Shown here: positions 1-64,000 of the stretch, in pieces | How the letters are laid out: each line of letters begins with the position of its first letter | How positions within the stretch are numbered: position 1 is the stretch's first letter | Origin: Clostridia bacterium | GTDB taxonomy: Bacteria > Bacillota > Clostridia > Oscillospirales > SIG627 | Direction: 5' to 3' | NCBI GenBank assembly: GCA_017440805.1 | Contig: JAFSGN010000008.1 | Coordinates: 1-64,000, forward strand | Length of the DNA: 64,000 bases | Notes under the pieces: generated by a model | Told to the model about the DNA's origin: nothing | Databases searched by the model: none | The model's input: the letters and a program-made list of their open reading frames with translations, nothing else | Translations under genes and position numbers: made by a program

Positions 1-1
1 G

Positions 2-82
2 CATAGTATTTTTCACCTCGTTCCTTATAAAAAGTGAGCGATAGCGAACATATTTGGTTTTGTTACTTTTGTCAAAAGTAAC
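2..82 (-). promoter_or_regulatory. Promoter, palindrome and RBS of a gene leaving the left edge
   Basis: On the minus strand TTGACA (70-75), a 17-bp spacer and TATGTT (47-52) form a promoter. GAGGTG (14-19) lies 9 bases before an ATG at 4-2, so a gene, perhaps the relaxase of the element, starts here and runs out of the window. A perfect 10-bp inverted repeat, GTTACTTTTG/CAAAAGTAAC with a single-base centre (62-82), overlaps the -35 box. Its half-site ACTTTTGTCA recurs at 91-100. This could be an operator or part of oriT. Confidence 0.5.
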
Positions 83-359
83 GCAAATGCACTTTTGTCA
101 GCGAGCCAACAAAAATGCGGCTACCTATGGTAGTTTGCACTCTTGCAGAGGGCTTGTTCGGCTACCGCCGAAATGTGTGCTGCCTGTGGCTACACACACC
201 GCAAACGGCAGATATTTTTTATAAAAAAATCCGTCGTCTGCAATGGTGGAGAACGCTCAAAATTTTCTCGTTCTCACCTATCGGCAATCTGTCACATTCG
301 TTCCTTAATTGCCTACACGGGAATGTGCCACATTCCCGTAAATATCTCTTAAAGAGAAT
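83..359. other. Intergenic region with short inverted repeats, possible oriT
   Basis: No convincing gene. Several short inverted repeats are visible: CTACC/GGTAG near 121-133, TTCGG/CCGAA near 159-174, and GTGTG/CACAC near 176-200. Such clustered small hairpins upstream of a putative mobilization gene are typical of transfer origins, but no nick-site consensus was recognised, so the oriT reading is speculative. Confidence 0.25.
317..339. repeat. Perfect palindrome with GGAATGTG core
   Basis: ACGGGAATGTG and its exact reverse complement are separated by one base. It lies just downstream of the 85-aa gene on the minus strand and could act as a transcription end or RNA-stabilising hairpin, although no T-run follows. 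The same GGAATGTG core forms the hairpin at 1671-1719 in this element. Confidence 0.6.
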
Positions 360-617
360 TTACCATCGATAGCTCTCAGGCACACCTCTTTCATCGAGAT
401 ATTTTTTGCGTGCTTCCTCACGCTCCTGCTCGGTTTGAGCAGTTTTATATGCAGTGTAGTAACTCCGCATTGAAACCTTATCCAACTTCTTCTGAAGTTC
501 GGATTTGATTTCACGCTCCAAATCGAATAATTCCTCATTGTCATATCCGATTTCTTCGCTGTAAAAATACTGTATCAGCTTTATAAAAAGCTCTTGTTTT
601 ATTTGTATATTTTTCAT
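360..617 (-). CDS. Small element-borne protein of unknown function
   Basis: 85 residues, highly charged and predicted mostly helical (KNIQIKQELF at the start, many Glu/Lys, PESYRW at the end). Short proteins of this look are common cargo of clostridial integrative elements, next to RepA-like ATPase and Mob genes. I know no experimental function. It is the last gene before the putative oriT region and probably belongs to the same minus-strand unit as the ATPase. An AGGAT-rich stretch precedes the ATG. No membrane segment or metal-binding motif is visible. Confidence 0.6.
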   Translation of the reverse strand: MKNIQIKQELFIKLIQYFYSEEIGYDNEELFDLEREIKSELQKKLDKVSMRSYYTAYKTAQTEQEREEARKKYLDERGVPESYRW

Positions 618-692
618 ATCCTATCCCATCCTATCATTTCAAGGTGGCAAGATGTCCCTTTCTATAGAATAGGGCATCTTACCATCTTACTT

Positions 693-1640
693 TTAGTCAA
701 GGCTCCAATACCATTGATTATTTGCCCGTTTTGACTTTATCTGCAAGGTGTCCTTTGCGTTTCGCAAGGTCTTTTCAGATATGCCCTTTTGCTTTGCAAG
801 CTCCATTAGTTCTGTCTGTGCCATCTGCCCGTCTGCGAGTGTAGTTTCAAGAAAATCAATCGCCGTTTGTTTCTTCGTACCTTTTGCTGTACCGGATAGC
901 AAATCATCAGCCGTAACATCATATTCTCCTATCCACTCAAAGCCGTTTTCTTCGCTTAATCTAAAAGCAAGAGATTTTGCTTCGGGAGCGAGGGAGCTTT
1001 TAGTCTGACACACAACTCTGATTTCGGGTTCGTCTTTAATTCTTCCGACAATTAAAACGCTTCTTGCTGCCGCTTGAAAATCAATAGAGCCTAACCCTCG
1101 ATATGCCGATTTTCCCATACTGCATTTGTTCATATGCCCTATAAGGATAATTGCACATTTGTATTTTTCCGCAAGCTCGGATATATGCTTCATAACAGGT
1201 CTGATTTCGTTTGCCCTGTGCATATCAACATCAGCACCTAAGAAGCCTTGTATCGGGTCTAAAACTATGAGCTTTGCATTTGTTTCAATGATGGCTTGTT
1301 CGAGCCGTACATCACGCATTGTAAGCGGTGTATCTTTATCATCAATTACAAGCACCTTTGAGCAATCCGCATCAGCCGATAACAAACGAGGTTTGATTGT
1401 ATCTGCCAATCCATCTTCGGCGGTTTGGTAGATAACATTTATCGGTGCTTTTGCTTCTTCATTTACGATACTTTCACCTTTTGTGAGCCTTGCGATAATT
1501 TGAAGTACAAGAGTTGTTTTTCCTTCGCCCGGATCACCTTGAATTATTGTTATTTTTCCATATGGGATAAAGGGGTAAATAAGCCATTTTACTTCTTCAA
1601 CCTCTACATCCTGCATATTTATCAGTTTTAATTCTGACAT
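693..1640 (-). CDS. RepA-like AAA ATPase (RecA-fold helicase family)
   Basis: 315 residues. A Walker A motif GDPGEGKTT lies near residue 35, and a Walker B-like strand LIVLDP near residue 125 is followed by the IILIGHMNK segment typical of RecA/DnaB-fold ATPases of the AAA_25/RepA group. The C-terminal 70 residues resemble a winged-helix DNA-binding domain (QTELMELAKQKGISEKTLR). Such proteins act as replicative helicases of plasmids and mobile elements and probably help the excised element replicate or load the host helicase. A strong Shine-Dalgarno, AGGAGGTGAC, precedes the ATG. It lies between the MobC-like gene and the small cargo gene. Confidence 0.85.
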   Translation of the reverse strand: MSELKLINMQDVEVEEVKWLIYPFIPYGKITIIQGDPGEGKTTLVLQIIARLTKGESIVNEEAKAPINVIYQTAEDGLADTIKPRLLSADADCSKVLVIDDKDTPLTMRDVRLEQAIIETNAKLIVLDPIQGFLGADVDMHRANEIRPVMKHISELAEKYKCAIILIGHMNKCSMGKSAYRGLGSIDFQAAARSVLIVGRIKDEPEIRVVCQTKSSLAPEAKSLAFRLSEENGFEWIGEYDVTADDLLSGTAKGTKKQTAIDFLETTLADGQMAQTELMELAKQKGISEKTLRNAKDTLQIKSKRANNQWYWSLD

Positions 1641-1670
1641 TTTTCGTCACCTCCTATTGTAAAATCAATA

Positions 1671-1719
1671 GGAATGTGGTAAAATAACATCGTTGGGAGT
1701 GTCGGTTTTACCACATTCC
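1671..1719. repeat. Long perfect inverted repeat between mobC-like gene and ATPase
   Basis: GGAATGTGGTAAAA (1671-1684) is exactly repeated in reverse complement at 1706-1719 with a 21-base loop. A second hairpin, TCCTAAGGTAT/ATACTTTAGGA at 1723-1750, overlaps the stop of the MobC-like gene. They may attenuate read-through or protect the mRNA end. The core is shared with the palindrome at 317-339. Confidence 0.6.
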
Positions 1720-1744
1720 TTGTCCTAAGGTATTTGCCGATACT

Positions 1745-2095
1745 TTAGGACTTTTTCTTTGTTGTAAAATCTTCTGCCGATAAATCCTGATTGTCTGTTA
1801 TAACCTCTTGGAGTTGACTAAGTAACGCTCTGCACTCAATAACAATATCTGCTATATCGTTTGAGGTTGCGACTTCGAGTGCTTCACGCAGTTTTTTCAA
1901 TTCAAGAGCTAACCTATCACTTTTGTATTTACCTACGGAAATACATATTTTTTGATGTAAAAGAGATTGAATAAAATACTCTCCTTTAGGCATACCCGAC
2001 ACTTTTATTCTCGCTTGTATCTCCGTATGCTCAAATGGTGTTACATAAAAGCTAACCGTTTTACTACGAACTCTGTTTTCATCCTTCCTCGCCAC
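1745..2095 (-). CDS. MobC-like relaxosome accessory protein
   Basis: About 116 residues from a GTG start chosen because AGGAGGG lies 8 bases upstream. This start overlaps the last 17 bases of the integrase gene, implying translational coupling. The N-terminus (RVRSKTVSFYVTPFEHTEI) followed by GMPKGEYFIQSLLHQKI matches the ribbon-helix-helix-type MobC proteins that bind oriT and help the relaxase nick DNA. The C-terminal half is helical and may dimerise. An ATG further upstream would give 141 residues but would lie inside integrase coding sequence without a ribosome site. Confidence 0.7.
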   Translation of the reverse strand: MARKDENRVRSKTVSFYVTPFEHTEIQARIKVSGMPKGEYFIQSLLHQKICISVGKYKSDRLALELKKLREALEVATSNDIADIVIECRALLSQLQEVITDNQDLSAEDFTTKKKS

Positions 2096-3161
2096 TTGAT
2101 AATCCCTCCTGATAAATTTTTTCAAGTTTGTCTGACAGTTTTTTCTGCTTGTTCGGATATATATGAGCATATATATTCAAGGTGGTTTCAACTCTCTCAT
2201 GCCCCAAGCGGTCTGCGACCTCTAAAGGAGCAATACCCATTTCAAATAATAATGCACAATGGGAGTGTCGAATGTCATGGATTCTTATGCGTTTAACACC
2301 GCTGTTTTTAATGCCCCGTTGCATTTCGTGTTCCATAAAATATTTTGTTATTTGGAATAGTCTGTCGGTGCTTTTTAATCCATATACAGCATTCATATAA
2401 TCCTTAATATCCGCAAGGAGAAAATCGGGAACTGTGATAATTCTCTTGGATTTTGGTGTTTTGGGAAGTGTTATTTTATCCTCACCGTAAAGCCTTTGGT
2501 ATGATTTTGAAATAGATATTGTTTTATTTTCAAAATCAACATCTGCCGGAGTAAGAGCCAACATTTCTCCTAACCTCATTCCTGTCCAAAAGAGTGTCAT
2601 GAATGCGACATACGAACTGTGCTTATCCATAACCGCATCCGCAAATTGCGAAAATTCCTCTTTTGTCCAAAACTTCATTTCATCCGCTTTGTTCTTTCCC
2701 ATAGTACCTGCTTTTCGGCAAGGATTGACTTTCAAATCGTAGTATTTAACTGCGTAATTGAAAATTGCCGTCAACTGATTGTTAATCGTTCTCAGGTAAG
2801 TTTGGGAATAACCCTGCGAAATCAATTCGTTTTGCCATTTGCGAATATCTGCTGCCGTAATACTGCTCACACTTCGCTTTGCAAAGTACGGCAGTATCTT
2901 CAAATCAATTATGTACTTTTTGTTGTTCATCGTATTCTCACGAAGACGGGGTTCCATATCCTCATAATAGAGTTTAAGGAAATCCTCAAAAGCCATATTG
3001 AAGTCTGCCTGTTGGGAAGCCAAGAACTTTCTAACATATTCTTCAGCTTCCCTTTTGGTTGTAAAACCACGCTTTGTAGTTTTTCTTCTGACTCCTTGCC
3101 AATCCGTATAACGGAACTGAATGAGCCATTTTCCGGTTTTCTTGTCTTTTTCAGCTTTCAT
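2079..3161 (-). CDS. int: Tyrosine recombinase / integrase
   Basis: 360 residues. An N-terminal arm-DNA-binding domain (KTGKWLIQFRYTDWQG, GFTTKREAEEY) is followed by a SAM-like core-binding domain (residues about 60-165) and the catalytic domain. Visible catalytic elements are Arg in TGMRLGEML, HxxR as HDIRHSH, and His plus the nucleophilic Tyr in LGHERVETTLNIYAH. It integrates and excises the element, most likely at the 3' end of guaA. It is transcribed after the excisionase from the promoter at 3422-3450 and points away from guaA. The length and domains are those of intact Tn916-type and phage-type integrases. Confidence 0.92.
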   Translation of the reverse strand: MKAEKDKKTGKWLIQFRYTDWQGVRRKTTKRGFTTKREAEEYVRKFLASQQADFNMAFEDFLKLYYEDMEPRLRENTMNNKKYIIDLKILPYFAKRSVSSITAADIRKWQNELISQGYSQTYLRTINNQLTAIFNYAVKYYDLKVNPCRKAGTMGKNKADEMKFWTKEEFSQFADAVMDKHSSYVAFMTLFWTGMRLGEMLALTPADVDFENKTISISKSYQRLYGEDKITLPKTPKSKRIITVPDFLLADIKDYMNAVYGLKSTDRLFQITKYFMEHEMQRGIKNSGVKRIRIHDIRHSHCALLFEMGIAPLEVADRLGHERVETTLNIYAHIYPNKQKKLSDKLEKIYQEGLSSGEEG

Positions 3162-3176
3162 AGCCTATCTACCTCC

Positions 3177-3368
3177 TTATTGTACACCGTAACCGTAACA
3201 GCGCTTATTGAAATATTCTTTGGGTACTTTTCCCGATATAACAATATATCCATCTTTTTTCAGCTCGTTGTTCAGACCTCTTATGATTTTATAAGCATGC
3301 CCTATGGATATTCCGAGCATTTCTGCTAATTCAGGTGCAGTAATGTAGATTTTGTTCTGAACACTCAT
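3177..3368 (-). CDS. xis: Excisionase / helix-turn-helix recombination directionality factor
   Basis: 63 residues from the ATG of MSVQNK, preceded by GGAGG 8 bases upstream; an earlier in-frame start lacks such a site. The sequence ITAPELAEMLGISIGHAYKIIRGLN is a MerR/Xis-like helix-turn-helix, and the C-terminus (GKVPKEYFNKRC) resembles the wing of excisionases of Firmicutes integrative elements. It should bind next to the integrase arm sites and favour excision. It is the first gene of the xis-int-mob unit, 15 bases upstream of int, and is controlled by the adjacent divergent repressor. Confidence 0.8.
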   Translation of the reverse strand: MSVQNKIYITAPELAEMLGISIGHAYKIIRGLNNELKKDGYIVISGKVPKEYFNKRCYGYGVQ

Positions 3369-3421
3369 AACGCCATCCTCCTTCCTCAAAAATTTTGTTG
3401 CGATGTCGCTACCTCAACTAT

Positions 3422-3450
3422 ATTGTAGTGCATTCGCTACCTTTTGTCAA
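3422..3450 (-). promoter_or_regulatory. xis-int promoter with embedded operator
   Basis: Minus-strand TTGACA (3445-3450), 17-bp spacer, TACAAT (3422-3427). The 16-bp imperfect palindrome GTAGTGCATTCGCTAC (3425-3440) fills the spacer and part of the -10 box, so a bound repressor would block RNA polymerase. Confidence 0.65.
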
Positions 3451-3528
3451 GAGTAATTTTGAAATTTCACAAAATGTTCATATTTTACAATTTTTCAAAA
3501 AAGTATAGATTTTTTATTTTTCTTGTGT

Positions 3529-3551
3529 TATAATTGTAGTGATCAAACTAC
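3529..3551 (+). promoter_or_regulatory. Repressor promoter -10 and operator
   Basis: TATAAT (3529-3534) with only a weak -35 is followed immediately by GTAGTGATCAAACTAC (3536-3551). This 16-bp palindrome shares the GTAG....ACTAC frame with the one in the xis-int promoter when that is read on the minus strand. It covers the expected start of transcription and suggests autorepression by the downstream XRE protein. Confidence 0.6.
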
Positions 3552-3569
3552 GAAAGGAACTTTTTTACT

Positions 3570-4208
3570 ATGACGATAGGTGAAAAAATCAAGTATTTCA
3601 GAACTCGTATAGGAATTACTCAGGCGAAACTTGCAGAGCTTTCGGGAATACACCCCGTATCAATAAGAAAATATGAAATAAACAAGATGGTTCCTCAATC
3701 TCAACAGATCGACCGAATTGCTGAAGCTCTTGGAGTAAGCTCATTTGCGATAACAGGTTTTGAAAATAACATTAGCCTAAAAACCGAAGGCGATTTTATG
3801 GGATTGATGATTATGCTCATAAAATCAAATATATTGTGCATCAAAGGCGAAAGGGATGAAAACTCCCTTTATGATATAGAAACTGTATCTTTTGAAATAA
3901 ACCCTCTAATTACAAAATTCTTTAATGCCGATGTTGACGATAAACAATTTTCCGCAAAAGACATACTTTACACATTAAAAAGAAAAAATCTCCTGCAAGA
4001 CCTTTTGGCTTGGGAGAAGATAAATTACGGATATGAAAAATGTGCCGCTAAGTATAGCGACACACCTGATAAAGCAACACAAGAAGCATTAGAAAGATTA
4101 AAGAATGATAAAGAAACTATCGAAATGGAACTCCAACGCTCAAATATGTTGCTTACTACAGATGGACATATTGCGGTTAGGATTTTACCACCCAACTTTT
4201 TCGACTAA
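3570..4208 (+). CDS. XRE-family transcriptional repressor of the element
   Basis: 212 residues. The N-terminal 60 residues form a Cro/CI-type helix-turn-helix (IGEKIKYFRTRIGITQAKLAELSGIHPVSIRKYE..., split here only for display). The remainder is a helical domain with no recognised enzyme motif and no RecA-dependent autocleavage or ImmA-type metallopeptidase signature. It is divergent from xis-int, and matching palindromes lie in both promoters, so it most likely keeps the element integrated and controls its own level. AAAGGA precedes the start by about 11 bases. It is the last element gene before guaA, with which it converges. Confidence 0.85.
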   Translation: MTIGEKIKYFRTRIGITQAKLAELSGIHPVSIRKYEINKMVPQSQQIDRIAEALGVSSFAITGFENNISLKTEGDFMGLMIMLIKSNILCIKGERDENSLYDIETVSFEINPLITKFFNADVDDKQFSAKDILYTLKRKNLLQDLLAWEKINYGYEKCAAKYSDTPDKATQEALERLKNDKETIEMELQRSNMLLTTDGHIAVRILPPNFFD

Positions 4209-4230
4209 TACTCCTGCAATATTTTAGTTT

Positions 4231-4252
4231 TGTACTCAAAATGTACTCAAAA
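4231..4252. repeat. Tandem 11-bp repeat, probable integrase arm sites
   Basis: TGTACTCAAAA occurs twice head-to-tail without a gap, 57 bp from the guaA stop codon. Short direct repeats just inside an element end are where the N-terminal arm domain of tyrosine integrases binds; this assignment is by position only. Confidence 0.5.
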
Positions 4253-4264
4253 GACAAAAAGAAA

Positions 4265-4298
4265 CCCCGAAAACCCTGATATTTCAAGGCTTTCGGGG
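4265..4298. terminator. Bidirectional terminator between repressor and guaA
   Basis: CCCCGAAA (4265-4272) pairs with TTTCGGGG (4291-4298), with further CC/GG pairing inside. T-rich stretches follow on both strands (ATTTTTCATTTT on plus, TTTCTTTTTG on minus), so it can end both converging transcripts. Confidence 0.85.
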
Positions 4299-4308
4299 AT
4301 TTTTCATT

Positions 4309-5289
4309 TTATTCCCACTCTATCGTACCAACGGGTTTCGGGGTGAGGTCGAGAAGGACACGGTTGATGCCCTCAACTTCGGCTGTGATTCGGTTGGTTA
4401 TGGTGTGGAGCACGGGGTATGGGATTTCTTCGATAGTAGCACTCATTGCATCGGTGGTATTGACAGCGCGGATGATGGCAGGCCAGCCCTCATATCTTTT
4501 GTTATCGCGTACACCAACGCTTTTGAAGTCGGGAACGGCAATGAAATATTGCCATACCTTGTCTGCAAGACCGCAGTTGGCAAACTCTTCGCGGAGAATG
4601 GCATCTGCCTCTCTGAGAGCATTAAGACGGTCACGGGTTATTGCTCCAAGGCATCTTACACCAAGACCGGGCCCGGGGAACGGCTGACGGTCTACCATTG
4701 TTGCGGGCAGTCCCAGTGCTTTTCCCACTACTCTTACTTCATCTTTGTAGAGAAGTTTAATCGGTTCAACAAGTTCAAAATTCATATCTTCGGGAAGTCC
4801 GCCCACATTATGATGTGCTTTTACGCCGTGACTTTCAAGAATGTCGGGATAGATTGTGCCTTGTGCGAGGAAAGAAATTCCCTCCAGTTTCTTTGACTCC
4901 TCGTCAAATACCTTTATAAATTCACCGCCGATTATCTTGCGTTTCTTTTCGGGGTCTGCCACATCTTTGAGCAGGTCAAGGAAACGGTCTGTTGCATCTA
5001 CATATACAAGATTGGCATCAAGTTGATTTCTGAAAACTTCGATAACTTCTTCGCTTTCACCCTTACGCATCAAACCGTGGTTAACATGAACGCAAACCAA
5101 CTGTTTGCCGATTGCTTTAATGAGAAGTGCCGCAACGACAGAACTGTCAACACCTCCGGAAAGGGCAAGAAGAACTTTTTTATCTCCTACCTGTGCACGA
5201 ATATCTTTTACCTGCTCTGCAATAAATGCATCTGCAAGTTCTTTTGTCTGAATACGCGCCATTGTCTCCGGTCTTACATTTGTATCCAT
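4309..5289 (-). CDS. guaA: GMP synthase ATP-pyrophosphatase subunit (stand-alone)
   Basis: 326 residues holding only the ATP-pyrophosphatase and dimerization halves of GMP synthase. The P-loop LLALSGGVDSSV is near residue 45, followed by VHVNHGLMRKGE, QPFPGPGLGVR, and the C-terminal LTPKPVGTIEWE. The enzyme adenylates XMP and aminates it to GMP. The glutamine amidotransferase domain that makes most bacterial GuaA about 510 residues long is absent, and no trace of it lies in the 54 bases before the next gene. The protein either works with a separate glutaminase subunit, as in archaea, or uses ammonia. GGAG lies about 13 bases before the ATG. It probably shares an operon with ddh upstream. Confidence 0.9.
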   Translation of the reverse strand: MDTNVRPETMARIQTKELADAFIAEQVKDIRAQVGDKKVLLALSGGVDSSVVAALLIKAIGKQLVCVHVNHGLMRKGESEEVIEVFRNQLDANLVYVDATDRFLDLLKDVADPEKKRKIIGGEFIKVFDEESKKLEGISFLAQGTIYPDILESHGVKAHHNVGGLPEDMNFELVEPIKLLYKDEVRVVGKALGLPATMVDRQPFPGPGLGVRCLGAITRDRLNALREADAILREEFANCGLADKVWQYFIAVPDFKSVGVRDNKRYEGWPAIIRAVNTTDAMSATIEEIPYPVLHTITNRITAEVEGINRVLLDLTPKPVGTIEWE

Positions 5290-5342
5290 AATTTATACTC
5301 CATTTCTCCGGCTTAAATGCCGGAACTGATTTTTTTCTTTTA

Positions 5343-6329
5343 TTATAATAATGTTGCTCTCTGCATATCAGGTGACAAGGGGTGCAAATATGACGGTGCT
5401 ATATCAAAGCAGGTTTTACATCCGCACACGCCCTCTTTGTTAAGACGGTAGGCTGCTCTGGCGTAAGCGGTCAGAACGCCTGATGTAAATTCGGGATTGG
5501 AGTCCAGTGTGAGACTGAATTCTATAAGATGACGGTTTTTGTTTTCAAATCCGCTGGCACCGCTCCGTATAACCTTTCCGCCATGAGGAATTCCGCTGTG
5601 ATTTTTCCGCAGTTCTTCCTCGGAAATAAATGTTACGGTTGTGTCATAGTCCGCAAAATAGTTGGGCATTGACTTTATTGTGTTTTGTATATATTCAAGG
5701 TCTGCACCCTCTTCGGGAACTACAAAGCACTCTCTTGTGTGTTTCTGCCGTGTGGTAAGTTCAGGGTTTTCTCCGTTTCTGACTCTTTCAAGGGCTTCCT
5801 GCACCGGTACAGTATACTGACGCGCGTCCTTGACTCCTTTTATACGGCGGATTGCATCCGAATGTCCCTGGCTGACGCCTTTTCCCCAGAAAGTATAGTC
5901 CTTTCCGTCAGGAAGCACTGCCTGGGAAATAAGACGGTTCATAGAGAAAAGTCCCGGGTCCCAGCCCACAGAAATAATTGCAACCTTACCGCTTTTCCGT
6001 GCCACACTGTCCACCGCCTGAAAATGTTCAGGTATTCTGGCGTGGGTATCAAAACTGTCTATAACATTAAAATATTCAGCCATCATGGGAGTCTGTTCGG
6101 GAAGGTCTGTAGCACTTCCTCCGCAGTTAATGACAACATCAATACTGTCTTTAAACTTTTCAATGTCCGCCATGGAATGAACCGGAACTCCTGTAACGGT
6201 CTTTATTGAATCCGGCTGACGCCTGGAAAACAGCGTAACTAACTGCATATCGGGGCATTTTGACACAGCGCATTCAGCGCCCTTGCCAAGATTTCCGTAT
6301 CCTGCGATGGCAATGCGAATTTTATCCAT
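5343..6329 (-). CDS. ddh: meso-Diaminopimelate D-dehydrogenase
   Basis: 328 residues. A Rossmann NADP-binding start (RIAIAGYGNLGKG) is followed by INCGGSATDLPEQTP, VIDSFDTH and SVGWDPGLFS, all characteristic of Ddh. The enzyme makes meso-diaminopimelate in one step by reductive amination of tetrahydrodipicolinate, feeding lysine and peptidoglycan synthesis. The length is that of the family. It has its own promoter (6380-6408) and an AAGGAGAAAGACT ribosome site, and is followed after 54 bases by guaA. No frame damage is visible. Confidence 0.93.
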   Translation of the reverse strand: MDKIRIAIAGYGNLGKGAECAVSKCPDMQLVTLFSRRQPDSIKTVTGVPVHSMADIEKFKDSIDVVINCGGSATDLPEQTPMMAEYFNVIDSFDTHARIPEHFQAVDSVARKSGKVAIISVGWDPGLFSMNRLISQAVLPDGKDYTFWGKGVSQGHSDAIRRIKGVKDARQYTVPVQEALERVRNGENPELTTRQKHTRECFVVPEEGADLEYIQNTIKSMPNYFADYDTTVTFISEEELRKNHSGIPHGGKVIRSGASGFENKNRHLIEFSLTLDSNPEFTSGVLTAYARAAYRLNKEGVCGCKTCFDIAPSYLHPLSPDMQRATLL

Positions 6330-6379
6330 AGTCTTTCTCCTTGAAATTATAAAAACTCTTTGCAGAATATCATATAGAT

Positions 6380-6408
6380 ATTATAGCATATTTTACCTGA
6401 TGTTACAA
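6380..6408 (-). promoter_or_regulatory. ddh promoter
   Basis: Minus-strand TTGTAA (6403-6408), 17-bp spacer and TATAAT (6380-6385), about 50 bases upstream of the ddh start. Confidence 0.65.
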
Positions 6409-6519
6409 TAGTAAAATTCAAAAAAATTTTGAGCAAATGTATAAAAATTAATATGCAACTTACATTATTTTACCTGTTTTTTATCACTTTTTATAAATCT
6501 GCAATTTTTTTGTTTTGAG

Positions 6520-6616
6520 TTATACACACAATCCACATAGTTTTCCACATATTTTTTATGATAATTAAGGGGTTTTTTAGGTATTTACAATTTTCAGAAC
6601 GCACAAATGTGGATAA
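6520..6616. other. Cluster of DnaA-box-like motifs in an AT-rich gap
   Basis: Within the 500-bp gap between ddh and the deacylase gene lie TTATACACA (6520-6528), CAATCCACA (6529-6537), TTTTCCACA (6541-6549) and TGTGGATAA (6608-6616, the perfect TTATCCACA box inverted). The flanking DNA is very AT-rich. This could be a DnaA-titrating or DnaA-regulated site. No replication genes flank it and both neighbouring genes point the same way, so a true chromosomal origin is not supported. I see no gene in 6420-6837. Confidence 0.4.
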
Positions 6617-6837
6617 CTCTGCGGATTATGCGGAAAACATTTTGTACTTTGGTTTTACCACATTTGTAACTTTGGCAATTAAAAAATATGCATTGTTTGT
6701 ATTTTTTATCGCCATATATCCCTCCGCAACGCATACAAAAACAAAAAACAGACCTTCAGCGACGGCAAATCCACGCCTGACACATCCGAACAATGTAAAA
6801 CGGAAAGGGAGATTTAAACACAATATTCAATATATAA

Positions 6838-6870
6838 AATGCGTTTCAAATCATGTATTTGAAACGCATT
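6838..6870 (-). terminator. Hairpin after prolyl-tRNA deacylase
   Basis: AATGCGTTTCAAAT (6838-6851) pairs perfectly with 6857-6870 around a 5-base loop, followed on the minus strand by TTATATATTG. A 14-bp stem directly behind the stop codon fits a transcription terminator, with a weak T-run. Confidence 0.65.
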
Positions 6871-6874
6871 GCTT

Positions 6875-7414
6875 TTATACATCAATTACCGTATAATGAT
6901 GATTGGTATACGGAACAAGTTTTTCCAGAACATCTTTTGTTGCAATTTTCATATACCCCGTTGTTGTTCCGTCGGTACAGCCGTACCATTCCTCACACAG
7001 AGCCTGACTGTCAAAAACAAGTTGAACATCCCGCGCAGATTCGCACAAAAGCCCGAAAATAGTTGCAGCACCAACTTCTGTACCCAGTATTTCCAACAGT
7101 TTTTCGGGTGTTGCAAAAGAAACCCGTGAAATACCCATTGCCGAACTGAAATCCTTTGTTCTGAACATTTTATCACCCGGAGTTACAAAAAGATAAAACG
7201 AGGTTTCCTGACGGTTAGTGAGGAGCAGTGTCTTTACTGTTTTCATATTAAGACGGGCATCTATCTGTATGCAGTCCTCCATTGTCACCGCGCTGTCGTT
7301 CTCAACACGCTCAAAAGGAATATTAAGTTCCCTGAGTGCATCATAAGTTTTTTTATGCAGGAACGACTTAAATTCAGAGGGAAAATCTTTATACACTTCG
7401 CTTACATTAATCAT
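6875..7414 (-). CDS. Prolyl-tRNA deacylase (YbaK/ProX family)
   Basis: 179 residues of the YbaK/ProX fold. Features include the N-terminal helix (YDALRELNIPFERVEND), the conserved KTVKTLLLTNRQ strand with its catalytic-region Lys, FVTPGDKMFRTKDF, and GTEVGAATIFGL. These free-standing proteins hydrolyse mischarged alanyl- or cysteinyl-tRNA(Pro) in the cytosol; which substrate applies cannot be told. Single gene flanked by hairpins on both sides. Alternative annotation: generic aminoacyl-tRNA deacylase. Confidence 0.85.
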   Translation of the reverse strand: MINVSEVYKDFPSEFKSFLHKKTYDALRELNIPFERVENDSAVTMEDCIQIDARLNMKTVKTLLLTNRQETSFYLFVTPGDKMFRTKDFSSAMGISRVSFATPEKLLEILGTEVGAATIFGLLCESARDVQLVFDSQALCEEWYGCTDGTTTGYMKIATKDVLEKLVPYTNHHYTVIDV

Positions 7415-7480
7415 ATTTTTTCCTTTCAGTATAACATTTTACCATGATAATTTATGTTCAGCAGTGAACAGTATTTTTAA

Positions 7481-7512
7481 GAGGATGCCCGCATATTTAC
7501 TAAGGCATCCTC
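7481..7512 (-). terminator. Terminator of the polysaccharide operon
   Basis: GAGGATGCC (7481-7489) pairs with GGCATCCTC (7504-7512); TTAAAAAT follows on the minus strand. It lies 20 bp beyond the stop of the last cluster gene. Confidence 0.75.
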
Positions 7513-7532
7513 AAAATCATTCAATACAATTT

Positions 7533-8624
7533 TTATTTTTCAAGAATATCTGCTATCCGCTTACAAGCAAATCCGTCACCGTACGGGTTACTTGCTTTTG
7601 CCATGCATTCGTACGCTTCCCGGTTGTCAAGAAGCATAGTGAAGTTATCATAAATTGTATTTTCATCTGTACCCACAAGTTTAAGAGTTCCCGCCTTGAT
7701 CCCCTCGGGGCGTTCTGTCGTGTCACGCATTACCAGAACAGGCTTACCGAGAGAGGGTGCTTCCTCCTGGATTCCGCCGCTGTCTGTCAGAATCATAAAA
7801 CTCCGTGCCAGGAAGTTGTGAAAATCCAGCACTTCAAGAGGTTCGATAATATGAATTCTGTCGCATCCGCTAAGTTCCTCATCTGCAGCCTGACGAACAA
7901 CAGGATTCATGTGAATGGGATATATCGCCTTTACATCAGGATGCTCCTCCATTACCCTGCGGATGGCACGGAACATATTATGCATAGGCTCACCAAGATT
8001 TTCTCTCCGATGAGCAGTCAGCATTATCAGGCGGCTGTCTTTTGCCCACTCAAGTTCAGGATGGGTATAATCGTCTTTAACAGTTGTTTTTAATGCGTCT
8101 ATTGCAGTGTTTCCTGTAACAAAAATACTGCTTTGTTCCCTTCCCTCTTTCACAAGATTCGCCTTGGAAAGTTCGGTGGGAGCAAAATTGTATTTTGATA
8201 TAATGGAAACTGCCTGACGGTTAAATTCTTCGGGATACGGGCTGTAAATATTATATGTGCGAAGTCCCGCCTCCACATGACCTACGGGAATCTGCTTATA
8301 AAAACAAGCAAGAGCAGTTACAAAGGTTGTTGAGGTGTCACCATGTACCAGTACAACATCGGGTTTTACATTATCAAGAACATCCCCGATACCATTCAGA
8401 ATATTTGTGGTAATATCAAAAAGTGTCTGTTTTTCCTTCATAATTGACAAGTCATAATCAGGAACAACATTAAAAGTATCCAGCACCATATCAAGCATAC
8501 TACGGTGCTGACCTGTTACACAAACAACAGTATTGATATTTTTTCTTAATTTCAGTTCATTTACAAGGGGGCACATTTTTATCGCTTCCGGTCTTGTACC
8601 AAAAACAAGCATTACTGTCTTCAA
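7533..8624 (-). CDS. wecB: UDP-N-acetylglucosamine 2-epimerase, copy 1
   Basis: 363 residues of the non-hydrolysing epimerase family. Motifs seen are [36 protein letters not shown] and DSGGIQEEA. It interconverts UDP-GlcNAc and UDP-ManNAc in the cytoplasm, supplying a sugar donor for the surface polysaccharide. It is the last gene of the long minus-strand operon. A second gene with about nine of ten residues identical lies at 11052-12146, yet the two differ at many silent positions, so they are not a fresh duplication. Nothing in either copy looks inactivated. Confidence 0.93.
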   Translation of the reverse strand: MKTVMLVFGTRPEAIKMCPLVNELKLRKNINTVVCVTGQHRSMLDMVLDTFNVVPDYDLSIMKEKQTLFDITTNILNGIGDVLDNVKPDVVLVHGDTSTTFVTALACFYKQIPVGHVEAGLRTYNIYSPYPEEFNRQAVSIISKYNFAPTELSKANLVKEGREQSSIFVTGNTAIDALKTTVKDDYTHPELEWAKDSRLIMLTAHRRENLGEPMHNMFRAIRRVMEEHPDVKAIYPIHMNPVVRQAADEELSGCDRIHIIEPLEVLDFHNFLARSFMILTDSGGIQEEAPSLGKPVLVMRDTTERPEGIKAGTLKLVGTDENTIYDNFTMLLDNREAYECMAKASNPYGDGFACKRIADILEK

Positions 8625-8636
8625 TCGGTTACTCCT

Positions 8637-9797
8637 TTACAGTCCTATGTCTTTTAAAAATTTCTTCATATTGTCACCCTGGTCTTTTGAAACACTGCTG
8701 CCATATTTAAGTTCAGTAAAAACCCGCGCCGTATGTCCTTTAAACAACAGTTTAAACCATCTGCGCACCTGCATAAAAGGCATAAGCCACCGATACTTTT
8801 CAACAATCGGATACCAGAATTTAAGGGCATCGTATGGTATAAAAAGTCTTGACACAATATATTTGATTCGTCCGCCCTTTTTCTGCTGTTGAACAGTTAT
8901 GCGGTTTTCGTTGTTTCCGTACACGCCACCTCGCAGAATATAATCTTCCATCTGTTGAGAGATATAGTCATACGGCTCATTTGAAAACCATATCCGACTT
9001 AGTTTACGAGCTACGTTTGCAAACTTCAAAAGATTTCCTTGTTGGAGCAGTTTGTCTCGCTTTTCAATATCAGCATCTTGAACATTATCTAAAATCAAAA
9101 TGTCGATAAAAGGTCTTATGCCACATCCGCCATTTTCAAAATGCTTTGCCATATGAGCAATATGGTAGAAATAATAATATTCATCCAGCATTTCATGCAA
9201 AAAAGCATATCCGTCCCGAATCACCGTCATATCCCAAACATTTTTTAGAACCTCTGAAGATTCATTTGCAATTCCATCCTCAACAAGATCATAATGTAAT
9301 TCGATATGAGTATTTGTAGGAGTGAAAAGAGATATATCATGCGATCCTTTCCCGTGATAGACATATCCATACCCATCAACTAAAACAGACTTAGCTTTTT
9401 CTGAATCACTTTCGTGAACCAAAACATCAATATCACAGCTTGTCCGCATCCATGCTTCCGGATAATACTTTCGGATCACAGAACCTTTTAGCGGAAGAAA
9501 CGGAATTTGCGCTTTTTCAAGTGCTGAACAAAGATTATCATATTCGTATCTTATTCTCTCATAGCGATAAACTGCTTTGAGAATACATTTCTCAATGTCA
9601 TTATGTTCTTTTGGAATTAGCTCGTTTTGCTTTAGTCCGAAAACCAGAAGATGCACAACATCGTGCTTAGATGATATTTTTAGCAAATCCTGGAGCATAT
9701 CGGGAGAGTAATTATTCCGTTCTTCCTCTGTTAGCCTCGTTCCACAGATCGCAGAACGCAGCAAAGCGAAAAGTATTTGAATTGTTCTTTGATCCAT
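8637..9797 (-). CDS. Nucleotidyltransferase-fold protein of the polysaccharide cluster
   Basis: 386 residues, matching the NTP_transf_5 type of nucleotidyltransferase-like proteins often found in capsule clusters. The signature region is FLPLKGSVIRKYYPE followed by RTSCDIDVLVH near residues 100-130, where the paired Asp of DIDVLV would be the metal ligands. HIELHYDLVEDG and YYFYHIAHMAKHFENGG are further family-like stretches. The substrate is unknown; the family has been proposed to modify glycans or their carriers. It sits between ugd and wecB copy 1 with small gaps. Confidence 0.75.
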   Translation of the reverse strand: MDQRTIQILFALLRSAICGTRLTEEERNNYSPDMLQDLLKISSKHDVVHLLVFGLKQNELIPKEHNDIEKCILKAVYRYERIRYEYDNLCSALEKAQIPFLPLKGSVIRKYYPEAWMRTSCDIDVLVHESDSEKAKSVLVDGYGYVYHGKGSHDISLFTPTNTHIELHYDLVEDGIANESSEVLKNVWDMTVIRDGYAFLHEMLDEYYYFYHIAHMAKHFENGGCGIRPFIDILILDNVQDADIEKRDKLLQQGNLLKFANVARKLSRIWFSNEPYDYISQQMEDYILRGGVYGNNENRITVQQQKKGGRIKYIVSRLFIPYDALKFWYPIVEKYRWLMPFMQVRRWFKLLFKGHTARVFTELKYGSSVSKDQGDNMKKFLKDIGL

Positions 9798-9810
9798 AGT
9801 GAAACGCTCC

Positions 9811-11055
9811 TTAATCTCGTCTGAATATATCTCTTGTATATACCTTGTCTGCTACATCATCGAGACAAGCATCGTATCTGTTTGCGATTATAGCATTACA
9901 AATTTCCTTAAATTTTTCAATATCGTTCACGATCTCACTACCAAAGAAGGTTTCGCCATCTGTAAGAGTAGGTTCGTAAATAACAACCTTTGCTCCCTTG
10001 GCTTTGATACGTTTCATAACACCTTGAATAGATGACTGACGGAAGTTGTCCGACCCCGCTTTCATGGTGAGACGATATACACCGATTACAGGGGGGATTT
10101 CTTTTGCTTTGCTATATTCGTTATCTTCTTCATAGCCGTAATACCCAGCCATGCGAAGTACACGATCTGCAATGAAATCTTTACGGGTTCTGTTGGATTC
10201 TACGATAGCAGTCATCATATTCTGCGGAACATCTTCATAATTTGCAAGAAGCTGTTTGGTATCTTTCGGCAAGCAATATCCACCATATCCAAAAGAAGGA
10301 TTGTTGTAGTGAGTACCGATTCTCGGATCAAGACATACACCGTTAATGATCTGCTGAGTATCAAGTCCTTTCATTTCCGCATAAGTGTCAAGTTCATTGA
10401 AATAGGATACACGGAGCGCAAGATATGTATTGGCAAACAGTTTAACTGCTTCCGCTTCTGTATGTCCCATAATCAGAGTATCAATATTTTCTTTGATCGC
10501 TCCCTCTTGGAGAAGATCGGCAAAAGTATTTGCAGCCTTTACAAGACGGGCATTTTCTACATCCGTACCTACAATAATTCTGCTCGGATAGAGGTTATCA
10601 TAAAGAGCCTTAGATTCCCGAAGAAACTCCGGACTAAAAATGATGTTATCACAGTGATACTTCTCACGAACCATTGCCGTAAAGCCAACAGGTATAGTTG
10701 ACTTGATAACCATGATTGCATCAGGATTACACTTAATCACAAGCTGAATAACCGCTTCTACAGCGGATGTATCGAAGAAATTTTTCTGACTGTCATAGTT
10801 TGTAGGTGCTGCAATTACCACAAAATCTGCATCCTTATATGCCGCTTCTGCATCGAGAGTTGCAGTCAGATCAAGCTCCTTTTCGGCAAGATACTTTTCA
10901 ATGTAATCGTCCTGTATGGGCGATTTCTTGTTGTTGATTATTTCCACCTTTTCGGGGATAATGTCAACTGCTGTTACTTTATTATGTTGTGCCAAAAGCA
11001 CTGATATTGATAAACCGACATAGCCGGTTCCTGCTACTGCTATGTTCATGTTCAT
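9811..11055 (-). CDS. ugd: UDP-glucose 6-dehydrogenase
   Basis: 414 residues. The NAD-binding start ([13 protein letters not shown]) and the central [11 protein letters not shown] are followed by the catalytic cysteine motif [11 protein letters not shown] near residue 260 and a C-terminal UDP-binding domain. It oxidises UDP-glucose to UDP-glucuronate. The short, E. coli Ugd-like form and the ...LRESKALYD context favour UDP-glucose over UDP-ManNAc as substrate, although an adjacent wecB makes UDP-ManNAc dehydrogenase worth considering. With the C5-epimerase at 18171 it suggests that the polymer contains glucuronate and perhaps iduronate. Its start overlaps the stop of wecB copy 2 by 4 bases. 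Confidence 0.88.
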
Positions 11056-12146
11056 TCCTCCAAAATATCAGCAATTCTCTTGCAAGCTAATCCGTCACCA
11101 TAAGGATTGCTTGCCGTTGACATCGAATCATAGGCTGTCTGATCTTCAAGTAGGAGTTTGAAATTCTCATAGATTACCTGCTCATCAGTGCCTACCAACT
11201 TCAAAGTTCCAGCCTTAATACCTTCGGGGCGTTCCGTTGTATCACGCATGACAAGAACCGGCTTGCCAAGTGACGGAGCTTCTTCCTGGATTCCGCCACT
11301 ATCTGTCAAGATCATGAAACTACGGGCAAGGAAATTATGAAAATCAAGAACCTCCAGCGGTTCGATAATATGTATTCTATCGCATCCGCCTAATTCCTCA
11401 TCTGCTGCCTGACGAACCACAGGATTCATATGGATAGGGTAGATTGCCTTTACATCGGGATGCTCGTCCATAACACGGCGAATTGCTCGGAACATATTGT
11501 GCATGGGTTCACCGAGATTTTCACGGCGATGCGCTGTGATCATGATGAGACGGCTATCCCTTGCCCATTCCAATTCCGGATGTGTATAGTCATCACGGAC
11601 GGTTGTTTTAAGAGCATCAATCGCAGTATTTCCGGTAATGTAAATCAAGCTTTCGTCTTTGCCTTCCTTTACAAGATTCGCTTTGGAAAGCTCGGTAGGA
11701 GCGAAATTGTACTTGGAAATAATGGATACCGCTTGACGGTTAAATTCCTCCGGATAAGGACTGTAGATATTGTATGTACGAAGTCCTGCTTCCACATGAC
11801 CGATTGCGATCTGTTTGTAGAAACACGCGAGGGCGGTCACAAACGTGGTTGACGTATCGCCATGAACGAGAACCACATCGGGTTTTACTTCATCCAGAAC
11901 ATCCCCGATTCTATTCAAGATGTTCGTTGTTATGTCGAATAGGGTTTGTCCCGCTTTCATGATTGAAAGGTCATAATCGGGTACAACCTTGAATGTATCA
12001 AGTACCACGTCCAGCATTTGACGGTGCTGACCAGTAACACAAACTACAGTTTTAAGATTTTCTCTTGTCTTTAACTCATTAACAAGAGGACACATTTTAA
12101 TTGCTTCAGGACGAGTGCCGAAGACGAGCATTACTGTTTTCATTTT
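11052..12146 (-). CDS. wecB: UDP-N-acetylglucosamine 2-epimerase, copy 2
   Basis: About 363 residues from the ATG of MKTVMLVFG, where copy 1 also starts; four more N-terminal residues are possible. It has the same motifs as copy 1 ([36 protein letters not shown]) and makes UDP-ManNAc. It is translationally coupled to ugd by a 4-base overlap. Having two catalytically complete epimerases in one operon, split by ugd and the nucleotidyltransferase gene, looks like the result of cluster reassortment by transfer. Confidence 0.92.
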
Positions 12147-12164
12147 TACCTCCAAATATTGTTG

Positions 12165-13742
12165 TTAATTTCTAACTTTTTTCTTTTTAACAATGTTTAT
12201 AGCATAAGTTAAGCTGTTATGGAAAACCTTATTCTTTCCAAATATAACAAATGTCATTAGGCATACAAGTACAACACAAACAAGTGCATGAACTACAAAT
12301 GAGATAATCGGGATGTTTATCACAATGAAACTATTCAATAGTTTTGCAGTCAATGAACAGAAGACAAGGATAAATAACCAGACAGCATACTCTCCAAAGT
12401 ATCCTTTAACGCTTTTCTTAAATGCATGCTTGTAAATGATAAATGGGTCAAACCAAAGCTGAGTGGTAGCTCTTGCAAGAACTGTTCCAAGAAAAACTCC
12501 CGCAATGCCAAATGTTTTTGCTCCGATAATAGCAATTACGATGTTTAAAATTGCCATGATCAAAGGCCTGTACTGACCCTGTACAAACAATCCGTTTGCA
12601 TTTCTGAAAGAGCCTATGAGAGTCATATTTCCTTTTATATAAAAATCAACACAAATAAGTATTACAGCCCACTTACTTATAATAAACTCATTTCCAAGCC
12701 ATACATTACCAATAAATTCATCCAAAAGATTATAAAGACAAACTGTGCAAACACAGAAGAACCATTCGCAAGCAAAATTCATAATTCTGAACATTTCATA
12801 CTGGCGTTCACTGTCTTTTGAAACAACCAAGTTTCCGATACTTGCGGTAACAGAATTTAAGAATTGCAAAGCAAGGCTATATATTTCTGTAATAATTAAT
12901 GTGTAATTTGAAACTATACCAACAATATTGGCACCAAGTACCGAAGATATAACAATACTGTTGGTACCGTTAAGTACAGTTCCGGATATCTTGTATAATG
13001 AAAGTGCCTTTACATCCTTGAATATCCTTTTGCGTTCATCTTTTGAGATTTTTTCGTTTTTGTATTGTTTTATATCTTTAAAACGCTCACTTGCTTTAAA
13101 CGAAATGATTAAATTCTGTATGATAGTTGAAACTATTGCAATAATCAGGAATAAAATAAATTGTCTGAATAATACAACAACAGCAATTTGCAAAATGGAT
13201 CTTACCACCATAACACACAAGTTAACGGCAGATATAACATATGCTTGCTGACTTGCAGTAAGAAGAGTAGACTTGTATATTAACAGGTAAGAAACTGCTG
13301 TATTGAAAATATACAGAAGGTATATCAATGTCAGATTCTCTTTAACTTCGGGAACATTTGTTATGAGTTTGTCGAGGAATGGCACAAGTGAAATTCCTAT
13401 AACAAATATTGCACAGGATATGACTCTGTATGCATTTCTAAACAAATTTAGAAGTGCTGCAATTTTCTTATAATCTCTGTTTTCTATCGGTTTATACAAA
13501 GAAAAAGTAATTGCACTTCCTATTCCGAGTTCAGCAAAGGATAAAACCGTAAGTATATCTGTAAAAACAGCTGAAACACCGGTATATTCAATACCTAAAT
13601 ATCTAATAAAAACTGTTCTTGTTGCGAAATTCAGTACAAGAGTTATTAATTTTACAAATACACCAAAAGCGGTGTTTATCAGTGTATTTGTGACTCTTGA
13701 TTTGGAAACATATTTAATGATTGTATTATCTCGTTTCTTCAT
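12165..13742 (-). CDS. Wzx-type polysaccharide flippase
   Basis: 525 residues with roughly 12-14 hydrophobic membrane segments spread over the whole length (for example FAELGIGSAITFSLYKPI preceded by a hydrophobic stretch, and several clusters of Ile/Val/Leu). This is the MOP-superfamily layout of Wzx/RfbX exporters that flip lipid-linked repeat units across the cytoplasmic membrane. It lies next to the pyruvyltransferase, ATP-grasp and Wzy genes. The base composition is more AT-rich than the housekeeping genes, as usual for exchanged polysaccharide genes. No substrate can be assigned. Confidence 0.88.
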   Translation of the reverse strand: MKKRDNTIIKYVSKSRVTNTLINTAFGVFVKLITLVLNFATRTVFIRYLGIEYTGVSAVFTDILTVLSFAELGIGSAITFSLYKPIENRDYKKIAALLNLFRNAYRVISCAIFVIGISLVPFLDKLITNVPEVKENLTLIYLLYIFNTAVSYLLIYKSTLLTASQQAYVISAVNLCVMVVRSILQIAVVVLFRQFILFLIIAIVSTIIQNLIISFKASERFKDIKQYKNEKISKDERKRIFKDVKALSLYKISGTVLNGTNSIVISSVLGANIVGIVSNYTLIITEIYSLALQFLNSVTASIGNLVVSKDSERQYEMFRIMNFACEWFFCVCTVCLYNLLDEFIGNVWLGNEFIISKWAVILICVDFYIKGNMTLIGSFRNANGLFVQGQYRPLIMAILNIVIAIIGAKTFGIAGVFLGTVLARATTQLWFDPFIIYKHAFKKSVKGYFGEYAVWLFILVFCSLTAKLLNSFIVINIPIISFVVHALVCVVLVCLMTFVIFGKNKVFHNSLTYAINIVKKKKVRN

Positions 13743-13753
13743 TTAAATTTAAA

Positions 13754-14755
13754 TCAACCCTCGTGAATAATTTCTAACAATTTAGGTTTTAAACCTTCTT
13801 GTGTGCAGTCGTAATAAAGTTGCATAATAACACTGCCAAAACTCTCATTACCCTCTATAATTTCAGGGCCATTGGGAGTTATACATATATCCCACGCAAC
13901 AATGCCCATCTGGGGAATAATTTCAGATGCCTTCAGGGCTAGGTCTTTAACTTCTTGCCAATACGGCAACTGATAGCCGATTGCATTATCAGCAATATCG
14001 TCTGTTGGCTTTGAAGAACGTTTTGTATAAAAACCGGAGTTAATTTTTCCGGTATCCAAATTAATTCTTGCAACAGCACCGCCTTGTGATATGTTATCAA
14101 GAAGTGCACCTTTGGCACCTATACGCAAACCTGCAAAAAGAACATCTGCATTCTTTTGTGTGCATACAGTGACAATACGGATTGTATTTAAAGAAGTTCC
14201 GTTAAAGAAAGCAAGTCGCTCGTGATTTTGTAAACATTGCTCTGCCATGTCGAAGTTGTTTTCCAAGGCAATTCTCTTAAATTCTTCTACATCTGCATTT
14301 TCATCAAATGATATGATTTTTACTTCTTTACCGCTATCACCATAACTTGATTTAAAAACTACCTTTTTATGTTTATCAAGAAAAAACGAAATCTGTTCAT
14401 CACTACTGTTTTTAAGATCAAGCCAATCTCGTTTTATTATACTTGAAAATTTGTTTAAAAAACGAATTTTATTGTGGAAATCGTCTCTGTACTGTATGTT
14501 GTTAATTTTGTCATACAGTTTGAAATTATAAAAAGTAGTAATATAAGTAGCCCTATTTTTTGCTGTACGGTGGATAAAGTCCAAATCATCATATTCCGTA
14601 AACATAGCGCCATATTTTAAAGAGCACCATATCATATCTGCAATGATTGCAATCCTGTTTTTTTGATTCTCTTTACTAAGCTTTGCTGATATATCTACTA
14701 AAGTGTCTCTTTTGGATTTTTTATATAAATAAAACAATGTTCTTTTTATATACAC
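13754..14755 (-). CDS. Sugar-transfer-associated ATP-grasp protein
   Basis: 333 residues. The central and C-terminal parts show the ATP-grasp fold: VVFKSSYGDSGKEV (nucleotide-binding loop), SLNTIRIVTVC, VARINLDTGKI, and the metal-binding end GIVAWDICITPNGPEIIEGN. Proteins of this family occur in capsule and exopolysaccharide clusters and are thought to ligate an amino acid or similar group to a sugar or peptide, but the reaction is unproven. It lies 12 bp upstream of the flippase gene and 20 bp downstream of the pyruvyltransferase gene. Confidence 0.82.
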   Translation of the reverse strand: MYIKRTLFYLYKKSKRDTLVDISAKLSKENQKNRIAIIADMIWCSLKYGAMFTEYDDLDFIHRTAKNRATYITTFYNFKLYDKINNIQYRDDFHNKIRFLNKFSSIIKRDWLDLKNSSDEQISFFLDKHKKVVFKSSYGDSGKEVKIISFDENADVEEFKRIALENNFDMAEQCLQNHERLAFFNGTSLNTIRIVTVCTQKNADVLFAGLRIGAKGALLDNISQGGAVARINLDTGKINSGFYTKRSSKPTDDIADNAIGYQLPYWQEVKDLALKASEIIPQMGIVAWDICITPNGPEIIEGNESFGSVIMQLYYDCTQEGLKPKLLEIIHEG

Positions 14756-14774
14756 CGTAACAAGCTCCTTTAAT

Positions 14775-15932
14775 TTATTTTATCTGCAATATGTTACTAA
14801 TTTGTTTTGAAAACTGTTCAAATTCTGCTTTTTCTTTTTCAACGGCACTATTTATTCTGTCAGAATAAGAGCCTGAAAGTAATGCATCAAATGTATTCCA
14901 GAATAAAACATCTTCTGAAAATTCATTTGCATATTCACCCTCATAGAAAAGTTCCGGAAGAGCAAGACGTGACACCATTAAATCTCTTAGTTTTCCTTCA
15001 TACTGTTCTGATGTGTATGATGAATAATCAAGAGCAATAACCGGTGTACCCTGCACAAGACTGAGAAGTGTACCATGAAAATAACTTGTTATAACACATG
15101 ACGCATTTTTAAGAACGTTTGCCCATTCAAACGGATCAAGGTTATACAAGAATTGGTCTGCATATTTGGAATTTTTGAAAACAGCCACAATTTTATATTT
15201 ATCCTTATACTTTTGAGCAATGCTTTTTGCAAGGGTGCTGTCGGGAGCCATTATAACGATATACTTTTCTTTGATGGGGAAGTTGCTTTCAATTTTCCGG
15301 GCATGAACTTCCAACTTTTCCTTATCAATTATAAATGTGGGGTCACAGCAGTGAACCGGCTCTGACTGCGGTGAGCAGAACTTGACAAAATCAGCCGTTG
15401 TGCGATCACGAACACCGATATATGACATGCTGTCAAAAGTGCGTTCGCATTGTGTAATTCTTTCTTTTGCTTCATCGAAAAACTTTAAACCATGTACCGA
15501 TGCAGCGTACGATACAACAGGAATATTAAATTTATAATCTGGAATAAATTCTGTCGGATATCCATTTTGATTCCAGTTAAATACAGCATCTGAACCTATT
15601 ATCAACATATCATAATTCTGATTGATATACGAATACAGGCAGTTTAAATCTTTATTATAAGGAATGTGCTTTGAAAGACTCAAATGTTTATAAGATCTTC
15701 TGAATGCACATATCTTTTTTAAATCTCTAATACCGCCTGAAACACCTTCATGCTTAACCGTACGTAAAACATTTATATAAATTTTTTTCTTTTCCTTTTT
15801 GGGCATATAGTCAATGATTTCCACATGGCAATCTGGAAAATCCTTTTTTAATCTTTCAGACAATGAAAAAGCCTGTAAATATGCACCATAATTTATAGGT
15901 CTATGAAATGTTAAAATACCTATTTTCTTCAT
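14775..15932 (-). CDS. Polysaccharide pyruvyl transferase family protein
   Basis: 385 residues. The start IGILTFHRPINYGAYLQAFSL and the later GSDAVFN, PVVSYAASVHG and ITSYFHGTLLSLVQGTPVI are hallmarks of the CsaB/WcaK-like pyruvyl transferase family. Members add ketal-linked pyruvate to sugars, making the polymer acidic; some relatives are glycosyltransferases with the same fold. It is followed by the ATP-grasp gene and preceded by the polymerase. The length is normal and no damage is seen. Confidence 0.87.
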   Translation of the reverse strand: MKKIGILTFHRPINYGAYLQAFSLSERLKKDFPDCHVEIIDYMPKKEKKKIYINVLRTVKHEGVSGGIRDLKKICAFRRSYKHLSLSKHIPYNKDLNCLYSYINQNYDMLIIGSDAVFNWNQNGYPTEFIPDYKFNIPVVSYAASVHGLKFFDEAKERITQCERTFDSMSYIGVRDRTTADFVKFCSPQSEPVHCCDPTFIIDKEKLEVHARKIESNFPIKEKYIVIMAPDSTLAKSIAQKYKDKYKIVAVFKNSKYADQFLYNLDPFEWANVLKNASCVITSYFHGTLLSLVQGTPVIALDYSSYTSEQYEGKLRDLMVSRLALPELFYEGEYANEFSEDVLFWNTFDALLSGSYSDRINSAVEKEKAEFEQFSKQISNILQIK

Positions 15933-15943
15933 TCAAATATACC

Positions 15944-17161
15944 CTACTTTACCTTTATAGTAATAGAATCATCTTTTTTCATAAATACCACGCACCAAGT
16001 CAGCAAATAAAAGAAATAAGTGTTAAACCAAATATGGTCAATCGCAAGAGCAATTACAAAGATGAAAAAATATACTCTTTCATCTCTATCAATCTTTTTA
16101 CATATAACAAACAATGCTATGATCAAAGCAATAATCCCCAACACTCCAAAATCCAACAATGTCGTAACAAAGTCATTAGAATAGTTTTTTTTCAAATTAA
16201 AATAAACCGCATATTGATTAAAACCTGTTCCCAAAACCTTGTTAATGAATGGATACTCATTAAAAAGTGCTATATTACCTAATAAGCGCAACGACACTGA
16301 GGAGTTGGTACGATCAAGTTCATTTTCCATAGTCGTCATGCGATTAATAAGATAATCAAGCAATTCATGTACTGTAATATTGCTTTTATAAAGATATATT
16401 CCTAGAATCACCATTACAGCTATTCCAAACAGTAGTGCTATTTTAGTAGTCTTTTTTATGGAAACATCCATCAAAATAATATATAACAATACGAAAATAA
16501 CTCCGAAAACGCCTAACATTGAGCCAGTTAATATACACGATATACCTACAATTATAGCACTTTTTATCTTGCCTATTTTAATACAAAACGCTAGAACAGG
16601 CAGTTCAAATAAAGCTAAATATGATGGTTCTTCAAAAAACGAATGCACTCTCACGTCTCCCGTGTTTCTGTCAAACAATCCACCAAAATGATTATTTGTA
16701 CTCACTTGAAAAGGCAATCGCCCATCATAAAAATTTGTAAACCCTAATGTTACCGCAACAAACTGAACTATAGCCAAACTTGCAGCAACGACACCAACAA
16801 CAACAACTACATTTAAAAAATTTTCTTTACCAGATTTACGCCACAAAAAACCAAAGGCAACTATATTTATAATTTGGAAGACGACAACTTTAAGTTGCAA
16901 AAAATAATCAGTTTCCCAAAAACTTGATAGTATTCCTGACATCAATGCTAAAACAATAAAAAATAGAAAAAGGAATATCAGAGTTCTATTTAATGTAATT
17001 CTGTTGCTCAAAATAGCTCCCAAAACAAGGGATATTGCTATAAACTCAACAATCATTAATTCGCCAAATAAAACATATGGGTCTAAAATAGGTAATAAGC
17101 ACAATAAAATCGCCCAAGACTTATATGTTTTATTTGTATCGTTGCTTTGTATGGAATTCAT
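15944..17161 (-). CDS. O-antigen-type polymerase (Wzy)
   Basis: 405 residues, strongly hydrophobic with about 11-12 membrane segments and one larger outside loop around residues 230-290 (YKSNITVHELLDYLINRM...). The stretch VHSFFEEPSYLALFELP is typical of Wzy/ligase proteins that polymerise flipped repeat units at the outer face. The gene overlaps the preceding glycosyltransferase gene by 4 bases and is AT-rich. Substrate specificity cannot be read from sequence. Confidence 0.83.
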   Translation of the reverse strand: MNSIQSNDTNKTYKSWAILLCLLPILDPYVLFGELMIVEFIAISLVLGAILSNRITLNRTLIFLFLFFIVLALMSGILSSFWETDYFLQLKVVVFQIINIVAFGFLWRKSGKENFLNVVVVVGVVAASLAIVQFVAVTLGFTNFYDGRLPFQVSTNNHFGGLFDRNTGDVRVHSFFEEPSYLALFELPVLAFCIKIGKIKSAIIVGISCILTGSMLGVFGVIFVLLYIILMDVSIKKTTKIALLFGIAVMVILGIYLYKSNITVHELLDYLINRMTTMENELDRTNSSVSLRLLGNIALFNEYPFINKVLGTGFNQYAVYFNLKKNYSNDFVTTLLDFGVLGIIALIIALFVICKKIDRDERVYFFIFVIALAIDHIWFNTYFFYLLTWCVVFMKKDDSITIKVK

Positions 17162-18156
17162 ATAAAAATGCCTCCCATCTTTTCCACAATATTCTGCACA
17201 TGTATATCGGTATTATAATAACCATCAAAAAAATACGTTATTTCATCCTTTATTATAACTTTTTTATTCGGTGTTTTTTCTATAAAGTCGAGCAAGGAAA
17301 TAATATTCATATCATTATCCACGCCAAAAGCACAAGTCTTATCGTGAGCCATATGATGAAAATCCTTTAAGCAAGTGCTGTATATCGGCAAAACCCCTGC
17401 AGACAAATATGATGAAATCTTGGTAGGTGTTGCAACACGATTTACCTCTATATCGTGTCGTATGATAAAACCGTATGTAGCATTTTCAAGTTCGCTTTTC
17501 ACTTGCTCTTTAGGGACACATGCCACACTATAATTCTTGATGTTCTTAGCTTTAATAATTTCTTTTGCTTTTTCTGTATTAAAAGTCAAAACCTTAAAAA
17601 AAACATCCGGTATTCTTTTTTCGATCTCGGCGTAAATATCAACAGTCTCATTGAAACACTGCCATAAATCAAGCGATCCTACATATGTGAATACCTTTTT
17701 TGAATAGTCTTTTTTCTCCAAAATCTCTTTGTCAAGAACTTCATTGAAACATGGCATAACATACGCTTTGTGATTGAAACTTGTATGTGCCAGTTTTTCA
17801 TAATACTCCTGCATATATTGAGAGACATAAAAGATCATCTTCGACTTTTTCATAGCGAAGCAATCCATATAATTCAAAATGCCGCTTCTTATCCTACTGC
17901 TGTGTCTCATGAACGATTCTGCACCGGTCGCTCCTTGCTGCCATAGTATGAAATTCCGGTAGCCTTTGAAATAATATTTGAATGCATCCTTTCCCATAGG
18001 GAATACGATTAAATCTTGCTTTGAAACGCCGTTAAAATCTTTTATATACTCACATTCATAATTGAGTCTTACCAATGCTTCTTTTATTACATCAAGATAA
18101 ACATTAAGTACGACTACATTCGGGTAATTCATATATATGTATGCCTTTTTCGCCAT
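17158..18156 (-). CDS. Glycosyltransferase (GT-B-like)
   Basis: 332 residues. The C-terminal half has the GT4-like pattern KKVFTYVGSLDLWQCFNE, the sugar-nucleotide end region RVATPTKISSYLSAGVLPI, and a preceding FIIRHDIEVN. The N-terminal half contains ILWQQGATGAESFMRH. It probably adds one sugar of the repeat unit in the cytoplasm. It shares a 4-base overlap with wzy downstream and is separated by 14 bp from the epimerase gene. Exact donor and acceptor are unknown. Confidence 0.8.
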   Translation of the reverse strand: MAKKAYIYMNYPNVVVLNVYLDVIKEALVRLNYECEYIKDFNGVSKQDLIVFPMGKDAFKYYFKGYRNFILWQQGATGAESFMRHSSRIRSGILNYMDCFAMKKSKMIFYVSQYMQEYYEKLAHTSFNHKAYVMPCFNEVLDKEILEKKDYSKKVFTYVGSLDLWQCFNETVDIYAEIEKRIPDVFFKVLTFNTEKAKEIIKAKNIKNYSVACVPKEQVKSELENATYGFIIRHDIEVNRVATPTKISSYLSAGVLPIYSTCLKDFHHMAHDKTCAFGVDNDMNIISLLDFIEKTPNKKVIIKDEITYFFDGYYNTDIHVQNIVEKMGGIFI

Positions 18157-18170
18157 TTATGCCACCTCTT

Positions 18171-19070
18171 TTACTCAAATACCTTTTGCATTGCCTTCTT
18201 GATAAAAGCTCTTTTAGGCTTCCAAAAACTATCTTGATACTTTTCCCATTTGCCAGCAAATTCTTTGTATATAGGATCACCAAACAAATCGTGCATAGTG
18301 ATAAGCTGTGAAATATGGAGCTTGTGATAAAATGGACTGCATATGCGTTTCCCATTGTCATATTTGCTCCAATATTTCGTGTCAAAATCGGGTAGCTTTC
18401 GCTTTAAGGTATCAAGAGTTTTCTGCAATATGATAGCTGCTTCTTCATCTCTGAAATATTTACAATAGTCATACATTCCCCAAAGTGAAAAAATCCATCC
18501 ATTCAGAATCACCGGATTATCGGTATCTTCATAAAAAATCACATTCTCGCCGTTATATTCTGTTGTACCGCCTTCGCTGATCGGCTTAAGCATAAACTCT
18601 TTTGCTTTAGCTGCTGCATCAGCAAATCTTTTGTCACCTGTTACGATTGCTGCCCGGACAAGCATTGAAATACCTTCGCCCTGCGCCATAGATGAGTACG
18701 GAGCATCGGGTTTAGCATACGCAAATGTTACCCAACCTCCATCTTCCTGCTGATTTTCTACTGCCCAATTAGCACAAGAGATCAATTTGTTTTTGAAAAT
18801 CTCGTTATTGGTTGTCAATAAAAGATCATAAGCAGCCAATCCATACTGAAAAACACCTATGGAAAAGTATATTTCTTCTCCTGTGTCAACGTGATACTTA
18901 GGCACAAGGATGTTCGGATCATCCTTTGTAACTTTCTCAGTCAAATCATTATAATAACCTGCAATCTCGGTCTTGGAATAACAAGTTCCAACACCTTGAT
19001 TAACGTGAGAAATACTTTTCCCGGTCATCATTTTATACCACTTTTTGATCTTATATATTGATATGCCCAT
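18171..19070 (-). CDS. D-glucuronyl C5-epimerase family protein
   Basis: 299 residues of an alpha/alpha-barrel. The segments FSIGVFQYGLAAYDLL, WAVENQQEDGGW, MAQGEGISMLVRA and NGWIFSLWGMYDY match the catalytic C-terminal domain of heparosan/heparan glucuronyl C5-epimerases, which convert glucuronate to iduronate within a polymer or lipid-linked glycan. No signal peptide is evident, so it probably acts on the cytoplasmic side on lipid-linked repeat units. ugd in the same operon supplies the UDP-glucuronate. It lies directly after the truncated glycosyltransferase. Confidence 0.82.
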   Translation of the reverse strand: MGISIYKIKKWYKMMTGKSISHVNQGVGTCYSKTEIAGYYNDLTEKVTKDDPNILVPKYHVDTGEEIYFSIGVFQYGLAAYDLLLTTNNEIFKNKLISCANWAVENQQEDGGWVTFAYAKPDAPYSSMAQGEGISMLVRAAIVTGDKRFADAAAKAKEFMLKPISEGGTTEYNGENVIFYEDTDNPVILNGWIFSLWGMYDYCKYFRDEEAAIILQKTLDTLKRKLPDFDTKYWSKYDNGKRICSPFYHKLHISQLITMHDLFGDPIYKEFAGKWEKYQDSFWKPKRAFIKKAMQKVFE

Positions 19071-19072
19071 TA

Positions 19073-19612
19073 CTAATCGCCCTCTATCTGCTCAATCAAA
19101 ATCTGAACAGCCTTATCAATTTTATATTTATCGGCTTCTATTAAACAAAGCCGTTTTTTACATAGTAACAACGTAGGATCTTCTGCCGTTGCTTTCAAGA
19201 TGCCTGCAAGTGCAAGCTGATCTCTTGTAGAATAAACAAGCCCAACATTCTCATTAACAAGTTCTGCGTTGTACTTCCAGTCAGAAGCAATAACTGGAAC
19301 TCCAGCAGAGTAAGCGTCTATCAATGTCCCGGCAAATCCCTCGCCTTCATAATATGTTGGGAACAGTAAGGCAAAGTATTCCTTCAAAACATCTACACTC
19401 TTGTCAAACGGAACCAATCCACCATACCGAATATATGGTGGAAATACCTTCTGCAACGAATCGAACCACTCCGTTTGCGCTCCGTCCACTTGTCCGTAAA
19501 TATCTAACGAAAATGCTTGAAATCCTAAAGCTGTATTTACCGACACAACAGCATTGACAGCATCTTCAATTCCTTTTTCACGCATAACACGAGAAAATGT
19601 ACAGAGCTTCAA
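19073..19612 (-). pseudogene. C-terminal half of a GT4 glycosyltransferase, 5'-truncated at a poly-G tract
   Basis: 179 residues corresponding to the donor-binding half of a GT4 enzyme. LCTFSRVMREKGIEDA, SLDIYGQVDGAQTEWF and TYYEGEGFAGTLIDAYSAGVPVI (partial motifs) align with residues from about 170 onward of the gene immediately upstream. The acceptor-binding N-terminal half is missing. The only near-upstream start is TTG at 19612. The homologous reading frame continues back only to the G8 tract (19628-19635), where it ends. It may be dead, or be expressed as a fusion when the tract length changes by one G. Confidence 0.7.
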
Positions 19613-20676
19613 AGGATAGAGGTTATACCCCCCCCGAATTTTTCGGTCATAATTTGAATTGCTGATTCGGGGATATAATCCTTTGCTTTACGGACACAGT
19701 TTTCTTTCATATTAAGCAGAACATTTGGTTTTTGAGCAACTTCGAATAAGGCTCTCTCAAACTGATCTGCATCATCAAAGTCATAACCAATGCCAGTTAT
19801 ACCCTCATCAATAACATCTGAATAGCTCTCCCATTTTGCTGATATTACGGGGATACCTGCTGCATACGCATCTATAATCGTTCCTGGGATTCCTTCTGTA
19901 TAAAAGTGTGTTGGAAAGAGCAACGCAAAATAATTTTGCAATACTTCTACGCTACGATTAGCATCAACACAGCCACAATATCGAACATAATCCGGGAATT
20001 GTCTTTTTATAATCTCAAACCATTCTTTTTGTGCAGTATCTACTTGACCATAAATATCTAACGAATATGCTATGTAACCCAACCTGTCATTTACATTCTT
20101 TATGATGTTTACAGCCGTTTCAATGCCTTTTTCTTTCATCACACGGGAAAAGGTACATAGCTTATACGGCACACCGGACGGATATACAAGTTCATTTTCA
20201 GAAAGAACAGTCAGTTTTTTGCAATTCGGCATAACATATACGTTTTCAAACTCTTGTGCTTCTAATGCGCTTCTCATGGTATTTGTTTCAACGTATATGC
20301 CATCGAATTTTCTCAATATTCTTGAAAGACGTTTACGCTGCATCAAAAATTGAGGAAGCCATCCACCGATTACAACATAGTGTATTTTTCTTTTTTTGAA
20401 TATTCGTTTAATAAAAGCCAGAAGCGGAGCAAATACTCTCAAACCATTTTGAGCAGGAAAAATAAGTACATTCGTGCTGTTTTTCAAGGCACAGAACACT
20501 TGAAATGGCGCTTTCAAAAGTGTTTTCCAGCCACCATGCGTATCAATTTTCATCACTTGGTCTTGTCCAAGCTGATTTTGCAATTCTTCAGTAATGATTT
20601 TTGTTTTTACAGTCTGACCGTTCAGAAGATTGGCACCTTCTCCAAAGTGTCCTAATATACTTACTTTCACTCGCAC
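19609..20676 (-). CDS. GT4 family glycosyltransferase
   Basis: 355 residues. The N-terminal Rossmann domain starts VSILGHFGEGANLLNGQT. The C-terminal domain has CTFSRVMKEKGIETAV, LDIYGQVD and the donor-site pattern HFYTEGIPGTIIDAYAAGIPVI. The start is GTG, preceded by GGGGTG, 5 bases after the stop of the GT2 gene. It transfers a sugar from a nucleotide donor to the lipid-linked glycan. The last nine residues are encoded from and beyond a run of eight G; the natural end is probably around MTEK, and the terminal GGGITSIL follows from the tract. It overlaps the next frame by 4 bases. Confidence 0.85.
   Translation of the reverse strand: MRVKVSILGHFGEGANLLNGQTVKTKIITEELQNQLGQDQVMKIDTHGGWKTLLKAPFQVFCALKNSTNVLIFPAQNGLRVFAPLLAFIKRIFKKRKIHYVVIGGWLPQFLMQRKRLSRILRKFDGIYVETNTMRSALEAQEFENVYVMPNCKKLTVLSENELVYPSGVPYKLCTFSRVMKEKGIETAVNIIKNVNDRLGYIAYSLDIYGQVDTAQKEWFEIIKRQFPDYVRYCGCVDANRSVEVLQNYFALLFPTHFYTEGIPGTIIDAYAAGIPVISAKWESYSDVIDEGITGIGYDFDDADQFERALFEVAQKPNVLLNMKENCVRKAKDYIPESAIQIMTEKFGGGITSIL
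19628..19635 (-). repeat. Poly-G tract (G8) inside the GT4 gene end
   Basis: Eight consecutive G on the coding strand, nine codons before the stop. With nine G the frame would read on through YNLYPLKLC into the truncated second GT4, giving a fused protein of about 534 residues. Confidence 0.9.
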
Positions 20677-20680
20677 AAGC

Positions 20681-21442
20681 TCACCCCTTCACATATCTAA
20701 TCTTCTTCAATACTCCAAAAAACAAATTTCTGACTGTTAGTACAAACGAGGAAAGCGGATTTTTATTCTCAGCTTCCCGATACAACTTGTAATGCCATTT
20801 GATCAATTTCATATATCCGTGATTGCTGATCGAACCGCTTCTTTTTCTGTATCTTGCAAGTGTTTCATTAAGAAGATAACAATTTGCCTTTTTACATACT
20901 TTCAACCACATAGCATAATCGTTGTTCTTTTTAATGTCTGCAATCTGAATTAACCCAACTGTATCTGCATCATACATAACCGTCAGACAACCCATCCAAC
21001 AATAGTTATACATTCCATGCTTGGAGATTCGTTTGGGTCCGGTCACGCTTTTCCCGTTTGCCTTTGATTCCTCATCTATCTCAATATAGTTCGTGTATGA
21101 AAAGTGATAGCCGTTGTCTCTCATAAATGAAATTTGCTTTTGGAGTTTGTCTGGCTCCCACAAATCATCACTATCCAAAAAGGCAATCCATTTGCCTTTA
21201 GCTTCTCGCAAAGCTCGATTTCTCGACACCGCAGCTCCGCTGTTAGTGTCATTTTTTATGTAACGGATTCGTTCATCTGCAAGATACTGATTAACAACAT
21301 CATCGGTATTATCAGTTGAACAATCATCTACAATGATAAGTTCCCATACAGGGTACGACTGAGCTAATACAGATTCTATTGTCTCTTTTATGAAACGCCC
21401 AGTATTATACGAAGGCATTATTATCGAAACTAAATCATTCAT
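20681..21442 (-). CDS. GT2 family glycosyltransferase
   Basis: 253 residues with a GT-A fold: VSIIMPSYNTGRFIKETIESVL at the start (only the first part is diagnostic), IIVDDCSTDNT, the nucleotide-binding SGAAVSRNRALREAKG, and the metal-binding FLDSDDLWEPDKL near residue 95. No membrane anchor is evident, so it is cytoplasmic, adding one residue to the repeat unit. Its ATG overlaps by 8 bases the stop codon of an orphan fragment (21435-21560), a relic of a formerly coupled upstream gene. Confidence 0.9.
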   Translation of the reverse strand: MNDLVSIIMPSYNTGRFIKETIESVLAQSYPVWELIIVDDCSTDNTDDVVNQYLADERIRYIKNDTNSGAAVSRNRALREAKGKWIAFLDSDDLWEPDKLQKQISFMRDNGYHFSYTNYIEIDEESKANGKSVTGPKRISKHGMYNYCWMGCLTVMYDADTVGLIQIADIKKNNDYAMWLKVCKKANCYLLNETLARYRKRSGSISNHGYMKLIKWHYKLYREAENKNPLSSFVLTVRNLFFGVLKKIRYVKG

Positions 21443-21560
21443 TCCATCTTCCTACCACTTCATCAAATTTATGAAACCAATGCTCTGCTACATGAATTGT
21501 CGTGGGGCATATAACCAATGCTTCTTTTACAATATTTCCAGTAAACAAGGAAGTTAAGAA
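21435..21560 (-). pseudogene. Orphan 3' fragment of an unknown gene after the G12 tract
   Basis: On the minus strand an open stretch of 41 codons reads ...VKEALVICPTTIHVAEHW...GRWNE and stops at TGA (21437-21435), overlapping the GT2 start as real operon neighbours do. It has no start codon with a ribosome site. In its frame a TAA stands directly against the poly-G tract. Its composition looks protein-like and I interpret it as the C-terminus of a deleted cluster gene. Family not recognised. Confidence 0.45.
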
Positions 21561-22012
21561 TTACCCCCCCCCCCCGTCTTTTCAAGTATTCTACAGGGAA
21601 CACCTACAGCAGTCGCATTGTCCGGTATATCTTTGTTGACCAATGTACAAGCACCAATCACCGCATTTTCACCAATCGTCACTCCGTTTTTTCCGGATAT
21701 AACATTCGCTCTCATGCCGATGTATGCGCCCTTCTTAACCGTAATAGGTGTATGCTGTTGATTACGTCCGTGACAAGCGAAGAAAACCCCATATGAAATG
21801 ATGCAGTCATCTTCCACCGTGAACATATGTGGTTCAAGATCGTCAAGGTAGCATCTCATCCCAATGAACACATTTTTTCCGATGTTATATCCACATAAGC
21901 GATAGAAGAAAATCCTCCAACCATTCAGCACCATATGCGGAATAATTTTTGCACTCATCCATTTGCGGAAGAAAGCCTTTATTTTTTGCCAAATTGTTTT
22001 TTTCATAACCAT
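21554..22012 (-). CDS. Hexapeptide-repeat acyltransferase
   Basis: 152 residues of a left-handed beta-helix O-acetyltransferase. YIGMRANVISGKNGVTIGENAVIGA shows the isoleucine-patch hexapeptide repeats (shown in part), and DDCIISYGVFFACHG carries the likely catalytic His. It would acetylate a sugar of the repeat unit or free donor. The normal family C-terminus (NKDIPDNATAVGVPCRILEK) is followed by TGGGGNS, encoded by a run of twelve G. GGGAGG lies 6 bases before the ATG used. It lies 18 bp downstream of the initiating transferase. Confidence 0.87.
   Translation of the reverse strand: MVMKKTIWQKIKAFFRKWMSAKIIPHMVLNGWRIFFYRLCGYNIGKNVFIGMRCYLDDLEPHMFTVEDDCIISYGVFFACHGRNQQHTPITVKKGAYIGMRANVISGKNGVTIGENAVIGACTLVNKDIPDNATAVGVPCRILEKTGGGGNS
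21564..21575 (-). repeat. Poly-G tract (G12) at the acetyltransferase end
   Basis: Twelve consecutive G on the coding strand, three codons before the stop. Loss of one G would extend the acetyltransferase by about 34 unrelated residues; gain of one would stop it at once. Confidence 0.9.
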
Positions 22013-22029
22013 TCACTTCCTCCCGTGCT

Positions 22030-22725
22030 TTATACTCCTAATAAATCTCTTGCTTCCTCTTGCTTCTTTTCGTAGGTTTCTCGATCCACCTTACCTTCCA
22101 TCATCAGCCAATCGCCAAAGTCCATGTCCGACACGGTTCCCTCCCGGACCGTATCGCTTCTTTTGAGAACCTTTCCGACTGTCTGGAAGATAATCTTCAT
22201 ATCGCCCATGAAAGTTATTCCGCTGTCTATGTACATAATATCGTACTCAAATTTCTGTTCCCAGGTTATGTTGTTGCGTCCGTTCACCTGTGCAAGTCCG
22301 GTCAGCCCCGGGCGGACATCGTGCCGCCTTCTTTGTTCATCTGTCATAAATGTCATATCCCTGACAAGTTGCGGTCTGGGTCCGACGATTGAGATATCAC
22401 CAACGGCTATGTTAACCAGTGACGGCAACTCATCAAGAGAGGTACTGCGGATAAAAGCACCATATCTGCCAAGTCTCTGCTCATCCGGCAGAAGATTGCC
22501 GTCTTTATCTTTTGCATTGCTCATGGTACGGAATTTAATCAGATTGAATATCTTTTCCTGCCCGTTTTTATCTTTCTTGCCGGGTCTGGGCTGAAGAAAA
22601 AACGGATTTCCTTTCATGGCAATTGCACCCACAATAATCAGGAGCAGTAAAACCGGCGACAGAACAACCAGCGCTGTCACAGATAATACAACATCCAGAA
22701 ATCGCTTGAAAAATTTTATATACAT
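22030..22725 (-). CDS. Initiating sugar-phosphate transferase (WcaJ/PglC type)
   Basis: 231 residues from the ATG of MYIKFFKRF, chosen because GAGGAG lies 7 bases upstream. One N-terminal membrane (re-entrant) helix (LDVVLSVTALVVLSPVLLL) is followed by the catalytic region FFLQPRPGKKDK, NLIKFRTM, ISIVGPRPQL and RPGLTGLAQVNGRN. It is the short monotopic form that transfers a sugar-1-phosphate from a UDP-sugar to undecaprenyl phosphate, starting repeat-unit synthesis. As first gene of the operon it follows a structured leader and a consensus promoter. The sugar cannot be named with certainty. Confidence 0.9.
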   Translation of the reverse strand: MYIKFFKRFLDVVLSVTALVVLSPVLLLLIIVGAIAMKGNPFFLQPRPGKKDKNGQEKIFNLIKFRTMSNAKDKDGNLLPDEQRLGRYGAFIRSTSLDELPSLVNIAVGDISIVGPRPQLVRDMTFMTDEQRRRHDVRPGLTGLAQVNGRNNITWEQKFEYDIMYIDSGITFMGDMKIIFQTVGKVLKRSDTVREGTVSDMDFGDWLMMEGKVDRETYEKKQEEARDLLGV

Positions 22726-22748
22726 TGTGTACTCCTCATTCAAAATAC

Positions 22749-22877
22749 ATCAGTTCAACCCGGACACCTTTCCCGTCTCCGAAAAACTGATTTTTATAAT
22801 ATGTCTCCGGGGGAGCCGAGCAAATTGCGGGTTTCTATGTTTGTCTCAGGCAGGTTGTTAAATGTTCTATGCCCCCG
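22749..22877 (-). other. Structured leader of the polysaccharide operon
   Basis: The roughly 155-nt leader between promoter and first gene folds on the minus strand. CGGGGG (22872-22877) pairs with CCCCCG (22808-22813), and nearer the gene ATCAGTT/AACTGAT closes a second hairpin containing an imperfect inner stem. I could not match it to a known riboswitch. It may be an attenuation or antitermination site for the 15-kb operon. Confidence 0.4.
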
Positions 22878-22887
22878 TTTAACTTTA

Positions 22888-22916
22888 ATTATATCACAAT
22901 AATACTTGTTTGTCAA
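22888..22916 (-). promoter_or_regulatory. Consensus promoter of the polysaccharide operon
   Basis: Minus-strand TTGACA (22911-22916), exactly 17 bp, TATAAT (22888-22893): a perfect sigma-A consensus at the head of the 15-kb gene cluster. Confidence 0.85.
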
Positions 22917-23203
22917 CAAGTGTAAGATGTAGTCTGCAGACATTTTTACCTATTATATTTCATTGCGTTGCTTTTCTGCGTATTTAAGGCAGGTTTTTCA
23001 CTTTCAGAACGGAAATTTTATCTTAAACAAAAATTTAAAAACATTTTACATTTTGCCGTGTGAGAAACTACAAATTCTGAGGATAATTCTTCCGCAGAGT
23101 CAAGGAATGCCGGACATATCACAAACCGCAGGGAGAAAATCATCCCGAATGATTGAACATACCGTTAAAATTATATTTTTTAGAAGAAATATTTGCAAAA
23201 ACC
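22917..23203. other. Intergenic region between divergent promoters
   Basis: AT-rich stretch separating the divergent polysaccharide and alaS promoters. I see no credible gene, no T-box and no known regulatory RNA in it. Confidence 0.5.
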
Positions 23204-23232
23204 TTGAATTTTTTTCAAATTAATAGTATAAT
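23204..23232 (+). promoter_or_regulatory. alaS promoter
   Basis: TTGAAT (23204-23209), 17 bp, TATAAT (23227-23232). The 80-nt leader has only a small hairpin (GTATTCCC/GGGATAC) and lacks T-box motifs. Confidence 0.7.
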
Positions 23233-23320
23233 ATGCTCTGTGAGTAAATTTTAGTATGGGTTGTTGTATTCCCTCACGGGATACGGCTGGAAATACCAAA
23301 CAGATAAGGAAATGAAAATT

Positions 23321-25942
23321 ATGAAATGGACCGGTCTTAACGAATTAAGAGAACAGTATTTATCATTCTTTGAATCAAAAGGTCACCTGCGTCACGAGAG
23401 TTTCCCTCTTGTTCCGCAAAACGACCCTTCTCTGCTTTTGATAAACGCAGGTATGGCTCCCCTGAAGCCTTATTTCCAGGGCACAAAAGAGCCTCCCCGA
23501 CGCCGTATGGTTACCTGCCAGAAGTGTATCAGAACTCCCGATATTGAACGAGTGGGAAAAACTGCCCGTCACGGCACATATTTCGAGATGCTGGGAAACT
23601 TTTCTTTCGGGGATTACTTCAAAGAAGAGGCTATTACATGGGCATGGGAATTCTGCACAAAAATACTTGAACTTCCTGCAGACCGTCTGTGGCCCTCTAT
23701 ATACGAAAAAGACGACGAGGCGTATGACATATGGGTCAACAAGGTGGGCGTACCCAAGGAACACATTGTAAGACTGGGAAAAGAAGATAATTTCTGGGAA
23801 CTTGCTACCGGCGGTCCCTGCGGTCCCTGCTCGGAGATTTATTTTGACAGAGGCGAGAAATACGGATGCGGCTCTCCCGACTGTAAGCCAGGATGCGACT
23901 GCGACAGATTTATGGAAATCTGGAATAATGTTTTCTCTCAGTTCGAGGGTGACGGAAAAGGTAATTACACAGAACTTGCCCACAAAAACATTGATACAGG
24001 AATGGGACTTGAGCGTCTTGCCTGTGTAATGCAGGGTGTTGACAATCTTTTTGAAGTGGACACCGTGCGTAAAATTCTTGACGAGGTATGTAAAATAAGC
24101 GGTAAAAACTATGGTGACAATGCTGAAAGTGACATTTCAATCCGAGTTATTACCGACCATATAAGAAGCACTACCTTTATGATTTGCGACGGAGTTGTAC
24201 CGTCAAACGAAGGCAGAGGTTATGTTCTTCGCAGACTTCTCCGCCGTGCTGCCCGTCACGGAAAACTTCTGGGTATTGATAAAACTTTCCTTTATGAACT
24301 CTGTGATGTGGTTATAGGTGAGAACAAAACCGCGTACCCTGAACTTGTTGACAAAAAAGACTACATCAAAAAAGTCATTGAAATTGAAGAACAGCGTTTT
24401 AACACAACCATTGATGCAGGTCTGAACATTCTGGAAACAATCATTGATTCCGCCCGTAAAGAAGGCAAAAACATCCTGTCCGGAGAGGACACTTTCAAAC
24501 TGTACGACACTTTCGGATTCCCTATTGACCTTACCCGCGAAATTGCCGAGGAAAACAACCTTAAAATAGACGAAGACACATTCAACTCTCTTATGAATGA
24601 ACAAAAAGTCCGTGCAAGAAACGCCCGTGCCGCAACAGGCTGGAACGAGACATCAAAGAACATTCTTGAAAAGTACCCTGCTACGGTATTTGAGGGTTAC
24701 ACTTCTCTTGAAAGCGATGGTAAAATTCTTGCCATTGTATGTAACGATGCTCTCTGCGACCAAGTGTCCGAGGGTGATTTCTCTCTCCTGCTTGACAAAA
24801 CTTCTTTCTATGGTGAAGGCGGCGGACAGGTAGGCGATACAGGTATTATTACAACATCTACCGCACAGATTAATGTTGTGGACACAAAAAAGAGTGCAGA
24901 CGGCAAATATCTCCATATCTGTGAAATTATAAACGGTTCTGTGAGTGTGGGCGACTGTGTGAATACAAAAGTTGACTCAGAACGCCGCAGTGCAATAATG
25001 AGAAACCACTCTGCCGCACATCTTCTTCAGGCAGCATTGAGAAAAGTTCTGGGAAATCATGTTGAACAGGCAGGTTCTTATGTAGATGCTGAGCGTGTTC
25101 GTTTTGACTTTTCTCACTTCCAGGCAGTTACCCATGAAGAACTTATGAAAATCGAAACTCTTGTAAACAGTTTCATTCTTGCAGGTGCAAAAATAGAAAC
25201 TGTGGAGACCGATGTTGAAACTGCCAAGAAAAACGGTGCTATGGCATTGTTCGGTGAAAAGTACGGCAAAACGGTGCGCATGGTAAAAATGGGAAGTTTC
25301 TCCACTGAACTGTGCGGCGGAACACATCTTGACAATACATCAAAAGCAGGCCTTTTCAAAATAATTTCCGAAAGTTCCGTTGCGGCAGGTGTACGCCGTA
25401 TAGAAGGAACTACAGGCACAAATGTACTTGACTTGTACTATGCGGAAAACGATCTCATTCTCGCCACAGCAAAACTCCTCAAAGCAAACAACCCAAGCGA
25501 GATTGCCAAAAAGGCTGAACTTCTTCAAAACGAAATTCATGATTTGAAGAAAACAATTGAAGAACTTAATTCCAAAATTGCGGCATCGGAAACCGCCAAA
25601 ATCGAAGAAAAAATCAAGGCTATAGGTGCATATAAAGCCCTGTTCTGCGAAATGCCTGGCATGGCGCCCGATGCACTCCGTGCAGCAGGCGACAAACTCA
25701 AGGATAAATATGCGGATATTGTTGCAGTTCTCTATACTGCACAGCCGGGTAAAGTATCACTTGCGGCAGTCTGCGGAAAAGATGCCGTTAAAACAGGTGC
25801 AAACGCCGGAACAATTCTAAAGACCATTTCCCCCATTCTCGGCGGAGGCGGAGGCGGTCGTCCGGACAGTGCTTTCTCAGGCGGTAAGGATATTTCAAAA
25901 ATTGCAGATGCAGAAAAGGCATTTTTCGAACTTTTAAAATAA
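23321..25942 (+). CDS. alaS: Alanyl-tRNA synthetase
   Basis: 873 residues from the ATG of MKWTGLNELR, behind AAGGAA; an ATG 60 bases upstream would add residues without family resemblance. The class II catalytic core has ESKGHLRHESFPLVP and MAPLKPYFQG, and the tRNA-recognition region follows. The editing domain shows the zinc ligands HSAAHLLQAAL and CGGTHLDNT. The C-Ala domain ends GGGGGGRPDSAFSGG. It charges tRNA(Ala) and proofreads mischarged Ser/Gly. It is the first gene of a plus-strand group with the dehydrogenase and secDF. Confidence 0.97.
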   Translation: MKWTGLNELREQYLSFFESKGHLRHESFPLVPQNDPSLLLINAGMAPLKPYFQGTKEPPRRRMVTCQKCIRTPDIERVGKTARHGTYFEMLGNFSFGDYFKEEAITWAWEFCTKILELPADRLWPSIYEKDDEAYDIWVNKVGVPKEHIVRLGKEDNFWELATGGPCGPCSEIYFDRGEKYGCGSPDCKPGCDCDRFMEIWNNVFSQFEGDGKGNYTELAHKNIDTGMGLERLACVMQGVDNLFEVDTVRKILDEVCKISGKNYGDNAESDISIRVITDHIRSTTFMICDGVVPSNEGRGYVLRRLLRRAARHGKLLGIDKTFLYELCDVVIGENKTAYPELVDKKDYIKKVIEIEEQRFNTTIDAGLNILETIIDSARKEGKNILSGEDTFKLYDTFGFPIDLTREIAEENNLKIDEDTFNSLMNEQKVRARNARAATGWNETSKNILEKYPATVFEGYTSLESDGKILAIVCNDALCDQVSEGDFSLLLDKTSFYGEGGGQVGDTGIITTSTAQINVVDTKKSADGKYLHICEIINGSVSVGDCVNTKVDSERRSAIMRNHSAAHLLQAALRKVLGNHVEQAGSYVDAERVRFDFSHFQAVTHEELMKIETLVNSFILAGAKIETVETDVETAKKNGAMALFGEKYGKTVRMVKMGSFSTELCGGTHLDNTSKAGLFKIISESSVAAGVRRIEGTTGTNVLDLYYAENDLILATAKLLKANNPSEIAKKAELLQNEIHDLKKTIEELNSKIAASETAKIEEKIKAIGAYKALFCEMPGMAPDALRAAGDKLKDKYADIVAVLYTAQPGKVSLAAVCGKDAVKTGANAGTILKTISPILGGGGGGRPDSAFSGGKDISKIADAEKAFFELLK

Positions 25943-25958
25943 AGGATAGATTATACAA

Positions 25959-27236
25959 ATGGATATCGGACAAATTTTAAAAAGTACCGCAAACTGCCCT
26001 TGCGGAAGAAACCATACAGTAGATGTAAAGGCAGTTGAAATAGGAAGCGGTTTACTCAATAAAGTGGGAGAAATTCTCGAAAAGCACGGTTTCCCCAAAA
26101 AAATACTCGTGGTTTCCGACAACAATGCGTTGCGTGTTTCAAAAGGAATACTTGACAATCTTATGGAATGCGGTTTTGTATTTGATGCAAGAGTTTTTCA
26201 GAACCAGCGTACCGCGGACATTACCGAGGTTGAGGAAATTGAAGCACTTTGCAAGAATGTTGACGGTGTTCTTGCGGTAGGTACAGGCTCTGTGGATGAC
26301 ATCTGCCGGTATGCCGCTGCCCGTCAGAACAAGCGTTTTGCAATTTTCGGAACAGCACCCTCTATGGACGGATATGCTTCCGACGGTTCTCCCATAACCT
26401 TTGGTTCCTTTAAACTTACCTGTCAGGCAAAACAGCCCGAAATCATAATTGCAGATACAAAAATCCTTGCCGAAGCGCCTGTTGAACTTAAATCCGCAGG
26501 TTTCGGAGATATGATTGCAAAGTGTGTAGGTCTTGTTGACTGGCGTGTATCAAATATACTCACAGGGGAATATTACTGTGAAAACATTGCCAACCTTACC
26601 CGCGAGGCAGTCAAACGCATTACCGCGCTGGCGGACAAGGTTACACTTAACAACGAAAAAGCAGCCGGAGCAATAATGGAATCCCTTATTTTCACCGGAA
26701 TTGCCATGAAACTTGCAGGAACTTCCCGCCCCGCTTCGGGATGCGAACATATAATCTCTCACTTCTGGGAAAGCAAGAAACTGGAGCAGGGACTTATTTC
26801 CGATTTTCACGGAAAGAAAGTGGGCGTTGCTACACTTATGGTTGCCAAAGAATATCACAAAATGGCACAACTTGAAAGCATAAAGGCACACAAAGAAAAT
26901 ATTGACTGGAAAGAAATAGAACAGGCATACGGTGAAAATCTTGCACCCGAAATGCTCAAACTCAACACCCCCACCGTAACAGATGAAGTCGACCCTGCGG
27001 TATTTGAAGAAAAGTGGCAGGAAATCCGTCAGATTATCAGAGACGAACTGCCCACCTACGAAGAACTTATGAAGTTGTTTAAACTGACAGGTGCCGCAAC
27101 CACCATTGAAGAAATTGCCGTTTCTCCCGAACTTTGCAAACTGGCATACAAATATCATCCCTTCATGAGACGCAGAATTTCTCTTATGCGTTTGAGATGG
27201 ATGTTTGACTACCCCACCGAATACTGTCCGCAGTAG
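25959..27236 (+). CDS. sn-Glycerol-1-phosphate dehydrogenase-like protein
   Basis: 425 residues of the iron/zinc-dependent alcohol dehydrogenase superfamily, AraM/EgsA branch. Seen are the NAD-binding VLAVGTGSVDDICRY, FGTAPSMDGYASDGSPI, the metal-ligand Asp in AGFGDMIAK, and the His ligands in GCEHIISHFW and DFHGKKVG. It reduces dihydroxyacetone phosphate to sn-glycerol-1-phosphate, the archaeal-type glycerol stereoisomer; in Bacillus the homologue AraM starts an archaeal-like ether lipid. Whether this bacterium makes such lipids is unknown. It lies 16 bp after alaS, so is probably cotranscribed. Confidence 0.85.
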   Translation: MDIGQILKSTANCPCGRNHTVDVKAVEIGSGLLNKVGEILEKHGFPKKILVVSDNNALRVSKGILDNLMECGFVFDARVFQNQRTADITEVEEIEALCKNVDGVLAVGTGSVDDICRYAAARQNKRFAIFGTAPSMDGYASDGSPITFGSFKLTCQAKQPEIIIADTKILAEAPVELKSAGFGDMIAKCVGLVDWRVSNILTGEYYCENIANLTREAVKRITALADKVTLNNEKAAGAIMESLIFTGIAMKLAGTSRPASGCEHIISHFWESKKLEQGLISDFHGKKVGVATLMVAKEYHKMAQLESIKAHKENIDWKEIEQAYGENLAPEMLKLNTPTVTDEVDPAVFEEKWQEIRQIIRDELPTYEELMKLFKLTGAATTIEEIAVSPELCKLAYKYHPFMRRRISLMRLRWMFDYPTEYCPQ

Positions 27237-27268
27237 AAATTTCAGAAACTAAACCGAAGGAGGACAAA

Positions 27269-27616
27269 ATGAAAACTGTATCAAAGCAAGTTCTGTTTGC
27301 AGTGTTTTTATTTGTGTGTTCTCTTATGGTTGTTACTCTTCATCTCTGCGGTTATTCAACTTCCGGGGAGCAGACTGTTCCATATGCTTTAGACGGTGTT
27401 TTTTCACATCCGGCAGTTCTTTTGCCCTCGCAAAACACCGAAAATAACATTTCATCACGCAAAGTCCATACAGCAGGAGGTCTGCCGTATATAACCGGCA
27501 GTTTCCGCACTTTATCTGTTGCCCGGACAGTGCTTATAATGCTTATTGGATTTTTGTTTATAAAGCCCGACAATCCGAAAGTCGAATTTATATTTGATTC
27601 AGACGGAAAAAAATAG
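27269..27616 (+). CDS. Small membrane protein of unknown function upstream of secD
   Basis: 115 residues with two hydrophobic segments, one at residues about 8-28 (VLFAVFLFVCSLMVVTLHL) and one at about 88-100, separated by a Ser/Thr-rich loop that would lie outside. GGAGG precedes the ATG by 7 bases. It ends 52 bp before secD. No family recognised. The position invites the guess of a Sec-accessory role, but nothing in the sequence proves it. Confidence 0.55.
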   Translation: MKTVSKQVLFAVFLFVCSLMVVTLHLCGYSTSGEQTVPYALDGVFSHPAVLLPSQNTENNISSRKVHTAGGLPYITGSFRTLSVARTVLIMLIGFLFIKPDNPKVEFIFDSDGKK

Positions 27617-27668
27617 TACCGGGATATTTATTGATAAAAAAATTTTAAATAAAAAAGAAGGAGCAAAC

Positions 27669-28967
27669 ATGAAAAAAATCAACAAAGTTACATTTTTCCT
27701 TGTAATTTCTGTGCTTCTGCTTCTTATTTCAATCGCTGTATGCGGATTTGAAATGGGTTCTCTCTCACTCAAAAGTGCAGGAGACATCCGTTTCGGTATT
27801 GACATCCGCGGCGGTGTGGAAGCAGTATTCAAGCCGAAACTTGAGGAAGGAGCACCCCAGCCCACCTCTCAGGACCTGGAAAACGCAAAACTCATTATTG
27901 AAACCCGTATGGACAACAAAAATATTCTTGACCGTGAAATCATGATTGATGACATAAACAAAGAAATTTTTGTCCGTTTCCCCTGGAAATCAGGTGACGA
28001 TACCTCCAATGCTCAACAAGCAATAGCGGAATTGGGAAATACTGCTTTGCTTACCTTTACCGCCGTTGTTGCAGAGGAAGGTAAAACTCCCGCCGAAGAA
28101 ACAAGACTTCTCACCGGTGCAGATGTTGCAACAACCTATGTTCAGAACAACTCTACCGGTATAGGTTACTGTGTGGCTCTGGAATTCACCTCCGAAGGTG
28201 CTGAAAAGTTTGCACAGGCAACCAGAGACCATCTCAACCAGCCGCTTTATATCTACATGGACGAAATTCCGATTTCTGCCCCTGTTGTTGAAAGTGTTAT
28301 TACAGGCGGTCACGCACAAATTACAGGCGACTTTACCTACGACCAAGCCCGTGAATTGTCCGACACCATCAATGCAGGTTCTCTCCCCTTTGCACTTGAA
28401 TCTTCAAATTACAGCATTATAAGCCCTACCCTTGGAAGCAATGCACTTGAGGTAATGCTTGATGCAGGAATTATTGCTTTCATAATTGTTGCTGCTTATA
28501 TGCTTATTTTCTACCGTTTGCCCGGATTTGTTGCTTGTATCGGTCTTATTACCCAACTTGTAATTCAAATCCTTGCAGTTTCTGTTCCCCAGATTACACT
28601 TACTCTTCCCGGTATGGCAGGTATTATCCTTTCTCTGGGTATGGGTATTGATACCAACATTATTATTTCCGAGCGTATCAAAGAAGAACTCCGTTCCGGC
28701 AAGAGCCTTACCGCTGCAATTACAATCGGCTACCGCCGTGCATTTTCCGCGGTCCTTGACGGCAATGTGACAACAATCATTGTTGCTGTTATCCTTATGA
28801 TATTCGGCTCAGGTTCAATGCTTTCTTTCGGATATACTCTTCTTACCGGTGTTATAATCAACTTCATTTCCGGAATTATCGCATCCCGTCTTATGACTAC
28901 TTCTCTGAGTATGTATAAACCTTTTCAAGCCACAGTATTGTACGGAAACAGGAGGGCAGCAAAATGA
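27669..28967 (+). CDS. secD: Protein translocase subunit SecD
   Basis: 432 residues from the ATG after GAAGGAG. One N-terminal membrane helix is followed by the family motif FGIDIRGGVEAVF, a periplasm-side P1-like domain (residues about 60-240) containing ITGDFTYDQARELSDTINAGSLP (diagnostic in part), and five C-terminal helices with GMGIDTNIIISERIKEEL. With SecF it pulls proteins out of the SecYEG channel using the proton gradient. It overlaps secF by 4 bases. Ordinary length for Firmicutes SecD. Confidence 0.95.
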   Translation: MKKINKVTFFLVISVLLLLISIAVCGFEMGSLSLKSAGDIRFGIDIRGGVEAVFKPKLEEGAPQPTSQDLENAKLIIETRMDNKNILDREIMIDDINKEIFVRFPWKSGDDTSNAQQAIAELGNTALLTFTAVVAEEGKTPAEETRLLTGADVATTYVQNNSTGIGYCVALEFTSEGAEKFAQATRDHLNQPLYIYMDEIPISAPVVESVITGGHAQITGDFTYDQARELSDTINAGSLPFALESSNYSIISPTLGSNALEVMLDAGIIAFIIVAAYMLIFYRLPGFVACIGLITQLVIQILAVSVPQITLTLPGMAGIILSLGMGIDTNIIISERIKEELRSGKSLTAAITIGYRRAFSAVLDGNVTTIIVAVILMIFGSGSMLSFGYTLLTGVIINFISGIIASRLMTTSLSMYKPFQATVLYGNRRAAK

Positions 28968-29890
28968 ATAATAAGATATTGAATGTATATAAATACCGTA
29001 TGGCATTTTTTGCTGTTTCCATTATCCTTATCCTCTGCGGTGTTGCAGCCATGTTTATCAATGGTGTAAATGTTGATATTCAGTTTAAGGGCGGTGCAAT
29101 CATAAAGTACACTTACGAAGGCGACCTTGACAATCAGCAAAAGAGCGATATTGAAAAACTTGTCAGCGATGCAATCGGCAGACTCAGCACAGTTCAACTT
29201 TCGGAAAGTGCAGTATCCAAGCAACTGGTTCTCAATCTTGCAGGTAACGAAGGTCTTACCCCTGACGAAGAAGCAAAAATACTGGATACCATTGTCACAG
29301 CATATCCCGAAAACAATTTTGAAGTAAGTGAAACAAACATTGTTGAACCTTCAATCGGTAAACGATTCCTGAAAAACGGAGTCATTGCCCTGATTCTTGC
29401 TTCTGTTCTTATCGTTCTCTATGTATGGTGGAGATTTAAGCAGATTTCAGGTCTTTCTGCCGGTGTTATGGCTGTAGTTGCTCTTGTTCACGACTGTATA
29501 ATTGTATTTGCAACATTTATTATTTTCAGAATTCCGATAAACGATATATTTATTGCGGTTCTTCTTACAATTATCGGTTACTCTATCAATAACACAATTG
29601 TTATTTACGACCGAATCCGTGAAAATGCGGGTATTGCCTCCAAAATGACAGTTGACGCTCTTGTTGACCTGAGTATTACCCAGTCAATGACCCGTTCTAT
29701 CAGCACAACATTTACAACCGTTGCAAGTATTGCAATTATTTATGTATTTGCATCAATTAACGGCATTCAGTCTATAATCAACTTCTCCCTTCCCATGGCA
29801 GTAGGTATGATATCAGGTTTCTATTCTTCAAACTTCATAGCCTGCAACCTGTGGGTAATGTGGCAGAAAAAGAAACATCCTTCAAAATAA
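28964..29890 (+). CDS. secF: Protein translocase subunit SecF
   Basis: 308 residues. An N-terminal helix is followed by VDIQFKGGAIIKYTY, a small extracytoplasmic domain, ETNIVEPSIGKRFLKNG and a five-helix C-terminal bundle with ALVHDCIIVFATF and GYSINNTIVIYDRIREN, both SecF signatures. It forms the SecDF complex with the preceding gene, to which it is translationally coupled. Its stop lies 11 bp before the inverted-repeat element. Confidence 0.95.
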   Translation: MNNKILNVYKYRMAFFAVSIILILCGVAAMFINGVNVDIQFKGGAIIKYTYEGDLDNQQKSDIEKLVSDAIGRLSTVQLSESAVSKQLVLNLAGNEGLTPDEEAKILDTIVTAYPENNFEVSETNIVEPSIGKRFLKNGVIALILASVLIVLYVWWRFKQISGLSAGVMAVVALVHDCIIVFATFIIFRIPINDIFIAVLLTIIGYSINNTIVIYDRIRENAGIASKMTVDALVDLSITQSMTRSISTTFTTVASIAIIYVFASINGIQSIINFSLPMAVGMISGFYSSNFIACNLWVMWQKKKHPSK

Positions 29891-29901
29891 TGACTCAACT
29901 G

Positions 29902-30300
29902 AAACAGGCGGAGAAACGATAGGGTGGTATCCTTAGCGGAGAATTTGCACTTTGATAAAAGTGCAAGCATCGCATTTGACCAGTCAAACGCACTATGAGC
30001 TAAGCCCAAACCCTTATTACAAACAGAAAGAGCAAACACGCAAGACGAAAATCTTGTATGTTTGCTCCTTTTTCTGTTAGTGATGTATTTGCTATCGCAA
30101 AAGTGATGTTATGCTTTGCATAATGATGTTGCGAGCTTATGCTCACAGTGGTGTAATGTTTGCCCATTATGCCGAAGGCATAACATCATTGCCGCAGGCA
30201 ACATCACTGACGAAGTCAACACCACTTGCCCGCAAGGGCAAACATCGTTTAGCGTGAATGCTCCGTTAAGAGCATCACACTATTGTTTCTCCGCCTGTTT
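29902..30300. mobile_element. MITE-like element with 21-bp terminal inverted repeats and hairpin array
   Basis: The ends 29902-29922 and 30280-30300 are inverted repeats with 20 of 21 positions matching (core GGCGGAGAAAC). The interior has no gene but is almost wholly made of small hairpins. A perfect TTGCACTTT/AAAGTGCAA lies near 29951-29972, and TTTGAC/GTCAAA near 29977-29990. Then come eight units from about 30083 to 30255 in which a hairpin is joined to GTGATGT (first half) or ACATCAC (second half). No target duplication is obvious. The size, the ends and the lack of a transposase fit a non-autonomous element. Confidence 0.7.
30023..30079 (+). terminator. Terminator-like hairpin inside the inverted-repeat element
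   Basis: GAGCAAAC (from 30030) pairs with GTTTGCTC (to 30067) around an inner CAAGA/TCTTG stem, followed by CTTTTTCTG; flanking AACAGAAA/TTTCTGTT extends the stem. It probably ends the alaS-secF transcript. Confidence 0.6.
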
Positions 30301-30331
30301 TGTCAAAATCAACACACCGTATTCTGTCAAG

Positions 30332-30952
30332 TCATACCGGTGTTCTAACTATTATATTTTTTTCAGATTCCGACGCAGTTTTGAGGTCTGCGTCATTAAT
30401 TTGCTGTGCCACGCTTTTTATACAGAGGGAAACCTGTTCGGCACACAGTTGCACTCCCTGTTCTGACAAATGTATTGTATCCTCGCTTATGTATTTATCT
30501 GTATCCTGTGCAACCAAACTGTACAAATCGTTTATAATTACGCCCTTTTCCTGAAGACGGGGGACTATAATATCGTTATATCTTGTGATAAATGAATTCT
30601 TACAAATTGTATTTGCGTCGGCAACCGGAGTTGTTGTTGCAAAAATAACTTTATCATGATTTGCAAGAAGAATATCTGTAATGCGGAGCATATTTTGGAT
30701 ATATTCATCTTCGGAAGTAAAATTGCCGTCACCGAAAAGTTCGCAAACATCCCACAAGCCATTGTTCCAGTGAACAATTCTGCTGCCTGTCATACCCTTT
30801 TTCCAATCAAACAATCCTCTTAAAGTATACTTTGAAAATCTGCAGTTTTCAGACGGTTGATACACCTCGTATTCATCTCCCAGAAGTTGAGGAACAACAT
30901 TACCGTAACCTAAAAGCCTGATTGAGTCTCCCAATAATGTTACTTTAATCAT
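30332..30952 (-). CDS. SGNH/GDSL-type hydrolase
   Basis: 206 residues. The nucleophile block VTLLGDSIR lies at the N-terminus and the catalytic Asp-His as EDTIHLSEQG near residue 160. Intermediate NNGLWDV and ATTTPV correspond to the Gly and Asn blocks of the SGNH fold. Such enzymes deacylate sugars or hydrolyse esters; no signal peptide is seen, so it is probably cytoplasmic. Substrate unknown. Monocistronic. Its 3' end lies 32 bp from the inverted-repeat element. Confidence 0.8.
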   Translation of the reverse strand: MIKVTLLGDSIRLLGYGNVVPQLLGDEYEVYQPSENCRFSKYTLRGLFDWKKGMTGSRIVHWNNGLWDVCELFGDGNFTSEDEYIQNMLRITDILLANHDKVIFATTTPVADANTICKNSFITRYNDIIVPRLQEKGVIINDLYSLVAQDTDKYISEDTIHLSEQGVQLCAEQVSLCIKSVAQQINDADLKTASESEKNIIVRTPV

Positions 30953-31096
30953 GTTTTATTCTCCTTGTGTCAGTACTCTGTTTTCAGACCGGAGTGATGA
31001 TTTTTTGTTTTCACCTATTATACAACATACCCTCCCGTTTGTCAACATATCAGCGGATTTCTCTCAAAGAAAACCTCCGATTTTTTGTTTAAACTA

Positions 31097-31125
31097 TTGA
31101 CAACAAATACAAGGTATGATATACT
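31097..31125 (+). promoter_or_regulatory. Promoter of the GH94-type gene
   Basis: TTGACA (31097-31102), 17 bp, TATACT (31120-31125), about 50 bases before the start codon. Confidence 0.7.
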
Positions 31126-31177
31126 CTTTTTACAGTAAAAAAATTCTGAAAACAAGGTAAAAGAAAGGGTTTTACTC

Positions 31178-33646
31178 ATGAAGCATTACGACAAAGTTCA
31201 AAAAGAATGTATTTACGGTCATTTTGATTTGGATACACCCGCCGGATATACAGTAACCAACGGCGATAAACTTGTTTCCCCCTGGTATTATGTGTATAAT
31301 AACCGAAAAGTCCTTTTATATGTGGACCAGCACGGACCCGTTAAAGTTCAGTATCAGCCGCCAAACGGAATACTGGTGTTCAGACGGGAAAGAGGCGAAA
31401 GCGAAAGCAAGTGGCAGATATGGGTATCTTCTCCCGACATTAACAAAGGTATGCCGGTAAGCAACTTTAACTCCCCTATTCTGGATTTTAACGGTGAACA
31501 ACCCGAATTTACAGTAAAATGGGCACCTGAAACCGCTATATATACCGCAAAATTCACCAACGCGGAAATAGTAACCGAAATTTTTGTACCTCACGATAAA
31601 GCAACCGTTTGCATGAAAACCACAATCAAGAACACAAGCGGCAAAGCAATAGACATTAAAGCAACCCCTTCAATGTTCCCCTATGTAAACATTCCTCAGA
31701 TGGTTGCCTGGGACCTTCCCCAGTGGTATCTGTACTCCACTCTTAAACACAGAGACAATATGTTTACTTTCCACGGTCAGATGACAGACCCTCACATGAT
31801 TAAAGAGGACAACCGTTCTGTCACATTCAATGTGGACTACGATGAAAATGCGGAAATTGACCTTGACCTTGCACTTTATACAGGACGGGGCAACTTCTTC
31901 TCACCCGAAAAAGTTATAAAAGACATTCCTTTCAACTTTACTATGGGCAAAGCAGACAACGAAAGTTTCGGTGCCTACGATGCAGTATACGCAATCCGCT
32001 ATGCCTTCACACTTCAGCCGGGTGAATCAAAAACTCTGACACAGGTACTCACCATTCAGGAAGATATTGCATACAACGAAGAAGAAAATCTTTTCGACTC
32101 CCTGTACTTTGATAATGCAAAATACCTGCAGAAAAAGTCAGAAACCACCGATTTCTACAATCAACTCTTTACCAAGAGAACAATAAAAACCTCCAATCCC
32201 ATATACGACAACTTTATAAATACATTTACCCCTCTCCAAATGTTCTGGGTAGGTTCTCTGGACAGAGGCTGGCCGTCCTCCATGCGAGGAATCCGTGATG
32301 CCAGTCAGGACTTTGTGGGAATTACACACCTTTACCCCGACTGGACAAGAGAAACAATACTTGCCATGTTTGAACATCAGCAGGTAGACGGCTGGATGCC
32401 CAGACAGATAAGTACCGTTTCCAGAACAGCGCCTCACGATATGCGTTACTACTGCGACGGCGGTGCATTCCTTATTGAACTTGTTCACGAATACCTTGTT
32501 TACACAAGAGACACCTCTATACTTGAGGAAAAGGTAATGTGGCTTGACTCCGACGAGAAATCCACAATTATGGAACATCTTGTTCGTTGCACACAGTTCT
32601 ATCTTGAACCTCATAACATAGGTGAACACGGACTTTGCAAAGTATGGTTTGGCGACTGGTGGGATCCCATGGACAAAATCGGTATGGACGGAATCGGTGA
32701 AACAGTAACCGTTACGGCACAGATGATTTATGTTCTTGGCAAACTCATTGAGATGTTCAACTGGCTCGCAGAGCAGGGTAAACTTGACGCAAAATACAGC
32801 GGACTTACAAAAGTTTACGCCGACTTCAAAGACAAATTCACTACTGCCATGAACACCCATGCTTTCAACAAATTAGGCTACTACAACGCTTACTTTAACG
32901 ATAACAGAAAGTGGCTCCTTTCAGACAATGACCCTGACGGTGTAGCAAGACTCTACCTTGTTTCAAATGCCTGGGCACTTATCAGCGGATGTGCAGACGA
33001 AAAAATGCGTGAAAGCGTAATTAATAACATTGAAAAAGAAAACTTTGACAGAATGGGTTATAACACCGAGAGCAAAGGCTTCCCCACATTTATAGACAAG
33101 GCAGGCCGTATAGGTAACGGTACAAGTCCCAATGCTTCGCCCTACAATCATGCACAGAGTTTCTATGCCCGTGCATGCTGCGAATGCGGACATCCCGAAC
33201 TTGCATACAAGGCTACAAGATACATTCTTCCCATTGAAGAGGCTTACGCACCTGTTGAACAGACATTTGTAGGTCCTTACTGCATCGTAAACGGATACAG
33301 CAATTCCGACAAAACTCTCCACAGATGTGAGTTGCAGTTCCTTTCCGGTACTGTTTCCTATGTTCTCAGAATACTTTATAATTCATTTATGGGTATTAAC
33401 TACGGATACAACGGACTTACCATGAAACCCTGTCTGCCGGATGAATTTGGCGACTGCACTGCAAACTTTACTTATCTTGGCAAGAAATTCACGGTTAACT
33501 ACATAAAAACCGAAAACCCACAAAAGAAATTCACCCTCAACGGTGCTGAATGGAAAACTGAAATTAACAAAAACAGCGGTAAACCTACTGCATTTGTTAA
33601 AGACAGTGATATGAAAGACGAAAATATTATCACCATTGAATATTAA
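31178..33646 (+). CDS. GH94-family glycoside phosphorylase
   Basis: 822 residues. The N-terminal beta-sandwich starts YGHFDLDTPAGYTVTN, and an alpha/alpha-barrel follows. The catalytic region shows RGIRDASQDFVG near residue 372 and WFGDWWDP near residue 490, the place of the general-acid Asp in cellobiose and related phosphorylases. Such enzymes split beta-glycosides with phosphate to a sugar-1-phosphate. No signal peptide is seen, so it acts in the cytoplasm on imported oligosaccharides. The exact substrate is unknown, since the barrel motifs differ from classic cellobiose phosphorylase. Single gene with its own promoter and terminator. Confidence 0.82.
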   Translation: MKHYDKVQKECIYGHFDLDTPAGYTVTNGDKLVSPWYYVYNNRKVLLYVDQHGPVKVQYQPPNGILVFRRERGESESKWQIWVSSPDINKGMPVSNFNSPILDFNGEQPEFTVKWAPETAIYTAKFTNAEIVTEIFVPHDKATVCMKTTIKNTSGKAIDIKATPSMFPYVNIPQMVAWDLPQWYLYSTLKHRDNMFTFHGQMTDPHMIKEDNRSVTFNVDYDENAEIDLDLALYTGRGNFFSPEKVIKDIPFNFTMGKADNESFGAYDAVYAIRYAFTLQPGESKTLTQVLTIQEDIAYNEEENLFDSLYFDNAKYLQKKSETTDFYNQLFTKRTIKTSNPIYDNFINTFTPLQMFWVGSLDRGWPSSMRGIRDASQDFVGITHLYPDWTRETILAMFEHQQVDGWMPRQISTVSRTAPHDMRYYCDGGAFLIELVHEYLVYTRDTSILEEKVMWLDSDEKSTIMEHLVRCTQFYLEPHNIGEHGLCKVWFGDWWDPMDKIGMDGIGETVTVTAQMIYVLGKLIEMFNWLAEQGKLDAKYSGLTKVYADFKDKFTTAMNTHAFNKLGYYNAYFNDNRKWLLSDNDPDGVARLYLVSNAWALISGCADEKMRESVINNIEKENFDRMGYNTESKGFPTFIDKAGRIGNGTSPNASPYNHAQSFYARACCECGHPELAYKATRYILPIEEAYAPVEQTFVGPYCIVNGYSNSDKTLHRCELQFLSGTVSYVLRILYNSFMGINYGYNGLTMKPCLPDEFGDCTANFTYLGKKFTVNYIKTENPQKKFTLNGAEWKTEINKNSGKPTAFVKDSDMKDENIITIEY

Positions 33647-33689
33647 TTCACAAGTATAAATTGCCGGTGGTTGTCGTCAGACAAGGCTT

Positions 33690-33721
33690 AAAAAATCCCA
33701 GTCATATGACTGGGATTTTTT
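33690..33721. terminator. Bidirectional terminator
   Basis: AAAAAATCCCAGTC pairs perfectly with GACTGGGATTTTTT around ATAT. It serves the GH94 gene (plus) and the phosphatase gene (minus). Confidence 0.92.
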
Positions 33722-33797
33722 GTGCTATATATCATTAGCATCTGCTTGAAATTTTTCTGAGATTTACAGTGTGTTCAATATTCGGAAAAATCATAGA

Positions 33798-34262
33798 TTA
33801 TATTTCGCCCTTTTTGCTCAGATAATCTATAAATCCCTCGCAACCCTCCAGCACATCATTATAGGTGTCGTCAAAGTTTCCAGTGTACCAGGGGTCTGCG
33901 ATATCTCTGTCCGAACCCGCAAAAGTCAGAAATTTGTATATCTTACCCTCCGGGTCGCCGCCCAGCATTCTGTTAAGATTTTGCATATTCCATTTGTCCA
34001 TACCAATGATATAATCATACAGGTCATAGTCGCCCTGTGATATCTGAGTTGCTCTGTGGGGTACTACGGGAATACCTACCTCCTGTAACTTTCTCACAGT
34101 TCCTCTGTGGGGAGGATTTCCAATCTCCTCGGTACTGGTAGCCATAGAATTAATATAAAATTTGTTCTCCATACCCTGTTTTTTTACCATATAGGTAAAA
34201 ACACTCTGAGCCAAAGTGCTCCTGCAAATATTTCCGTGACAGCAGAATAATACTCTTATCAC
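33798..34262 (-). CDS. Low-molecular-weight protein-tyrosine phosphatase
   Basis: 154 residues. The active-site loop CCHGNICRST (CX5R) lies at residues about 7-16 and the general-acid Asp in DIADPWYTG near residue 120. Normal family length. It removes phosphate from tyrosine or arginine residues in the cytosol; related enzymes often regulate exopolysaccharide kinases, but no bacterial tyrosine kinase gene is in this window. It stands alone between a terminator and the CobW-type genes. Confidence 0.92.
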   Translation of the reverse strand: MIRVLFCCHGNICRSTLAQSVFTYMVKKQGMENKFYINSMATSTEEIGNPPHRGTVRKLQEVGIPVVPHRATQISQGDYDLYDYIIGMDKWNMQNLNRMLGGDPEGKIYKFLTFAGSDRDIADPWYTGNFDDTYNDVLEGCEGFIDYLSKKGEI

Positions 34263-34344
34263 ACCTGTATACCTCCGTCTGTATAACTGCCGTTTTTCGT
34301 TATTACCGTAATTTCCGTTGGCATATTACGGTATACTCAAAATT

Positions 34345-35277
34345 TTATTTTGTTTCGGGTTTTGGCACTTCCACCGCATCAATTATGTGCAGTACAGGAC
34401 CTTCTGAGTTGTATTCGGGAGCATATTCAAAGGCTACCGTACCCCGTACCCTGACATAACTGCCCTCTTTGAGCATATCGCTCTTACTGTACGCCGACAA
34501 AAATCCCAAAAACTGCATATCGTCCTCGCAACAGGTCATTACCATATTTCCGGCAACAAAATACCCGCCTCTGAAATAACCCGGTTTTGCCACCTGACCT
34601 GTATATTCAACGGTTTTACCAATATACCGGTGTGTGTTCTCCATAACATCCACATACCAGATAAAATAACTGTCGTGGTCAATTTTAATAATATCATCAT
34701 CAAGACTATACGGCAAATCGTCTTCAAGAGTAATGTTCAGCACTCCCTCGCTGTCACTCATATAAACAATTTCCGCACCGGCATTGCATCTCTTTATATT
34801 ATCACGGTAGATTTTAAAATTATCTTCCGCAGTGCATCGCTTGACAAATATTCTTGAAGATGAACGGAGCATATTGCTGAATATACTCTTCATATTCTGA
34901 AAATATTCGTCAAAAGTCAGAGCATCTATAACAGTAATCTGCTCTGCAAGACGCCAGTTGTCCGGGAGTTTAACCCTGTAAAGCGACTGCATTTCCCATA
35001 CACCGTTATACTCTATAATGACATAAGTCGGACTGTATTTTTCATTAAGTACTTCAAGCATATCAACGGTAAGTTCAGTTTCGTCCTCAACAGTATGCAC
35101 CGTTACATTGTCGGCAAGGCCCGTATATTCTTCCTCACCTTCTTCACAGCATACTATAAGCACTTTTTCTTTTTTTATTTCCGGGTCTTTGATAATTGCA
35201 TTTTTTATAAATGTTGTTTTTCCGCTTTCAAGAAAGCCGTTTATTATAAAAACTGCAGTGGGCATTTTCTTTGACAT
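34345..35277 (-). CDS. CobW-type GTPase with C-terminal OB-like domain
   Basis: 310 residues. An incomplete G3E/COG0523 GTPase half with Walker A NGFLESGKTTF is followed by a C-terminal domain (from about residue 215, YIGKTVEYTGQVAKPGYF) resembling the OB-like domain of TIGR03943/YcgQ proteins. The CxCC metal motif usual after Walker B in metal chaperones is missing; in its place is IIEYNGVWEM. It probably partners with the His-rich CobW protein encoded 18 bp upstream, in metal (zinc) handling. Exact function unknown. Confidence 0.75.
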   Translation of the reverse strand: MSKKMPTAVFIINGFLESGKTTFIKNAIIKDPEIKKEKVLIVCCEEGEEEYTGLADNVTVHTVEDETELTVDMLEVLNEKYSPTYVIIEYNGVWEMQSLYRVKLPDNWRLAEQITVIDALTFDEYFQNMKSIFSNMLRSSSRIFVKRCTAEDNFKIYRDNIKRCNAGAEIVYMSDSEGVLNITLEDDLPYSLDDDIIKIDHDSYFIWYVDVMENTHRYIGKTVEYTGQVAKPGYFRGGYFVAGNMVMTCCEDDMQFLGFLSAYSKSDMLKEGSYVRVRGTVAFEYAPEYNSEGPVLHIIDAVEVPKPETK

Positions 35278-35295
35278 ATAATCACTGCCTTCCGG

Positions 35296-36447
35296 TTATA
35301 AATTCTTTCCAAACAGTTCAGAAAGTTTTTGTTCATCAAGTTTTGCGCCTATTACACATATTTTTCCTGTGTAAAAAGGACTTCCGTACCGTATATCCTG
35401 TTCTTCGGGAACATAGTCGAAATACAACCACTGGTTTTCTGAAGATACCATTCCCTTTGCCCGCAATATTTCACCGTATTCTCCGCTGTCAAGTTTCAAA
35501 AGTATGTTTTTTATTTCACTTTCTGTATAACTCTTTGCAGTTTCAAATCCCCATGAAACAAAAACCTCATCTGCATGGTGATGCTCGTGATGATGGTGAT
35601 GCTCATGGCATCCGCAGTCGCATTCCTCATGTTCGTGGTGATGCTCATGGTGATGATGCTCGTGTTCATAGCATCCGCAGTCGCATTCTTCGTGTCCATG
35701 GTGATGGTGCTCATGGTGATGATGCTCGTGTTCATGGCATCCGCAGTCGCATTCTTCGTGTCCATGGTGATGCTCATGGTGATGATGCTCGTGGTGATGC
35801 TCAAGTACCTCCGACATCAGTTCATTTTCCAAGGTGCATTTTTCAAATGCGTCAAGAATAAGGCTCTTGTCAAGAGCATCAATATGTGTGGTAATAATGT
35901 TGGCATCCTTGTTTATTTCTCTTATTATTTCGGTTGCCTGTTCTATCTTTTCCTGACTTGCCTTATCTGTGCGGGTAAACAGTATGCAGTCAGAATGTAA
36001 AATCTGGTCAACATAAAATTCCCCGAAATTCTTACGATAGATTTTACACTTAGTGCAATCAACAACCGTCACGCAGGAATCAACAAGTATTTCAGAATTG
36101 TCTGTATTATTAACCGCCGAAATTACATCTGAAAGTTTTCCTACCCCCGACGGCTCGATTATAATTCTGTCGGGTTTATATTGCTCAACCGTTTTTTCCA
36201 GTGCTTTAGTGAAATCACCTACAAGACTGCAACATATACAGCCGGAGTTCATTTCGGTAATTTCAATACCTGCTTCCTTTAAAAAACCGCCGTCAACACC
36301 AATCTGTCCGAATTCGTTTTCAATCAGTACGAGTTTTTCCCCTTTAAACACATCGCTTATAAGTTTTTTTATGAATGTGGTTTTTCCCGCACCCAGAAAT
36401 CCGGAAATAATATTTACTTTTACCATTTTATCTACCTGCGTTCCCAT
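35296..36447 (-). CDS. CobW/COG0523 metal chaperone GTPase with His/Cys repeat domain
   Basis: About 383 residues from the ATG of MGTQVDKM; longer or shorter starts are possible. Walker A is SGFLGAGKTTF, the metal motif is NSGCICCSLV (CxCC), then IIEPSGVGKL and TRTDKA. A stretch of about 80 residues then consists almost only of His, Glu, Cys and Gly, with three HEECDCGC-centred repeats, before the CobW C-terminal domain (GEILRAKGMV). COG0523 proteins deliver zinc or cobalt to target enzymes; the insert should store or present several metal ions. No Zur-like operator was recognised upstream. The GTPase at 34345 follows in the same unit. Confidence 0.9.
   Translation of the reverse strand: MGTQVDKMVKVNIISGFLGAGKTTFIKKLISDVFKGEKLVLIENEFGQIGVDGGFLKEAGIEITEMNSGCICCSLVGDFTKALEKTVEQYKPDRIIIEPSGVGKLSDVISAVNNTDNSEILVDSCVTVVDCTKCKIYRKNFGEFYVDQILHSDCILFTRTDKASQEKIEQATEIIREINKDANIITTHIDALDKSLILDAFEKCTLENELMSEVLEHHHEHHHHEHHHGHEECDCGCHEHEHHHHEHHHHGHEECDCGCYEHEHHHHEHHHEHEECDCGCHEHHHHHEHHHADEVFVSWGFETAKSYTESEIKNILLKLDSGEYGEILRAKGMVSSENQWLYFDYVPEEQDIRYGSPFYTGKICVIGAKLDEQKLSELFGKNL
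35574..35808 (-). repeat. In-frame tandem repeat encoding the His/Cys metal-binding domain
   Basis: Three imperfect units of about 66-75 bp, each with a HEECDCGC core between His-rich arms, lie back to back inside the CobW gene. Near-identical DNA between units suggests recent expansion and a length that may vary between strains. Confidence 0.8.
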
Positions 36448-36563
36448 AATGGCAACGCCTTTTCCTTTACAATTAGTTTTTATTGCAATCAGTATAGCAT
36501 TTTTTTGTCTTATTGTCAAATGTTTCAAGGTCGAAAATACGACAATCCCGGATTAAACAATGA

Positions 36564-36587
36564 CAGATGCCTCCTGAAAGACATCTG
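36564..36587 (-). terminator. Weak hairpin after the binding-protein gene
   Basis: CAGATG/CATCTG stem downstream of the lipoprotein gene on the minus strand, with only a short T-rich tail. Confidence 0.35.
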
Positions 36588-36619
36588 CCACCCGGTTACA
36601 TATAAGTTTTACAGTGTAA

Positions 36620-38380
36620 TTATTCTTCTTCTGACACTATTTCGGTTTCAGGTACATATCCCTTGAGGTCGGTCTTACTGAAATATCTTGCACCAAAGAA
36701 GGTGGACTTGATTCCTGTAAGATTTTTGTCGGCAAGATAGTAATCGGCATCAAAGTAAAGTGCAGTTGCGGGGCAAAGGTCAATAAGAAGTTGTTCTGCC
36801 TCGTGGAATGCCGCATCCTTTTCTGCATCGGTAGCCGCTGCAAATGCTTTATCAATTACTGCATCATATTCGTCGCTCTGAATACCTGTTACATGGGGTG
36901 TGAAGAATTCAGCACCGTCTTTTACCGAAACAACCGAACCGCTGTAATATTTTGCAAAAGGAGCAAGAATGCTTGTCGCATCATCTGTAAGTGCACAGCA
37001 ATCTATGGCAAGAACATCAAAGTCACCGTTGTAAAGTGCTTTTTCATATTCTGCGTTTTCCAGTCCCTTTATATCTACGGTAAATCCAAGGTCGTTCCAT
37101 ACGCCCTGAACATATTTTGCAATTTCTGCTTCAACACCCGCCTTGTCGTTGCGGTATGTAATGGTGATTTTGCCGGATTTGCCGTTCACAAGTGCCTTTG
37201 CACCCGAAACATCTCCTGCGGTATTGATAAGAGAACCGCCGACTTTTCTGAATTCTTTATTTGAAGATATTTCTCTTACAACATGAGGAACATATCCGTC
37301 TGCGGCAGTAACACCTCTGCCTGCAATAGCAGCAATTTCGTCACGGCTGATTGCGGTGGCAAGTGCTTTTCTCACATTTACATCATCAAGGGGTGCTTTT
37401 GTTGTGTTAAAGTAATATGTATATGCCGAGGGAATGTCCATAGTCTTTATTTTCTTTGCGTTGGCTTCATAATTTTCCTTGGACATATATCCCAGATAGT
37501 GAAGGTCGCCGTTCATGAACATATCGTACTGCTGGTCGGCAGTAAGAGAATAGTTCATTTCAAATCTGTAGGGAGTTACATATTTCTTTATATTTTCTCC
37601 GGATACACCTGTCAGATAGAAATAGGTAGAACGCTCAATGGTAAAGAGCTCATCGGCTTCTTCCTCTTCAGCCGTTTCTTCTGAAACTGCTTCCCCTCCC
37701 TCTTCGGGCGCTTCTGCTCCGCCGAGTTTGGTGATTGCAAACGGTCCGTTGGTTACAACTGTTTCAATTTTGGTTGCCCAGGTATCAGGGAATCTGGAAA
37801 TAACATCTTCACGCATGGGAACAAGCGCAGGACTTGCGGCTTTCTTCAGGAAAGCATCCACATCAAACGGTCCCTCAAACTGAATTTCCACCAGTAAATC
37901 TTCGGGTGCTGCAAGACCGATATCGTCAACAGTCATTTCGCCCGACTTAACCTTGCGTGCATTCTTTACATCATAAAGAAGTGAAGCGGCAGGGTTGTTG
38001 GTTGCAGGGTCAAGAAGTCTCTTCCATGCATAAACAACATGCTCTGCGATAACCTGACGGCCGTCGCTCCAGAATGTTTTATTAAGTTCTATGTAAAGAA
38101 AATACTCGTTCTTTTCCTCATTAATTCTGGTATACCAGTCTTTTGCAAGTGCCTTTTCAACTTTTCCGTCTTCTGTCATTCTTGTAAGACCTTCAAACAG
38201 GAGACTGCTGAGTTTCATTGCCTCGGCATCATAAAAAACTCTGCCCGGGTCAACATTGAACATCTCTGAAGTGAGATTTATGGGTATTATTGCTCCCTTG
38301 TCGGTATTGTCGTTTTTACAACCTGCAAAAATACCGCAAACCGCAACAAGTGCCAGAACCAGTGCGACTATTTTCTTCAT
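36620..38380 (-). CDS. Peptide ABC transporter substrate-binding lipoprotein (OppA-like)
   Basis: 586 residues. A lipoprotein signal with lipobox IFAGC puts the mature Cys near residue 21. SBP_bac_5 features follow: INLTSEMFNVDPGRVFYDAEA near the start (diagnostic in part), VEKALAKDWYTR, FWSDGRQVIAEHVVYAWKR, and ALATAISRDEIAA. A low-complexity acidic insert (EEGGEAVSEETAEEEE) near residue 230 is unusual. It should bind oligopeptides or similar ligands at the cell surface, yet no permease or ATPase genes are adjacent, so it is an orphan that relies on a transporter elsewhere. Promoter at 38470-38498. Confidence 0.88.
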   Translation of the reverse strand: MKKIVALVLALVAVCGIFAGCKNDNTDKGAIIPINLTSEMFNVDPGRVFYDAEAMKLSSLLFEGLTRMTEDGKVEKALAKDWYTRINEEKNEYFLYIELNKTFWSDGRQVIAEHVVYAWKRLLDPATNNPAASLLYDVKNARKVKSGEMTVDDIGLAAPEDLLVEIQFEGPFDVDAFLKKAASPALVPMREDVISRFPDTWATKIETVVTNGPFAITKLGGAEAPEEGGEAVSEETAEEEEADELFTIERSTYFYLTGVSGENIKKYVTPYRFEMNYSLTADQQYDMFMNGDLHYLGYMSKENYEANAKKIKTMDIPSAYTYYFNTTKAPLDDVNVRKALATAISRDEIAAIAGRGVTAADGYVPHVVREISSNKEFRKVGGSLINTAGDVSGAKALVNGKSGKITITYRNDKAGVEAEIAKYVQGVWNDLGFTVDIKGLENAEYEKALYNGDFDVLAIDCCALTDDATSILAPFAKYYSGSVVSVKDGAEFFTPHVTGIQSDEYDAVIDKAFAAATDAEKDAAFHEAEQLLIDLCPATALYFDADYYLADKNLTGIKSTFFGARYFSKTDLKGYVPETEIVSEEE

Positions 38381-38469
38381 TTTGAAAATTCCTCCTAAAA
38401 AAATGCAAAATATTATCAGTCGTAAGCAATTATATTTTCACATAATATAAAAAACTTTACTCTCGTTAC

Positions 38470-38498
38470 ATTATACCACTAAATTATGATTAAATCAA
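38470..38498 (-). promoter_or_regulatory. Promoter of the binding-protein gene
   Basis: Minus-strand TTGATT (38493-38498), 17 bp, TATAAT (38470-38475). Confidence 0.65.
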
Positions 38499-38549
38499 CA
38501 ATCAATTCAACTTTCTTACTTTTGCACAAATAAATTTTTTTCTTTTGTG

Positions 38550-40193
38550 CTATTTGTCCAAAACATACACCTCTTTACTGTTACGGTTACATATAACAAG
38601 TTTGTTTTCCAGGTGCATAAACCGTCCCACATACACAAGTCCTCTTTCGGAGGGCTTTATTTTCATGCGGACCTTTATAAAGGACTCTGCCACATCCTTG
38701 GCAGAAGTATCCGTCATTTCGGCAGGACAGGGCATAAGAAACGGTGGCGGCATTATATTCTGTCCCAAGAGAAAATCCATCCTGAGACAGGACGCGACTG
38801 TTTCTTTTTTATTTGTACAGGATAAATATCTGAAAAGATACATATACAGGTCTTTGCCGGAAATTCTTTTGTCCAGTATATCGCTGTTTTTCTCACTGAG
38901 TATAAATTTCCGCAATCCCATCATAAATCCGAACGGGTCATCCGGCATAAAATACGCAAAAGTATGGGAAAAACTACCTGAATTATGGTATTTATCGGTA
39001 AGATACGCTATGTCCTGAAGTATATTGAGTTGTTCCCGTGTCATATCGGGCGTTTCAAGGACTGTGTAAGGTGGATACGGAAGATATACATATCCCCGGG
39101 CGTTTTCCCTCATAGGTGTTCCTCTGAGCAATTTCAGAAAACCTACCTGAAGCATGTCGCATTTTGCGAAAAGTTTGTTGTATGCCATTGCAAAACTTTG
39201 AAAAGTTTCCCCCGGCAATCCTGCTATAAGGTCAAGATGCAGAGTGACAGACGGTATATTGTGAAGTCTTTCCACCGTATCAAGTGTTTTCTGAATCATA
39301 TCGGGGCGGTTTATTGCCTTTATCACTTTTGGATTGATACTCTGCACACCGCATTCCAGCCGTATTTTATTCCCGGGTGCAGTTTTAAGTATTTCTATTG
39401 TCTCTTCATCCACAAGATAAGCGCAGGTCTCAAAGTGACAGCAAAAAGGAAAATCCCTTTTTATTATTTCTCTTAGAAGTTCCTTTGCCCTCTCCACATC
39501 ATAATTGAATGTACGGTCAACAAACTTTACGGTTGACACTCCGCTTTCTCTCAACTGTTCCAGTTCCCTGACGGTTGAATGAACGCTTTTTGCCCTGATT
39601 TCCTTATCGTTGCAGGAAAGACAGTAAGAGCAACTGTAAGGACATCCCCGCACACTTTCGATATACACCAGTCTTGCGTCAAATTTTGTTCCCTGTTCAA
39701 GTTCACTGCTGTACGGGTTTCCGAGATATGAAAGTTCTTCTGCGGTAAGTTTATCGCCGGAATAGATTTTTTCAGGAGGCAAATCAAGAAGAATGTCCTC
39801 GCAAAGTTTAACAAACGCCTTTTCGCCCTCACCGCATATAAGACAGTCAACAAACGGGTTTTCCGAAAAAAAACTTTCTCCGTCATAAGACACTTCAGGT
39901 CCGCCCATAAAAACTTTGGCACAAGGCAAAAGCATCTTTACCGTGCGGGCGTACTCAAACATCTGGGTTCTGTTCCAGATATAAACCGAAAATCCATACA
40001 AATCGGCTTTTTCGCTGCACAACTGATTTATAATGTCCAGGTCTCTGTCGCCCATATTTTTTTCGATTATTTTTATTTCCAGTGACGCGTCGGAAAAAAT
40101 ACTTTCATAATATTTTTTCAAAAGTCTTACAGCTGTATTTGTATGGCTGTATGAACTGTTAAGTGCAAAAAGCACCGCTTTTTTCTTATTCAT
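38550..40193 (-). CDS. B12-binding-domain radical SAM protein (DUF4080 type)
   Basis: 547 residues. An N-terminal cobalamin-binding-like Rossmann domain (FALNSSYSHTNTAV, KVFMGGPEVSYD) is followed by a radical SAM core with SVRGCPYSCSYCLSC near residue 185 (CxxxCxxC, with an extra Cys) and VDRTFNYD. The C-terminal domain (MTREQLNILQDIAYLTDKY) is of the DUF4080 kind. These proteins are widespread in Clostridia but their substrate is not established. It overlaps thiamine diphosphokinase by 8 bases, so the two are cotranscribed. Confidence 0.88.
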   Translation of the reverse strand: MNKKKAVLFALNSSYSHTNTAVRLLKKYYESIFSDASLEIKIIEKNMGDRDLDIINQLCSEKADLYGFSVYIWNRTQMFEYARTVKMLLPCAKVFMGGPEVSYDGESFFSENPFVDCLICGEGEKAFVKLCEDILLDLPPEKIYSGDKLTAEELSYLGNPYSSELEQGTKFDARLVYIESVRGCPYSCSYCLSCNDKEIRAKSVHSTVRELEQLRESGVSTVKFVDRTFNYDVERAKELLREIIKRDFPFCCHFETCAYLVDEETIEILKTAPGNKIRLECGVQSINPKVIKAINRPDMIQKTLDTVERLHNIPSVTLHLDLIAGLPGETFQSFAMAYNKLFAKCDMLQVGFLKLLRGTPMRENARGYVYLPYPPYTVLETPDMTREQLNILQDIAYLTDKYHNSGSFSHTFAYFMPDDPFGFMMGLRKFILSEKNSDILDKRISGKDLYMYLFRYLSCTNKKETVASCLRMDFLLGQNIMPPPFLMPCPAEMTDTSAKDVAESFIKVRMKIKPSERGLVYVGRFMHLENKLVICNRNSKEVYVLDK

Positions 40194-40848
40194 TGCTCTC
40201 TACCACCAGCAATCCGCCGTTTTCTACGCTTATACGGCATTTTTCTCCGATTATACTGTTGCTTACGGCATACGAAGGATTATTGCGGCTGATCACCGCA
40301 TCCCGAAGAGGATATTCCACTCCCTCGGCGGTAACCCCACGGGCATCATCCGAATAAGCGAAAAAGGATATATATTTATATCTTTTTTTAATTTCACAAC
40401 ATTCGTTTTCAATATATCTTACCGCATGGCATCCGCTGTCTATGACGGCTGAAACCCCCCTGTCTTTCAGTGCCCGAAGCAAAAATACATTTGAAAGAGT
40501 ATGGTCCAGCCTTCCTCCCAGTCCGCCCAAAAAATATATACTGTCCGCACCTTTTTCAACAGCGATTTGTGCCGCTATTGCACTGTCGGTCAAATCCTTT
40601 TTCACAGGATATCTGACAGACGGAACTGAATTTACAAGTTGTCTGTTTTCATCTGAAAGCCGTGAAAAGTCAAAGGAATCAAAATCTCCTATAAACAAAT
40701 CCGGTACAAAACCGCCTGTAATCGCCCCATACATTCCACTGTCTGCGGCTATTGTGTAATCGGGTTTTGGCAGGGAGAATAAATCTTTGCTGTATGTAAA
40801 TTCTCCACCGCAAAAAATATAACAAACTATGGTTTCTTCAACTCCCAT
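40186..40848 (-). CDS. thiN: Thiamine diphosphokinase
   Basis: 220 residues. The N-terminal catalytic domain has the paired acidic motifs AADSGMYGAI and FIGDFDSFD, and GGLGGRLDHTLSN is the family signature near residue 108. The C-terminal beta domain holds FFAYSDDARGVTAEGVEYPL and AVSNSIIG. It makes thiamine diphosphate from thiamine and ATP. In Firmicutes the gene follows rsgA (often with rpe between). Here its start lies inside a leftover copy of the rsgA 3' end (40827-40913), showing that rsgA once overlapped it directly. Confidence 0.93.
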   Translation of the reverse strand: MGVEETIVCYIFCGGEFTYSKDLFSLPKPDYTIAADSGMYGAITGGFVPDLFIGDFDSFDFSRLSDENRQLVNSVPSVRYPVKKDLTDSAIAAQIAVEKGADSIYFLGGLGGRLDHTLSNVFLLRALKDRGVSAVIDSGCHAVRYIENECCEIKKRYKYISFFAYSDDARGVTAEGVEYPLRDAVISRNNPSYAVSNSIIGEKCRISVENGGLLVVESNE

Positions 40849-40913
40849 TCCTTCTGCTTTTTCAGATTTTCAAATAGACTGAGATAACTTTCGTGCCGTG
40901 TTGACGGAATATC
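40827..40913 (-). pseudogene. Leftover 3' end of rsgA
   Basis: The last 28 codons of an rsgA reading frame (HESYLSLFENLKKQKEW...) end with TAG inside the thiN gene. Bases 40840-40913 match 42388-42461, the end of the intact rsgA, at 70 of 74 positions. The copy has no start and no upstream rsgA sequence; it is cut by the trehalase segment. Confidence 0.85.
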
Positions 40914-40960
40914 CTGGTCGGATCACAGAAAATAAACCCGCCTTGAGATATTTGCAGGAA

Positions 40961-42169
40961 TTACTGGTCGCAAAGTGCCAGATATACTCCTGCACTCCAA
41001 CCAAGCATCTTAGGCATCTTGTACTCATTTTGTACATTTATATTGCCGTCTGCCACATTATATTTTTCCCAAAGATTTCCTGTTTCCTCAAACACTGCTT
41101 CTACAAGGTTTATGTACTTCCGGGCAATTCTTTGTGCGTGGTCGTTGTATCCGTAATTTTGCAACGCTTTAATCACAACATACTGAAGGCACGCCCAACC
41201 ATTGGGATAATCCCACTGATATTTTATTTTGCCGTCGCCCTTTTCACAACATGCCACACCATATTTTTCTTCAATACGACCGAGATTTTTTACCACGGCT
41301 TCGGCCTGTTCTTTTGTTGCCAGTCCTGCAAACATAGGATAAAGAGAGGCAACGGAAAAAACATCGCTCAGAGTATTATCCGAATAGTTATAATCCAAAT
41401 ATAATTTTTCGGAATTAAGCATATATTTTTCCATAAGTTCGGCTCTTTTTTCTTTTCTTTCATTCCAGAGTTCTTCTTCATTTTCATTCAGAACAGATGA
41501 AAAATAAGCCATGTTCTTTTCAAGCAAATATAAAAGTGAATTCAAGTCGACATGTGCATAGTTGTATCCCTCAAATTTCCAGCGGGGATTCATATCCCAA
41601 CCGCTTTCTGCAGTTACCATGCCATGACGGGCCATATTTTCGTCGTCAACCGCCACATCAGTACCGATTCTTGCCCGGAAGTCAGATGCATAACCACTTA
41701 TTTGCTCGGGTGTTATATAGCTATCATATCTGTTTAATCCTATGGGTGTTATTCTCTTTGTCATCCAGAATGAATATTCTTTCTTGAGCGCATCATAGGC
41801 TTTTTTCAACCATGACTTATCCTGATAATATTCGTAAACATCACGAACCATCTCCGACAAAAACGGCGGTTGGGAACGATTAAGATAATAAGTTCTGTTG
41901 CCATTGGGCATAAATCCGTATTTGTCAACAAGATACAATATATTATCCGTGTTGTTTTTTGCAAGTTCAGCCCGTTCTGATTTCAGAAGTCCGACATTTG
42001 TAAAGTATGTATCCCAGTAATACAATTCGTTAAAAGATTCTTCCGAAGGTACGGTATACGGATACGGCAGTCCTATAAGCGTTCCATCGTCAGACATGGT
42101 ATCACGGGTGCATCTGTCCCATCCGTTTTTAATATAATCATAAACACTCTGTTTTTCCATAGTTTCCAT
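40961..42169 (-). CDS. GH37-family trehalase-like glycosidase
   Basis: 402 residues of an alpha/alpha-barrel. Family signatures are FNELYYWDTYF near residue 48 and QWDYPNGWACLQ near residue 315. The catalytic acid is expected in ESGWDMNPRW (Asp) and the base in LWEKYN (Glu). It should hydrolyse trehalose to two glucose molecules in the cytoplasm; no signal peptide is seen. It is shorter than TreA/TreF (about 550 residues), so a different small alpha-glycoside is possible. It has its own promoter and sits between rsgA and thiN, flanked by direct copies of the rsgA end. Confidence 0.82.
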   Translation of the reverse strand: METMEKQSVYDYIKNGWDRCTRDTMSDDGTLIGLPYPYTVPSEESFNELYYWDTYFTNVGLLKSERAELAKNNTDNILYLVDKYGFMPNGNRTYYLNRSQPPFLSEMVRDVYEYYQDKSWLKKAYDALKKEYSFWMTKRITPIGLNRYDSYITPEQISGYASDFRARIGTDVAVDDENMARHGMVTAESGWDMNPRWKFEGYNYAHVDLNSLLYLLEKNMAYFSSVLNENEEELWNERKEKRAELMEKYMLNSEKLYLDYNYSDNTLSDVFSVASLYPMFAGLATKEQAEAVVKNLGRIEEKYGVACCEKGDGKIKYQWDYPNGWACLQYVVIKALQNYGYNDHAQRIARKYINLVEAVFEETGNLWEKYNVADGNINVQNEYKMPKMLGWSAGVYLALCDQ

Positions 42170-42202
42170 CTACCTCTTTCATTTTAATAGTTGAAATTTC
42201 GG

Positions 42203-42231
42203 ATAATATGTTAAATACACATTAACATCAA
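42203..42231 (-). promoter_or_regulatory. Promoter of the trehalase-like gene
   Basis: Minus-strand TTGATG (42226-42231), 17 bp, TATTAT (42203-42208), so the inserted gene need not depend on the rsgA operon. Confidence 0.6.
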
Positions 42232-42374
42232 AAAATAAATTTATATCTTTGGAGAAAGCAATTTTTGATCACCGGCTGTTTGAAATCTTTCTCTCATCAT
42301 AATCGGCAGGAACATTATTCACTCAGTGCATAGATTTTGCTTTTCTGACTGTCTTTCAAACCCAAAATAATAGT

Positions 42375-43292
42375 TTATTGCTTTTTTAACTCCCAATCCT
42401 TCTGCTTTTTCATATTTTCAAATAGACTTAGATAACTTTCATGCCGTGTTGACGGAATATCTCCGTTTTTTACTTTTTCAAGAACGGCACATCCCTCTTC
42501 CTTTGTATGGGTGCACTTTACATATTTACATTTTCCCATACAGTCGGAAAACTCAGGAAAAGCATACGGCAATTCATCCTTTCTGAAAAAGAAGAAACTT
42601 TCAAAATCCAAAAGGGAAAATCCCGGTGTATCCGCTATATACGCGTTTTTCCCGTAAGGTATCTTATATAGTTTTGTCTGACGGGTAGTGTGTTTACCCC
42701 TGCCTGTTTTGGCACTTATACTGCCGGTCTGAAGAATAAACTCGGGATAGAGAGCATTGATTACGGTGGTTTTTCCCACACCCGATGCACCTGCAAAAGC
42801 AACTACCCCGCACAGTGTATCGTTTTTTAGTTTTTCGCAGACTTCCTGCGGGTTTTCGTGGCTGTTATACAGACATTCCGTTTTATATCCGCACTCCGAA
42901 TATATTTTTCTCATTTCCTCTGCTTTTTCGGGTGCAAGTTCGCACTTGTTGATTACTATTTCAACTTCAATATCCCGGTTACAAGCCACAGCACACAGTT
43001 TATCTATGTTTATATATGAAGGGGCAGGATTCTTTGCCGCACAAATCACAAAAAGTTTATCGAGATTTGCCATAGGCGGACGGATAAGGTCGTTTTTCCG
43101 AGGCAGTATATTTGTGATATAACCAGTATTGTCCTCCAGAACAAATTCAACAATATCACCTGCAAGAGGTGTAAGTTTTTCGTATCGGAAGGTCCCTTTT
43201 GCGTAGCAGTTATATATGTTATGACCGACATCCACCATATACAGTCCGCCGTTGCATCCCAGTACCCGCCCTGAATATTTCTGTGAACTCAT
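42375..43292 (-). CDS. rsgA: Ribosome small-subunit-dependent GTPase A
   Basis: 305 residues. An N-terminal OB domain (GRVLGCNGGLYMVDVG) is followed by a circularly permuted GTPase with NKCEL (G4) first, FAGASGVGKTTVIN (G1), GRGKHTTR (G2) and ADTPGFS (G3). A zinc domain ends it (CMGKCKYVKCTHTKEEGC). It checks 30S subunit maturation. It lies in the usual place after the PASTA kinase. Its last 25 codons exist a second time at thiN, meaning the present 3' end came with, or was duplicated by, the trehalase segment. Confidence 0.95.
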   Translation of the reverse strand: MSSQKYSGRVLGCNGGLYMVDVGHNIYNCYAKGTFRYEKLTPLAGDIVEFVLEDNTGYITNILPRKNDLIRPPMANLDKLFVICAAKNPAPSYINIDKLCAVACNRDIEVEIVINKCELAPEKAEEMRKIYSECGYKTECLYNSHENPQEVCEKLKNDTLCGVVAFAGASGVGKTTVINALYPEFILQTGSISAKTGRGKHTTRQTKLYKIPYGKNAYIADTPGFSLLDFESFFFFRKDELPYAFPEFSDCMGKCKYVKCTHTKEEGCAVLEKVKNGDIPSTRHESYLSLFENMKKQKDWELKKQ

Positions 43293-43294
43293 AT

Positions 43295-45310
43295 TTATTG
43301 TTCCTCTGCGGTATCTGTTTCCTGCTCCGATTCCTGAGTGTCTTGTCCGGTTTCCTCCGGGGTATCGTCGGCTTGTCCGGCTTCCTCTACGGAATCTGTT
43401 TGGGTCTGATTTTTTTCCTCATCCTGAGTACTCTCAGTGAGTTGTTCCTCATCCTCAGGCAGAGAAATATCGGGAATCTCCTCTATTTCAGAGGATACGG
43501 GAAGGTCAGCAGGAGGTACATTTGGGTCAAGGGCGGCACTGTATTCGCTGACGGTAAGTGTGACTTCGGTATTACCCTTGGGAATACTTGTGTTTTCCGC
43601 CACATCCTGATAAAGTACCTGACCGTCGGGCATTGCTGACGGCATATATACAATTTTCACCCTTACAACTCCGTTTTCGGTAAGAAGGCGTTTTGCGTCT
43701 GTTTCGTTCATTCCCGAAACATCCGGCATGGAAGCATATTCTATACCGTCTCCGTCACTTACATAAAGTATTACATCGCTGCCTTTTTTTACGATTTCTC
43801 CCTGTGAGGGCTGAGTTTTTATTACATAATTTTCCATTACCGAAAGGTCGGATACTCTTTGCACAACCGGATTGAGCCCGATGTTTCTCAGGCTTACTTC
43901 AGCCGCAGTATATACCTTTATGGTAAGGTCGGGCATAACTATGGTTTCACTTCCGAGACTGAGAGTAAGACTAAGGTCGGGATTTTTTCTTTTGGAATTG
44001 GGTGCCGGATTTTGCTTTATAACATAGTCTTTGTCGGTATCCTGACCGAACTCGTACTTGATATTTTTAAGAACCAGTCCGTCCGAAATTATCTGTTCCT
44101 TAAGCAATTCGTTATACTCTTTTCCGATATAGTCGGGAATTTCGTATACAGTACCTACTCCGCTGTCATTTTCCAGAATGGACATAAGAAGTACACTTCC
44201 CCCTATAACTGCAACCGTAATAAACGCAAGTGCCACCCCGAGAATTATGGGGAACATTCCGTTTTTGTTGCGGGAGGTATTGTTTTTTGTGACCTTTTTG
44301 GGAGAATCTTTTTTATTTCCGGTTTCGGCTTTTCTTTTTTCTCCCGCATTTACGGGAGTTGTGCTGATTGGTATTTTCTTGCCCCTGTAACTGCTTTCAG
44401 ACGGCTCCTGTCCATTGCTTTTTTCTTCTGCTGAAAAGGGTTTCTTTTCGGCAAAAACTATTGACGGATTGCTTCTCAGAATCTGAAGTGCCCGACGCAT
44501 TACATGTACCGATTCGTATCTGTCCTTGGGCTTTTTCTCCATTGATTTGAGTATTATCTGTTCAAGCCCTCTGGGGATGGTTATTTCTATACTGCGGGGT
44601 TCTTTGGGAAGTTCATTAACCTGCTTTGTGGCAACATCCATTGCAGTTTCTCCCTCAAAGGGCAGACATCCGGTGGTCATTTCATACAGTACAACACCCA
44701 GAGAATAAATATCCGACGCTGCATCTGTTGCCTGTCCGCACGCCTGTTCGGGACTCATATAATAAACCGTTCCCACTGCTTTGTCCTGGACCGATTTTGT
44801 TTCGATATTGGGCAGTTTTGCAATACCGAAATCCGCAACTTTAACTGTTCCGTCACGAAGAAGCATTATATTCTGCGGTTTCACATCACGGTGCACTATT
44901 CCTTTTTCGTGGGCGTGTTCCAGTGCCATAAGAATCTGGTCGGCAAAATGTACCGCATCTCTCCAGGGAAGTTTGCCTTTTTTCTGGAGGTAATCATTTA
45001 AGGATATACCGTCTATATACTCCATAACGATATATTTCATTTCGCTTTCAAAGGCGACATCATAAATATTCACAATATTGGGGTGGGAAAGCATTGCAAC
45101 TGCTTTTGACTCGTTTACAAAACGGCGGACAGCGGTTTCGTCTCCTCCGTTCTGGTCGTTAAGCACTTTCACGGCAACAGTTCTGTTCATTGAGATGTCT
45201 TCCGCCTTGAGAACGATTGCCATTCCGCCGACACCAACAACCTCTAAAATCTTATATCTGTTGTCAAATATTTTTCCTACAAGAAACTTGTACTTTTCTG
45301 TCTCGTTCAC
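43295..45310 (-). CDS. prkC: PASTA-domain Ser/Thr protein kinase
   Basis: 671 residues. The cytoplasmic kinase domain (about 12-275) has GVGGMAIVLKA, HRDVKPQNIML, and DFGIAK with the activation loop after it. A basic juxtamembrane stretch follows, then one membrane helix near 355-378, and three extracellular PASTA repeats (IPDYIGKEYNELL, MPDLTIKVYTAAEV, MPDVSGMNETDAKRLL). A long acidic Pro/Glu/Thr-rich tail ends the protein. PASTA repeats sense muropeptides and control growth and germination. It overlaps its phosphatase gene by 4 bases, as usual. Confidence 0.95.
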   Translation of the reverse strand: MNETEKYKFLVGKIFDNRYKILEVVGVGGMAIVLKAEDISMNRTVAVKVLNDQNGGDETAVRRFVNESKAVAMLSHPNIVNIYDVAFESEMKYIVMEYIDGISLNDYLQKKGKLPWRDAVHFADQILMALEHAHEKGIVHRDVKPQNIMLLRDGTVKVADFGIAKLPNIETKSVQDKAVGTVYYMSPEQACGQATDAASDIYSLGVVLYEMTTGCLPFEGETAMDVATKQVNELPKEPRSIEITIPRGLEQIILKSMEKKPKDRYESVHVMRRALQILRSNPSIVFAEKKPFSAEEKSNGQEPSESSYRGKKIPISTTPVNAGEKRKAETGNKKDSPKKVTKNNTSRNKNGMFPIILGVALAFITVAVIGGSVLLMSILENDSGVGTVYEIPDYIGKEYNELLKEQIISDGLVLKNIKYEFGQDTDKDYVIKQNPAPNSKRKNPDLSLTLSLGSETIVMPDLTIKVYTAAEVSLRNIGLNPVVQRVSDLSVMENYVIKTQPSQGEIVKKGSDVILYVSDGDGIEYASMPDVSGMNETDAKRLLTENGVVRVKIVYMPSAMPDGQVLYQDVAENTSIPKGNTEVTLTVSEYSAALDPNVPPADLPVSSEIEEIPDISLPEDEEQLTESTQDEEKNQTQTDSVEEAGQADDTPEETGQDTQESEQETDTAEEQ

Positions 45311-46071
45311 TCTGCCTTACCTCCTTTGAAATCAATAACCACCGCGGTGATATTGTCACCGCCGCCGCTTTTATTGGCAAATTCAACAAGGCTTTCGGCT
45401 GCGTTTTTTGCATTCTGTTCAACAAAAAACTCCAGAAGTTTATTGTCATCTGTTACATAATTGGAAAGTCCGTCGCTGCACAGTAAAATCTGCTCCATAT
45501 CGGTGCTGAGCCGAAAATAATCCGCCTCAACACTGTCGTCTACACCCACCGCACGCATTATAATATTCTTTTTGGGGTGGTTTTGTGCCTCTTTTTCGCT
45601 TATTTCGCCCATATCAACGAGAGTCTGGACAAAGGAATGGTCTTTGGACACCCTCACAACCCTGTCTTTATATACGGAGTATATACGGCTGTCTCCCACA
45701 TTTATTGCCATTACTATATCCTTATAGATAAAGCAACCCACAAGAGTAGTACCCATTCCCTCAAGAGACGGGTCGATAACAGCCTTCTGATATACAGCGG
45801 TATTTGCTTTATTTACACCCGTAATCAAGGCATTTTTTACGGTATTCTCCTTTATTGCTCCATCAGGCGAAAAAAGTAATTTTTCATTCTGAATAATAAT
45901 GTTACAGAATGTTTCTGCGGCAATACTGCTGGCTATGCTGCCGCCTGCCGCACCGCCCATGCCGTCGCACACCACCGCCAGAACAGCACCGCATTCCAGT
46001 TGACATATCTTAAAATTATCCTGGTTGTCACTTCTTTGCTTTCCTGCATCGGTTAATCCGAAAAAAACCAT
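45307..46071 (-). CDS. prpC: PP2C-type protein phosphatase
   Basis: 254 residues with all PP2C metal motifs: KQRSDNQDNF, VVCDGMGGAAGG, NVGDSRIYSV, LLCSDGLSNYV and GGGDNITAVVI. It dephosphorylates the substrates of the adjacent PASTA kinase and the kinase itself. Cytosolic. It is followed by the kinase gene (4-base overlap) and directly preceded by rlmN, so the three are cotranscribed. Confidence 0.95.
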   Translation of the reverse strand: MVFFGLTDAGKQRSDNQDNFKICQLECGAVLAVVCDGMGGAAGGSIASSIAAETFCNIIIQNEKLLFSPDGAIKENTVKNALITGVNKANTAVYQKAVIDPSLEGMGTTLVGCFIYKDIVMAINVGDSRIYSVYKDRVVRVSKDHSFVQTLVDMGEISEKEAQNHPKKNIIMRAVGVDDSVEADYFRLSTDMEQILLCSDGLSNYVTDDNKLLEFFVEQNAKNAAESLVEFANKSGGGDNITAVVIDFKGGKAE

Positions 46072-47103
46072 TTACTTCTGTCCTCCGTATTTTCTTCTGA
46101 GCTGACCGCAAGCGGCCTCTATATCAGCACCCATTTTGCGTCTGACGGTAACATTTATACCGCCTTTTTCCAAAACGGAAATAAATTCTTTCTGATTTGC
46201 ACTGCCCACATATCCGCTTTCTTTGACCTTGTTCACGGGTATAAGGTTAACATGGCACAGCATACCTTTCAAAAGCCGGATAAGTTCAGCCGCACATTCC
46301 TTTGTGTCATTCACACCGCCTATAAGCGCATACTCAAAGGAAATCCGTCTGCCTGTAACCTCAATATAATCCTTACATGCTTTTATAAGGGTTTTTATAT
46401 CATATCTGCGGTTTATCGGCATCATCTCACTTCTCATGTCATCAAAAGGTGCATGAAGAGATATCGAAAGAGTAAGCGGCATTTTTTCCTCTGCAAGAGA
46501 ATATATCTTTTCGCAAAGTCCGCAGGTGGAAAGAGAAATATGCCGGTAACCTATGTTAAATCCTTCGGGGGCGTTGACAAGTTTTAAAAATTTAATAACA
46601 TTATCATAGTTATCAAGGGGTTCCCCTATTCCCATAAGTACAATATTTGAAACTCTCAGGTTACATTCACGGCTTATCATATCTATCTGGGACAGCATTT
46701 CCCCCGGTGTCAGATTTCTTGCAAAACCAAGTCTTGAAGAGGCACAGAAACTGCATCCCATTTTACATCCTATCTGTGTGGATATACACGCCGTATTGCC
46801 GTGCTCATAGCGCATCATAACACTTTCCACATATTCTCCGTCACGGGTTTCAAACAGAAACTTTGTTGTACCGTCTATTTTTGATACTGATTTTTCCCTG
46901 ACGGTAAGATTTTCTATATAGTATATTTCGCCGAGTTTCTGCCGTAAAGAAAGTGAGAGATTTGTCATGCCGGAAAAATCGTCAATACCCTTATATAGTT
47001 GCGAATATATCTGACCTGCCCGGTATTTTTGAATACCCAGTGCCTCCAACTGTCCGGAAAGCTCCGACAGAAAAAGACTTCTTATGTCCTTTCGGTTGTC
47101 CAT
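46072..47103 (-). CDS. rlmN: 23S rRNA (adenine-2503-C2)-methyltransferase
   Basis: 343 residues of the radical SAM dual-specificity methylase. The cluster motif CKMGCSFCASS lies near residue 115, with NIVLMGIGEPLDNYDNVIKF and the C-terminal Cys in EAACGQLRR needed for the transient methyl-cysteine. It methylates A2503 of 23S rRNA and A37 of some tRNAs. It sits abutting prpC in the conserved order. Nothing unusual. Confidence 0.95.
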   Translation of the reverse strand: MDNRKDIRSLFLSELSGQLEALGIQKYRAGQIYSQLYKGIDDFSGMTNLSLSLRQKLGEIYYIENLTVREKSVSKIDGTTKFLFETRDGEYVESVMMRYEHGNTACISTQIGCKMGCSFCASSRLGFARNLTPGEMLSQIDMISRECNLRVSNIVLMGIGEPLDNYDNVIKFLKLVNAPEGFNIGYRHISLSTCGLCEKIYSLAEEKMPLTLSISLHAPFDDMRSEMMPINRRYDIKTLIKACKDYIEVTGRRISFEYALIGGVNDTKECAAELIRLLKGMLCHVNLIPVNKVKESGYVGSANQKEFISVLEKGGINVTVRRKMGADIEAACGQLRRKYGGQK

Positions 47104-47109
47104 AACCTT

Positions 47110-48435
47110 TTATCTGAACCTTTCAATTACATCGGTATAAAATCCGTCATTCTTAACTATTCCTTCAAGGAGTGCGGGAAAACTTGTTATTCCCTTTTTT
47201 TCTCCCGAAACACGCCTGAAATCCCTGTGTTCATTCAGAAATTTCTCTGTTATATCATCATTTTCCGCTTTATTTAGTGTGCAGGTGGAATACAGAAGTT
47301 TTCCGCCCACTTTAAGATACTGCGACGAAGCACAAAGAATACTGTACTGAACTGTGGGAAGTTTTTCAATATCCTGTGGGTTTTTGTGCCGTATATCAGG
47401 TTTTTTATGAATAACACCCAGTCCCGAACAAGGTACATCGCAAATAACCTTATCTGCTTTTCCAATATATTCTTCAAGGGGTGTTGTTCCGTTGTGCTCC
47501 ATTGTTTTTATTATATCTATCCCCATTGCCCCGGCGCTTTTTTCTACCAGGGAGAGTTTGTTTTTATGCAAATCAAGAGATAAAATACTGCCGTCATTTT
47601 CCGCACAGAATGCCGAGGAAATACTCTTTCCTCCGGGGCAGGCGCAACAGTCTATTATAAAATCGCCCTTTTCAACCGAAAGCCGTTCCACCGCAATCTG
47701 ACTCGACTTATCCTGGACTATATAAAGTCCGCCCGCAATCTTTTCCAGTCTGTCGGTGGGCACTGACTGTAAAAGGTCAACGCCCCATTTTGTACCTTGG
47801 CAAACCTCCGCATCAATTCCGCCGTTTTTAAGGGTTTGAACAAGACCTTCTCGGGTTGCACGAAGGGTGTTTGTACGCAAGGTCATATAGGATTTGCCCT
47901 CAAACGCCTTTATTATTTCTACTGCCTTTTCCTGTCCGTAGGAGTCTTTTAAAATATTTATTATCCATACAGGCACAGAATATCTTATACTAAGATACTC
48001 ATCTCCTTCAAGCCGGTCAAAAAGGCTTTCGATATTGTCTTTTTTTCTTACAATTTCCCTCAGGATTGCGTTTACAAATTTTCCGGCACCCTCTCCCGCA
48101 AGTTTTTTTGCGGTCTCAACACTTTCGTTGCAGGCGGCACTGTCGGGAACGCGGTCAAAGAAAAGTATCTGGTATATTCCCATTTCAAGAACTGTCATTA
48201 CCGCCGGGACAATGTTATCACATGGTCTGTGTGACAGGCTTGAAATAATATAATCCAGCATTAATCTCTTTTCTATAACCCCGTAAACCAGGGCGGTAAA
48301 AAGACCTTTTTCTCTTGAGTCGAGATTATTCTGTTTTATTACGCTGTCTATTTCTATATTGGAATACCTGCGGTCACGGAAGCACTTCAAAAGTGAGTGA
48401 AACGCAAGTGTACGGGCGGATGTTTTATCTGCCAT
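47110..48435 (-). CDS. rsmB: 16S rRNA (cytosine-967-C5)-methyltransferase
   Basis: 441 residues. A NusB-like RNA-binding N-domain (ARTLAFHSLLKCFRDRRYSN) precedes the SAM methyltransferase domain with DCCACPGGKS, ICDVPCSGLGV, and the nucleophile Cys in LLYSTCTLNKAEND. It makes m5C967 in 16S rRNA. It lies 6 bp before rlmN. Length and motifs are complete. Confidence 0.94.
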   Translation of the reverse strand: MADKTSARTLAFHSLLKCFRDRRYSNIEIDSVIKQNNLDSREKGLFTALVYGVIEKRLMLDYIISSLSHRPCDNIVPAVMTVLEMGIYQILFFDRVPDSAACNESVETAKKLAGEGAGKFVNAILREIVRKKDNIESLFDRLEGDEYLSIRYSVPVWIINILKDSYGQEKAVEIIKAFEGKSYMTLRTNTLRATREGLVQTLKNGGIDAEVCQGTKWGVDLLQSVPTDRLEKIAGGLYIVQDKSSQIAVERLSVEKGDFIIDCCACPGGKSISSAFCAENDGSILSLDLHKNKLSLVEKSAGAMGIDIIKTMEHNGTTPLEEYIGKADKVICDVPCSGLGVIHKKPDIRHKNPQDIEKLPTVQYSILCASSQYLKVGGKLLYSTCTLNKAENDDITEKFLNEHRDFRRVSGEKKGITSFPALLEGIVKNDGFYTDVIERFR

Positions 48436-48477
48436 TGATATAACCGTTCCTTACTGCCCGAAGGCAATTTTATAACA

Positions 48478-49176
48478 TTATCTTCTTCTGTCCCGTCCGC
48501 CTGTCACTATGAGCAACAACCGCAAAAAGTTTGCAAGTGCTACTGCCAGTGCGGCAACATAGGTCATTGCCGCGGCACTCAAAACCTTTTTCGCACCCGA
48601 AACCTCAGCGGTATCAAGAATGTTTGACGAAGTTATGGTATCAAGAGCACGACGACTGGCGTTAAATTCAACCGGAAGTGTTACCAGTTGAAACACAACC
48701 GAAAGACCGAAAAGAAGTACACCCAAAAGTGCAAGTCCTTCAAAACTGAGTAAAATTCCCAGAAGCACAAGGGGCATTGCAAGATTTGAACCTATACTGC
48801 AGACAGGTATGATTGCAGAGCGTATCTGCATAGGAAAATATTTGGTACTGTGCTGTACCGCATGTCCTGCCTCATGTGCCGCAACTCCTATTGCCGCAAC
48901 CGAGGTGGAATTGTAAACACTGTCGGAAAGCCGTATAACACCTGCTTTTGGGTCATAATGGTCGGTCAGATTTCCCGATACATGTTCTACTTTTATATTA
49001 TAAAGTCCGTTTGAATCAAGTATTTTTCTTGCAGTCTGCATACCATTGATGCCCCTGCCGTTAAGCACTGATGAATACTTTTTAAAGGTAGATGTTACCT
49101 TATACTGTGCTATGAGCGAAAATATTACCGCCGGAATAACCAGCACTATATACCAATAATCAAAAAATAAAGGCAT
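48478..49176 (-). CDS. Membrane zinc metallopeptidase (YugP family)
   Basis: 232 residues. A membrane helix at the N-terminus (YWYIVLVIPAVIFSLIA) precedes the HEXXH motif AAHEAGHAVQH near residue 100; two or three more hydrophobic segments follow, and LPVEFNASRRAL supplies the family signature. Substrates are unknown. In this cluster it sits between rsmB and fmt, sharing one base with the fmt end, an arrangement often seen in Clostridia. Confidence 0.9.
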   Translation of the reverse strand: MPLFFDYWYIVLVIPAVIFSLIAQYKVTSTFKKYSSVLNGRGINGMQTARKILDSNGLYNIKVEHVSGNLTDHYDPKAGVIRLSDSVYNSTSVAAIGVAAHEAGHAVQHSTKYFPMQIRSAIIPVCSIGSNLAMPLVLLGILLSFEGLALLGVLLFGLSVVFQLVTLPVEFNASRRALDTITSSNILDTAEVSGAKKVLSAAAMTYVAALAVALANFLRLLLIVTGGRDRRR

Positions 49177-50117
49177 TATATAAATCTGTCTCCTTTCTCA
49201 GCGCGTCTTCCGTTGATAAAATCAACCGCACTCATACGCCTTGAGCCTTCAAGAGCAAGTTCGTCTATAAGGAGCGAACCCTCCCCGCATTTAATTTTAA
49301 CTGTCTTTTTGAGTTCCACAATTTCTCCGTATTCTGCATCGGGGAAACTCTCTTCTCCCACACGGGCAGAATAAATCTTTACTATTTTTCCGCTTTTGTC
49401 ATGTCTTGTAACAGCGGCAGGATAAGGACTTAAACCGCGTATGAGATTTCTGACGGTTTCGGGGGATTTTGAAAAATCAAGTGTCTGGGTTTCGGTGGTG
49501 ATTTTCTCTGCATAAGTGGCTTTTGACGAATCCTGCTTTACGGGAGTTATTTCGCCGTTTATTATTTTATCTATTGCAGTAATTATCATCTGCGAACCCA
49601 TTTCCCTGAGCCGTTCATACAGTTGTCCCACATCTTCGTCACGGGATATAGGTGTGCTTTGCATCATCAGTATATCCCCTGTGTCCAGTCCTTTTTCCAT
49701 CTGCATTATGGTAACACCGCTTTCGGTTTTACCGTCTATGATACAGCGGTTAATAGGCGCTGCACCGCGGTATTCGGGAAGCAGTGATGCGTGTATATTA
49801 ATACAGCCGTACTTTGGATATTCCAGCACATATTCGGGCAGTAATTTCCCGTATGCCGCAACTACGATAATATCGGGATTTATTTTTTCGAGTATTTCAT
49901 AAAAGTTTTCCCGCTTGAGATTTTCAGGCTGATATACCTCAAGTCCCCTTTCCAGTGCCGTTTTCTTTACATCCGAAAAGGTCACCTTCATTGCTCTGCC
50001 TCTTTGCTTGTCGGGAGTGGTGACAACAGTTATTTTACCCTTTTCTCCGTACTTTTCCGCGATAGATACAAGGGCTGCAGAAGCAAAATCGGGAGTACCC
50101 ATAAAAATTATATTCAA
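49176..50117 (-). CDS. fmt: Methionyl-tRNA formyltransferase
   Basis: 313 residues. The formyltransferase domain has IIFMGTPDFASAAL, INIHASLLPEYRGAAPINRCI (catalytic Asn/His region) and MEKGLDTGDIL. The C-terminal OB-type domain recognises the tRNA (YAEKITTETQTLDF). It formylates initiator Met-tRNA. It overlaps def by 4 bases; together they handle the start and removal of the formyl group. Confidence 0.95.
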   Translation of the reverse strand: MNIIFMGTPDFASAALVSIAEKYGEKGKITVVTTPDKQRGRAMKVTFSDVKKTALERGLEVYQPENLKRENFYEILEKINPDIIVVAAYGKLLPEYVLEYPKYGCINIHASLLPEYRGAAPINRCIIDGKTESGVTIMQMEKGLDTGDILMMQSTPISRDEDVGQLYERLREMGSQMIITAIDKIINGEITPVKQDSSKATYAEKITTETQTLDFSKSPETVRNLIRGLSPYPAAVTRHDKSGKIVKIYSARVGEESFPDAEYGEIVELKKTVKIKCGEGSLLIDELALEGSRRMSAVDFINGRRAEKGDRFI

Positions 50118-50635
50118 TTTCGCCTTCTCCTTCTTCTGCGGTTTGATTTACTCTGCTCATTTTCCATCTCCTCAAGTTCCTCTGCAGTCAGCATACGAAC
50201 TGCCTTGTCTGTATATAGTATTCCGTCAAGATGGTCATATTCATGGCAGAAGGCTCTTGCAAGAAGTTCTTCTCCGGTGTATTCAACAGTTTCGCCCTTT
50301 CGGTTAAGCGCACGGACCGTCACCTTTGCAGGTCGTCTGGTTATTCCCCAGACTCCCGGAAGGGAAAGACATCCCTCCAACTCCTCCTGCTCTCCTGCAG
50401 TGTAAATTATTTCGGGATTTATAAGTTCGTACAGTTTCCCGTTTTCGTCGATTACAATGTATATTCTCCTCAGAACTCCCACCTGTACCGCAGCAAGACC
50501 TGCTCCGCCTATATCTTCAAGAGTTTCTCTCATATCATCTAAAAGTGTGAGTATTCTGGGAGTTATCTGTTCAACAGGGCGGGACTTCTTACGGAGAATT
50601 TCGTCGCCCTCTTTTACTATGCTCAATATTGCCAC
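50114..50635 (-). CDS. def: Peptide deformylase
   Basis: 173 residues from a GTG start (MAILSIVKEGDEIL), preceded by GGAAAGG. A start 24 bases upstream would use TTG and lie against the priA stop. The motifs GGAGLAAVQVG, EGCLSLPG and the zinc-site HEYDHLDG are all present; Val replaces the usual Pro in LAAPQ. It removes formyl groups from nascent proteins. It lies between priA and fmt as in Bacillus. Confidence 0.93.
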   Translation of the reverse strand: MAILSIVKEGDEILRKKSRPVEQITPRILTLLDDMRETLEDIGGAGLAAVQVGVLRRIYIVIDENGKLYELINPEIIYTAGEQEELEGCLSLPGVWGITRRPAKVTVRALNRKGETVEYTGEELLARAFCHEYDHLDGILYTDKAVRMLTAEELEEMENEQSKSNRRRRRRRN

Positions 50636-50655
50636 AACATTTTTCCTTTCCGTTT

Positions 50656-53133
50656 TCAAACCGAATTGGGATTGATATCAATTGTTATTTTAACACCTTT
50701 GTTTAACTGTTTTGTGAACGACATTAAAATTTTGTCAAATAACCCACGGGATTCCGCATTATTTTTAAATTTTACTATAAACCGTCTACGGTAAATGTTT
50801 CGCAGTTTATATATGGGCGCATCCATGGGACCGTATATTACCATTTTGCAGCGGGGATTGAGTTGCGATGCAATGTACTTTTCAAACTTTACGCAGTCTG
50901 CCATAACAAGTTGTTCCTGTTCTGAAGAGAATGTTATAACTGCCATATCGCACACAGGAGGAAAACCAACTGCTCTCCGTAATGCTATTTCCCCTCTGTA
51001 AAACTCGTCATAGTCCTGCCGGGCGGACAATGTAAGAATCTCGTTATACGGCACAAGTGTCTGTATAACCGCCCTTCCTTCGTCATTACTTCTTCCTGCT
51101 CTTCCTATAACCTGGGTAAGAAGAGAAAAAGTACGCTCGTTTGCACGGTAATCGGAAATATAAAGCGAGTCTTCCGCACAAATCACACCAACCAGTGTAA
51201 CACCGGGGAAATCGTGTCCTTTTGCAACCATCTGAGTACCGATAAGAATATCCGCCTCTCCGTTTTTAAAGCGGGAAAGTATTTTGTCATGGGCATTCTT
51301 TTCCGCGGTACTGTCGGCGTCCATTCTTAAAACGCGGGCATGGGGAAAAAGAGTTTGCAACTGTTCCTGAAGTTTTTCGGTTCCGCTTCCGTGTCTGTTT
51401 ATATGTGGGCTGTTACACGACGGACAGACCTTGGGATAAGGCAATGTATATCCGCAATAATGACATACAAGTCTGTGATTCTGACCTCCGTGTACCGTAA
51501 GGGTGACACTGCAATTGGGGCATTTTACCGCCTCTCCGCAAGACGAACAGGAAACAAAGCGGTTGAACCCCCGTCGGTTTATAAAAAGTATGGTTTGCTT
51601 TTTTTGTGCTAAATTCAGGGATATTTCATCTATAAGTCTGTGCCCCGGAAGTAAATCGGGATTTTCTTCCAGGTCCTGCCGTATATCCTCTATTATAACC
51701 TGAGGAAGTCTGGCATTACCGAACCTCTTGTCAAGTCTGACAAGAGTATATATACCCGACTCGGCTTTGTAAAAACTCTCTACAGAGGGAGTTGCCGAGG
51801 CAAGAAGCATAAGAGCATTGTTTGAAGCGCATCTGTATCTTGCAATATTTCTGGCGTGATATCTGGGGGTGGTATCAGACCTGTAACTGTCATCCTGTTC
51901 CTCGTCTATAACTATCATTCCCAGATTACTGCAGGGCATAAACACAGCCGAGCGTGTACCCAGTACAACAGGTTTCTCTCCGTTTTTGACAGCACACCAT
52001 GCGTCGTGACGCTCGCCCTGAGAAAGTGCCGAGTGAATTATTGCAACTTTATCTCCGTATCTTTCAAACATCAGCCGTGCTGTCTGCCCGGTAAGTGAAA
52101 TCTCCGGCACAAGATATATTACTGTTTTCCCTTCTGAAATAACCCTGTCGCAAAGTTTCAGAATTACACTTGTTTTCCCGCTTCCCGTAATCCCGTAAAG
52201 AAGGGCCGCTTTTGCCTCTTTGTGATTATAAAGTTCTTCAAGTTGATTATAGGCGGACTTTTGGGCGGGGGAAAGGTCAAAACTTTTTTCTGTGGGAATA
52301 TACGAATAGTTTGAAGCGGCATCACGGTATAAAGGCTTTTGGGTTATCTCTGCCGCTTTGTTTTTTTCAAGTGTCAGAAACACACTTTTGGGAACTGAAT
52401 ATATCTGTGAAAGAAGGTTGAGTCCGGCTGTGTGGTTTTCGGCGTTTTTAAGGTACCTGATAACACTTTCATACTTATCAAAGTTTTTGCGTGTTGTTTT
52501 TTCAAGAAGTTTATCTGCAATGTGAGTGTCTGTCAGAGTAATGAATTTTTCTGTTTTTTCATTTACATTGTAACTCAGAGAGGTTGTTTTCTTTAAAATT
52601 TTCTTTGACACAAGGGATTTTATTATGCCGCTTTTTGTACCGCAGTATTCCGATTTCTGTTCTGTTGTTTCAAAAATTACGGTTAATTCTTTTATTGTGC
52701 CGGGGTCACGGCAACTGCGTATATATTCCGCAAAATTATTATATTTTTCACCCTTGACATAATATTCCCTGGTTTTGATTTCAAGACCTTTGGGAAGACA
52801 AAGCCGTGCCGCTTCCCCGAAGGTACAGAAAACCTGATTTTTTATATATTCGCAAAGTCCCATCATCTCCTGGGAAAGAGAATATTTTGAGTCTACTACA
52901 ACCTCAATTTCCTTATATCTGCCTATATCTTCCCCTTTGGGAAAAGGTGCGGGAGCATCCTTTGCAATACCGTAAACAAGACGATTGCCTCCGCCGAAGG
53001 GTAAACCTACAAGGGTACCCTTTCGGATACCGTTTGCTCGTTCGGAGGAGGCTTTATATGTGTATGCGATATCAGCGGTATATACCTGTTCCAGTATATA
53101 CACATCCACCTTTAAAAAGGTATTTTGACTCAT
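50656..53133 (-). CDS. priA: Primosomal protein N' (replication restart helicase)
   Basis: 825 residues. An N-terminal 3'-end-binding domain (VDVYILEQVYTADIAYTY) is followed by helicase motifs GITGSGKTSVILK near residue 318, VIDEEQDDSY and LLASATPSVESF. Two zinc-binding clusters (CSSCGEAVKCPNC, CHYCGYTLPYPKVCPSC) come next, then QVIGRAGRS. It reloads the replicative helicase at stalled forks. Normal length. Confidence 0.96.
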   Translation of the reverse strand: MSQNTFLKVDVYILEQVYTADIAYTYKASSERANGIRKGTLVGLPFGGGNRLVYGIAKDAPAPFPKGEDIGRYKEIEVVVDSKYSLSQEMMGLCEYIKNQVFCTFGEAARLCLPKGLEIKTREYYVKGEKYNNFAEYIRSCRDPGTIKELTVIFETTEQKSEYCGTKSGIIKSLVSKKILKKTTSLSYNVNEKTEKFITLTDTHIADKLLEKTTRKNFDKYESVIRYLKNAENHTAGLNLLSQIYSVPKSVFLTLEKNKAAEITQKPLYRDAASNYSYIPTEKSFDLSPAQKSAYNQLEELYNHKEAKAALLYGITGSGKTSVILKLCDRVISEGKTVIYLVPEISLTGQTARLMFERYGDKVAIIHSALSQGERHDAWCAVKNGEKPVVLGTRSAVFMPCSNLGMIVIDEEQDDSYRSDTTPRYHARNIARYRCASNNALMLLASATPSVESFYKAESGIYTLVRLDKRFGNARLPQVIIEDIRQDLEENPDLLPGHRLIDEISLNLAQKKQTILFINRRGFNRFVSCSSCGEAVKCPNCSVTLTVHGGQNHRLVCHYCGYTLPYPKVCPSCNSPHINRHGSGTEKLQEQLQTLFPHARVLRMDADSTAEKNAHDKILSRFKNGEADILIGTQMVAKGHDFPGVTLVGVICAEDSLYISDYRANERTFSLLTQVIGRAGRSNDEGRAVIQTLVPYNEILTLSARQDYDEFYRGEIALRRAVGFPPVCDMAVITFSSEQEQLVMADCVKFEKYIASQLNPRCKMVIYGPMDAPIYKLRNIYRRRFIVKFKNNAESRGLFDKILMSFTKQLNKGVKITIDINPNSV

Positions 53134-53136
53134 ATC

Positions 53137-53382
53137 TTACTGCTGGTCGGGAATAACAAGTTTATATTTGTCTTCGTAGATAAGATTGATTGCGGTTTTA
53201 ACCGGTTTTTCTGTACTGGACACAAGTTTTGAAAGAGTCTTGTCATCCTTCAGGCGTATTGCCTCCTCTTTCTGTTCAAGAAAGTCATCAGTGACATTTC
53301 TTGCACATTTTGCGGTAGCAATGCAAAGCATATAGCGGTTAAATCTGCCGCGGGTTATTTCATCAATAGATGGATAAATCAT
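53137..53382 (-). CDS. rpoZ: RNA polymerase omega subunit
   Basis: 81 residues: YPSIDEITRGRFNRYMLCIATAKCARNV is the omega signature (shown whole only by its start), followed by a charged tail. It helps fold and stabilise the beta' subunit. It abuts gmk upstream and priA downstream; coaBC, which sits between in Bacillus, is absent here. Confidence 0.92.
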   Translation of the reverse strand: MIYPSIDEITRGRFNRYMLCIATAKCARNVTDDFLEQKEEAIRLKDDKTLSKLVSSTEKPVKTAINLIYEDKYKLVIPDQQ

Positions 53383-54024
53383 TTACTGTTCCTCCTGAGC
53401 GTTAAAAAATTGATTTATAAATTCTTGTTTTTGTTCCGGTGTGCCTTTTACTATTTCGCCGTCAGGCTGCTTTCCGTTACATATATCGTTAATTGCCTCT
53501 GCAACCCTCTCCTGCTGACCGTCAGGGTTTACTATTATGTAATCGTAAAGTCCTGCAATGTTAACCTCGTCCTTTGCCCTATTCAGTCTTTTTATAATTT
53601 TATCTTCTGTTTCTGTTCCTCTTCCCCTCAGCCTTTTTTCCAGCACTGAGTAAGACGGGGGTGCTATAAAAATTGAAATTGCCTCCGGCATTGCACTCAT
53701 CATATTCCGTGCGCCTACCGTCTCTATTTCAAGAACAACACTTTTGCCTTTCATCTGAAGCGATTTTACATACGAACGGGAAGTGCCGTACATATTTCCG
53801 CAGTATTCCACATACTCGGCAAAGTCATTTTCCTGTATTCTGTTTTCAAATTCTTCGCGGGTAATGAAGAAGTAATTTACTCCGTGTACCTCTCCGGGCC
53901 GTTTGGTTCGCGTGGTGTAGGACACCGAGTAACAGTAATTATCGGACATTTTAAAGAGTTCCGAAAGAACTGTTCCCTTTCCGCTTCCTGCGGCACCCGA
54001 AAAAATAATGGGCTTTGCTGTCAT
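53383..54024 (-). CDS. gmk: Guanylate kinase
   Basis: 213 residues. The P-loop SGAAGSGKGTV (with Ala where most have Pro or Ser), VSYTTRTKRPGEVHGVNYFF (GMP-binding region) and the lid RLRGRGTETEDKI are present. It phosphorylates GMP to GDP. The C-terminal 20 residues (EIVKGTPEQKQEF) extend slightly past most family members. It is flanked by remA and rpoZ in the conserved order. Confidence 0.95.
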   Translation of the reverse strand: MTAKPIIFSGAAGSGKGTVLSELFKMSDNYCYSVSYTTRTKRPGEVHGVNYFFITREEFENRIQENDFAEYVEYCGNMYGTSRSYVKSLQMKGKSVVLEIETVGARNMMSAMPEAISIFIAPPSYSVLEKRLRGRGTETEDKIIKRLNRAKDEVNIAGLYDYIIVNPDGQQERVAEAINDICNGKQPDGEIVKGTPEQKQEFINQFFNAQEEQ

Positions 54025-54062
54025 GGTATGTTTTCCACATCCTTTTCTTCAATTGCTTTATG

Positions 54063-54311
54063 TCAGATACTTTCAGAATCTTCGCTTAACCGTTCGGTGA
54101 CCGTTTCAGCGGTCAGTGCCGATAATATTACATGCTCGCTGTCGGTTATTATTACCGCCCTTGTTTTTCTGCCGCAGGTTGCGTCAATTGCCCGTCCGCT
54201 GTCCTTTGCGTCCTGAACAAGTCTTTTAAGCGGTGCGGAATCAGGGGTAATCACCGACACAATACGCTGTGCCGAAACCATGTTTCCAAAACCGATGCTT
54301 ATCATTTTCAT
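54063..54311 (-). CDS. remA: RemA-like regulatory protein (DUF370)
   Basis: 82 residues: [24 protein letters not shown], split here, then [21 protein letters not shown], the hallmark of DUF370. In Bacillus RemA forms rings that bind DNA and activate matrix genes. The place between yicC and gmk is the same. Whether it controls the polysaccharide operon in this genome is unknown. Confidence 0.9.
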
Positions 54312-54338
54312 AATATAACATTTCCTCCGGTGGATTTT

Positions 54339-55217
54339 TTACTCCACATTTTGTATCTGTTCTCTTATTTTCTCTATTTCGCTCTTAAGGTCAACCACGA
54401 TTTTTGCAATATCTATATCATTTGCCTTGGAGCCGATGGTATTAACCTCGCGGTTAAGTTCCTGGGTTAGAAAATCAAGTTTTCTTCCCGAGGGTTCATT
54501 TGAATTTATAATACTTTTAAACTGTTTTATATGGCTGGAAAGACGGGTTGTTTCTTCGTCTGTTGCAACACGGTCGGCAAAAATCGCCGCTTCGGTGAGA
54601 ATTCTGGTTTTATCTATCTGTGCCGACTCAATAAGTTCGGATATTTTTTCTGTAAGTTTTATTCTGTATGCCTCTGCCGCGCGTGGTGCAAGGGCTTGTA
54701 TTTCTACTCTCTTTTTTTCTATAAAATCAAGTTTTTCCAGAATGTCCTGTGCAAGACGCTCTCCCTCTGCCTCTCTCATTGCAGTATAATCCTCAAACGC
54801 CAGACGGGCGGTGGATACCACAGCATCCCGCACAACTTCATCGTTTTCTTCTTCTTTGGTCTGATTAAAAATATCCCTGTACTGTGCAACACTTGAAACA
54901 CTTATATCATCGGTCAGAGAATATTCTTTCTGAATGGTACGAAGGACATTGAGATAACTTTCCAGAAGGTCTTTGTCGTAAGTTACCAAAGTGCCGCTTC
55001 CGGACACCTTTTCAACCGAAACATAAATATCTACTTTTCCTCTTGAGGTGTATTCGCTTGTAAGTTTTTTAAGACGGTCTTCCAAAAAACCGTAAATCCT
55101 GGGGTAACGAACATTCACATCAAGATAACGGTTATTTACCGACTTTACCTCAACCGTAATATCGTATCCCGATACTTCGTTGTGACATCTGCCGTATCCG
55201 GTCATACTCTTAAGCAT
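54339..55217 (-). CDS. yicC: YicC family endoribonuclease
   Basis: 292 residues. It starts LKSMTGYGRCHNEVSGYDI and includes VEVKSVNNRYLDVNVRYP and, at the C-terminus, SGRKLDFLTQELNREVNTIGSK, all strict family signatures. YicC-type proteins act as RNases in small-RNA turnover in E. coli. It heads the conserved remA-gmk-rpoZ-priA gene group. The size is normal. Confidence 0.92.
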   Translation of the reverse strand: MLKSMTGYGRCHNEVSGYDITVEVKSVNNRYLDVNVRYPRIYGFLEDRLKKLTSEYTSRGKVDIYVSVEKVSGSGTLVTYDKDLLESYLNVLRTIQKEYSLTDDISVSSVAQYRDIFNQTKEEENDEVVRDAVVSTARLAFEDYTAMREAEGERLAQDILEKLDFIEKKRVEIQALAPRAAEAYRIKLTEKISELIESAQIDKTRILTEAAIFADRVATDEETTRLSSHIKQFKSIINSNEPSGRKLDFLTQELNREVNTIGSKANDIDIAKIVVDLKSEIEKIREQIQNVE

Positions 55218-55289
55218 ATATATTATTACCTTTCATTCAGCATATTACAACCGATTTTTCAAATTATAAGGGTATTTCAAAATATTATA

Positions 55290-55895
55290 CTACATTTTTT
55301 CAGAATTGTCAATCTGTGTTAACACTTTTTTTACTGTTTTTGTAAAAAATTCAGGGGTATACAACAGATTGACCGCCTCACATAAAGCATTACAGGTCAT
55401 ATCGGAAGGCAGGTCAAGGTCACGGCAGACCGCCTGTCTGAGTTTTGAAGAATTTTCACCTCCGCTCAGTCCCAGGGAATACATGTCTGTTTTGGTGATT
55501 TTTCCTCGGGTTTCCTGTTTGTCTGACATAATATATTTACCAAGAAGTTCCTCAAGAAGTTTCACATCCATTCCCTCAACGCCAAGAATACCTTGTTTTG
55601 ACGGATGTGTTTTTCTTTTTTCTTTTCCGGGTATCTGCGGAATATATATATTCTCCACTTTACATCCCGATGCTATGCTCTTTATGCGGTTGCGTATAAC
55701 CAATCCCGCACCGTCGCTGTCGGTAATTACTATCACACCGCCGTTTTGTGCAAATTTGCGTATTAGTGCGGTTTTTTCACGGTTATTGAAAATCCCGAAG
55801 CCGTCGGTAGTGATTATGGGAGAAGATATGACCGAAGAAAGTTTTATTTTATCGTATTTACCCTCAACGATTACGGGTTTATCAAGATATATCAT
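55290..55895 (-). CDS. rnmV: Ribonuclease M5
   Basis: 201 residues. The N-terminal TOPRIM domain has VIVEGKYDKIKL (Glu), TDGFGIFN and the metal pair ITDSDGAG. The C-terminal DUF4093-like region (KITKTDMYSLGLSGGENSSKLR) is as in RNase M5, which matures the 5S rRNA ends. No 5S gene is in the window. It lies 3 bp after holA. Confidence 0.9.
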   Translation of the reverse strand: MIYLDKPVIVEGKYDKIKLSSVISSPIITTDGFGIFNNREKTALIRKFAQNGGVIVITDSDGAGLVIRNRIKSIASGCKVENIYIPQIPGKEKRKTHPSKQGILGVEGMDVKLLEELLGKYIMSDKQETRGKITKTDMYSLGLSGGENSSKLRQAVCRDLDLPSDMTCNALCEAVNLLYTPEFFTKTVKKVLTQIDNSEKM

Positions 55896-55897
55896 TT

Positions 55898-56959
55898 TTA
55901 TTTACCCGGCGAAAACAGTTCTAAAAGTTTTATTATCATTGTTTCGCATACTACATCCTCGTCTGTTTTTGTGGATTTCAGTTTTATATCGCATTCAAGG
56001 CAGATTTCCATTGCGGCGGCATAGGTTTTCTGAGGGATTTTTCCCCGGTACACCTTTTGTTGCTGCCAGGTTTTCATACCTGTCGCTTTTTCAACCCTGT
56101 CGGGACTGATTCGCTCCGACGCCGCACTTTCCAGAATCATACTGTTTGAAATTGCCCTTTCGATACCCGAAAGTATAACCATAACAGGTGTCTGACGGCG
56201 TTTGAGACTGTAATATATTCTCATTGCAGCGGCTTTATCGCTTGACATTATACAGTTACCCATATCATATAAATCAAACTCTGCACGGTCCGATACCATG
56301 TCATCTATCAGCCGGCGGGTTACCTCATCTGTTTTCTCCCGTTTGCAATAAGCACAGAGTTTTTTTATTTCACTGTCCAGTACCGTCATATTACCGTTGC
56401 ATAAAGATATGAGTCTGCGCGAGTTTATATCGGCAATTCTGATTCCCTCTGCTCCAAAATGACGGTCAACCCAGGGAAGAAGTTTTGCTTCGCTTTGCTT
56501 TTCGCACTCCATGTAAAAAGTATTTTCCTTAAGATATGCAGGTATTTTGCCGTATCTTGTCTTTGAGTCAATAACATATTCGTCTGCACTGCACAGAATT
56601 ATGAGTATATTTCCGCCGGTTGCCGTTTCAACCAGTTTCTCCAGCAGATGAATATCCCCCTCCCTGAGTTTGAGTACCTCAAGTCCCCTTACAAGTGTTA
56701 CACGGTAATCCGACATTATGGGCGGAACAGATAAATCATCAATAATGTCCTCAAATGTCTGCTTTGAAACATCCCCGGCATAAATTCTGTTATAATTCAG
56801 GTCTGCCATATCCTTGTCAAGCAGTTTTTTTACCTCACCCGCATAATATTCTTTAAGATACTCCTCTTCCCCGAAGAAAAAATATGTTCCCGAGGGTGAT
56901 AATTTTAATTTTTCTTTTAAATCCGATGCAGTATTTTTCTTCTCGGTCCTATACGCCAT
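55898..56959 (-). CDS. holA: DNA polymerase III delta subunit
   Basis: 353 residues. GTYFFFGEEEYLKEYYAGEVKK near residue 28 (start of the degenerate AAA fold), the LVRGLEVLKL strand and the C-terminal clamp-loader collar region (LYDMGNCIMSSDKAAAMR) identify HolA. It opens the sliding clamp. It overlaps comEC by 11 bases, a common Firmicutes pairing. Confidence 0.92.
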   Translation of the reverse strand: MAYRTEKKNTASDLKEKLKLSPSGTYFFFGEEEYLKEYYAGEVKKLLDKDMADLNYNRIYAGDVSKQTFEDIIDDLSVPPIMSDYRVTLVRGLEVLKLREGDIHLLEKLVETATGGNILIILCSADEYVIDSKTRYGKIPAYLKENTFYMECEKQSEAKLLPWVDRHFGAEGIRIADINSRRLISLCNGNMTVLDSEIKKLCAYCKREKTDEVTRRLIDDMVSDRAEFDLYDMGNCIMSSDKAAAMRIYYSLKRRQTPVMVILSGIERAISNSMILESAASERISPDRVEKATGMKTWQQQKVYRGKIPQKTYAAAMEICLECDIKLKSTKTDEDVVCETMIIKLLELFSPGK

Positions 56960-59201
56960 ATATTTTGCACCTCATTGAAATTTTTCTTTTATCCACTTTG
57001 AAAATATGAACCTTATGGCTTGACAGTTCATGCATATCCGTGTGGGGATACATAGTTTTGAGATATTCTCCCGTATTTGAAAAATCCGCTATAACGCAAC
57101 CTACATTCTGCTGTTTAAATACCGGACTGTCTGCCGCTTTCCCGCCGCATACCATAATCTCACCCGCTGTCATATCCTTATGTAAAAAGCCGACGGGACT
57201 TGAAATCACAATGTTTTTTCCGTTTGTTTCACACCTCAGCCAGTAACACGAAAGGTCACGGATATAAAATGTAAATTGATTTTCAAAAGAAGTTCCGTCA
57301 CCGTATTCCAGAAATTCGGTTGAGTGGAGTGAAAAATATTCTTTCATCCGCTCTTTTATTTTTGTATCGGTATACTCAAAGCAATATACCCTGTTCACAT
57401 TTATTCCGCTTGTGTAAAGTTGTTCAAAAAACTCTCCGTATCCCTCGGGAGAGGGAGATAATATAACGCAGTCTATATGTTGTTTTCCTTTGTTCCTGCA
57501 ATATTCACTTATGTTGTAGTACGGGTTTCCGCTTCCTTTATACACAAAAGTCGTTCCGTTTTTTTCAAATACCGAACAAAATCCGCCATCATCATTCATT
57601 ACCTGAACTTCGGTACTGCAGGATACTGCTTCAAGTAATATACACACCATACACAATACAACGGCAATACACAGAATTATGAAAAGTCCTTTTGTTTTTA
57701 CATTTGAAAGTATTGCCCACACCAGAATACACATTAAAATCACCGACACTGTAATGCGGTATTCCGTACCGACAAAAATCTGACCAAAGCCCAGGTCTCC
57801 GAATATCCCGGCAACTCCGGTAAATATATCCGTTGTAAAATCTACTGCCTCAGAGAGCACACTTACCGCAAATTCCCTGAAAAACGGCAATGAATACATT
57901 AATACATAAACCGCAAGAAGTACCATCACCGGTGTCATAAGCGGGATTAATACAACATTACTCAGAAAACTTACCATGGATATCCCTCCGTACACATTTA
58001 CCGCAACGGGAAATGTAAAAAGGGTTACAAATAAAGTACAAATCACAGAGGAGTATACGGATTTTAAAATCTTTAATATAATTATATTATTTCTTCCGGA
58101 CTTTTTATCAATAAAACCCACTGTCTTTGTAAGAAATGGTGTGACGGAGGCAATTCCCGTCACTGCAAGACAGGAAAGTTGTAAAGAGATATTCCCCACA
58201 GCATAAGGGTCGGATACAACAATAAATAACAGTGCAACAGCCACGCCGTTTATTAAATCTGACCGCCGTTTGAAAAATACACCCGCAAATCCCAATACTG
58301 TCATAATCACGGCACGGACAACCGAATACGCACTTCCGGTCACTATACTGAACAGCCACAAAATACCCGTATACAGTACTAACAAGCCTTTTTTATTCAA
58401 GACAACCATATTCGTTATCCTGACCAGAACCAGCAGAATTATGGAAACATGCAGTCCCGACAGTGCAAGTATATGGGATGCGCCTGCTTTGTCAAATATC
58501 TTTTTCAGACTGTCATCAAGAAAAGTCCTGTCACCCATTATAAGTGCTTTGGCAAGACCGTAATTATCAAGTTTTTTCAGTGCATCGTCCATTACACCGC
58601 GTATCTTTCGGATAATAGCATAAAACACCCCTCCGCCGTCGCAGACTCTCTCAAAACCGCCTTGCCCCGTAAGAAAAATACCGTTGCTTCTGTAATAATC
58701 TCTTATTCCGTCACCATATTGTCCGACGGGAAATTTTTCTGCATCAACACTGAAAACGGCAGTATCGTAAAGCCGCGGGCGTGCAGTACCGTAAACCACA
58801 ACTTTTATACCGAAGGGATTTACCTTTTCCCCGAAAACCTTGTGAACATTCAGATGCACAATATATCCGTGGCGAATGTCCTCAAGATAAGTCACTCTGC
58901 CCTCTGCCTCAATCTTTGCACCCGCATAATCCAGAGCCGTCTTATAAGAATGATTGCGTTGCTTTACAAGAACAAAACTCAAAAAAAACGCCAGAATACA
59001 AATAATGACAATAACATCCGTAAATGACGGCTTGAATCTGCAGAATAAAAATATCGCAAGACAAAAAGCCACAGTAACACCAAGCAGTAAAAAAATTATG
59101 CTCCATGTAATGTCTGCCTCGCCGTAATACAGCACCGCGGCAGGAAAAACAAATGCCGCCGATATAAATAACGGCGGTCTTTGTTTGAAATGCTTTATCA
59201 T
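56949..59201 (-). CDS. comEC: ComEC/Rec2 DNA-uptake channel with degenerate C-terminal domain
   Basis: 750 residues. The N-terminal helices and OB-like DUF4131 domain (AKIEAEGRVTYLED) are followed by the competence domain with about eight helices, including ALIMGDRTFLDDSLKKIF and ASHILALSGLHVSIILL. The last 250 residues lie where ComEC has a metallo-beta-lactamase nuclease domain, but the usual HxHxDH is replaced by DCVILSPSPEGYGEFF. The nuclease is therefore probably inactive or the domain has another use. It transports single-stranded DNA during transformation. It lies between hit and holA. Confidence 0.9.
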   Translation of the reverse strand: MIKHFKQRPPLFISAAFVFPAAVLYYGEADITWSIIFLLLGVTVAFCLAIFLFCRFKPSFTDVIVIICILAFFLSFVLVKQRNHSYKTALDYAGAKIEAEGRVTYLEDIRHGYIVHLNVHKVFGEKVNPFGIKVVVYGTARPRLYDTAVFSVDAEKFPVGQYGDGIRDYYRSNGIFLTGQGGFERVCDGGGVFYAIIRKIRGVMDDALKKLDNYGLAKALIMGDRTFLDDSLKKIFDKAGASHILALSGLHVSIILLVLVRITNMVVLNKKGLLVLYTGILWLFSIVTGSAYSVVRAVIMTVLGFAGVFFKRRSDLINGVAVALLFIVVSDPYAVGNISLQLSCLAVTGIASVTPFLTKTVGFIDKKSGRNNIIILKILKSVYSSVICTLFVTLFTFPVAVNVYGGISMVSFLSNVVLIPLMTPVMVLLAVYVLMYSLPFFREFAVSVLSEAVDFTTDIFTGVAGIFGDLGFGQIFVGTEYRITVSVILMCILVWAILSNVKTKGLFIILCIAVVLCMVCILLEAVSCSTEVQVMNDDGGFCSVFEKNGTTFVYKGSGNPYYNISEYCRNKGKQHIDCVILSPSPEGYGEFFEQLYTSGINVNRVYCFEYTDTKIKERMKEYFSLHSTEFLEYGDGTSFENQFTFYIRDLSCYWLRCETNGKNIVISSPVGFLHKDMTAGEIMVCGGKAADSPVFKQQNVGCVIADFSNTGEYLKTMYPHTDMHELSSHKVHIFKVDKRKISMRCKIYGV

Positions 59202-59211
59202 ATATGCGTAT

Positions 59212-59550
59212 TTATGCCATTCTTTCGGAAAGCAATGTACCGCCTATAATATGAAAATGTAAATGTTTTACACTCTGGCAGGCATCATCACCGCAATTTG
59301 AAATAAGTCTGTAACCGTTTTTCAATCCCAAATCAGCGGCAATTTCAGGTATTTTTTTCAATATCATTGCAATATCGCCGCAATTCTGCTCATTTATTCC
59401 GTCAAGAGAGGGTATATGTTGTTTGGGAATTACAAGAACATGAACAGGTGCCTGAGGATTTATATCCTTGAATGCGTACATATATTGGTCTTCATATACT
59501 TTTTGCGACGGAATTTCTCCCGCTATAATTTTACAAAACAAACAATCCAT
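59212..59550 (-). CDS. HIT family nucleotide hydrolase
   Basis: 112 residues. CLFCKIIAGEIPSQKVYED at the start (zinc-type CxxC), VLVIPKQHIPSLD, and the triad motif SVKHLHFHIIGG (HxHxH) at the end. Members cleave AMP-linked nucleotides (AMP-amide substrates, Hint-type). It sits between the DivIVA-like gene and comEC. Normal length. Confidence 0.93.
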   Translation of the reverse strand: MDCLFCKIIAGEIPSQKVYEDQYMYAFKDINPQAPVHVLVIPKQHIPSLDGINEQNCGDIAMILKKIPEIAADLGLKNGYRLISNCGDDACQSVKHLHFHIIGGTLLSERMA

Positions 59551-59551
59551 T

Positions 59552-60304
59552 TTAATTATCTCCTTTTACGGTTATTTCTCCCACAGTTTTGTTCATATCG
59601 TCATTAACCGTCTTACTGCCGATTTCAAGGGAAGTACGGAAAGTTTCCACCGATTTTCTCGCGTTTTCAAGGTGGCTCAACATATTGTTGCAGACATTCT
59701 GGATGTCCTCACGGCTGTTGTCAAAACTCTTTTTCACCCGTTCGCATACATCACGGCGGTTTGCAAAAATCTCATCTGATGCCTTTTTTGCCTCCGAAAG
59801 AATATTTTCCGCCTTGTTTTTTGCCTCGGAAACTATCTCTCTTGCCGTCTTTTCGGCACGCATGATTATTGTGCCCAACTCGTGATGAACAATATCCATT
59901 TCCTTGTATGTACTCATACTTTTTTCAAGTTGGTCTTTTTCCGAACGGAGAACGGTTATTTCCTGTAAAAGTTCCTCATACATTTTTTTATAGTCGCTGT
60001 CATCTGTATTTACAGGAACATTTTTTGCTTCTTCCAGGCTCAACTCAAGTTCCGAAACCTTATCGGAAAGGGATGCTATCTCACTGTCTTTTTCGGATAT
60101 AGCCTTATCTTTCTGCGAAAGTGACTCTTGAAGTTCCGATATTTTTTTGTCATTTTCGCACAGTGTTTCCCGCAGTTCTTTAATTTCTGTTTCCTTTTCG
60201 GACACAATGCGATTGGTATCTTCGGAAAGTTTTTCGATACTTTTGATTACATCCTGTTTGTTGAACCCGCCCAGTGCGGTCCGGAAAAACGCTTTATTAC
60301 TCAT
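59552..60304 (-). CDS. DivIVA-like coiled-coil protein
   Basis: 250 residues. The short N-terminal motif FFRTALGGFNKQDVIKSIE resembles the membrane-targeting head of DivIVA/GpsB-type proteins. Long heptad-rich coiled coils follow (about 25-140), then an Ala/Glu helix (AREIVSEAKNKAENILSEA). It probably marks the division site or poles. First gene of the unit that continues with the HIT and comEC genes. Start chosen at the ATG after an AGGAGT-like site. Confidence 0.75.
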   Translation of the reverse strand: MSNKAFFRTALGGFNKQDVIKSIEKLSEDTNRIVSEKETEIKELRETLCENDKKISELQESLSQKDKAISEKDSEIASLSDKVSELELSLEEAKNVPVNTDDSDYKKMYEELLQEITVLRSEKDQLEKSMSTYKEMDIVHHELGTIIMRAEKTAREIVSEAKNKAENILSEAKKASDEIFANRRDVCERVKKSFDNSREDIQNVCNNMLSHLENARKSVETFRTSLEIGSKTVNDDMNKTVGEITVKGDN

Positions 60305-60343
60305 TTTATTACTCCGTAATATGTTTTAGTTGCTTTTCAATAC

Positions 60344-60372
60344 ATTATAACATATAACATTTTATTTTTCAA
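60344..60372 (-). promoter_or_regulatory. Promoter of the DivIVA-like gene unit
   Basis: Minus-strand TTGAAA (60367-60372), 17 bp, TATAAT (60344-60349). Confidence 0.7.
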
Positions 60373-60417
60373 TATATTTAATACAAATATTTTTTATACC
60401 AAAGGGGGAGATATTAG

Positions 60418-61692
60418 TTGCTTCAAAGAATTTCCGACATTATATGGGGGCCTTTTACGCCTTTTGTTTTTGCCGTGACGGGACTTTATTTTATCATCAG
60501 ACTTAAATTTTTTTCATGGCATAATACTGTCTACATATTCAGAAACACTCTTGGTGCATTATTCAATAAAAAAACGGCAGGAGGGCTTTCCTCCTTTTCC
60601 GCAATGGCAACCGCACTGGGCGGTACTATCGGTGTGGGGAACACAGTCGGTGTTGCCTCTGCTGTCATAAGCGGCGGATTGGGTGCAGTTTTCTGGATGA
60701 TTGTCGCCGCCTTCTTCGGAATGGCAATTAAATACGCCGAAATTTACCTTGCGGTCAAATACAAAAATTCAAACAGCGGAGGTGCGGTATACTACATAGA
60801 AAAAGGTCTGAACTGTCCGTCTCTCGCACTTATTTTTGCCGCCGTCTGCGTATTAACCTCTTTCGGTATGGGGAATATGGCACAGTCCGATGCCGCATCC
60901 CAATATATCAGCCGTACCTTTCACCTATCCCCTTTCCTGTGCGGAATAATCTTTGCTCTTATTACTTTTTATATGATAAAAGGCGGTATCCGACGAATAG
61001 CATCCGTCTCTGCGATAATGGTTCCTGTTATGGCAATTTTATATGTTCTTGCGGGCATAATTATAATAGTTATTAACTACAGAAACATTCCTTCCGCTTT
61101 TTGTGAAATTTTTCGGTGTGCTTTTGATTTTTCCGGTGTAAGAGGCGGATTTATCGGATTTTTCCTGTCAGATGCCATACGGTACGGGTTTTCAAGAGGT
61201 CTGTTTTCCAACGAGGCGGGAATGGGTTCTGCACCTACCGCCCACTGTGCATCTGCCGAAACAAATCCGAAAAAGCAGGCAGTATGGGGCGTTTTTGAAG
61301 TGTTTTGCGACACTGTGGCAGTTTGCGGTATAACAGCCCTTGCCATCGCAGTATCAGGAAAAAAAGCAGAAACAAACCCCTCTGCTCTGATATATAATAT
61401 ATTCACCGATATATTTGGTTTTTCGGGCGGTGCTTTTCTGAGCATCTCTATCGCCTTTTTTGCACTTGCCAGTATTTTTTGCTGGTATATCTACGGCAAC
61501 GAAGCACTTAAATACATTACAAAAAACAAGTTTGTTCAATCTGTGTATGCTGTTTTATTCTGTTATGCGGTATTTCTCGGCGCTGTTGCGGGAACCGACA
61601 CTGTGTGGAATATATCCGATATTCTCAACGGAATTATGGCATTTATAAATATTTTCGTTCTTGTAATGCTCCGTTGTCAAGTGAAAATGTAA
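60418..61692 (+). CDS. Sodium:alanine/glycine symporter (AGCS family)
   Basis: 424 residues with about 11 membrane helices. GGLSSFSAMATALGGTIGVGN near residue 55 (in part), FGMAIKYAEIYLAVKYK, and the signature FSRGLFSNEAGMGSAP near residue 260 identify the family. It imports alanine or glycine with sodium. It starts at TTG after GGGGGAG. No glycine riboswitch or other RNA element was seen in the 110-bp gap to the divergent neighbour. Confidence 0.93.
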   Translation: MLQRISDIIWGPFTPFVFAVTGLYFIIRLKFFSWHNTVYIFRNTLGALFNKKTAGGLSSFSAMATALGGTIGVGNTVGVASAVISGGLGAVFWMIVAAFFGMAIKYAEIYLAVKYKNSNSGGAVYYIEKGLNCPSLALIFAAVCVLTSFGMGNMAQSDAASQYISRTFHLSPFLCGIIFALITFYMIKGGIRRIASVSAIMVPVMAILYVLAGIIIIVINYRNIPSAFCEIFRCAFDFSGVRGGFIGFFLSDAIRYGFSRGLFSNEAGMGSAPTAHCASAETNPKKQAVWGVFEVFCDTVAVCGITALAIAVSGKKAETNPSALIYNIFTDIFGFSGGAFLSISIAFFALASIFCWYIYGNEALKYITKNKFVQSVYAVLFCYAVFLGAVAGTDTVWNISDILNGIMAFINIFVLVMLRCQVKM

Positions 61693-61744
61693 ATTAACTG
61701 CAGCATATCAGAAAGCACATACATTTCAAATATATAAACCGTTT

Positions 61745-62164
61745 TTATATGTGCAGTTTATTTTCATTACATACAGGACATACAATACCAGGGCAAACCC
61801 AATCATTTATGTTAATAATCGGACTGTACAAACTGCAAACCCTGTATCCCAGAAAATGATTTTGGGAGCAGCGGGCATAAACCCGGCAAATCCTCCGTTT
61901 GAAAAAAATCATTTTATATGCCTGCAACACAGTGTCGCAAACAAATGCTTTTTCTTTGATATCTTTTTCTACCAGTCCGTTTCCCCTTTTCTGTGCATAT
62001 TTTTTGTGGAACGCAGAAATAAGTTCCATATCTGTTTTTTTGTCAAGCCTCTTTATATTTCTCACTACCCGTTTTATGTAATCCTGATTTTTAAGAGCGT
62101 CAAATTCCCTTTCAGCCGTTTCCAAGAGCGTTTCGATTTCTCTTATTTCATCTGAAGAAAGCAA
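61745..62164 (-). CDS. Unrecognised small protein with C-terminal Cys motif
   Basis: About 139 residues from a TTG start 7 bases after GGGAGG. A TTG 18 bases further upstream lies within the ribosome site and is unlikely. The N-terminal 90 residues are helical and charged (SSDEIREIETLLETAEREF, KKYAQKRGNG). The C-terminal part is Cys-rich and ends DWVCPGIVCPVCNENK, a possible zinc knuckle. I recognise no family. It follows the structured-RNA locus with its terminator (62198-62229), so may be expressed by read-through or attenuation. Confidence 0.5.
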   Translation of the reverse strand: MLSSDEIREIETLLETAEREFDALKNQDYIKRVVRNIKRLDKKTDMELISAFHKKYAQKRGNGLVEKDIKEKAFVCDTVLQAYKMIFFKRRICRVYARCSQNHFLGYRVCSLYSPIININDWVCPGIVCPVCNENKLHI

Positions 62165-62189
62165 ATTAATTTCCTCCCGCAAGTTAATA

Positions 62190-62395
62190 TATAAAAAGAT
62201 GCATAACCCCTATCTCAGAGTTATGCATCGAAAAACGCACGCTCCGACAATAAGGTTACCACACTCTTATACAACTTGCATATTTTTCAAAACAAGCAGC
62301 CGGATGTACGCTTTTACCGTTAACATGCCTGTTTTAACTAAAAATATGCAAAAACACAAGAGTAATTCTCATCCATTATAATTAAGAGTGTGGTA
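62190..62395 (-). ncRNA. Structured RNA or leader with own promoter and terminator
   Basis: A perfect promoter (62401-62429) would start an RNA of about 200 nt. TACCACACTCTTA at its 5' end (62395-62383) pairs with 62269-62257 as closing stem; TTGCATATTTTT (62351-62340) pairs fully with 62287-62276 as inner stem; a further 9-bp stem with a G-U pair (62335-62327 with 62297-62289) leads to the loop. A large one-sided bubble (about 31 against 6 nt) lies between. The G-U pair exists only on the minus strand. The layout recalls 6S RNA, but no sequence match is claimed; a riboswitch-type leader of the next gene is the alternative. Confidence 0.5.
62198..62229 (-). terminator. Terminator behind the structured RNA
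   Basis: GATGCATAAC (62198-62207) pairs with GTTATGCATC (62220-62229); TTTTTATATA follows on the minus strand, immediately before the ribosome site of the next gene. Confidence 0.8.
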
Positions 62396-62400
62396 TAGAC

Positions 62401-62429
62401 ATTATAAAGGGTTTTTTATTTTTTGTCAA
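62401..62429 (-). promoter_or_regulatory. Perfect sigma-A promoter of the structured RNA
   Basis: Minus-strand TTGACA (62424-62429), exactly 17 bp, TATAAT (62401-62406). Confidence 0.8.
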
Positions 62430-62448
62430 GTTATTTTACTCATAAAAA

Positions 62449-62472
62449 ATGCACTCTCCTCAGAGAGTGCAT
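62449..62472 (-). terminator. Terminator of the lon-engB unit
   Basis: ATGCACTCTC (62449-62458) pairs with GAGAGTGCAT (62463-62472); TTTTTATG follows on the minus strand. Confidence 0.85.
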
Positions 62473-62559
62473 CGGAATACAAATCCGTCATACTGCGTCA
62501 TTCACGGAAACAGAAAGTTTATCCGCCTGATAATACAATCGGGCAATACATTTGCACTG

Positions 62560-63150
62560 TTACTGTCCAAGTATGTTATTTATATATGACCATATCTCGT
62601 TTCTGCCGTAACCCGTCAGTGCGGAAAAAGGTATTACCTCCACATCGTCAGGTACACATTGGTGGGATTTAATCTTTTCAAGATTCTGAAGTGCTGCGGT
62701 TTTGGAAAGTTTGTCGTACTTTGTGCAGACTATAAAGAAAGGCGTTTTGGTTTCATAAAGCCAGTCCAGCATCTGTGCATCGTCTTTTGTAATGCCTACC
62801 TTCAAGTCAATGAGTTGTATCACACAAACCAGTTGTTTATTGTCGGTAAGATATCCGTTTGTAAGTGACGACCACTTTTTTATGTCCTCCGGAGAACGCT
62901 TCGCATATCCGTAACCCGGCAGGTCAACAAGATATATCGACGAGTCAATATTGTAATAGTTAACGGTGATGGTCTTTCCCGGCTCACCGCTGACTCTGGC
63001 AAAAGATTTGCGGTTAATCAGACTGTTTATAAGCGAGGATTTTCCCACATTTGAACGGCCTGAAAGAGCAAATTGAGGTTTTGCGTCATGAATCAACTGG
63101 CTTTCAAGACCTGCTGTCATATCGAGTTTTACATTGTTTAAATTAAACAT
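62560..63150 (-). CDS. engB: Ribosome biogenesis GTPase EngB/YsxC
   Basis: 196 residues. FALSGRSNVGKSSLINSL (G1), DLPGYGYAKRS (G3), CTKYDKL (G4) and IPFSALTGYGRNEIW (G5) are in order. It is needed for 50S subunit assembly. It lies 10 bp downstream of lon, the usual pairing, and ends at a strong terminator. Confidence 0.95.
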   Translation of the reverse strand: MFNLNNVKLDMTAGLESQLIHDAKPQFALSGRSNVGKSSLINSLINRKSFARVSGEPGKTITVNYYNIDSSIYLVDLPGYGYAKRSPEDIKKWSSLTNGYLTDNKQLVCVIQLIDLKVGITKDDAQMLDWLYETKTPFFIVCTKYDKLSKTAALQNLEKIKSHQCVPDDVEVIPFSALTGYGRNEIWSYINNILGQ

Positions 63151-63160
63151 ACCCTGTCCT

Positions 63161-64000
63161 TTATTTCTGAAGAGTTACCGTCTGCGGCTCTATAGTGCAG
63201 GCTGTCACATTTTCAATACCACCGTCTTCACCGGGCAAAAGCGCATTTTCAATAACGGTATCTATATGTCGCGCGGGAATAAACTGCACATTTTCCTTTA
63301 CCCTGGAATCAACCTCTTCCAAATCGTCAAGATTATCATAAGGTATGATAACTGTTTTAATTCCGTTTGCGTAAGCCGCCATTGTCTTTTCACGGAGTCC
63401 GCCGATAGGAAGCACATTACCGCGAAGTGAAATTTCGCCGGTCATTGCCACATCGTTTCTGACCGGTCTGCCCGTAAGTTCGCTGACCAGTGCACACACC
63501 ATGGTAACACCTGCAGATGGTCCGTCTTTGGGAACGGCTCCCTCGGGAAAGTGTATATGTATATCCCGGTTTTTATAAAATTCTTTTTCGGTTATTCCCA
63601 GTTCATCGCATTTTGAACGGATATAACTTACCGCAAGTTTTGCCGATTCCTTCATTACATCGCCGAGAGAACCTGTAAGTTCAATTTTTCCGCTTCCCGG
63701 CATAGTCATAACCTCTGCCTTGAGAAGTTCTCCCCCCAACGCTGTCCAGGCAAGTCCGTTTACAACACCCACAAGCGGGAAAGAAGACATATTTTCTTTT
63801 TTATACTTATGGCGTTCCAGTATTTCGCTTACTTTTCCGCCCTTGAGAACATATGTTTTTTCGCCTGTTTCTATAAGATGCTTTGCAACACGGCGGCACA
63901 CACGGGCAATCTCCCGTTCAAGATTTCTTACTCCCGCTTCTTTGGTATAATGCTCTATTATCTCAATTACGGCATCGTCGGTTATTTTAAGATTCCGCTT
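63161..64000 (-). CDS. lon: ATP-dependent protease Lon, 3' part
   Basis: The last 279 residues of Lon; the reading frame is open to the right edge, so the 5' part is outside the window. Visible are the end of the AAA domain (sensor region with [19 protein letters not shown]) and the protease domain with catalytic Ser in [11 protein letters not shown] and Lys in [11 protein letters not shown]. It degrades damaged and regulatory proteins in the cytosol. It is cotranscribed with engB. Confidence 0.96.

Follow-up and report, generated by a model that had tools for sequence, protein, structure and literature searches.

A minus-strand operon of exopolysaccharide or surface-glycan type, as judged by gene content and Pfam matches, contained a GT4 glycosyltransferase gene with a run of eight G's close to its stop codon and, beyond the run, a coding segment resembling half of a second GT4. 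The question raised by this locus was whether the run is a slippage site that switches the enzyme between a short form and a fused long form. The operon lay in a 64-kb stretch of DNA, here called the window. The genome, from an uncultured gut Clostridia bacterium, was apparently a draft metagenome-type assembly of 1,579,753 bases in 22 contigs. The features of the operon were as follows.

22888..22916, minus strand: predicted sigma-70-like operon promoter, TTGACA-17-TATAAT (12/12 match), upstream of the first gene
22030..22743, minus strand: bacterial sugar transferase (Pfam PF02397), the first gene of the operon
21554..22012, minus strand: hexapeptide-repeat acetyltransferase, 152 aa (Pfam Hexapep)
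21564..21575, minus strand: G12 tract at the 3' end of the hexapeptide acetyltransferase gene
21443..21563, minus strand: spacer of about 110-120 nt from the G12 tract to the GT2 gene, absent in the related locus L066
20681..21442, minus strand: GT2 glycosyltransferase (Pfam PF00535)
19609..20676, minus strand: GT4a, a full GT4 glycosyltransferase, 355 aa at the assembled G8 (Pfam PF13692/PF00534)
19622..19650, minus strand: weak promoter-like site, ATGACC-17-TATAAC (boxes 4/6 and 5/6), with G8 in its spacer
19628..19635, minus strand: G8 tract at the 3' end of GT4a, the proposed slippage site
19073..19627, minus strand: C2, C-terminal (donor-sugar) domain of a second GT4 (Pfam PF13692/PF00534)
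18171..19070, minus strand: protein like the D-glucuronyl C5-epimerase C-terminus (Pfam PF06662), directly downstream of C2

Three further genes belonged to the operon: one had no Pfam match, one weakly resembled an O-antigen ligase/polymerase gene, and one was pyruvyl-transferase-like.

The original prediction had placed a G8 run at 19628-19635 and, directly behind it in the next frame, the C-terminal half of a further GT4, and had proposed that one extra G would fuse the two enzymes. Each of these points was borne out. The run was read as C8 on the plus strand, corresponding to G8 on the coding strand, and the C2 frame was open for 184 codons. At the assembled length the GT4a frame ended as ...TEKFGGGITSIL*, out of frame with C2, and the neighbouring frame, ...GGYNLYPLKLCTFSRVM..., ran open past the tract. 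The computed products were 350 aa at G7, 355 aa at G8, 534 aa at G9, and 351 aa at G10, so that a one-base change in either direction altered the product (350 / 355 / 534 aa). Tract lengths of G6 and G12 at this site were also computed to give the GT4a-C2 fusion.

C2 lacked an N-terminal half and consisted of the 184 open codons that were brought into frame with GT4a at G9. When it was aligned with 33 homologues, all 41 near-invariant columns of the C-terminal domain were retained (41/41), which identifies it as a C-terminal domain of the GT4 (GT-B) type and argues against old decay. C2 was 49% identical to C1, the C-terminal domain of GT4a itself, and its nearest homologues were those of L068/L070, at 62-64%. 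GT4a was 73% identical to its counterpart in L059. Both of its halves were nearest to L059 and L060 (78% and 72% for the N-terminal half, and 69% for the C-terminal half), and a mosaic GT4a carrying a resident N-terminal half was rejected on this ground.

The gene order in L066 was sugar transferase, acetyltransferase, GT2, GT4, and C5-epimerase, with a single intact GT4 and no tract. The C domain of this GT4 was 57% identical to C2 versus 46% to C1. Since the syntenic L066 has a homologue of the second GT4 that is intact and free of a tract, the present arrangement appears to have arisen by loss of the N-terminal half. C2 would then most simply be the remainder of an older GT4 whose N-terminal half was lost. 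No N-terminal half of the second GT4 was found elsewhere in the window genome, where the search returned only two matches. Intact second GT4 genes without a tract were present in L066, L068, and L070, which indicates that the fusion is derived, not conserved. The original prediction had named a tract-free relative whose second GT4 is intact as a sign of simple decay or assembly error. L066 fits this description in part, and the two-form reading was kept, with partial support.

These comparisons also bear on a rival view, in which GT4a took the place of the first half of an older GT4, leaving C2 as a non-functional remnant of recent date, and in which G8 at the joint is incidental. The single tract-free GT4 of L066, where the gene order is the same, with its greater similarity to C2, and the missing N-terminal half both favour this view, and the joint between GT4a and C2 might be a recent deletion scar. 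The retention of every near-invariant residue in C2 speaks against it.

The rarity of the tract was assessed against the whole genome. Only two runs of at least eight G's were found in the 1,579,753 bases, the G8 at 19628-19635 and the G12 at 21564-21575, together with four runs of G7. The length of G8 alone was near the genome background, one such run being about what the G7 count leads one to expect, which again favours an incidental tract. G8 also lies at the short end of the range for fast-switching tracts. The G12 was far above background, and its presence nearby counts against a remnant. The two tracts were 1.9 kb apart in one operon and on one strand, each at the very end of its gene. 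By simple arithmetic (4 kb/1.58 Mb), the chance of two tracts falling this close if placed randomly was about 0.25%. What is unusual is that a single glycan operon carries both runs on its coding strand, less than 2 kb apart and each at a gene end.

The G12 tract had not been part of the original prediction. Lengths of 9-15 were computed to change only the tail of the acetyltransferase, giving 149-153 aa or 180-181 aa. The acetyltransferase was 87% identical to its L066 homologue, which had no tract. One frame of the spacer between G12 and the GT2 gene read ...KEALVICPTTIHVAEHWFHKFDEVVGRWNE*, with its stop overlapping the GT2 start, and a lost gene may have left the spacer as its tail. The 43-aa remnant 3' of G12 gave no match in the related loci searched.

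Two further genomes of the order to which the window genome belongs had intact, in-frame genes with the arrangement GT4, G10, and GT4 C-domain. The protein of L133, from a rabbit metagenome genome (G814 in the order-wide search), was 587 aa and comprised an N domain, a C domain, the G10 tract read in frame as SGGGYNIYKL, and a second C domain. The protein of L206 was 567 aa, with an equal design and G10 in frame. Pfam matched the N-domain once and the C-domain twice in each. The GT4 subfamilies of both differed from that of GT4a. In all three cases the alignment of C1 ended no more than one residue from the tract, and the start of C2 preceded its homologous domain by 4-11 residues. The window tract, at most one residue from the C-terminus of C1 and followed by 184 codons, has the placement of C-terminal phase variation with gene merger. 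The identity between C1 and C2 was 49% in the window and 54% in each of L133 and L206. Truncation at the domain boundary three times suggests selection for a folded second domain. No further GT4 fusions were found among the other poly-G tracts examined. The two-form prediction was thus partly supported, through the intact fused-type reading frames of L133 and L206. The junction fell at the same domain boundary in three independent cases, of which two are in frame; this speaks against a remnant, which is considered rather unlikely.

The flanks of the tract were compared as well. The L133 tract agreed with the window flank over TATAAC-TCTA. The tract together with TATAACNTCTA was considered as a shared mobile site and rejected; among 391 genomes of the class it occurred in the window only, and it was absent from viral contigs.

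An error of assembly or basecalling, by which the true tract length or the order of fragments would differ, was also weighed. Homopolymers are error-prone, and the assembly is apparently of the draft metagenome type with 22 contigs. The genes around the tract were intact, however, and the equal architecture was recovered in two other assemblies (L133 and L206). A poly-G tract in a glycosyltransferase gene was present in a complete genome as well, that of the cultured Ruminococcus bicirculans 80/3, where a G9 (L070:6309-6317) put a GT2-like gene out of frame. This G9, the longest G run of that genome, lay just downstream of a homologous GT2-GT4 pair. R. bicirculans, whose order in GTDB is Oscillospirales, has order-level relatives in common with the window genome, which is thereby assigned to that order. 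Such an error is regarded as very improbable.

The reading favoured here, with a probability of roughly 0.6, is that G8 is a coding poly-G contingency site at the C-terminus of GT4a, at which slippage toggles the addition of C2. Replication slippage would alter the number of G's in the GT4a tract. At the assembled G8, and at G7 or G10, translation would stop within a few codons and yield an ordinary two-domain enzyme of 350-355 aa. At G9 (or at 6 or 12), it would read through into the intact GT-B C-terminal domain C2 and yield an N-C1-C2 protein of about 534 aa. Every third tract length would therefore append C2, with translation of the long form presumed, and most other lengths would end the protein at once, so that the product would not be simply on or off. 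The addition of C2 would likely confer an altered or additional sugar-donor activity or change the activity of GT4a. Cells within a population would then differ in their glycan. The nearby G12 would vary the C-terminal tail of the acetyltransferase. The G9 of R. bicirculans counts in favour of this reading. The out-of-frame assembled state, the shortness of G8, and the tract-free relatives count against it, and we know of no N-C1-C2 protein of this kind that is active.

Poly-G runs in glycan genes recurred through the order and in the single congener compared. This congener (G001, 2.5 Mb) had only one run of at least nine G's. The run was located 3'-terminally in a gene for a PglD-like hexapeptide acyltransferase, which directly followed a sugar transferase gene, as in the window. 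A second tract, a G8 in frame inside a GT14 gene, was located 1.25 kb further on. Tracts in glycan genes of the congener and of the order are a further point against C2 as a remnant.

When 394 genomes of the order were searched for the pattern C-G9+-N0-3-TA, 244 occurrences were found in 93 genomes, versus 30 for the reversed pattern, counts that include some overlapping matches. The poly-G runs therefore have an orientation. The bias for C before and TA after the runs held at both coding and promoter sites. Such flanks were favoured by the search pattern itself; where the sets were unbiased, about 60% of the runs had C before them and 26-37% had TA after them.

Nearly all of the scanned coding tracts with a Pfam match were in surface-glycan or DNA-methylation genes. 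The glycosyltransferase and capsule classes were GT2, GT4, GT8, GT14, and capsule synthesis, and the acyl classes were acyltransferase-3 (nine), MBOAT, and hexapeptide transferases. Other tract-bearing classes were sugar-transfer ATP-grasp proteins, epimerases, a sugar C-methyltransferase, a cytidylyltransferase, a formyltransferase, and DNA methylases. Of 40 coding tracts, 26 were in frame and 14 were out of frame, and eight lay in the last 15% of the frame. Across the order, the runs thus fell in the classic contingency classes, which are promoter spacers and the genes of glycosyltransferases, acyltransferases, enzymes of sugar-nucleotide metabolism, and DNA methylases. The gene with the window G8, a GT4 in a glycan operon, is of a class typical of such loci.

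Several individual loci were observed in the course of the search. A glycan locus of about 14 kb (L225 and L226, G747 contig C2) contained at least seven poly-G tracts, and three tandem acyltransferase-3 paralogues in it had tracts near their starts in differing frames. In L236 and L238 (G743), a repeated CGCAAATTCTGC-Gn-TACAGTTATAGGCT unit was found at gene 3' ends, with copies of 10, 10, and 11 G's in one genome. L118 (G061) and L228 (G195), from two families, had the common flank GC-Gn-TAAAACCTACTTCT at the poly-G and a possible hairpin beyond it. Three poly-G runs lay within 2.2 kb in L205 (G778/G660 contig C5), and the genes downstream of them encoded secreted proteins, paralogous to one another, whose signal peptides were of the KSKNTKRALLASVLSMMLC type. 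Poly-G runs inside the DNA methylase genes of L135, L227, and L131 suggest phase-variable methylation.

Some runs in the order were spacers of promoters with clear TTGACA and TATAAT boxes. Runs of 9-11 G's were observed in strong TTGACA/TATAAT spacers in L214-L219 (G255), L210, L240, L241, L250, and L262, and such spacer runs numbered up to six per genome of the order. Phase variation by poly-G promoter spacers is known, for example in Neisseria porA, and C-Gn-TATAAT spacers of this type are likewise common in the order of the window genome. The window tract could accordingly be the spacer of an internal promoter, ATGACC-17-TATAAC, that tunes transcription of the downstream genes from the C5-epimerase on. 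The many runs between clear boxes in the order, and the 4/6 and 5/6 boxes spaced by 17 bp at the G8 site, are consistent with this. Unlike the porA tract, however, the window tract lies inside a coding frame and its promoter match is weak, particularly in the -35 box. About 550 nt separate the tract from the next start codon, and the equivalents in L133 and L206 are in frame and have no good -35 box. The promoter reading is further weakened because TATAA also follows tracts in plainly coding, in-frame genes (SDR in L132, epimerases in L212, and GT2 in L213). The proposal that every C-Gn-TATAA tract is a promoter was rejected for the same reason. Tuning of transcription from the G8 site is considered improbable, and the coding switch remains the preferred reading.

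Poly-G variation of surface glycans is best known from Campylobacter, Helicobacter, and Neisseria. The closest system is the C-terminal phase variation of Helicobacter canadensis, in which G10-14 tracts at gene 3' ends vary in length at the read level; the genes concerned include an rfbB epimerase, a formyltransferase, and a reductase, and in HCAN_0660/0661 a length change could join two coding sequences (PMC2823697). As in H. canadensis, the window tract is at a gene 3' end and one frame merges into the next coding segment, so the mechanism class is known, whereas the lineage and the form, addition of a GT4 domain, differ. H. canadensis is an epsilonproteobacterium and its merged partners are hypothetical proteins, whereas the window GT4 would receive its donor domain a second time. 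Variation was seen in reads of H. canadensis, whereas the window tract is known from a single assembly.

In Campylobacter jejuni, poly-G contingency loci of capsule and LOS place repeat tracts in surface-glycan genes, several per genome (PMC8437040). The window genome resembles C. jejuni in having several simple-sequence-repeat tracts in such genes. The C. jejuni loci mostly switch genes on or off by frameshift, whereas the window enzyme is predicted to be complete in either state, with a domain added in one. The pili of Bifidobacterium breve, a Gram-positive gut commensal, are described as a surface structure under an ON/OFF switch by replication slippage (PMC9187656). B. breve is an actinobacterium with an expression switch of pilus genes, in contrast to the domain addition proposed here.

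No poly-G switches in Ruminococcaceae, Faecalibacterium, or Clostridia were found in the open-access full-text literature. This agrees, within that scope, with the original prediction that Clostridia offer no established case. A 2025 review mentions Clostridia only for switches of Clostridioides difficile such as invertible promoters (PMC11868660). Because the search covered open-access papers, novelty in Clostridia is provisional. The finding is judged to be known poly-G C-terminal phase variation extended to Clostridia, with a recurrent GT4 domain-addition design. A wider proposal is put forward only tentatively: the order may use poly-G slippage as a domain-addition switch that changes the sugar added, with at least three origins and within a large, undescribed contingency repertoire.

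If true, poly-G variation of surface glycans would be common throughout a major order of gut Clostridia, which would matter for phage sensitivity, for recognition by the immune system, and for strain diversity among commensals. The question is directly testable in cultured species such as Ruminococcus bicirculans. Recurrent domain addition would, if true, be a new way to vary enzyme specificity.
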